From Actinomycetota bacterium (lineage in GTDB: Bacteria > Actinomycetota > UBA4738 > HRBIN12), in the NCBI GenBank assembly GCA_029858935.1, contig JAOUEA010000003.1:1-34429 (forward strand): DNA of 34,429 bases, written 5' to 3'. Below are positions 1-34,429 of this stretch, piece by piece. Positions within the stretch are counted from its first letter, which is position 1; every line of letters starts with the position of its first letter. Below the pieces are notes generated by a model. It saw only the letters and a list, made by a program, of their open reading frames with translations, did not search any database and was not told the origin of the DNA. Position numbers and translations under genes: made by a program.

Positions 1-320
1 AACGCCACCTCCGGCCTTCGGGACGTTTCCGGGACAGCCGCGATCTTACCGGGTGGTGCCGGAAGTGGATCGAGTCAGGCGGCCACTTCGCCAGTCCTCA
101 GTGGCTCTGTAGCGGGCCAACGTGAGGGCGTTGACCATCACCGTCCAGCCGAGCACCTCGACCTGCTGACGGCGCCATCCCAGGCCGAGAGCCCGCCAAG
201 GAACTGCGTGTTCTCCAAGGACCGGTTGAGCGATCTCGGTGTCCACCGATGCCCATTCCTTGAGCGAAGGGAGGGAAGACGTGGTATGACGAACGTGAAC
301 ATCCCTCAGGGGGTGGGATA

Positions 321-2474
321 GTGCTCGCTCTTGTCCGACGCGCTGCTCGCCGTCGACCGAGCGGGGAGCAGTCTCAAGTGCCGGGCCTCGCCGGGCCGGT
401 GGGATGGGCGCTCGTCGCGCTGGCGGCTCTCCTTTCGGCTTCAGCGCTCGGGATCGCCGCGACGGATCCACCTCCCGCGATCCCGGTCGCCGTCGAACTG
501 GAGGCCGAGGTGTCGCTCCTGTTCGTCGTCGCCATCGTCGTGATATCCATGGCGTTTTCAGTCGTCGGAGCGGTGATCCTCTCGAAGCGCCCGGACAACA
601 GCCTGGGATGGGTGTTCGTCCTCGGCGGCGCACTGATCGCGTTGGACGCGTTCGTGACCGGCTACGGCTACCGGGCCCTCGCCGCAGATCCCGGTTCGTT
701 GCCCGCCGGGCGTGCCGCGGCCTGGTTGGGCGACGTCGTGTCTCTCGTCGGATTCGCGTTCCTCACGGTCTTCCTGTTCCTGCTCTTCCCCGAGGGCCGA
801 CTTCGAGCCCGCGCCGAGCGGCGGACCGCGCTCGCTGCGGTCGTCGCGATCGGCCTCACGATGCTCGCAGCGATCGTGGAGCCGACCCTCGAGGGGTATC
901 TGGGCCAAGAGGCGATGCTCCCGCTTGCGAGCTCCGCCGTCTATGCGACCCTGTACGTGGCCGGATACGTGATGGTGGTAGGGGCGTTCATCGCGTCGAT
1001 CGTGCTTCTCATCCGTAGGCGTCGTAGGGCCGTCGGGCGCGAGCGTGACCAGCTCCGGATCCTCGTTTGGGCCGCGGTCGTCGCCATGGTCATGTTGACA
1101 CCGGTGCTGGTCCTTCCGGAAACAGCGCTGGGAGGGAACACCGCGTTCTTCTTCGCTGCCCCCGCGATCGGGCTCCCGCTGATACCGATCTCCGTCGGAG
1201 TAGCGATACTCCGTCACGGTTTGCTGGACATCGATCTGGTAGTCCGACGGACGGTCGTGGTCGCCGTGCTGGGGGGGTTCGTCATCGTCGTCTACGTCGG
1301 TGTGGTGGTCGGAGTGGGCGTGCTGGTCGGCAGCTCCGGCAACGCGGTCTTGTCAGCGATCGCCGCCGCGGCCGTCGCACTCGCGTTCCAGCCCGTGCGC
1401 CGATGGGCCCAACGCCTGGCCAACCGATTCGTCTATGGGAAACGCGCCACGCCGTACGAGGTCCTTCACGAGTTCTCGGAGCGTGTTGCGGGCTCGTACG
1501 GGACCGAGGACGTGCTCCCTCGGATGGCGGCGATCCTCGCCGAGGGGACGGGCGCCGAGCGCGCCCAGGTGTGGCTGACGACCGGCTCCGAGCTCCGACC
1601 GACCGCGGCCTGGCCCGAAGGAGCGGAGCGATCCAGGCTCGTTTCCGCCCCTGGCGGCACGCTGCCAGACATCGCTGACGTGACTTTCGCGGTGCCCGTG
1701 CAAGACGGGATGGAGATGCTGGGCGCGCTCTCGGTGACGAAGAGGGCGTCGGAACCGGTGACCCCGACCGAGGAGAAACTCGTGGCCGATCTGGCCCTTC
1801 AAGCGGGCCTGGTGCTTCGGAACGTGAGACTGGTCGAGGATCTCCGCGCCTCCCGGGGCAGGCTCGTAGCGGCCCAGGATGAGGAGCGACGCAAGATCGA
1901 GCGGGATATCCACGACGGCGCGCAGCAGCAACTCGTCGCCCTTCAGGTCAAGCAGCGGCTCGCGGAGCAGCTCGTCGACCGGGACCTCAACAAGGCGAAG
2001 GAGCTGCTGGGACAGCTGCAGGGCGAGACCGCCCAGGCGCTGGAGGATCTGCGGGCGTTGGCGCATGGCATCTACCCACCCCTCCTTGCCGACCAGGGGC
2101 TCGTCGCGGCGCTCGAATCGCAATCCAGGCGGGCGGCTCTCCCCGTGACCGTCCGCGCGAACGGAGTGATCCGCTACTCGCCCGAGGTGGAGGCCACCGT
2201 CTACTTCTGCGTCTTGGAGGCGCTGCAGAACGCGACGAAGTACTCGCGAAGCAGGTCCGTGGAGATCACGCTCGAGGACTTGGACGGCGTACTCGGGTTC
2301 GACGTCGTGGACGATGGAGCAGGGTTCGACCCCGGATCCACCGCACGAGGGTCCGGTCTCCAGAACATGGTGGACCGACTCGAGGCGCTCGGAGGGACGC
2401 TTGCGATCCGATCCTCGCCGGGGGCGGGAACGAGCCTCTCCGGGAAGATCCCGGTCCAGGCGACGGGCTCGTGA
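321..2474 (+). CDS. Membrane sensor histidine kinase, NarL/LiaS-type (HisKA_3 + HATPase_c) with N-terminal TM region and GAF-like segment
   Basis: 717-aa ORF, GTG start behind a G-rich SD-like stretch; multiple hydrophobic segments; 'DEERRKIERDIHDGAQQQLVALQ' phospho-acceptor motif and 'DDGAGFDPGSTARGSGLQNMVDRLEALGG' ATPase motifs. Confidence 0.9.
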   Translation: MLALVRRAARRRPSGEQSQVPGLAGPVGWALVALAALLSASALGIAATDPPPAIPVAVELEAEVSLLFVVAIVVISMAFSVVGAVILSKRPDNSLGWVFVLGGALIALDAFVTGYGYRALAADPGSLPAGRAAAWLGDVVSLVGFAFLTVFLFLLFPEGRLRARAERRTALAAVVAIGLTMLAAIVEPTLEGYLGQEAMLPLASSAVYATLYVAGYVMVVGAFIASIVLLIRRRRRAVGRERDQLRILVWAAVVAMVMLTPVLVLPETALGGNTAFFFAAPAIGLPLIPISVGVAILRHGLLDIDLVVRRTVVVAVLGGFVIVVYVGVVVGVGVLVGSSGNAVLSAIAAAAVALAFQPVRRWAQRLANRFVYGKRATPYEVLHEFSERVAGSYGTEDVLPRMAAILAEGTGAERAQVWLTTGSELRPTAAWPEGAERSRLVSAPGGTLPDIADVTFAVPVQDGMEMLGALSVTKRASEPVTPTEEKLVADLALQAGLVLRNVRLVEDLRASRGRLVAAQDEERRKIERDIHDGAQQQLVALQVKQRLAEQLVDRDLNKAKELLGQLQGETAQALEDLRALAHGIYPPLLADQGLVAALESQSRRAALPVTVRANGVIRYSPEVEATVYFCVLEALQNATKYSRSRSVEITLEDLDGVLGFDVVDDGAGFDPGSTARGSGLQNMVDRLEALGGTLAIRSSPGAGTSLSGKIPVQATGS

Positions 2475-2757
2475 CTGTCCGGTTGGCGTCACGCCGGCGC
2501 CGGCGAAACGGATCACGCTGCGATTCCGAATAGCATGCGAGCGATCCCTATCCGGGAGCGTGAACTCTTCCGAGCCCTTGCACCTATGGACGACGCAGCC
2601 CCGGCTCTCCGGCGCCTGTCGGAAGCGAAAGTGCCTCTCGTCGAGTTGATAGGCCATTGTCATCACCTCCTCTCGTCATGGCCTTTGATAAGAACGATAT
2701 GAGCGAGACCCTTCGGCGATGAAGGGCGTGGCCCTCAAGAGACCGTCTAAACCGCTG

Positions 2758-3491
2758 CTATGCAGTAGAAGCCAGGATGGGGCCGCCCCGCGCTCGAGGA
2801 TCTCCTCGGTGATGCCGTCGCGGATCTCCTCGATGTCGACCTCCGGGATCACGCTGATGCCCGACTTGTTGTGGGCGGTCCTGAGACGAACAACCAGGAG
2901 CCCGCCGCGGGCCCGTCGTGACCTTCGCCCGTCGTTCGGAGGCGCTTGTCCGCGACCACAACACGCTGCCGCAGGTTGATCGGGATCCGTCGATCCGCCA
3001 CGGGACGTAGTGGCAGAGCAATCCTCCGTCCGGCGTCCTGGCGCGCTCCTCCAACTCCGCTACACGGTCTCGAGGCTTGGTGGCCGGCGCGACGGGGACA
3101 TCAGGTCTTCCCAAGACCAGCCGGCGTACGGCGTTGTCAGCCGCTCGAGGTCCTCCGCGAACCAGGGCTCGCCATCGGACGACGCCGCGTCCCGGGTCGG
3201 ATCCAGCAGGCGGAGGGTCACAGGGGCGACGACTTGTCCCTTCGGAAGGGCGCGCGACAACGCGAGTGGCACATTCCCGAAGCCGGCTTCCTCACTGTCC
3301 CCATAGAGGTTGAAGAACAGCACCTCGACGGCCCGGGTGAGTATCCACCGATGCGAGGGTGGAACGAGTTCGATGAGGGGAGACCTTTCGCGGCGCGACG
3401 CTCGCTCCTTACAGCGACTCGGACGGCCGGCTACTTCACGGCGCCCAGGGGAGATCCGAGGAAGGCTGACACGCCGGTACCAATACCGCAC
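2758..3491 (-). pseudogene. Candidate frameshifted protein-coding remnant, family unknown
   Basis: Protein-like segments fall in different minus-strand frames: 'RAVEVLFFNLYGDSEEAGFGNVPLALSRALPKGQVVAPVTLRLLDP...EPWFAEDLERLTTPYAGWSWEDLMSPSR' then 'ATKPRDRVAELEERARTPDGGLLCHYVPWR' then 'RLRTAHNKSGISVIPEVDIEEIRDGITEEILERG'. Confidence 0.35.
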
Positions 3492-3729
3492 TCAGGTAGC
3501 AGATGGTTGCGATCCGTTGCAGACAGAGCGGGTCGGCGAGCGTTACCAGATGGCCAGATTTCGTTACCGGCGGGATATGGACGAGCCCATGGCCAGGGCG
3601 GTTGGGGATTTCTACCGCCCCGAGCTGGCCGGGCTCGAGCCGGTCCAGAGCTGGCAGCCATCGTCGCCGAGCCCGAATCGGCGGTTGCAGTGTCGCGACT
3701 GGGTGGGCGCAGGAACGGCAGGGAGCGGA

Positions 3730-5220
3730 TCAGGGAGCCGTGGTGCCCCGCTCCGCTTCCTGAGCGCGGATCGCGTCGAGGTCGCACCGGCGAGCGAGTC
3801 CCGCGAGGGCACGAGCCATGCGGTGGTTCCCGCGGAACCGATCGGCATGCCGGTCGAGGAACGCCCAGTAGCCGGCCGTGAACGGACATGCCAGATCACC
3901 GACGCGGACCGCCGGGTCGTACGGGCATCGGCCGCAGTGATCGGACATGCGGTCGATGTATGCGCCGCCGCTCACGTAGGGCTTGGTCGCCATCTCGCCG
4001 CCGTCGGCCCACTGGCTCATGCCGATCACGTTGGGCAGCATCACCCAGTCGTACCCGTCGACGAACGAGCGCTGGAACCACGAGGACAACGCCGCCGGAT
4101 CGATGCCCCGTTGCAGGGCGTAGTTGCCCAACACCATGAGTCGGGGGATGTGGTGGGTCCAACCCCGTTCACGCACGTCGCGCAGGGTCGCCCGCAGGCA
4201 CTCGGCTCGGACCTCGCCGTCGGCATCGAGGGAGTCGAGCCAGACGGGCAGGGCCTCGCGCGCATCAAGCGCGTTCCGCGAGCGGTACCCCTCGCCGAAC
4301 GTCCGATACAGGCCCCACACATACTCGCGCCACCCGAGCACCTGGCGCACGAAGCCTTCGGCGCTGGCGATCGGCGCGGCCCCCGATCGGTAGGCCAGCT
4401 CGGCCTCGCGGACGACTTCCAGCGGATGCAACAGACCCAGGTTCATGGGTGCCGAGAGCAGCGAATGCGCCATCACCGTGTCGGCGCCGAGCATCGCGTC
4501 CTCGTGCGGGCCGAACGCCGGGAGCCGGTCGCGCACGAACGTCTCGAGTGCGGCTAACCCCTCGGCCCGCGTCGCTGCCCACCACCGGGGGCCGTCCTCA
4601 CCCACCGTTCCGATCGTGCCCTCGGACGTCCATCGGTCGATGTCCTCGCGCACCTCGGCATCGATGTCGTCCTCGGTCGGCAGGTGCGGCGGCGCCACGC
4701 CGAGCGTCTCCGCCCCGCGCGGTGGCGGTTCCCGGTTGCCGGCATCGAAGTTCCAACGTCCGCCCGCCGGTTCGCCGTCAGGTTCGAGCAGCACGCCGAG
4801 CCGACGGCGCTGCCAGCGATAGAAGTCCTCGAGCAGCAACCTACGCTCACCCCGCCCGTCGACCCACTCGGCGAACCCTTCGCGCGAGGTGGCGAACCCT
4901 GGGTGCGGCTCGATCGTCGCGAGGCCCAGCGTGCGCACGAAGGCCCGAGCCGTGTGCGACGTGGGCTCGCAGACCGAGATGTCGCGGGCCGCGATGCCCG
5001 TTTCGGCCAGGCCCGCGCGATACCCGCCTGCCCGAACCGAGATCGCGCGATCGCCGAGCTCGGCCGTGCGGTGTCGCATCGCCGAGAGCAGGAGGTGCAG
5101 CTTCTGGCGGTGCCAGCGCTGCCGTCTGATCGCTGCGAGCGATTCGATCACGATCACCGGCTCATCGTCGCCGGGCAGGAACCAGGGCCCGAGCTGAGCG
5201 CCGAACAGCCAGCGGGTCAT
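3730..5220 (-). CDS. phrB: Cryptochrome/photolyase family protein, FeS-BCP / prokaryotic (6-4) photolyase (PhrB-like)
   Basis: 'MTRWLFGAQLGPWF...' start with upstream GAGGGAG; C-terminal 'KPYVSGGAYIDRMSDHCGRCPYDPAVRVGDLACPFTAGYWAFLDRH'; four Cys with spacing 88-3-13. Confidence 0.92.
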   Translation of the reverse strand: MTRWLFGAQLGPWFLPGDDEPVIVIESLAAIRRQRWHRQKLHLLLSAMRHRTAELGDRAISVRAGGYRAGLAETGIAARDISVCEPTSHTARAFVRTLGLATIEPHPGFATSREGFAEWVDGRGERRLLLEDFYRWQRRRLGVLLEPDGEPAGGRWNFDAGNREPPPRGAETLGVAPPHLPTEDDIDAEVREDIDRWTSEGTIGTVGEDGPRWWAATRAEGLAALETFVRDRLPAFGPHEDAMLGADTVMAHSLLSAPMNLGLLHPLEVVREAELAYRSGAAPIASAEGFVRQVLGWREYVWGLYRTFGEGYRSRNALDAREALPVWLDSLDADGEVRAECLRATLRDVRERGWTHHIPRLMVLGNYALQRGIDPAALSSWFQRSFVDGYDWVMLPNVIGMSQWADGGEMATKPYVSGGAYIDRMSDHCGRCPYDPAVRVGDLACPFTAGYWAFLDRHADRFRGNHRMARALAGLARRCDLDAIRAQEAERGTTAP

Positions 5221-5364
5221 GCACGAACTCCCTCGGGCGGCGGACGCCGCGAGCCGCCAGCGTAGCGACCCGGACGCTCGCGGCGGAGCAGCCCGACGAG
5301 ATGCGTAGGTCCCGCCGGCTCGTTGGGCACCCCCGCTCCTAGCGTGGAGGAAGGAGGAGATCTC

Positions 5365-7116
5365 ATGGCTGCACCCTTGCGAACCCGCGCGACCAACGTG
5401 TTGGTGATCGGCTCGGGCGGCGCCGGGATGCGCGCCGCGATCGCGGCCACCCAAGCCGGCGCCGATGTCATCATGCTCGGCAAGCGCGAGCGCCACGATG
5501 CCCACACCGTGCTGGCTGCCGGGGGCATCAACGCCGCGCTCGGCACACGCGATGCGGAGGACTCCTGGCAGCAGCACTTCGCCGATACCCTGCGCGACGC
5601 CTACCACCTGGCCGATCCGGAGATGGTCGAGATCTTGGCCACCGAGGCACCGGCGGCGGTGCTGGAGCTCGCCGAGTGGGGGTGCGCATTCGCGCGCACT
5701 CCCGACGGTCGCCTCGACCAACGGTTCTTCGGCGCACACAGCTACCGCCGCACGTGCTACGCAGGCGACTACACGGGTCGGGCGATCGTGCGCACGCTCG
5801 GGTCCGTGGTCACCGACCTGGGCATCACGTTCGTGCCGGGGCAGTATGTGTCGAGGCTGTTGGTCGGCGACGACACGTGCTTCGGGGCGTTCGCGTTCGA
5901 CCTCGTGACGGGCGAGCGCACGGCGTTCCTCGCCGATGCGGTGGTGCTGGCCACTGGCGGCCACACCCGTATCTGGCGCAGATCGTCATCGCGACGCGAC
6001 GAGAACTACGGGGAAGGGATGGCGCTCGCCCTGCTCGCCGGCTGCCGCCTGTCCGACATGGAGCTCGTGCAGTTCCACCCGACCGGCATGGTGGCGCCCG
6101 AGGACGTCGCGGGCATCCTCGTCACCGAAGCCGTGCGCGGTGAGGGCGGGATCCTGCGCAACGCGAACGGGGAGCGCTACATGGAGCGCTACGACCCGGT
6201 ACGTCTCGAGCTGTCGACCCGGGACCGGGTCGCCCTCGCGAACTACACAGAGATCCTCCAGGGCCGCGGGGGGCCGCACGGCGGTGTGTTCCTCGACGTG
6301 TCGCATCTCGATCGGTCGGCGATCCTCGAGAAGCTTCCTCGCATGTACCGGCAGTTCATCGAGCACCAGATGCTCGACATCTCGAAGGAGCCGATGGAGG
6401 TCGCCCCGACCGCGCACTACTCCATGGGCGGGGTCGTGGTCGAGCCCGGGACAGCTGCGACCGACGTCGACGGGCTCTACGCGGCAGGTGAGGTGACCTC
6501 GGGCCTGCACGGGGCGAACCGGCTCGGTGGCAACTCGCTCGCCGAGACGCTGGTCTTCGGACGGCGCGCCGGCGAGCACGCGGCGGCGCGAGCCGCGTCC
6601 ACAGACATCTCGCTGCGCCCGCGTGCGGTGATCGCCGCGGCTGCCGATGAGCTCGAGGTGCTCGTCCGTCCCGGCCACGAGCTCGCCCGGCCGATGCAGC
6701 GTGCCGTGCGCGACCTCTTGTGGGAGACCTGCGGCGTGGTCCGCGACGAGCAGGGGCTGCGCCGGGCACTCGATGGCCTGCGCGACCTGAGCGACTCGCT
6801 CGGCGACGTCGACGTGAGTCCGACCGAGGAAGGGTGGGGCGACCTCGGTCATCTGCTCGACCTGCGGTCCGCGCTGCTCACCGGTGAGGCGACCGTGGTG
6901 GGCGCGCTCGCCCGCCGGGAGAGCCGCGGGGCACACAATCGTGCCGATTTCCCCGCGCTCGACCTGGGGGGCCTCGTGCACCATCGCGTGCGGCTCGACC
7001 CCGCGACTCGCGGGCTCGTCGCCTCGACCGATCCGGTGCCGTCGATCCGAGACGAGCTGGCAGCCTGGATCGAGCATGGATCCGTCGACGTCGGGAGCGA
7101 TCGCTTGCTCGAATGA
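5365..7116 (+). CDS. FAD-binding protein, succinate dehydrogenase/fumarate reductase flavoprotein-like
   Basis: ATG preceded by GGAAGGAGG; Rossmann 'VLVIGSGGAGMRAAIAA', 'DAHTVLAAGGINAAL', 'HPTGMVAPEDVAGILVTEAVRGEGGIL', 'HGANRLGGNSLAETLVFGRRAG', 'ESRGAHNRADFP'. Confidence 0.9.
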   Translation: MAAPLRTRATNVLVIGSGGAGMRAAIAATQAGADVIMLGKRERHDAHTVLAAGGINAALGTRDAEDSWQQHFADTLRDAYHLADPEMVEILATEAPAAVLELAEWGCAFARTPDGRLDQRFFGAHSYRRTCYAGDYTGRAIVRTLGSVVTDLGITFVPGQYVSRLLVGDDTCFGAFAFDLVTGERTAFLADAVVLATGGHTRIWRRSSSRRDENYGEGMALALLAGCRLSDMELVQFHPTGMVAPEDVAGILVTEAVRGEGGILRNANGERYMERYDPVRLELSTRDRVALANYTEILQGRGGPHGGVFLDVSHLDRSAILEKLPRMYRQFIEHQMLDISKEPMEVAPTAHYSMGGVVVEPGTAATDVDGLYAAGEVTSGLHGANRLGGNSLAETLVFGRRAGEHAAARAASTDISLRPRAVIAAAADELEVLVRPGHELARPMQRAVRDLLWETCGVVRDEQGLRRALDGLRDLSDSLGDVDVSPTEEGWGDLGHLLDLRSALLTGEATVVGALARRESRGAHNRADFPALDLGGLVHHRVRLDPATRGLVASTDPVPSIRDELAAWIEHGSVDVGSDRLLE

Positions 7117-7160
7117 GCGGCACCCCGCGCCGCGGGGATGGAGCTAGCGGCTCGACGCGT

Positions 7161-7883
7161 TCAGGAGTCGTCCGCGAACGCGGTGGACGCCACCGAGGTC
7201 TCTCCGGCCTCGATGGCGCGAACGATGCGCGCGGCGACCACTCCGGGCGCGAGTCCCTCGGGGAGAGCGGGCGCGGTGCCGAGGAAGGGTCGGGAGGCCA
7301 GGCCCGTCTCCGTGTGAGGGGGTCTCGCGTCGATGACCCGCACCCCCGCCCGGCGCAGCTCCCTCGCGAGTGCTTCATCGGCCGCGGTCATGGCGGCCTT
7401 CGTGGCTGCGTACACGGCCATGCCGGGCATCGGCCGCTCGGCTACGACCGCGGACAGCTGCAGCACGAACCCCTTGCTTGCCTCCAGCAGCGGCAGCACG
7501 CCCCGGACCAGCCACAAGGGGCCCATGGCGTTCGTCAGGAAGAGCTCCTCGATCGTGTCGTCGTCGTGCTCGGCGAGGGAACCGAATGCCACGATGCCGG
7601 CCGCGTTCACGAGGCCATCGAGCCGGCCGAACGACTCGACTGCGGCCTCTGCGATGCGCGCGCCGCACTGGGGGTCGCGGATGTCCGCCTGCACGATCGG
7701 CGCGTCGGCGAGGCCCACCGCTCGCAGACGGGCCACGTCTCGCCCGGCCAGCAGCGGTCGGGCTCCCTTCGCCGCCACGGCATGCGTGATCGCGCTGCCG
7801 AGGCCGCCGGACGCACCGAGCACGGCGACGACGGCGCCGTCCAGCGTTCGAGATGATGCCGATGTCGAGCCGCTGGGTGGCAT
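7161..7883 (-). CDS. SDR family NAD(P)-dependent oxidoreductase
   Basis: 'VAVLGASGGLGSAIT', 'GLVNAAGIV', 'YAATKAA' motifs; GGAGGATCC SD upstream of ATG. Confidence 0.88.
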   Translation of the reverse strand: MPPSGSTSASSRTLDGAVVAVLGASGGLGSAITHAVAAKGARPLLAGRDVARLRAVGLADAPIVQADIRDPQCGARIAEAAVESFGRLDGLVNAAGIVAFGSLAEHDDDTIEELFLTNAMGPLWLVRGVLPLLEASKGFVLQLSAVVAERPMPGMAVYAATKAAMTAADEALARELRRAGVRVIDARPPHTETGLASRPFLGTAPALPEGLAPGVVAARIVRAIEAGETSVASTAFADDS

Positions 7884-8007
7884 GGATCCTCCGCGTATCC
7901 CCGGTCACGCACGCATTCGGTGACGATGTCCCGGTGGACGCCTCGCCCCCGCCGGTGCATGGCTTCGCCGGTGAGGCCCACGGCCTCGTCAGGCTACCGT
8001 CACCGGC

Positions 8008-8385
8008 ATGCGCACGCGGATCGAGGCCAGGGGTCCCGCCGACTCTCAGGCGATGTGGGCCGCCTACTCACACACGTCGCGGTGGCGAACCTGGGCACCA
8101 CAGGTGCGGCGAGTCGATCCCGAGGGTCCGCTCGTGACCGGCATGCGCGGGGTGGTGCACGGGCCCCTGTGGTCCAACGCCAGGTTCGAGGTGACCTCCG
8201 TCGATGCGTCGGCAGGGCGTTGGACCTGGCGCGTGCGGGCGGGGCCCGTGCGGCTCACGATCGACCACGAGGTGGCCGACGGCGTCGCCGCGGTGGCGAT
8301 CGACGGCCCGGCGCCCGTCGTGCTCGCGTACGCCCCGATGGCGCGGCTGGCACTCGAACGACTGGTGCGCTCGGCCCACGGCTGA
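8008..8385 (+). CDS. SRPBCC-superfamily (polyketide cyclase/dehydrase-like) small protein
   Basis: 125 aa; 'ADSQAMWAAYSHTSRWRTWAPQVRRVDPEGPLVTGMRGVVHG' N-terminus resembles START/SRPBCC proteins; TACCGT-7-ATG start context. Confidence 0.65.
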   Translation: MRTRIEARGPADSQAMWAAYSHTSRWRTWAPQVRRVDPEGPLVTGMRGVVHGPLWSNARFEVTSVDASAGRWTWRVRAGPVRLTIDHEVADGVAAVAIDGPAPVVLAYAPMARLALERLVRSAHG

Positions 8386-8396
8386 CGGCTCGACAG

Positions 8397-8430
8397 CGGA
8401 GGCCCCGACCCCGCTCGGTCGGGGCCTCCG
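8397..8430. terminator. Rho-independent-like hairpin (probably bidirectional)
   Basis: 14-bp perfect inverted repeat CGGAGGCCCCGACC-CGCTC-region-GGTCGGGGCCTCCG between SRPBCC stop (8385) and the 3' end of the minus-strand tRNA-Asp (8440); no clear U tract. Confidence 0.7.
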
Positions 8431-8439
8431 TGGCTCCTG

Positions 8440-8515
8440 CGCGCCCGACGGGCTTCGATCCCGCGATCTCCGCCTTGACAGGGCGGTGAGGACGGCCGGA
8501 CTCCTCTACGGGCGC
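8440..8515 (-). tRNA. tRNA-Asp (GTC), atypical A54
   Basis: Folds by hand: acceptor GCGCCCG/CGGGCGC, TA, D-arm GAGG..CCTC, anticodon arm CCGCC-CTGTCAA-GGCGG, T arm GCGGG-ATCGAAG-CCCGT, discriminator G; no encoded CCA. Confidence 0.85.
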
Positions 8516-8571
8516 ACGTGGTGTTCCTGTTGTCATGGCGCCGCGCGTCGAGTACTCGACGTTCGGAACCG

Positions 8572-8644
8572 TGCCCCCAACGGGATTCGAACCCGTGCTT
8601 CCGCCTTGAAAGGGCGGCGTCCTAGGCCGCTAGACGATGGGGGC
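8572..8644 (-). tRNA. tRNA-Glu (TTC)
   Basis: Acceptor GCCCCCA/TGGGGGC, anticodon arm CCGCC-CTTTCAA-GGCGG, T arm ACGGG-TTCGAAT-CCCGT; no encoded CCA. Confidence 0.95.
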
Positions 8645-8818
8645 GAAGGTGCTCCTCCAGCAGGGTAGCGGCCCCGAGGGCAGCCGACAGAGTATAGCCA
8701 CGGCCTCGAGCCTGGCCACGGCGTGGCGCGACGCCTCGCTGGTGGCACGGCCGCGTGACGATGAGATCGACACACAGACGCTCAACTCGAACGGCGCCCG
8801 CGCCGAACACTTCCTGTG

Positions 8819-8983
8819 ATGAGGCTCGTGCTGGAGTGGCTCGGTCTGGTGCGCCCCGATCCGGCTCGCAAAGAGCCGGTGGCGGTGCCCGCCTGGGCCC
8901 CCTACGCCGTCGCAGCGGTCATCGCCCTGACGGCGACGGGCTCGGTGGCGCTCCTGCGCCTCATCCTCGGCGCACGCGCCTGA
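8819..8983 (+). CDS. Small single-TM membrane protein (54 aa), hypothetical
   Basis: MRLVLEWLGLVRPDPARKEPVAVPAWAPYAVAAVIALTATGSVALLRLILGARA*; one hydrophobic helix; not in supplied ORF list; no obvious SD. Confidence 0.45.
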   Translation: MRLVLEWLGLVRPDPARKEPVAVPAWAPYAVAAVIALTATGSVALLRLILGARA

Positions 8984-9377
8984 GCGTCGACGGTGCTTCC
9001 CCGCGCCGACGCTCAGGCGGCGCCAACGGCTCGAACCGATCACCGAGCCGAACGTCGGCGTCGACCCGGCACTCCACGATGTGGCGCACCCGAACCCGCG
9101 GCAGCAACACGCGTCGGGGCTCGAGTGCCTTGATGAACACGACGACGAGTTCGCCGTCGAGGCCGACGATCGAGATCGGGAACCGCATGCCGAACGTGTG
9201 CACGGACCGGCATCGCTCGAACAGCATGCCGTGACGGGGGGAGGGCCACGATCGACCTCGGGCGCCTCGAACGCGCTCGGTCCTCGAGGTCGGCACGTCG
9301 ATCGCCCAGACGCTGCCGCGGGGCCCGACGAACGGGGTGCGCACCATGCGCCGAACGCTATCGGTGGTCGCCGACAC
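8961..9377 (-). CDS. DUF192 family protein
   Basis: 'MLFERCRSVHTFGMRFPISIVGLDGELVVVFIKALEPRRVLLP...VRHIVEC' matches the DUF192 core pattern; start codon uncertain (may be internal to the ORF). Confidence 0.78.
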   Translation of the reverse strand: MSATTDSVRRMVRTPFVGPRGSVWAIDVPTSRTERVRGARGRSWPSPRHGMLFERCRSVHTFGMRFPISIVGLDGELVVVFIKALEPRRVLLPRVRVRHIVECRVDADVRLGDRFEPLAPPERRRGEAPSTLRRVRRG

Positions 9378-9381
9378 CGAG

Positions 9382-9456
9382 TGGGCCCGGCAGGATTCGA
9401 ACCTGCGACACGAGGGTTAAAAGCCCCCTGCTCTAACCGGGCTGAGCTACGGGCCC
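9382..9456 (-). tRNA. tRNA-Lys (TTT)
   Basis: Acceptor GGGCCCG/CGGGCCC, D loop AGCCCGGTTAGAGC, anticodon loop CTTTTAA, T arm GCAGG-TTCGAAT-CCTGC; no encoded CCA. Confidence 0.95.
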
Positions 9457-9485
9457 TTCGGTCAGGGCAGTCTAGGTCGGCGCGA

Positions 9486-11267
9486 TCACAGCGGCCACGA
9501 CAGCGGGATGAACACGGTGGCCACGACGATCATCAGGATCGTGAGCGGCACTCCAACCCGGGCGAAGTCGCCGAACCGATAGCCGCCCATGCCGTAGACC
9601 ATCGTGTTGGTCTGGTAGCCGATCGGCGTGAGGAACGACGACGACGCGCCGATCGCGACCGCGATCGCGACCGGGTGGGTGTCGATGCCGGCCTGCTGAG
9701 CGGCGGCGACCGCGATCGGGAACATCAGCACCGCCGCCGCGTTGTTCGTGATCAGCTCGGTGAGGATCACCGTCGCGATCAGGATGCCGACGATCAGCCC
9801 CAGGTCACCTGCCGAGTCGAACGCGCCGATCAACTTGGTGGCGATCTCGTTCGCAAGCCCGCTCGCCGACATCGCAGCCCCGACGCCGAAGCTCGCGGCG
9901 ATCAGCACGATCACGTTGAGATCGATCGACTGTCGGGCTTCGTACGGCGTGAGCACCCGGAAGACCACGAGCGCGATCGCTGCCAGCAGCGAGGCTTCCA
10001 GGATGTCGAGCAGTCCGAACGCGACGGTGGCGAACAACACCACGGTGACGATGCCGACGATCGGGGACTTCTCGCGGCGGGGCGGGAGCTCGCCGTCGAG
10101 GGGTGCCACCACGAGGAAGTCGGGCTCGTCCCGCCATCGCGTGACGAAATCGGCCCCTGCGAGCACGAGCAACACGTCGCCGGGCCGCAGGACGATGCCT
10201 CCGAGCTTGCCGGGCAAGCGTTCGCCGGCCCGGTGGACGGCGACGACCGCGCCTGCGTATCTCGCCCTGAACCCGACATCCTTCAACGTGGAATTCGCGA
10301 GGGGGGACGAGTCGGCCACGACCGCCTCGAAGAAGCGCCGCGTCACCGCCTGTGTGTCTGCGGGGAAATGCGCTTGCTCCGCTGAACGCAGGCCGGGCAG
10401 ACGCTGCAGGTCGAGCATCCTGGCGACGTTGCCGGCGAAGGTGAGGCGATCGTCGCCCTCCAGGGTCTCCTCGGGACCGACCGGGGCCCGCATGCTTCCA
10501 TCGCGTTCGAGTCCCACGAGGTAGACGCCCTCGAGATTGCGGAGCCCCGCGCCTGCCACGCTCTTGCCCGCGAGCGCCCCGCCGTCCTCGACGACCATCT
10601 CCACCGTGAACTCCCGCGATCCCTCGCGGATGCCCTCGCTCGGCGCCTGGCGGGTCGGGAGCAGCCGGGGCGCAAGCAGGATCAGCATGCCGACGCCGAC
10701 CACCGCGAGCGGCAGGCTCACTTTGGTGATCTCGAACAGGCCGAGCGGTTCGGAGCCCGACTCCTCGAGCAGCCCGGAGACGACCAGGTTCGTCGAGGTG
10801 CCGATCAACGTGAGCACCCCGCCGAGGATCGCGGCGAAGCTGATCGGGATCAGATAGGGAGACGGCGAGCGCCCCGCACGGCGCGCCCACGCCACGACGT
10901 TGGGGGCGATCATTGCCACGATCGGGGTGTTGTTCAGGAACGCCGAGGACAGCGCCGTGGGAACGAGCACACGGGTCAACACCGTGCGATCGGACAGCTC
11001 GCCGCCCCCGGCCCCGAGGATGCGGAAGGTCAGCCGCTCGAGCGCACCGGTCTTCTCCACGGCCGCGGCCAGCACATAGAGAGCGGCCACCGTGATCGGC
11101 GCGGGGTTCGAGAACCCGGAAAACGCTTCCTCAGGCTCGATGACGCCCGCCACAAGCAACGTGATCGCAGCACCGAGCACAGCCAGCGGCGGCGACAGGC
11201 GTTCGGTGGCAAGCACCGCCACGAGCGCCATCACGACCGCGAGGGTGAACCAGGCTTCCCACGTCAT
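9486..11267 (-). CDS. SLC13/DASS-type anion transporter with two internal RCK_C (TrkA_C) domains
   Basis: 593 aa, repeated TM halves ('LSSAFLNNTPIVAMIAPNVVAWA', 'LTELITNNAAAVLMFPIAVAAA'), central soluble RCK_C-like repeats. Confidence 0.88.
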   Translation of the reverse strand: MTWEAWFTLAVVMALVAVLATERLSPPLAVLGAAITLLVAGVIEPEEAFSGFSNPAPITVAALYVLAAAVEKTGALERLTFRILGAGGGELSDRTVLTRVLVPTALSSAFLNNTPIVAMIAPNVVAWARRAGRSPSPYLIPISFAAILGGVLTLIGTSTNLVVSGLLEESGSEPLGLFEITKVSLPLAVVGVGMLILLAPRLLPTRQAPSEGIREGSREFTVEMVVEDGGALAGKSVAGAGLRNLEGVYLVGLERDGSMRAPVGPEETLEGDDRLTFAGNVARMLDLQRLPGLRSAEQAHFPADTQAVTRRFFEAVVADSSPLANSTLKDVGFRARYAGAVVAVHRAGERLPGKLGGIVLRPGDVLLVLAGADFVTRWRDEPDFLVVAPLDGELPPRREKSPIVGIVTVVLFATVAFGLLDILEASLLAAIALVVFRVLTPYEARQSIDLNVIVLIAASFGVGAAMSASGLANEIATKLIGAFDSAGDLGLIVGILIATVILTELITNNAAAVLMFPIAVAAAQQAGIDTHPVAIAVAIGASSSFLTPIGYQTNTMVYGMGGYRFGDFARVGVPLTILMIVVATVFIPLSWPL

Positions 11268-11303
11268 GGGCCAGACCCTACTGGCGCTGGTCGCACGGGC
11301 GGC

Positions 11304-12926
11304 TCAGCCCGCATAGCGGTTCGTGATGGGCATTCGCCGGTCGCGCCCGAACGCCTTGGGGGTGATCTTCACGCCGGGCGCGGCCTGCCGCCGCTTGTAC
11401 TCGGTGCGGTCGATCATGCTCACGACGCGTTCGGCCAGCCCGCGATCGAACCCGGTCGACACCATGTCGTCGACCCCGAGGTCGCTCTCGACGTAAGCCT
11501 CGATCACCGGGTCGAGCTCGTCGTAGGGCGGCAGCGAGTCGGTGTCCTTCTGATCGAGACGGAGCTCGGCGCTGGGGGGCTTGGTGATCGTGCGTTCGGG
11601 GATCGGCGGTGTTTCGCCACGTTCGGCTGCCGTCGCGTTCCGCCTGTCGGCCAGCTCGTAGACGAGGGTCTTGGGAACGTCCTTGATCGGCGCGAACCCT
11701 CCCGCCATATCGCCGTAGAGGGTGGAATAGCCCACGGCATATTCGCTCTTGTTGCCCGTCGCGAGCACGATCGAGCCGAACTTGTTCGACAGTGCCATCA
11801 GCAGGGTGCCCCTGATGCGCGCCTGCAGGTTCTCTTCCGTGACGTCGTCGGGGTGTCCCGCGAAGACCTCCGCGAGCGCGTAGCGGTAGGCGTCGAAGGT
11901 GCCGGTGATGCCGATCGTGTCGAGGCGGATGCCGAGGCGCTTCGCGCAGTCGACCGCATCGTCGAGGCTCTCGGTCGACGAGAAAGGCGACGGCATCGCG
12001 AGTCCCCGAACCGAGTCGGCGCCGAGTGCGTCGACGGCCAGCGTGGCGGTGAGCGCAGAGTCGATGCCTCCCGAGAGCCCGAGCACGGCCTCACGGAAGC
12101 CGTTCTTGCGCACGTAGTCGCCGAGCCCGAGCACCAGGGCTCGCCAGACCTCGTCGGCGTCGTCGACGGGCCAGGCCTCACGCGGCTCGGCGAACGATGT
12201 TCCGCCGTGGAGATCGACGATCAGCAGGTCCTCGGAAAACATCGAGGCTCGTTGTCTGACCGAGCCGTCGGGGCCGACCAGCATGGAGCCTCCGTCGAAG
12301 ACCAGCTCGTCCTGCCCTCCGACGGCGTTGATGTAGGCGATCCAGGCGCCGGTCTCGCGAGCGCGGTCGCGAAGGATATCGGCCCGTTCCTCGCGCTTGC
12401 CTCTGTGGTACGGGGAACCGTTGATGTTCACGATCAGGGGCACCCCGGCATAGCGGGCGAATGGGACGCCGGCGTGCCAGGCGTCCTCGCATACGGAGAG
12501 CCCGCACGTGAGCCCTCCGGCTTCGATGCGCACGGCCTGAGTGCCGGGCACGAAATACCGGCGCTCGTCGAACACGCCGAAGTTCGGCAGTTGCACCTTG
12601 TGGTAGCGGGTCTCCACGGTGCCGTCGCGCAACAGGGCCGCCGCGTTGTGGAGGCCGACCTCGGATCGATCGACGAACCCGACCACGACCGGACACGTGG
12701 TGGCGGTGCGCCGCGCGAGGGCATCGAGCGCCTCGAGGCCTTCTCGCACGAATTCGGGCCGAAGCACGAGGTCCTCCGGTGGATAGCCGGTGATCGCGAG
12801 CTCAGGGAAGGCGATCAGGTCGGCACCTGCCTTGGTCGCATCGTCGGCCATCGCCGCCATGCGATCCACGTTGCCGGTCAGATCGCCGACCGTGAGGTTC
12901 ACCTGCCCGAGCGCGAGGCGCGACAT
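11304..12926 (-). CDS. nadE: Glutamine-dependent NAD+ synthetase
   Basis: N-terminal nitrilase-type glutaminase ('LIAFPELAITGYPPEDL', 'GLSVCEDAW') plus 'VLGLSGGIDSALTATLAVDALG' PP-loop and 'LLMALSNKFGSIVLATGNKSEYAVGYSTLYGDMAGGFAPIKDVPKTLVYEL'. Confidence 0.97.
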   Translation of the reverse strand: MSRLALGQVNLTVGDLTGNVDRMAAMADDATKAGADLIAFPELAITGYPPEDLVLRPEFVREGLEALDALARRTATTCPVVVGFVDRSEVGLHNAAALLRDGTVETRYHKVQLPNFGVFDERRYFVPGTQAVRIEAGGLTCGLSVCEDAWHAGVPFARYAGVPLIVNINGSPYHRGKREERADILRDRARETGAWIAYINAVGGQDELVFDGGSMLVGPDGSVRQRASMFSEDLLIVDLHGGTSFAEPREAWPVDDADEVWRALVLGLGDYVRKNGFREAVLGLSGGIDSALTATLAVDALGADSVRGLAMPSPFSSTESLDDAVDCAKRLGIRLDTIGITGTFDAYRYALAEVFAGHPDDVTEENLQARIRGTLLMALSNKFGSIVLATGNKSEYAVGYSTLYGDMAGGFAPIKDVPKTLVYELADRRNATAAERGETPPIPERTITKPPSAELRLDQKDTDSLPPYDELDPVIEAYVESDLGVDDMVSTGFDRGLAERVVSMIDRTEYKRRQAAPGVKITPKAFGRDRRMPITNRYAG

Positions 12927-12987
12927 GAGGGAAGCCTACGCGAGGGCTCTCGCGACGGAGGCCCAGAGCGAAGGCGCGACGCTCGCC

Positions 12988-13461
12988 CTACTCGGTGCCC
13001 CCGATGTCGACGTTGTACGCCTCCCAGACGAGGTCGGCGCCCTTCTGCCGATGGCGGATCACCGTGCCGATGAACCGTTGCAGGTCGTCCCTCGCGTCTT
13101 CGAGCGGCCACTCCGGTCCGCCGATCGTCGCCCGCTCGAGGCGCGTCACCATCTCCTGAACCTTCTCGGCGATGCCCGGATGTTCGTCCTTCAGCCGTCG
13201 CACCGTGCCGTCGAGCCTGGGCGCCCGCATGATGATCTCTTCGTAGAGCCCACCCGGCTTCTCGGTGACCATGACGTGCTGTTCGAACGCGTCGCGGACC
13301 CCGATCACCTCCTTGGTCACCAGCGCGGTCCACTCGGGGATGCGCCGGGCGGCGGGCGAGGAGATGGCGATCTCCAGGTGCACGAGGGCATCGTGCAGGG
13401 TGGCACGGCGCCGCTTCGCCTCTGAGAGCGCCGGGGTGAGATCGTCGTGGTCGGGAGCCAT
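12988..13461 (-). CDS. Conserved hypothetical helical protein (possibly hemerythrin-like), between nadE and glnA
   Basis: MAPDHDDLTPALSEAKRRRATLHDALVHLEIAISSPAARRIPEWTALVTKEVIGVRDAFEQHVMVTEKPGG...; TACCGT-6-ATG start context; 'EWTALVTKEVIGVRDAFEQHVMVTE' typical of hemerythrin-like helices but ligands not verified. Confidence 0.6.
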   Translation of the reverse strand: MAPDHDDLTPALSEAKRRRATLHDALVHLEIAISSPAARRIPEWTALVTKEVIGVRDAFEQHVMVTEKPGGLYEEIIMRAPRLDGTVRRLKDEHPGIAEKVQEMVTRLERATIGGPEWPLEDARDDLQRFIGTVIRHRQKGADLVWEAYNVDIGGTE

Positions 13462-13557
13462 GAGGGCACGGTAGCCGAGCGATGCTCGCCGGAGCAAATC
13501 GCCCAATCGGCAGGTTCTTCGGCCCCCACTGGACGTCTCGGCGCACGCGCCGGGGCG

Positions 13558-14886
13558 TCACAGGATCGGCAGATACCGCTCCAGCTCGAACGGACTCACG
13601 TACGCCTTGAACGCGTCCCACTCCTCGCGCTTGTTCCTGATCAGGAACTCGTGCACGTGGTCGCCGAGCGCCTCCCGGAGCACGTCGCTTCGCTCGGCGA
13701 GATGGATCGCCTCCACGAGATCCTCGGGCAGCGACCTGATACCGGCTGTCGCTCGTTCGTCGTCGGTCATCTCGTAGATGTTGTTGCTCGCCTCGGGTGG
13801 AAGCTCGTACTCGCGCTCGATGCCATCGAGACCCGCTGCGAGCATGGCCGCGAAGGCGAGATACGGGTTGCAGGCCGGGTCGGGGGAGCGGTACTCGACA
13901 CGCGTGGCCTCTTCCTTGCCCGGCTTGTACTGGGGCACGCGAACGAGCGCCGAGCGATTGCGGCGCGCCCAACAGACGTAGACGGGCGCCTCGTAGCCGG
14001 GCACGAGTCGCTTGTAGGAGTTCACCCACTGGTTGGTGAGCAACGTGATCTCGGGGCCGTGGCGCAACAGCCCGGCGATGTAGCGCTTCGCCGTGACGGA
14101 CAGGTGGTACTCGTCGCTCGCGTCGAAGAACGCGTTGCGATCGCCCTGGAACAGCGACTGATGGGTGTGCATGCCGCTTCCATTCACGCCGGCGACCGGC
14201 TTGGGCATGAAGGTTGCGTAGATGCCGAACTCCTGCGCGACCTCCTTCACCGTGAGGCGGTAGGCCATGACGTTGTCGGCCATCGTGAGCGCGTCGGCAT
14301 AGCGCAGATCGATCTCGTGCTGGGACGGGGCGACCTCGTGGTGGACGTACTCAACCGGGATGCCCATCGATTCCAGGTACTGAACCGTGCGTTTGCGCCA
14401 GTCGGTCGCGACGTCGAGCGGTGTCTCGTCGAAGTACCCGCCGTGGTCGAGGAACGAGGGGTCGTCCGACGCCTTGAAGTAGAAGAACTCGAGCTCGGGG
14501 CCGACGTAGAACGTGAAGCCCAGGTCGGCGGCGCGCGCGAGCTGCCGCTTCAGCACGCCCCTGGGGTCGCCGTCGAACGCCACGCCTTCGGGCGTCCAGA
14601 CGTCGCAGAACATGCGGGCGACGGGGGCCTCGAGCTTCCAGGGGATGATCTGGAAGGTTGCAGGGTCGGGGAATGCGATCATGTCGGATTCCTGGATGCG
14701 GCTGAATCCCTCGATCGAGGAACCGTCGAACCCCATGCCCTCGGCGAACGCACCCTCGAGCTCCTGGCTCGTGATCGTGAACGACTTCAAGAACCCGAGC
14801 ACGTCGGTGAACCACAGCCGAACGAAGCGGATGCCGCGCTCCTCGATCGTGCGCAGCACGTATTCGGCTTCAGCGGTGGTCGCCAT
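13558..14886 (-). CDS. glnA: Type I glutamine synthetase, alpha/GlnA2-like
   Basis: 'GMGFDGSSIEGFSRIQESDMIAFPDP', 'NGSGMHTHQSLF', 'RNRSALVRVPQYKPG', 'VEYRSPDPACNPYLAFAAMLAAGLDGI'; C-term 'FLIRNKREEWDAFKAYVSPFELERYLPIL'. Confidence 0.96.
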   Translation of the reverse strand: MATTAEAEYVLRTIEERGIRFVRLWFTDVLGFLKSFTITSQELEGAFAEGMGFDGSSIEGFSRIQESDMIAFPDPATFQIIPWKLEAPVARMFCDVWTPEGVAFDGDPRGVLKRQLARAADLGFTFYVGPELEFFYFKASDDPSFLDHGGYFDETPLDVATDWRKRTVQYLESMGIPVEYVHHEVAPSQHEIDLRYADALTMADNVMAYRLTVKEVAQEFGIYATFMPKPVAGVNGSGMHTHQSLFQGDRNAFFDASDEYHLSVTAKRYIAGLLRHGPEITLLTNQWVNSYKRLVPGYEAPVYVCWARRNRSALVRVPQYKPGKEEATRVEYRSPDPACNPYLAFAAMLAAGLDGIEREYELPPEASNNIYEMTDDERATAGIRSLPEDLVEAIHLAERSDVLREALGDHVHEFLIRNKREEWDAFKAYVSPFELERYLPIL

Positions 14887-14944
14887 GGGCGCAAGGGTAG
14901 GGGTGCCGGGTGTTCCTGCGGTTACGCGTCCGTAAACTCCCGGC

Positions 14945-15334
14945 ATGAACCAGCGCACGCGTGTGTCGTCGGGGTCGCCCTACGAGCCCGAGATCGGATT
15001 CTCGCGCGCGATCGTCGACGGGCGGCACGTGCACGTGTCCGGCACCGCACCGATCCCTCGTCAGGGGGAGCCGGTCGCACTCGATGCCTACGGGCAGGCC
15101 CATCGGTGCCTCGAGATCATCCTCGAGGCACTGCGCGAGGCGGGCGCCGAGCCCGAGCACGTCGTGCGCACGAGGACCTTCTTGGTGGATGTCGACGATT
15201 GGCGCGAGATCGGCCGAGCCCACGGCGAGGTCTTCTCGGCGGTTCGACCCGCGAGCACGATGGTGGTCGTGGCGGGCCTTCTCGATCCAGCCTGGAAAGT
15301 GGAGATCGAAGCCGACGCCCTGCTACCCGGTTGA
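14945..15334 (+). CDS. RidA/YjgF/UK114 family protein
   Basis: 'FSRAIVDGRHVHVSGTAPIP...QAHRCLEIILEALREAGAEPEHVVRTRTFLVDVDDWREIGRAHGEVF...PASTMVVVAGLLDPAWKVEIEADA'. Confidence 0.93.
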   Translation: MNQRTRVSSGSPYEPEIGFSRAIVDGRHVHVSGTAPIPRQGEPVALDAYGQAHRCLEIILEALREAGAEPEHVVRTRTFLVDVDDWREIGRAHGEVFSAVRPASTMVVVAGLLDPAWKVEIEADALLPG

Positions 15335-16264
15335 CCGGTCACCCGGTCCGCGGTCGCCGGCTTCCGCGGTCGCTCCGCCGTCGACGATGTGGTTCCGCAC
15401 GACCGCAGCAGCGGCAGCGACCTTTGCGGCGTCGACGCCGTGGTCGATCCCGAGCCGGTCCAGCATCGCGCACAGCGACTCGGTGGCGAGGTTGCCCGGT
15501 GCGCCGGGCGCGAACGGGCACCCGCCGGTGCCGCCCGCCGACGAGTCGTAGGTCGAGATGCCGCGCTCGAGGCCGGCCCGCACGTTGTCGAGGGCCCGAC
15601 CCCGCGTGTCGTGCAGGTGCAGGGCGAGTCGTTCCCCGGGCAGGCGCTCGAGGAGGGCGTCGCACGCATGCCGCACGCCATCGGGCTCGGCCACACCGAT
15701 CGTGTCTCCGACCGAGATCTCGTCGCAGCCGAGGTCGATCAGCGCTTCGCAGATATCGACCACCCGCGCCGTATCGACCGCCCCCGAATACGGACAGCCG
15801 AAGGCGGTGGAGACGTAGCCACGCCTCCACCACCCGAGGGCGCCCGCACGCTCGAGCACCGGCTCGAAGGCGGCGAGCGACTCCTCGATCGACATGCCGA
15901 TGTTCCGCTTGTTGAACGCTTCGGATGCCGCGGTGAAGACCGCGACCGCGTCGGCGCCGGCATGCTCGGCGCGCTCCATGCCTCGCATGTTGGGGACGAG
16001 GACGGGGTAGCGCACGTCGGGTCGGCGCCGAACGCGAGGGAACACGTCGTCGGCGTCGGCGAGCTGGGGGATCGCGCGTGGGCTGACGAACGACGTCACC
16101 TCGACGACCGGGAGCCCCGCGTCGGCCAATGCCTCGACGAATGCGACCTTGGCGTCGGCGGGCACGAGCGCATCTTCGTTCTGCAGCCCGTCCCGGGGGC
16201 CGACCTCGACGATGCGCACGCGTGAAGGGTGGTTGCCGCGTTCCTCGTCTCGAGCTGCCGTCAC
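15323..16264 (-). CDS. mvaB: Hydroxymethylglutaryl-CoA lyase
   Basis: 'VRIVEVGPRDGLQNE', 'EVTSFVSPRAIPQLAD', 'RGYVSTAFGCPYSG', 'SVGDTIGVA', 'LHLHDTRGRALDNVRAGLERGISTYDSSAGGTGGCPFAPGAPGNLATE'. Confidence 0.96.
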   Translation of the reverse strand: MTAARDEERGNHPSRVRIVEVGPRDGLQNEDALVPADAKVAFVEALADAGLPVVEVTSFVSPRAIPQLADADDVFPRVRRRPDVRYPVLVPNMRGMERAEHAGADAVAVFTAASEAFNKRNIGMSIEESLAAFEPVLERAGALGWWRRGYVSTAFGCPYSGAVDTARVVDICEALIDLGCDEISVGDTIGVAEPDGVRHACDALLERLPGERLALHLHDTRGRALDNVRAGLERGISTYDSSAGGTGGCPFAPGAPGNLATESLCAMLDRLGIDHGVDAAKVAAAAAVVRNHIVDGGATAEAGDRGPGDRSTG

Positions 16265-17994
16265 GTCTCCTCCAGTTCGATCAGCCGTGCCCCGCGGGCC
16301 ACGATGTCGCCGGCTCGAGCGTGCACCGAGCGCACGACACCCGACGACGGGGCGTTGACCTGCACCTGGATCTTCATCGCCTCGAGCTGGGCCACGACCT
16401 GGCCCGCGACCACGGCATCGCCGGTCGCGACATCGACGCTCAGCACCGTCGCGGGCATCGGCGCGACCAGCGACCCGTCGTTCCGGCTGAGCTCGTTCGC
16501 GTCGAGCTCGTCGCCGGCGAGCGCGTAGCCCCAGCCTCGGTATTGGGCAGCGGCGCCGGCGACCACGACGCCACGGGGCAGGTCACGCCGAGCCGAGCCG
16601 AACGCGACCCACGGATCGGTCGGGTCGCCGCTTGCGGACACTCCCTCGGGCAGCGGCGGCACCTGCGGGACCCACACCGTCTCCACCCAATCGGTGTCGA
16701 CGAGGCCGTCGATCACGTCGGGATGGTCGAGCACGTCGAGCAGGAACCCGAGGTTCGTCGCGACACCGACGATGTGAAGCTCCGACAGCGCGGCGCTGAG
16801 GCGCGAGAACGCATGTGGGCGGTTCTCTCCCCATGCGATCACTTTCGCGAGCAGCGGATCGAATCCGGTGCCGACGACGTCGCCCTCTCGCAGCGCGGTG
16901 TCGACGCGCACCCCGGGCCACTGGGGCAGGTCGAGCCGCTCGACCCTGCCACCAGTCGGCAAGAACCCCGTCGCAGGATCCTCCGCGTAGACACGGGCTT
17001 CGATCGCGTGGCCTCGTCGCGAGACCTGGGACTGATCGAGCTGCAACCGTTCGCCCGCCGCGATCGTGAGTTGCGCCCGCACGTGGTCGATGCCGGTGAC
17101 CGCCTCCGTCACCGGGTGTTCCACCTGCAGCCGTGCGTTCAGCTCCAGGAACCACCAGGAGCCGTGATCGTCGACCAGGAACTCAGCGGTGCCGGCGCCT
17201 CGATAGCCGGCCCGTTCGGCGATCGCGATCGCCGCCTCGCCGAGCGCGGATCGCAGCGTTGGGTCGACCGCGGGAGAGGGCGACTCCTCGACGATCTTCT
17301 GATGTCGTCGCTGCAGAGAGCAATCGCGCTCGCCCAGGTGCACGCCGGTGCCGTGATCGTCGAGCAGCACCTGCACCTCGATGTGGCGCACGCGCTCGAG
17401 ACGCCGCTCGAGGAAGACCCGCCCGTCGCCGAAGCTCGCCTGAGCTTCCCGCCTCCCCGCCGCGACCATCGCGCCGAGTTCGTCGAGGTCGCGGACCGTC
17501 CGCATGCCACGGCCGCCGCCACCGGCCGAGGCCTTGACGAACAGCGGGGTGCCGAGGTGCGCGGCCTCCCGTCGAACGGCCTCGTCGGAGAAATGGTCGA
17601 TGTCGAGGCCCGGCACCACGGGCACCCCGGCCGCTTCGGCCACCGCGCGGGCGGCCACCTTGTCGCCGAGCGCGCGCATCGCTTCGGGCGGCGGTCCGAC
17701 CCAGCGAAGCCCGGCATCGAGCACGAGCTGCGCGAAGGCTGCGTCCTCGGCGAGGAACCCGTACCCCGGGTGCACCGAGTCGGCGCCCGTGCGCACCGCG
17801 CCCTCGACGATCGCCCGGGCGTCGAGGTAGGAGTCGATGTCGATCGTGGCGTCGGCGAGTTCGGCCGGCGCTCCTGCACGCTCGCTCGGCGTCACCGCGA
17901 CCACCGACGCGATGCCCGATTCACGGCAGGCTCGCACGATCCGCAGGGCGATCTCCCCGCGGTTGGCGATCAGGAGTCGCTGGAGCTCAGCCAT
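16261..17994 (-). CDS. Acyl-CoA (methylcrotonyl-CoA) carboxylase biotin carboxylase + BCCP subunit
   Basis: '[21 protein letters not shown]', 'KASAGGGGRGMR', 'ERDCSLQRRHQKIVEE', 'ELNARLQVEHPVTEAVTGID', C-terminal biotinyl 'AQLEAMKIQVQV'; 4-nt overlap with downstream mvaB. Confidence 0.94.
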   Translation of the reverse strand: MAELQRLLIANRGEIALRIVRACRESGIASVVAVTPSERAGAPAELADATIDIDSYLDARAIVEGAVRTGADSVHPGYGFLAEDAAFAQLVLDAGLRWVGPPPEAMRALGDKVAARAVAEAAGVPVVPGLDIDHFSDEAVRREAAHLGTPLFVKASAGGGGRGMRTVRDLDELGAMVAAGRREAQASFGDGRVFLERRLERVRHIEVQVLLDDHGTGVHLGERDCSLQRRHQKIVEESPSPAVDPTLRSALGEAAIAIAERAGYRGAGTAEFLVDDHGSWWFLELNARLQVEHPVTEAVTGIDHVRAQLTIAAGERLQLDQSQVSRRGHAIEARVYAEDPATGFLPTGGRVERLDLPQWPGVRVDTALREGDVVGTGFDPLLAKVIAWGENRPHAFSRLSAALSELHIVGVATNLGFLLDVLDHPDVIDGLVDTDWVETVWVPQVPPLPEGVSASGDPTDPWVAFGSARRDLPRGVVVAGAAAQYRGWGYALAGDELDANELSRNDGSLVAPMPATVLSVDVATGDAVVAGQVVAQLEAMKIQVQVNAPSSGVVRSVHARAGDIVARGARLIELEET

Positions 17995-18749
17995 GTCGGC
18001 GTTCGTTTCTCGAGGAAGGCGGCGACGCCCTCCTGACCCTCGGCACTCGTGCGTGCCTCGGCGATGCGCTCGGCCAGGTCGGGGAGCACGAGCGAGGCCG
18101 TCGCCTCGCGGACGAGGCGTTTGTTGGCGGCCACGGCCTCGGGGCCGCTTGCGAGGAAGGCTTCGGCGACCTCATCGATCGCGGTGTCGAGGTCCTGCGT
18201 CGCCACGACGCGATGCACGAGACCGTACGTGGCCGCATCGGCAGCCTCGAACGTGCGGCCGGTCGTGAACAGCTCCCGGGCGCGACCGGGGCCGATCGCG
18301 CGCAGCACGTATGGCGAGACCACGGCGGGCAACACGCCGAGACGCACCTCGGCGAAGCCGAAGCTGGCGCCCTCGACCGCGATCGCCACGTCGGTGCAGG
18401 CAACGAGCCCCGCGCCTCCACCGATCGCCGCGCCGTTGACGCGAGCGATCACCGCTTTCGGGCACCGATCGACCGTTTCGAACGCCGCCGCCATGTCGAT
18501 GGCGTCCTCGCGGTTCTGCTCGGCGGTGAGACCGCGGCTCGCCCGCATCCACTCGAGGTCGGCTCCCGCCGAGAAGGCACTGCCGGCGCCGGTGATCACG
18601 ACCACCCGCACCGCGTCGTTGCCCGAGACCTCGTCGATCGCCGCGGCGAGCGACGCGAGCATGTTCGGATCGAGCGCGTTGCGATGATCGGGCCGATCCA
18701 GCGTCAGGGTCGCGACCGGCCCTTCGAGGGCGCGTTTCACGTCGCTCAC
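17970..18749 (-). CDS. Enoyl-CoA hydratase/isomerase (probable methylglutaconyl-CoA hydratase)
   Basis: '[18 protein letters not shown]', '[47 protein letters not shown]'; position inside leucine-degradation operon. Confidence 0.92.
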
Positions 18750-20311
18750 ATCCGGAACACCCCGAACGTCGTCGGTGCCAGCGGGGCGCGCGATGCCGCG
18801 TCGAGCCCGAGGGCCAGCACCTTCCTGGTGTCGAGGGGATCGATCACCCCGTCATCCCACAGCCGGGCCGTCGAGTGGTAAGGACTACCCTCTCGCTCGT
18901 ACCGCTCGATCGTCGCCGCCTCCTGTTCGGGGTCGCCACCGACCGCGGTGAGTACCGTCGCCGCTTGCCTGCCGCCCATCACCGAGATGCGAGCGTTCGG
19001 CCACATCCACAGCTGGCGCGGTCCGTAGGCGCGCCCGCACATGGCGTAGTTGCCGGCCCCGAACGATCCGCCGATGATCACCGTGAACTTCGGCACGTTC
19101 GCACATGCCACGGCCGTGACGAGCTTCGCGCCGTCCTTGGCGATGCCGCCGGCCTCGTACTCGCGACCGACCATGAATCCGGTGATGTTCTGCAGGAAGA
19201 CGAGCGGGACGCCCCGTTCGGTCGCGAGCTCGATGAAGTGCGCGCCCTTGAGCGCCGACTCCGAGAACAAGATGCCGTTGTTCGCGACGATCGCGACCGG
19301 GTGGCCGTGGATCCTCGCGAACCCGCACACCAGCGTCTCGCCGTACCGCTGCTTGAACTCGTGCAGCGACGAGCCGTCGACGACGCGGCCGATCACCTCC
19401 CGCACGTCGGCGACCTGGGAGAGGTCGCGGGGGATCACGCCGTAGAGGGTGGCCGGGTCGATGGCTGGCTCGACGGGCTCGGCGATCTGCCACGCGCGCT
19501 CGGTGGGTCGATTGAGGTGTGAGACGATCTCGCGCACGATGCGGAGCGCATGCTCGTCGTCGGCCGCCTCGTGATCGACGACGCCACTCGACCGGGCATG
19601 CACCTCCGCGCCACCGAGCTCCTGAGGGTCGACGTCTTCTCCGGTGGCGGCCTTCACCAGCGGTGGGCCACCGAGGAAGATCGTGCCGGTGCCACGCACG
19701 ATCACCGATTCGTCCGACATCGCGGGCACGTACGCCCCGCCGGCGGTGCACGAGCCCATCACCGCAGCGATCTGTGGGATGCCCGTCGCCGACATGCGCG
19801 CCTGGTTGTAGAAGATGCGCCCGAAATGATCCCGGTCGGGGAACACGTCGGCCTGCAGCGGGAGGTACGCGCCGCCCGAATCGACGAGGTAGATGCAGGG
19901 AAGCCCGTTCTCCAGCGCGATCTCCTGTGCCCGCAGGTGCTTCTTCACGGTGATCGGGAAGTACGTGCCACCTTTCACGGTCGCATCGTTGGCCACGATC
20001 ACGCACGGCGTTCCGTGGATCGCCCCGATGCCGGTGATGATCCCGGCCCCCGGCGCTTGCCCGTCGTACAAGTCGCAGGCCGCGAGCGGAGAGAGTTCGA
20101 GGAACGCCGAGGCGCCGTCGACCAGCCGCTCGATGCGTTCGCGGGCCGTGAGCTTGCCCCGTTCGCGATGACGCGAGGTCGCCTGGTCGCCTCCGCCCCG
20201 TTGCACCTCTTCGAGCCGGGTGTCGAGGTCGTCGACGAGCTCGCGCATCGCGGCAGCGTTGGCCTCGAATCCCTGCGTCGTCGGGTCGGCGAGCGTGGTC
20301 AGCCGCGCCAC
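18746..20311 (-). CDS. Methylcrotonyl-CoA carboxylase carboxyltransferase (beta) subunit
   Basis: '[88 protein letters not shown]'; GTG start chosen by homology-like N-terminus '[36 protein letters not shown]', upstream ORF extension rejected. Confidence 0.94.
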
Positions 20312-20451
20312 GTGCGATCCATCCCTGCCGTTGCGGCTCGCCGCATCATCGGGTGCCACCTTACCCCCGGGCACCGACGCGCATCGCGTCGCCACGGATC
20401 GCTCGGCCCGGGGGCGACACCGTGGGTCGCGGCGGCGTACCGTGGGTTCCC

Positions 20452-21606
20452 ATGAGCGATCGGATCTCGCTGGAGGAGCTCCGCGATGCGGTGCGGACCT
20501 TCGCCCACCGCGAGCTCGCTCCCCAAGCCGAGCGGATCGATCGCGACGACGAGTTCCCTCGTTGGCTCTGGCCGCGGCTCGGCGAGCTGGGGGTGCTCGG
20601 TCCCACGGTGCCCGAGGCCGACGGGGGGGCCGGGCTGGGTTTCCTCGAGCACCTCGTCGTCGTCGAAGAGGTCTCAAGGGTCTCCGCCGCGATCGGCATG
20701 TCGTATGCGGCGCATTCCAACCTGTGCGTGCACAACCTCTGGGCCAACGGAACGCCCGCACAGCGCCGGCGATGGCTGCCATCGCTGATCTCGGGGGAGC
20801 ATGTGGGCGCGCTCGCTATGAGCGAGGCAGACGCCGGCTCCGATGTGATCGGCGCCATGGCGTGCCGCGCCGAGCGGACGACGAGCGGATGGATCGCGAA
20901 CGGTTCGAAGATGTGGATCACGAACGGACCCGAGGCCGACGTGCTCGTCGTCTACATGCGCACGTCTGCGCCCGATCGCGGGTCGGCGTCGGTGACCGCG
21001 TTCGTGATCGAGCGCGGCATGAAGGGGTTCAGCGTCTCGCCGAAGATGGACAAGCTCGGCATGCGAGGCTCGCCGACCTCCGAGATCGTGTTCTCGGACT
21101 GCGAGATCCCCGACGACCACGTGCTCGGCGAGGTCGACGGCGGGATCCGGGTGCTCATGTCGGGGCTCGATTCCGAGCGACTCGTGCTGTCGGGCGGACC
21201 GATCGGCATCATGCAGGCCGCGCTCGATCTCACCCTTCCGTACGTGCGTGAGCGCCGGCAGTTCGGCAAGCCGATCGGCGCGTTCGAGCTGATGCAAGGC
21301 AAACTCGCCGACATGTTCGTTGCGTTGGAATCGTCGCGAGCGTACGCCTACGACGTGGCCCGCCGGTTCGATCGCCGGCCCGACGACCGGCATCGGGCCG
21401 CGGCCGCCGCATGCCTGCTCGCCGCGTCGGAACGCGCGGTCGAGGTCGCCCTCGAGGCGATCCAAAGCATGGGCGGGGCCGGATATCTGAACGAGGTGCC
21501 GGCCGGTCGGCTCCTGCGGGACGCCAAGCTCTACACGATCGGTGCCGGCACCGCCGAGATCCGACGCATGCTGATCGGCCGTGAACTCACCGGCAGGCTC
21601 GACTAG
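20452..21606 (+). CDS. Acyl-CoA dehydrogenase, probable isovaleryl-CoA dehydrogenase
   Basis: [30 protein letters not shown]...; '[57 protein letters not shown]'; '[44 protein letters not shown]'; divergent from MCC operon. Confidence 0.93.
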
Positions 21607-21677
21607 CGCCGGCCTCGCCCAGGGGATCGCCGGGTCGATGCTGCTGAACGACCGTCCGTCGGTGCGATGATGCCGAG

Positions 21678-24359
21678 GTGCTGACGCCCGAGATGCTCGG
21701 TCGCACGTTCGCTGAAGCCCCCGACCCGGAACTCGCGAGGGTCGCGTTCTCGCGCGTCGGCGACGACTCGGAGGCCCGCGCCGCCCTCGCGCAGCCGGAG
21801 ATCACCGAAACCGCCTCCAGGCTCCTCGGATTCTCGAGCGCCGCCACGGACTTCTTCGTCGCGCACCCCGGTGAACTCACGGCACTCGCCGACGTGTCGG
21901 CCCGGGGCGCACCGGTCCTTCGCGGGGAGCTCGACGCCGATCTCGATCGCCATGGCGCGTCCGCGGGGCTCCGCCGGTTCCGGCGCCGCGCGATGCTCCG
22001 GGTGGCCGCCCGTGACTTGGCGGGCGCACCGCTCGACGACGTGATCGCCGAGATCAGTGCGATCGCCGACGCCTGCATCACTGCGGCGCTCGATCGTGTC
22101 GATGAGGCCGGGCTCGCCGTGATCGGCCTCGGGAAGCTCGGGGGCTCGGAATTGAACTATGCGAGCGACGTCGACCTCGTGTTCCTGCACCGCGAGCCCG
22201 GACCCGACCGGCAGCAGGCCGCCGAGCAAGCCGTCGCCGCGGTGACTGCCCTGCTCTCCGCGCCGACCGCCGACGGTGTGGCCTTGCGGGTCGACGTGGC
22301 GCTGCGACCGGGTGGCCGGGCCGGCTCGTTGTCTCGCTCGCTCGGATCGACGCTCGCCTACTACGAGCGCGAGTCGGCGACGTGGGAGCGCCAGGCGATG
22401 ATCAAGGCACGCCCGATCGCCGGTGACACCGCCCTCGCGACGGCGTTCTGCGACGGGGTGCAGCCCTTCGTGTACCCCGCGGAGCTCCCCCCTGCGGCGA
22501 TCGAGGACGTGCGGCGTACGAAGGTGCGCCTCGAGGAGTACATCCGGCGTCGTGGCAAGGAGTTCACGGAGGTCAAGCGCGGGCGCGGCGGCATCCGCGA
22601 CGTCGAGTTCGCCGTGCAGCTGTTGCAGATCGTGCATGGGCGGCGCGATGTGCGGCTGCGCACGCCGAACACGCTCGACGCCCTCGTCGGACTCGCGCAC
22701 GAGGGCTACGTCGCCGATGCCGACGCGGACGCCCTGAGCGGGGCGTACCGGTTCCTCAGGCAGGTCGAGCACCGTCTGCAGATCGTGCGCGACCTGCAGA
22801 CGCATGACCTGCCACCGAGCAGGCATGCCAGGACAACGCTCGCACGCTCGCTCGGCCTTGCCGACGCCGACGCGCTCGCAGCCGAGTACGAGCGCACGAC
22901 CGGGCTCGTTCGCTCGATCCACGAACGGCTGTTCTACCGCCCGCTCCTCGAGTCTTTCGCCGGTCCCGCACAGTTGCATCCCAGTCGGGGCACCGACCGG
23001 CCAGCGACCGAGGAGCTGCTGAGCGGGCTCGGGTTCTCCGAGCCCGCTCGCTCCTACGACGTGCTCGGCAGGCTCGTCGACCCGGCGCGCCGGGTCGGCA
23101 AGGTGCTCGCCAACCTGTTCCCAGTGATGGCGCCCGCCCTCGCGCTCTCGCCCGCTCCCGACGGTGCGCTCGTTCGGCTGGAACGCATCGCCGACGCCGT
23201 CGTCACGTCGGGCACCGACCGGGAGGTCGCGGATCTCCTCGCGACCGACCCGTTCGCCGCCCGCCGGTTGGCCCACGTGGCCGGTGCGAGCTCGTTCGCG
23301 ACCGATCTGCTGGTCGCCGATCCGACGCGTATCGGGGGGCTCTCCGATTCCCTGCTCGGCCGGGAGACCGATGCGCCCGGCGACCTCGTCGACGCGGTCG
23401 CGCGCACGGCTGGGCGCGAGCTCTCCCCCCGCGAGACCGGCGAGGCATTGAGCGCGGTCGCCGTCCGGGTGGTGCGCGAAGCGGTCGCCGCCGCCGAGCC
23501 GCCCGCCGATCTGCCGTTCGCCGTGATCGGCATGGGCAAGCTGGGAGCCCGCGAATGCAACGTCGCGAGCGATCTCGATCTCATGTTCGTGTACGAGGGC
23601 GAAGGGGCCGGGGCGCAGCGGCGGGCGAGCGTCCTCGCAGAGCAGGTGCTTCGAGGCATCAGGGAAGCCGGCTGGGAACCCGACGCCGACCTGCGGCCCG
23701 AGGGACGCAACGGCCCGCTGGCCCGGTCGATCGCCGGGTACTTGGAGTACTGGCAGCGGTACGCCCAGACCTGGGAGTTCCAGGCCCTCTTGCGGGCTCG
23801 AGCCGTCGCCGGCGATGCCGACCTCGGCCGGCGGTTCGAGCTGATTGCGGCCGATATCGCCTATCCGCCCGACGGCATCACGATCGACCGTATGGCCGAC
23901 ATGCGCCACATGCGTGAGCGCATCGAACGCGAACGCGTGAAACCTCCGGAAGCGGCGAAGTTCCACTTCAAACTCGGGATCGGATCGCTCGCCGACGTGC
24001 AGTTCGCGGTGGAACTCTCGCTGATGCGACACGGGGGCAGACATCCCGGGATCAGGTCGCGCAGAACGCTCGAGGCGATCGATCGACTCGCGGCGGCCAA
24101 GCTGATGCCGGGCTCCGTCGCCCGCGACCTCGGGGAGGCGTTCGTGTTCTGCACCGACCTCAAGAACGCCCTCGAGATGGATCGTCGCGTCCACGCGGAG
24201 GCGGTGCCGGCGGACCCGGCCGAGCAGACGGCGCTGGCCCGCCGCCTCGGCTACGAGGAGTATCCGAGACAGAGCCTCATCGACGACTATCTGCGTGTCA
24301 CGCGCCGTGCGCGCCGGGCGATGGAACGCGTGTTCACCGAGGAGGCCATGGCCGAATGA
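21678..24359 (+). CDS. glnE: Bifunctional glutamine synthetase adenylyltransferase/adenylyl-removing enzyme
   Basis: 893 aa with two nucleotidyltransferase modules: 'GLGKLGGSELNYASDVDLVFLH' and 'GMGKLGARECNVASDLDLMFVYE'; 'KRGRGGIRDVEFAVQLLQIVHG'. Confidence 0.97.
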   Translation: MLTPEMLGRTFAEAPDPELARVAFSRVGDDSEARAALAQPEITETASRLLGFSSAATDFFVAHPGELTALADVSARGAPVLRGELDADLDRHGASAGLRRFRRRAMLRVAARDLAGAPLDDVIAEISAIADACITAALDRVDEAGLAVIGLGKLGGSELNYASDVDLVFLHREPGPDRQQAAEQAVAAVTALLSAPTADGVALRVDVALRPGGRAGSLSRSLGSTLAYYERESATWERQAMIKARPIAGDTALATAFCDGVQPFVYPAELPPAAIEDVRRTKVRLEEYIRRRGKEFTEVKRGRGGIRDVEFAVQLLQIVHGRRDVRLRTPNTLDALVGLAHEGYVADADADALSGAYRFLRQVEHRLQIVRDLQTHDLPPSRHARTTLARSLGLADADALAAEYERTTGLVRSIHERLFYRPLLESFAGPAQLHPSRGTDRPATEELLSGLGFSEPARSYDVLGRLVDPARRVGKVLANLFPVMAPALALSPAPDGALVRLERIADAVVTSGTDREVADLLATDPFAARRLAHVAGASSFATDLLVADPTRIGGLSDSLLGRETDAPGDLVDAVARTAGRELSPRETGEALSAVAVRVVREAVAAAEPPADLPFAVIGMGKLGARECNVASDLDLMFVYEGEGAGAQRRASVLAEQVLRGIREAGWEPDADLRPEGRNGPLARSIAGYLEYWQRYAQTWEFQALLRARAVAGDADLGRRFELIAADIAYPPDGITIDRMADMRHMRERIERERVKPPEAAKFHFKLGIGSLADVQFAVELSLMRHGGRHPGIRSRRTLEAIDRLAAAKLMPGSVARDLGEAFVFCTDLKNALEMDRRVHAEAVPADPAEQTALARRLGYEEYPRQSLIDDYLRVTRRARRAMERVFTEEAMAE

Positions 24360-25153
24360 CGAAGATCGACGCACGGCGGCGCACGGCGGTGATCACCGGG
24401 GCCTCGAGCGGCTTCGGCGCCGAGTTCACCCGTCTGTTCGGAGCCGACGGATGGAACGTGGTCATGGTCGCTCGCAGCGGTGCGGCGATGGAGGCGATCG
24501 CCCAGGAGATCGAGGAACGTCACGGCGTCGAAGTCACGGTGTTGCCGAAGGACCTCGCAGCGATCGGTGCATGCGCCGACGTCATGGCCTCCCTCGAGCA
24601 ACGCGGGGTCATCGTGGACGCCCTCGTGAACAACGCGGGCTTCTCTACGTATGGGGAGTTCTGGCGCGACGACCCCGACAAGCAGTCCTCGATGCTGCAG
24701 GTCAACGTCGTCGCGCTGACCGAACTGAGCCGTCTCATCCTGCCGGGCATGGTCGAGCGGGGTCATGGGCGGCTGTTGACGCTCGGCTCGGTCGGCTCGT
24801 TCGCCGCCGCGCCGATGACCGCCGCGTACGCCGCCACGAAGGCATATGTGCTGTCGCTCTCGCTCGCCATGGCCGAGGAGTTGCGCGGCTCCGGCGTCAC
24901 GGTCACGTGCCTGTGTCCAGGGCCGACCGAGACGGGGTTCCAGGAGCGTGCCGAGATGGGTGATTCGGCGCTCGTCAAGGACCGGAACCTGCCGGCCGCG
25001 CGTTCGGTGGCAGAGGCGGGCTACGCCGCGATGCAGGCCGGAAAGCCCTACCTCGTCACCGGTATGAACAGCAGGGTGTTCGCCTTCGGTTCGCGGTTCC
25101 TTTCCAGGACCACGACGACCCGGCTCGCCGGGCGGGCACAGCGTCGCACCTAG
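24356..25153 (+). CDS. SDR family NAD(P)-dependent oxidoreductase
   Basis: 'AVITGASSGFGAEFTRLF', 'ALVNNAGFSTYGEF', 'GSVGSFAAAPMTAAYAATKAYVLSLS'; ATGA overlap with glnE. Confidence 0.92.
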   Translation: MTKIDARRRTAVITGASSGFGAEFTRLFGADGWNVVMVARSGAAMEAIAQEIEERHGVEVTVLPKDLAAIGACADVMASLEQRGVIVDALVNNAGFSTYGEFWRDDPDKQSSMLQVNVVALTELSRLILPGMVERGHGRLLTLGSVGSFAAAPMTAAYAATKAYVLSLSLAMAEELRGSGVTVTCLCPGPTETGFQERAEMGDSALVKDRNLPAARSVAEAGYAAMQAGKPYLVTGMNSRVFAFGSRFLSRTTTTRLAGRAQRRT

Positions 25154-25250
25154 GAACGCACCCCGGCGTGGCACGGCATCCTACTGCGAACGTACCACTG
25201 CCACGTCCGTCGCCATCTGATTAGCTAGCCGCCGACAGAGGGAGGGAACC

Positions 25251-25616
25251 ATGCTCAAGGAATTCAAGGAATTCGCCCTCAAGGGCAATCTGATCGAGAT
25301 CGCGGTCGGCCTGATCCTGGCGCTCGCGTTCGCCGGAGTGGTGCTGTCGTTCACCGAGGACATCATCGCCCCGATCGTGGGTGCGATCGTCGGTCAACCG
25401 AGCTTCGACAGCCTCACGATCGAGGTCGGAGACGCTGAGATCCGATACGGCGCGTTCATCACGGTGCTGTTCAACTTCCTGATCGTGGCGTTCGTTCTGT
25501 TCATGATCGTGAAGGGCGCGAACAAGATGATGCCGAAGAAGGAAGAGGAATCCGGCCCGAGCGAGGTCGAGCTGCTGACTGAGATCCGCGACTCCCTGAA
25601 GGGTCGCACCGTCTGA
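25251..25616 (+). CDS. mscL: Large-conductance mechanosensitive channel
   Basis: MLKEFKEFALKGNLIEIAVGLILALAFAGVVLSFTEDIIAPIVGAI...GAFITVLFNFLIVAFVLFMIVKGANKM...LLTEIRDSLKGR; SD GAGGGAGG. Confidence 0.96.
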   Translation: MLKEFKEFALKGNLIEIAVGLILALAFAGVVLSFTEDIIAPIVGAIVGQPSFDSLTIEVGDAEIRYGAFITVLFNFLIVAFVLFMIVKGANKMMPKKEEESGPSEVELLTEIRDSLKGRTV

Positions 25617-25628
25617 GGAAGGTCGAAC

Positions 25629-26405
25629 CTAGGCTGCGGGCGGCTCCGGCACCGTGGGAGTCGGAGCTGCCTGGTCGCCTCGCAGCGTCGCGGCGAGCTT
25701 CCAGTGCATCTGCAGCAGCCACCATGACGCGCCCGCGAGCGCGAGGCCCGACACGATGTCGGCGATGCCACGTTCGCGCTCGGCGGTTTCGCTGAGCGAG
25801 AGCACCGCGCTCGTGGTGGGCGAGACGACTCGGAATACACCGTAGCCGGCCTTCACGGTACTGACGGCGAACAGCACCACGAAGATCAACACGACGGTGT
25901 AAGCGAAGGCCTGGAAGGTACGCCCCGCGGGTGAGCCGCCGAAGCGGGAGTCGCCGAGGAGCTCGCCACGCCAGTCGTGGTGGAGCCGGTAGAGCGCGAA
26001 GGCTACGATCGCCGTGATGCCTGAGGCCACCAGGCTGCGGATGGCTGCATCGGTCCCGTTCAGGCCGAGGGTGCCGCCGAGCCCGGTGAGCAGGTCGACG
26101 ATGCCGCCCCCCTCGGCACCCGGGATGCCGGCGCCCGTCAGACCACCGAGCCCGCCGAGCCCACCCAGGAGATCCTCAGCCGATTCCGGCCCGAGGATGA
26201 GCTGCACGGCCGCCTCGAGGAACGAGGTCGCCGCCAGCACGCCGATCACGAGCACGGGCAGCATGGCGACCGACAGGTAGATCGCCCGCGGCCGCGTCGA
26301 CGCCTCGTCGGGCAGCCCACGGCCCGTGATGACGGCGACGATGGCCATGAGCAGGCCGAGCGAGGCGAAACCGAAGACCAGCGAGCCGGCGCTGCCGTCG
26401 AACAT
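25629..26405 (-). CDS. Hypothetical multi-pass membrane protein with Gly-rich loop
   Basis: MFDGSAGSLVFGFASLGLLMAIVAVITG...; SD GGGAGG upstream; 'LLGGLGGLGGLTGAGIPGAEGGG' linker. Confidence 0.75.
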   Translation of the reverse strand: MFDGSAGSLVFGFASLGLLMAIVAVITGRGLPDEASTRPRAIYLSVAMLPVLVIGVLAATSFLEAAVQLILGPESAEDLLGGLGGLGGLTGAGIPGAEGGGIVDLLTGLGGTLGLNGTDAAIRSLVASGITAIVAFALYRLHHDWRGELLGDSRFGGSPAGRTFQAFAYTVVLIFVVLFAVSTVKAGYGVFRVVSPTTSAVLSLSETAERERGIADIVSGLALAGASWWLLQMHWKLAATLRGDQAAPTPTVPEPPAA

Positions 26406-26495
26406 CGAGAACCTCCCGGGCGTGCCCCGTCGAGCGAGGGTGCACCCAAGCATCACAGCCAGGGACGCGGGTGTCGAACGCCGGCGCGACCCGGC

Positions 26496-28232
26496 TCAGG
26501 CAGCGAGGCGCAACGTCACCGAGATCGAGGAGCTCAGCGGCGTCGTGTCCGGCGAGCCTTCGGCCGTCAGTTGTAGCTTCCCACCGATCTGGTGGTTCGA
26601 CTTCGCCTGGATCGTGTCCCACGCGCCGTCGTTGAGGATCACGTCGAACGTGCGATCCTCGAGCGGCGCCAGCGCGAACGTGACGGGGCCGAACTGCTTG
26701 CTGCCCCCGGCGATCAGCTTCACGCTGCCGTTGCAGGAAGCGGGCTGATCGGGACAGCGGAGCGTGAAGCTCAGCGTGCGGTCGCTCTGCACCTCGAACG
26801 GCGAAGGCGTGGTGAGTTCGGTGAGCACGGGCTGGGTCGGCGGCGGCGGGTCGACCGGCGGCAGGCCCGTCCACGAGAAGCGGGCGATCGAGCGACGCAC
26901 CTGCGAGTTGACGTAGCGGAACTCACCCAGCGCCCACAGGTGGTCGTCGGTGACCTGGATCTCCCACAAGCCGCCGTAGCGATTGACGCCGCTGTAGTTC
27001 GGCCCTTGCGGGTTGACCCCGTCGATGTTCGGCAGGAAGTTGCAGTCGAGGTAGGGCTGGGTTACCGAGGTCGAACCGGTGGTGATCGGAGACACCATGC
27101 TCGTGGTCGATGTCACGTTGCGCAGGATGGCGATCGCCCGAAGGTACTTGGTGTTGTTGCACACGCGCATCAGCCCGTTGTAGGTCTGGCTGCTGTTGAT
27201 GCCGAGGTGGCCGCCGATCACCAGATCGTCCCCGTTGGGAAGCAGGTGCACGGTCTGCACGTTGCCGCCCGTGCCGTACTGCCATGTGCGCGTTCCGACG
27301 TCGCCGGCATCCAGCCTGAACGCTCCGACGAAGTTCGGCTTCTTCCCGCAGCCGGCGAACAGTCGCGTGGTCGTCGTCGCCAGCTCGTAGCAGATCTGCC
27401 CCGTCGTGGTGGCGCCGGGGATCTGCGACGAGGGCACGGCCCAGGGCAGCGTCGCCCCGCTCGTCGGGTCGATGCGACCGAGCGCATAGCGCGGGTTCCC
27501 GATACCGAGCTGCTTGAAGCCGCCGGCCAGGAAGATGGACTGCGCATCGGCGGCCCACACCATGTCGTGGACGATGCCGTCGACCCCGGCCGTCTTGTAG
27601 GCGTTGACGAGCGAGCCGTCGAACTCGAGCTTCGCCGTCTTCGGCCGCCCTTTTCCGTCGACCTTCGAGAAGGCGCCGCCGACGTAGAGGCCGTCGGGTC
27701 CGGCCAGGATCGTGCGGACTTCGAAGGTTCCCTCGTTCGAGTTGCCCGGGATGCCCACGACGGTGTCGAACGTGCTCACCACGGTGTCGCGGAAGGTGAC
27801 GGGGTTGATGTCGAGCGCCGCGAGGTTGTAGTGGTTCTCGCCGTTCACGGTGCTGAACTGCCCACCGACGAACAGGCGATTTCCCACCATCTCGAGCGCG
27901 AAAACGGTGAGCGTCTGGTTCGCGTTGGCCGTGAGTCGCGGCTTGAAGTTCGCGATCGCCTGGCCGGTCGTCATGTCGATGGCGGCGAGTCCGGTGTAGC
28001 CATCGACGAACGGGCCGCTGTTCGGACCCGGGAAGACCGACTCGCCCAACTTCGAGAAGTCGCCGCCGATGAACATGACGTTGCCATACTGCACACTGGC
28101 CTTGACGAACCCGTTGGCCATCCAGGTCGTACCATCGGGAACGCTCGTGAGCGCCGATGCCGGACCGGCGCTGGCGAGAAGCGTCGCGAGGATCATCAGA
28201 CCGAGCGAGAGTGCTGTCGTCTTCAAGCGCAT
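26496..28232 (-). CDS. Secreted beta-propeller/delta-60-repeat-like protein
   Basis: Signal peptide 'MRLKTTALSLGLMILATLLASAGPASA'; recurrent 'NVMFIGGDFSKLG', 'NRLFVGGQFSTVNG', 'DGLYVGGAFSKVDG', 'SIFLAGGFKQLG', 'DDLVIGGHLGIN' blades. Confidence 0.8.
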   Translation of the reverse strand: MRLKTTALSLGLMILATLLASAGPASALTSVPDGTTWMANGFVKASVQYGNVMFIGGDFSKLGESVFPGPNSGPFVDGYTGLAAIDMTTGQAIANFKPRLTANANQTLTVFALEMVGNRLFVGGQFSTVNGENHYNLAALDINPVTFRDTVVSTFDTVVGIPGNSNEGTFEVRTILAGPDGLYVGGAFSKVDGKGRPKTAKLEFDGSLVNAYKTAGVDGIVHDMVWAADAQSIFLAGGFKQLGIGNPRYALGRIDPTSGATLPWAVPSSQIPGATTTGQICYELATTTTRLFAGCGKKPNFVGAFRLDAGDVGTRTWQYGTGGNVQTVHLLPNGDDLVIGGHLGINSSQTYNGLMRVCNNTKYLRAIAILRNVTSTTSMVSPITTGSTSVTQPYLDCNFLPNIDGVNPQGPNYSGVNRYGGLWEIQVTDDHLWALGEFRYVNSQVRRSIARFSWTGLPPVDPPPPTQPVLTELTTPSPFEVQSDRTLSFTLRCPDQPASCNGSVKLIAGGSKQFGPVTFALAPLEDRTFDVILNDGAWDTIQAKSNHQIGGKLQLTAEGSPDTTPLSSSISVTLRLAA

Positions 28233-28457
28233 CAGGGGGACCCTTCGTTGTGCCAGAACGAACCAAAAGTTCGGTCCGTCCCACGTCCGGCCTACCCTAG
28301 CATCGGTTGCACGGGTGGTGACCACCTCCCAAAGGCCCGAGGTGCGCGGCGAACGCGTTAGGACGGATGTCCCTGCTGCTCGATGACAGGTCTCACGAAT
28401 CCCTTACTGTTCGCCCGGTTCGCCCACATGCACCCGTCGAGGTGCCAGTCTTTGCCC

Positions 28458-29999
28458 ATGAGGATTCGCGTGGGCACGGTGCTCGGGCTCGCGTCGGCGG
28501 CAGCCGCACTCGGCGTCGCGCATCTGCTGGCCGGCCTCGTCGGCCGTGCCGAGAGCTCGCCCGTGCTCGCCGTGGGCTCGGCGACGATCGACCTCGTCCC
28601 GAGGTGGCTGAAGGAGTTCGCGATCGACACCTTCGGCACGGCCGACAAGCTCGTGCTGCTGATCGGGATCGTGGTGGTGGTCGCCGTGCTCGCCGTCGTG
28701 GTAGGCGTGGCGTCGGTCCGCCGGCCCGAGATCGGGTTCGCGAGCCTCGCGCTCGCCGGCGCGATCGGCGTGATCGCTGCCCTCTCTCGCCCGTCGGCGC
28801 AGCCGATCGATGCGCTGCCGGCGTTGGTGGGCGCCGCCGCCGGCGCGATGACGTTGAGGCTGCTGCACCGCAGGTTGTTCGGGCAGGCATCGAACACCGA
28901 GTCGGATCGGATCGCGCCGACGTCGCTCGATGGTGTCTCGAGGCGCCGGTTCCTCGCGGGCGGGGCGGTGGCGCTCGGCGTCGCGGCCGCCGCCGGCGTT
29001 ACGGGGCAGTTCCTGTCGCGACGGTCGCAGGCGGTGGCGTCGAGAGCACGTGTCGGTGTTCCTTCGACCGTGGCATCGGCCGCGCCGGTGCCCGCCGGTG
29101 CCGAGCTCGGCATCGACGGCCTCAGCCCCTTCACCACGCCCAACGCGGACTTCTACCGCATCGACACTGCCCTGCTCGTGCCGACGATGACGGCAGAAGA
29201 GTGGCGGCTGCGCGTGCACGGCATGGTCGACCAGGAGCTGACGATCGACTTCGAGCAGCTGCAGGCGCGGCCGCTGATCGAGCGCGACGTGACCTTGGCG
29301 TGCGTCTCCAACGAGGTTGGCGGCGACCTGATCGGCAACGCACGCTGGGTGGGGGCGCCGATCGCCGACGTGCTCGCCGATGTGGGCGTCGACCCCGCGG
29401 CCACCCAACTCGTCTCCACGTCGGTCGACGGCTTCACGGTCGGCACTCCTGTCTCGGCGCTGACCGACGGGCGCGACGCGATGCTCGCGTTCGCCATGAA
29501 CGGTGAGCCACTTCCGATCGAGCACGGGTTCCCGGTCCGCATGGTCGTGCCCGGTCTGTACGGGTACGTCTCTGCGACGAAATGGGTCGTCGACTTCGAG
29601 CTGACGACGTTCGAGGCGTTCGACCCCTACTGGGTCAGGCGCGGATGGGCCGAGCAGGCTCCCATCAAGACGCAGTCGCGCATCGACACGCCGCGGTCGG
29701 GGGGTCAGGTGCAGGCTGGTGAGGTCGTGGTCGCCGGCATGGCTTGGGCTCAGCACGTCGGCATCGCGAGGGTCGAGGTGCGCGCCGACGACGGCGAGTG
29801 GGCCGAGGCTGAACTCGCCGAGGAAGACACGATCGATACATGGCGCCAGTGGAAGCTCACGATCCGACTCGGGCGAGGCGCCCGCCGTCTGCAGGTGCGA
29901 GCCACCGACGCCGAGGGCGTCACGCAGCCCGAGTCGCGAGCCGAGCCGTTCCCCGATGGTGCGGCGGGGTGGCACAGCGTGCTGATCGACGTCGCATAG
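28458..29999 (+). CDS. Membrane-anchored molybdopterin-dependent oxidoreductase, sulfite-oxidase fold
   Basis: N-terminal TM segments, then 'FYRIDTALLVPTMTAEEWRLRVHGMVDQELTIDFEQLQARPLIERDVTLACVSNEVGGDLIGNARWVGAPI' and 'GFPVRMVVPGLYGYVSATKWVVDFEL'; C-terminal dimerisation-like domain. Confidence 0.92.
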   Translation: MRIRVGTVLGLASAAAALGVAHLLAGLVGRAESSPVLAVGSATIDLVPRWLKEFAIDTFGTADKLVLLIGIVVVVAVLAVVVGVASVRRPEIGFASLALAGAIGVIAALSRPSAQPIDALPALVGAAAGAMTLRLLHRRLFGQASNTESDRIAPTSLDGVSRRRFLAGGAVALGVAAAAGVTGQFLSRRSQAVASRARVGVPSTVASAAPVPAGAELGIDGLSPFTTPNADFYRIDTALLVPTMTAEEWRLRVHGMVDQELTIDFEQLQARPLIERDVTLACVSNEVGGDLIGNARWVGAPIADVLADVGVDPAATQLVSTSVDGFTVGTPVSALTDGRDAMLAFAMNGEPLPIEHGFPVRMVVPGLYGYVSATKWVVDFELTTFEAFDPYWVRRGWAEQAPIKTQSRIDTPRSGGQVQAGEVVVAGMAWAQHVGIARVEVRADDGEWAEAELAEEDTIDTWRQWKLTIRLGRGARRLQVRATDAEGVTQPESRAEPFPDGAAGWHSVLIDVA

Positions 30000-30076
30000 C
30001 AGGGGCAGGGGGGAGCTCGCGGTTTCCGGTCGACGTCATGGCCGATGCGACGCCCCTCGCAGCCGCAGGTGGCGGC

Positions 30077-31099
30077 TCACGGGGTGGAGAACCCCGCGCG
30101 CACTCCGAGCAAGCGCACCGGCCGGTCGAGGTCGAACTTCGCGAGCGCTGTCCGGGCTCCCTCGACGACGCGGTCGGCATCGATCGTGGGCTCGCCGAGT
30201 CCCACCCCGTGGGTCGACGTGAAGAAGGGTGCGAACCGCACCTTCACGGTGACGTGCGCGACGAGCCTGCCCTCAGGCAGGTCGGCGACGAGCTCGCGCG
30301 TGATGCGATCGACCTCCCGCGCGACCTCGTTCGCGTCGGTCAAGTTCGTCTGGAACGTGTGCTCGCGGCTCTGCCCCCGCGGCACGTACGGCTCCGCGGT
30401 GACCTCGCCGTCGTCCTCACCCGTGCCGAGCCGGCGGATCCACGGACCCGTGTTCGGCCCGAAACGCGATGCGAGGACCTCTTCGTCGGTGCCCGCGAGC
30501 TCGTCGACCGTGGCGATGCCCATCGCCTGGAGTTTGGCCGCGGTCTTCTTCCCGATGCCCCACAGGGCATCGACCGGCCGCGGGCCCATGACGGCCGGCC
30601 ACTCCTCGCGCGTGAGCCGGAACGCACCCCGTGGCTTCGCGAACGCGCTCGCCAACTTCGCGCGGTGCTTCGAATCGCCGATCCCGATCGAGCACCACAG
30701 GTCGGTACGTTCCAGCACGGCGTGCTGCACCTCGCGAGCGAGCGTCTCGGGCTGTTCGGTCTCGACGGCCATGAACGCCTCATCCCACCCGAGGACCTGC
30801 ACGACCGCCGGGAACGATCGCAGCGTGTCCATCACACGGGCGCTGGCCTCGAGGTAATGGTCGGCGTCGACGGCGAGGAACACGCCGTCGGGGCATCGCT
30901 TCAAGGCGGTGCGCAGCGGCATGCCGGAGCGCACGCCGAACTCCCGCGCCGCGTACGATGCGGTGGAGACGACGCCGCGCTTCGTCGGGTCGCCGTCACC
31001 CCCGACGATCACTGGCACGTCGCGCAGCTCGGGGCGTCGCAGCACTTCGACCGCCGCGATGAACTCGTCCATGTCGACGTGGAAGATCCAGCGCGTCAC
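30077..31099 (-). CDS. dinB: Y-family DNA polymerase (DinB/Pol IV family, DinB2-like)
   Basis: VTRWIFHVDMDEFIAAVEVLRRPELRDVPVIVGGDGDPTKRGVVSTASYAAREFGVRSGMPLRTALKRCP; 'VQVLGWDEAFMAVE', 'SIGIGDSKHRAKLASAFAKPRG', 'LWGIGKKTAAKLQAMGI'. Confidence 0.95.
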   Translation of the reverse strand: MTRWIFHVDMDEFIAAVEVLRRPELRDVPVIVGGDGDPTKRGVVSTASYAAREFGVRSGMPLRTALKRCPDGVFLAVDADHYLEASARVMDTLRSFPAVVQVLGWDEAFMAVETEQPETLAREVQHAVLERTDLWCSIGIGDSKHRAKLASAFAKPRGAFRLTREEWPAVMGPRPVDALWGIGKKTAAKLQAMGIATVDELAGTDEEVLASRFGPNTGPWIRRLGTGEDDGEVTAEPYVPRGQSREHTFQTNLTDANEVAREVDRITRELVADLPEGRLVAHVTVKVRFAPFFTSTHGVGLGEPTIDADRVVEGARTALAKFDLDRPVRLLGVRAGFSTP

Positions 31100-32295
31100 G
31101 ATCGCTCGCAGAGGGCGAGCACCAACGCGTCTGAAAGCTCGGCGTACTCGTCGACCCACGGGCGCGGCCAGCTCGAAAGGCGGGCGACGACCGTCCGCGA
31201 CGGGTGGTGCACCATGACCTGCTGACCGTTGATGCCGTAGCCGGCGTAGACGCCGGCCTGGGCGTCTCGCACCCACCACTGATCGTGATAGAAGGCTCCC
31301 GCAGGAAAGTCGCCCGCCTCGGGCGACGCCGAGAAGGCGTCGACGAGTGCCTCGTCTTTGACGCGCAGCCTCTGGATCCACTCGGCGGGCACCACCTGCC
31401 GGCCGTCGATCTCGCCGGCCTGCAAGTGCATCAGTCCGAACCGAGCCAGGTCCTCCAACGTCACGCAGAATCCGCCGGATGTGAGTGGAAACCCGGCGGG
31501 TCCGAGCATGAGATCGGCGTCGTGGGCGGCGCCCATCGGTGCCCACACCTCGTCGGAAAACAGGCTGGCGAGACGCTGTCCCGTCGCGCGCTCCATGCAC
31601 CAGCCCAGCACGTCGGTCAGGATCGAGCGGTACTCGAAGTTGCCTCCATGGGCGGTGTCGTTGCGCATGTTCGAGATGTAGTCGTGGGGGGTGGGGTCGT
31701 CGGGCAGGCGGGGGAGCCACCCCAAGATCCGGAACCCCCGGTGGGACTCAGAGGTCTCGTCCTCGTAGTCGGATTCGTCGAATGCCGTACCGGAACGCAT
31801 GTCCAGCAGGTGCTGCATCGAGCACCCCTCCCAGCAGGTTCCGCGCAGCTCCTCGATGTAGTCGGGCACCGTCGCGTCGAGCGTGAAGCGTCCCGAGCCG
31901 ACCAGCACGCCCGTCAAGGTGGCCGCCAGCGACTTCGAGACCGACTGGGTGATGTGGCTCATCGAGGTCGTCATGCCGTCGACGTAGTGCTCGAACACGA
32001 CGACACCGTCTCGGACGATCATCAAGCCGTCGACGAAGGTTCGTTCCATCGTCTCGCCGATCGTGTGTTCGCGGCCGCGATGACGGAACGAGAACCCCGA
32101 CAGATCGCGTTCCCGTCGCGGCAGCGGCGACACGGTCGTTCCGCGGGCCACTCGGGCGGTCGGCGCGAGCTCGCGCGTGTGCAGGAACGACCAGCGCTGA
32201 TAAGGCGCCTTGTCCCAGTTCGACCAGGTCACGACCTTCGCTGGTGGAGGCGGGGAGCCCGACATCAGCCCCAGGTCGAGCCAGCTCTCAGGCAT
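31096..32295 (-). CDS. Beta-lactamase/PBP-type serine hydrolase
   Basis: 'SHITQSVSKSLAATLTGVLVGSGRFTLDATVPDYIEEL' SxxK motif; 'YAGYGINGQQVMVHHPSRTVVARLS'; 4-nt GTGA overlap with dinB. Confidence 0.9.
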   Translation of the reverse strand: MPESWLDLGLMSGSPPPPAKVVTWSNWDKAPYQRWSFLHTRELAPTARVARGTTVSPLPRRERDLSGFSFRHRGREHTIGETMERTFVDGLMIVRDGVVVFEHYVDGMTTSMSHITQSVSKSLAATLTGVLVGSGRFTLDATVPDYIEELRGTCWEGCSMQHLLDMRSGTAFDESDYEDETSESHRGFRILGWLPRLPDDPTPHDYISNMRNDTAHGGNFEYRSILTDVLGWCMERATGQRLASLFSDEVWAPMGAAHDADLMLGPAGFPLTSGGFCVTLEDLARFGLMHLQAGEIDGRQVVPAEWIQRLRVKDEALVDAFSASPEAGDFPAGAFYHDQWWVRDAQAGVYAGYGINGQQVMVHHPSRTVVARLSSWPRPWVDEYAELSDALVLALCERS

Positions 32296-32308
32296 GTGGC
32301 AACGGCCG

Positions 32309-33088
32309 CTACGGCACAGGCACGAAATCGTCGAGGAACGAGCGCGTGTCGTCGATGTCGGTCCGGTAGTAGAAGCCGCTGGACTTGCAGTTGGGGTCGT
32401 TCCCGAACGACGTGATGCCGATCACGATGTTGGTGTCGTTGAGGAAGATCGGCCCGCCCGAATCGCCGAAGCACGTGCCCCCCGACCAGATCGCGTTCGC
32501 GTTGCCCGACGTTTGGATGTTGAATCCGTCGACCACGGCGTTGTGAAGGTTCTGGATCACCACCTCGGCCTTGTACCGGGCCCGGATCACCACGCTGTCG
32601 GGCCTGACCTCCTGGCGCCCGTATCCGACGACCGCGAAGCGTTCGCTGTAGATGCCCATGACGTTCGACAGGCTGTCGACGATGCCGGCGTGCGGCAGTA
32701 CCCCGTACTTCTTCATCTTCACCGACTTCGAGAGCACCACGACACCGACGTCGTGCGTCTCGGGTGGGGCGAAGAGCACGTCGTCGTACAGTGGATGGAC
32801 GAAGGGAGTGCCGGGAACTCCACCCGTCGCCAGGTCCGGCACGCTCTCATCGAACCAGACCCGGGCCGAGACCTTCCCGAAGGTGCAATGGGCGGCCGTG
32901 AGGACCACTCGCGACGAGATCAGCGTGCCGCTGCAACGGGTTCGCGTGCCGTCGGCACGGGTGAACAGGATCATGCCCACGTACGGATGTGCCCCATCAT
33001 CGGGAGCGCCGTTCGTGATCGCCTCGGCCGGCAGGGCCGCCAAGAGCGTCGCCATCGCGACAACCGTTGCCAGAGCCATCCGTCGCAC
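32309..33088 (-). CDS. Secreted trypsin-like (S1) serine protease
   Basis: Signal peptide; triad motifs 'VVLTAAHC', 'THDVGVVVLSK', 'CFGDSGGPIF'. Confidence 0.92.
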   Translation of the reverse strand: MRRMALATVVAMATLLAALPAEAITNGAPDDGAHPYVGMILFTRADGTRTRCSGTLISSRVVLTAAHCTFGKVSARVWFDESVPDLATGGVPGTPFVHPLYDDVLFAPPETHDVGVVVLSKSVKMKKYGVLPHAGIVDSLSNVMGIYSERFAVVGYGRQEVRPDSVVIRARYKAEVVIQNLHNAVVDGFNIQTSGNANAIWSGGTCFGDSGGPIFLNDTNIVIGITSFGNDPNCKSSGFYYRTDIDDTRSFLDDFVPVP

Positions 33089-33156
33089 GGGTCGTCCTTT
33101 CGTCGGGGGCGGGTGCGAACGTAGCCGCGCTTCGAGGAGCCGTCAATCCGCCGCGG

Positions 33157-33663
33157 TCAATGACTCCGGGACGCTCGCTGCTGTCGAGCGAGGAGTTCTC
33201 GTAGCGCCGGCAGCACCGCGCGATCGCGGGCGCGCCCCGTGGCTTCCTTCGAGCGGATCACGTCGGCGAGCGATGCCACCGGCACCGTGACGCCCCGCAC
33301 GGTCATCGCTTCGGCGTCGCGCTCGAGATCGCGGTAGCCCTGAGTCCCGCTCGGCACGAACGAGATGTCGAGGTCGCCGAGCGCTGTCACGAGGTTCCAG
33401 ACCGCAACGCGGCGGAGCGAGTCTGCGGAGTGGTCGAACGGCACCCCGTCGGGCTCGCCGGACACCCTGATCCTCGCATCGAGCTCGTGCAGCGCGCGCG
33501 AGAGGCGGGCGAGGTTCTCGCGGCCGTCCTCGGGCACCACGTCGACGTCGGTGGTCAGATGTGCCGCACCGTGCAGCACGGCCGCGAGCCCGCCCACGAG
33601 CACGTAGCGCACCCCATGGCGGTCCAGCACGGCCATGATCTCTTGAGGGCGGAACTCAGGCAT
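33157..33663 (-). CDS. Nucleotidyltransferase-fold protein (MNT/AbiEii-like), putative toxin-like partner
   Basis: 'VRYVLVGGLAAVLHGAAHLTTDVDVVPE' (GG...T.DVD) and later 'LGDLDISFV' acidic strand; overlaps the upstream HTH gene by 8 nt. Confidence 0.75.
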   Translation of the reverse strand: MPEFRPQEIMAVLDRHGVRYVLVGGLAAVLHGAAHLTTDVDVVPEDGRENLARLSRALHELDARIRVSGEPDGVPFDHSADSLRRVAVWNLVTALGDLDISFVPSGTQGYRDLERDAEAMTVRGVTVPVASLADVIRSKEATGRARDRAVLPALRELLARQQRASRSH

Positions 33664-33973
33664 CGCCGTGCGCCTCCCGTGCGAGCTCCACGCCCGCGAT
33701 CAGTCGATCGAGTCTCGAATCGGGATCGAGCTGGGCCCCTTGTTCCGCGAGCGTCCACGCATCCTCGTCGAGGGGAACGACATGGATCTCGAGGTCGAAG
33801 CCGCAGGCGCGCACCAGCTCGAGGACGCGCTCGAAGGCCGGCTCCACGTGTCCGCTCTCGATCCGAGCCACCAGCGGCTGCGAAACTCCGGCGCGGGACG
33901 CGAGCGCGCGCTGCGTGAGGCCGGCCCTCAGCCGAGCTTCGCGAACGAACTGTGCTGCATGCATCGTCGCCAT
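33656..33973 (-). CDS. XRE-family helix-turn-helix regulator, putative antitoxin
   Basis: 'FVREARLRAGLTQRALASRAGVSQPLVARIESGHVEPAFERVLELVRACGFDLEI' HTH_3. Confidence 0.85.
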   Translation of the reverse strand: MATMHAAQFVREARLRAGLTQRALASRAGVSQPLVARIESGHVEPAFERVLELVRACGFDLEIHVVPLDEDAWTLAEQGAQLDPDSRLDRLIAGVELAREAHGDA

Positions 33974-33981
33974 GATATCCC

Positions 33982-34037
33982 TTACGCATCGGCATGATGC
34001 GCATTACGCATGAGTGTGATGCGTGGTGCGCATCACA
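33982..34037. promoter_or_regulatory. GCAT-rich palindromic candidate operator
   Basis: TTACGCAT at 33982 and 34004, palindrome ATGCGCAT at 33997-34004, and 9-bp inverted repeat TGTGATGCG-TGGTG-CGCATCACA at 34015-34037, immediately upstream of XRE gene. Confidence 0.6.
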
Positions 34038-34105
34038 GTGTCCTACGAACTTCCGTTAGGCTCGCGATGACGCGTGGTGCCATGAAGAGCCGGAAGGAGG
34101 CGGTC

Positions 34106-34288
34106 ATGTGCTTGACGTGCGGCTGCATGCAAGCCCACCTGCAGATGGGTGAGCACAACATCAGGTTCGAGGACGTGAAGGCTGCGGCCGAGGAGAACGG
34201 ACGCTCCGTGGCCGAGACGATCGAGATCATCGACAAGACGTGGGCCCAGGATCGCGCGGACCACCCCCAGGAGTACGCGGCCCAGTAG
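34106..34288 (+). CDS. Small Cys-rich hypothetical protein (60 aa)
   Basis: MCLTCGCMQAHLQMGEHNIRFEDVKAAAEENGRSVAETIEIIDKTWAQDRADHPQEYAAQ*; SD GGAAGGAGG 5 nt upstream of this ATG. Confidence 0.8.
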   Translation: MCLTCGCMQAHLQMGEHNIRFEDVKAAAEENGRSVAETIEIIDKTWAQDRADHPQEYAAQ

Positions 34289-34304
34289 TCCACGCTGGAC
34301 TACT
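34284..34304. terminator. Hairpin overlapping stop codon of the 60-aa gene, terminator-like
   Basis: Perfect 9-bp stem AGTAGTCCA-CGC-TGGACTACT; no U tract; lies between convergent genes. Confidence 0.55.
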
Positions 34305-34335
34305 ATGCGCGCGGGCCGCCCGAGCCCGCCGGATC

Positions 34336-34429
34336 TCACACGTCGTAATACAGGCCGAACTCGTACGGGTGAGGGCGGAGTGCCACCGCGTCATGTTCCT
34401 CGAGGCGCTTGTACTCGATCCAGGTGTCG
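34336..34429 (-). CDS. glnA: Type I glutamine synthetase, beta/GlnA1-like, C-terminal fragment (truncated by window edge)
   Basis: Reverse-strand translation ends [30 protein letters not shown], characteristic GlnA C-terminus. Confidence 0.88.

Follow-up and report, generated by a model that had tools for sequence, protein, structure and literature searches.

The gene on the minus strand at positions 30077-31099 of the window, by which we mean the whole stretch of 34,429 nucleotides that was analysed, encodes a 340-aa Y-family polymerase that opens with VTRWIFHVDMDEFIAAVEVLRR and carries isoleucine at the steric gate (Ile14) together with threonine at the polar filter (Thr46; features in Table 1). 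We infer, with a probability of roughly 60%, that this is an active, distributive DinB2/DinP translesion DNA polymerase lacking a clamp motif, whose selectivity for the sugar would be weaker than that of E. coli Pol IV and clearly stronger than that of M. smegmatis DinB2.

Table 1. Features of the dinB2 locus, in window coordinates.
Feature	Position	Strand	Remarks
dinB2/dinP-type gene, 340 aa, GTG start, TGA stop	30077..31099	-	IMS, IMS_HHH, IMS_C; NF002883 499 bits (cut-off 330)
Codon 9, catalytic metal-binding Asp	31073..31075	-	invariant in 114 sequences
Codon 14 (ATC, Ile), steric-gate position	31058..31060	-	aligns to M. smegmatis DinB2 Leu14, E. coli DinB Phe13
Codon 46 (ACC, Thr), polar-filter position	30962..30964	-	aligns to E. 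coli Thr43, M. smegmatis Cys47
Codons 106-107, catalytic Asp-Glu of GWDEAF	30779..30784	-	invariant in 114 sequences
Upstream beta-lactamase-fold serine hydrolase gene (PF00144)	31096..32295	-	TGA overlaps dinB2 GTG by 4 bases (GTGA)

From the GC content by codon position (0.71/0.49/0.90), the match to a family model and the existence of orthologues at 51-77% identity, we conclude that this is a genuine gene. The family can be read directly from the protein, in which the Pfam domains IMS, IMS_HHH and IMS_C are present and residues 2-339 match the DinP-type NCBIfam model NF002883 at 499.4 bits (cut-off 330), while the remaining Pol IV models of NCBIfam score under their own cut-offs. MsDinB2 from the PDB matches the protein at 332 bits, and the fold predicted by AlphaFold (pLDDT 92.1) is nearest to the DNA-complex crystals of MsDpo4, which is M. 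smegmatis DinB2 (TM 0.94). The catalytic acids, which the preliminary description had judged to be intact, are so, D9, D106 and E107 being conserved in 114 of 114 aligned sequences. The protein stops at LLGVRAGFSTP, immediately past the little-finger domain IMS_C, and to judge from sequence length alone it consists of the polymerase region only, with no C-terminal clamp motif or extra domain; the DinP group has been described as polymerase region only (PMC6511836).

A tree built from 78 sequences, in which the columns of gate and filter were masked, gives the DinB2 clade (62 rows) a support of 100/100 and separates it from E. coli DinB, DinB1 and DinB3; the 340-aa protein falls inside this clade, next to sequences from its own genus and family. 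The phylogeny that the preliminary description had proposed as a check thus groups the protein with M. smegmatis DinB2 and apart from DinB1 and DinB3, and the description's assignment to a DinB2-like type with a beta-branched aliphatic gate is upheld by the family model, the tree and the predicted fold. Among the genomes sampled from the class, clear orthologues were confined to the protein's own family. We conclude that the protein, which comes from an uncultured family of actinobacteria, is an ordinary new member of the known actinobacterial DinB2/DinP error-prone repair polymerases. The source genome has two further DinB paralogues. One has a Tyr gate and a Ser filter and lies directly downstream of an ORF whose product, read by eye, looks like the C-terminus of a DnaE2-type polymerase; the other has a Tyr gate and an Ala filter and groups with sequences taken as mycobacterial DinB3. 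Together, the three DinB genes recall the mycobacterial DinB1/2/3 trio.

Isoleucine is at the steric gate exactly as had been described. Through the DxDxF-gate motif the 340-aa protein aligns without gaps both to M. smegmatis DinB2 (4dez) and to E. coli DinB (4r8u), which makes Ile14 the gate residue; the same ungapped alignments exclude a different aromatic residue as the true gate, which was one of the observations that the preliminary description had named as contrary to its own reading. Isoleucine is not unusual at this position and is the commonest gate in both of our samples. Among 104 distinct clade members, a set that is biased because it was gathered by similarity to an Ile-gate query, the gate is Ile in 60, Leu in 37, Val in 4 and Gln in 3, and with such recurrence of Ile a chance origin of Ile14 is not a concern. 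An even draw across the phylum gave 29 genomes of 398 with a clade member (E at most 1e-85), in which the gate, read by eye from the loci, is Ile in 12, Leu in 9, Val in 4 and Gln in 4. An Ile gate alone is also not new, as Ordonez et al. 2014 described actinobacterial enzymes gated by Ile, Leu or Val, with Ile in nine taxa and Val in two (PMC4176160). The polar gate Gln is absent from the gates given there (PMC4176160); four sequences with this gate (HVDLDQFQAAVE) and a Cys filter come from four mycobacteria-like genomes, and they fall into two separate groups of the tree.

The filter column is marked by PDB variants of the M. smegmatis enzyme, 6jum (C47T), 6jun (L14Y/C47T) and 6juo (L14Y), and by the E. 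coli Pol IV F13A/T43C structures 6jup and 6juq. A polar filter is present in E. coli Pol IV (PMC11253446), and the absence of the filter residue is a trait of the rNTP-using M. smegmatis DinB2 that the 340-aa protein does not share, since it has Thr46. Across the 104 clade members the filter is Thr in 93, Cys in 10 and Ser in 1, and an open gate with a Thr filter is the norm. The Cys-filter sequences, M. smegmatis DinB2 included, form one clade (100/100), with a single Thr-to-Cys event on the mycobacterial branch; on the tree, the filter changed 2 times inside the DinB2 clade, against at least 12 changes of the gate. Because the Thr filter is the clade norm and Cys arose once, M. smegmatis DinB2 is the exception in its own clade at one of the two reported sugar-selection sites. 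The preliminary description had suggested that the enzyme may use rNTPs by virtue of its likeness to M. smegmatis DinB2; the aliphatic gate behind this suggestion is real, but the likeness is weakened by Thr46, which stands where DinB2 has Cys47.

Among known systems, the protein resembles M. smegmatis DinB2 (MsDpo4; 4dez, 6jul) in clade, fold, length, aliphatic gate, catalytic acids and the lack of a C-terminal clamp motif, whereas it differs in having Ile rather than Leu at the gate and Thr rather than Cys at the filter, at an identity of about 48-51%. With E. coli DinB (Pol IV) it shares the Y-family fold, the Thr filter and the catalytic acids, but the E. coli enzyme has Phe13 as its gate and a C-terminal clamp-binding motif, and the identity is about 32%. 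The Ile-gate actinobacterial homologues of Ordonez et al. 2014 (Amycolatopsis, Kribbella, Rhodococcus and others) have the same gate residue and differ in lineage only, and the Rhodococcus and Amycolatopsis relatives sampled here have a Thr filter too. The closest crystallised match at gate and filter jointly is not the wild-type M. smegmatis enzyme but its C47T variant (6jum), which combines an aliphatic gate with a Thr filter, although it is engineered and its gate is Leu. As a separate matter, six DinB1 orthologues from mycobacteria-like genomes, so named since the DinB2 proteins of these genomes cluster with that of M. smegmatis, have Gly at the filter column and Phe at the gate; if M. smegmatis DinB1 shares this Gly, the strong rNTP exclusion reported for it would need no Thr filter.

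Intermediate selectivity is predicted because Ile14 opens the gate while the Thr46 filter stays. The aliphatic Ile14 would take away the aromatic wall that clashes with the ribose 2'-OH, and the retained Thr46 would still draw the 3'-OH and triphosphate of the incoming nucleotide toward the fingers. The outcome would be that dNTPs are preferred and that single rNMPs go in under a shortage of dNTPs or in the presence of Mn2+, with long RNA tracts being unlikely. Johnson et al. 2019 reportedly found that C47T alone drastically lowered the use of rNTPs by M. smegmatis DinB2, and on that basis the 340-aa enzyme would be the more selective one. Sulfolobus Dbh and Dpo4, which have Thr at the filter position, reportedly acquire rNTP insertion once the gate is cut to Ala, and this points in the opposite direction, toward more rNTP use despite Thr. 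In the literature searched, we found no direct measurement of sugar selectivity for a natural enzyme with an open gate and a Thr filter.

The strongest alternative, which we nevertheless consider unlikely, is that the 340-aa protein is a fully DinB2-like user of rNTPs, in which sugar choice would depend on the aliphatic gate alone, with a minor role for the Thr filter, and ribo-patches would be made when dNTPs are limiting. M. smegmatis DinB2 retains rNTP synthesis in L14A and loses it in L14F, and removal of the gate alone in M. smegmatis DinB1 (F23L) gives vigorous rNTP use, which counts against a role for the filter (PMC4176160). The DinB1 result is qualified by the filter column of mycobacterial DinB1 orthologues, which is Gly and not Thr. 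In the literature consulted, the enzymes tested with open gates carry Cys (MsDinB2) or, to judge from mycobacterial DinB1 orthologues, Gly at the filter, so that these gate-opening experiments do not bear on Thr. The polar-filter model is itself contested, in that most of the proposed hydrogen bonds, including those in Y-family structures, are geometrically poor (PMC10639073), and this favours a decisive gate, but rNTP use by DinB2 has also been ascribed to a missing polar filter plus a permissive gate (PMC10159617), which credits both determinants. RNase HII and two LigD-type prim-pol domains were found in the genome, so that embedded ribonucleotides could be dealt with; Ku was not found in the source genome (assembly 82% complete) and is present in a same-genus genome. 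Because the filter mechanism is disputed and the evidence pulls both ways, we hold intermediate selectivity at moderate confidence. Least probable is a stringent DNA polymerase, in which Thr46 with the fingers surface would be enough and Ile14 would serve, for example, bulky minor-groove lesions or template slippage, a reading to which the reported C47T effect would lend weight, as would the near invariance of the filter in the clade, expected if the filter carries selectivity, although Thr may be kept there for reasons unrelated to the sugar. Against it, the gate is as a rule aromatic outside the clade, and many Y-family enzymes used more rNTPs once such a gate had been opened (PMC4176160).

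The surroundings of the gene were also considered. The pairing of dinB2 with the serine hydrolase gene is probably incidental because it is not kept even within the genus; the hydrolase gene and its family are both missing upstream of the same-genus orthologue, and we therefore claim no functional link from the operon arrangement. With regard to SOS control, no convincing LexA-type box was found near the dinB2 start. A scan with the LexA pattern gave 77 weak matches scattered along the window, more than the shuffle expectation, and one 1-mismatch site at 32058, which lies inside the upstream gene and whose position permits no reading. A mobile origin was rejected, as the plasmid collection gave three matches, every one below 60% identity; phage matches were at about 32-36% identity among the matches listed, and these searches yielded no close copy on a plasmid or phage. 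Elsewhere in the window, at 33157-33973 on the minus strand, small overlapping genes code for a helix-turn-helix (HTH) protein and for a protein resembling nucleotidyltransferases, the latter with a weak match of the DUF6036/aminoglycoside adenylyltransferase type. Their arrangement recalls a toxin-antitoxin or HTH-nucleotidyltransferase pair.

The gate polymorphism by itself does not make the 340-aa protein an rNTP-using polymerase. A single residue is the ground on which the literature carries rNTP use over from one enzyme to the DinB2 clade as a whole. We suggest, tentatively and at less than even odds, that most members of the clade, the 340-aa protein among them, keep an intact filter behind an open gate, that RNA polymerisation is a late mycobacterial trait gained through one Thr-to-Cys change rather than a property of the clade, and that the aliphatic gate, which varies freely, serves another purpose. 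Because the DinB2 clade varies naturally at two sugar-selection sites, with I, L, V or Q as gates and T, C or S as filters, the dispute between gate and filter can be tested with natural enzymes, and the 340-aa protein is a convenient Ile/Thr representative of the clade.
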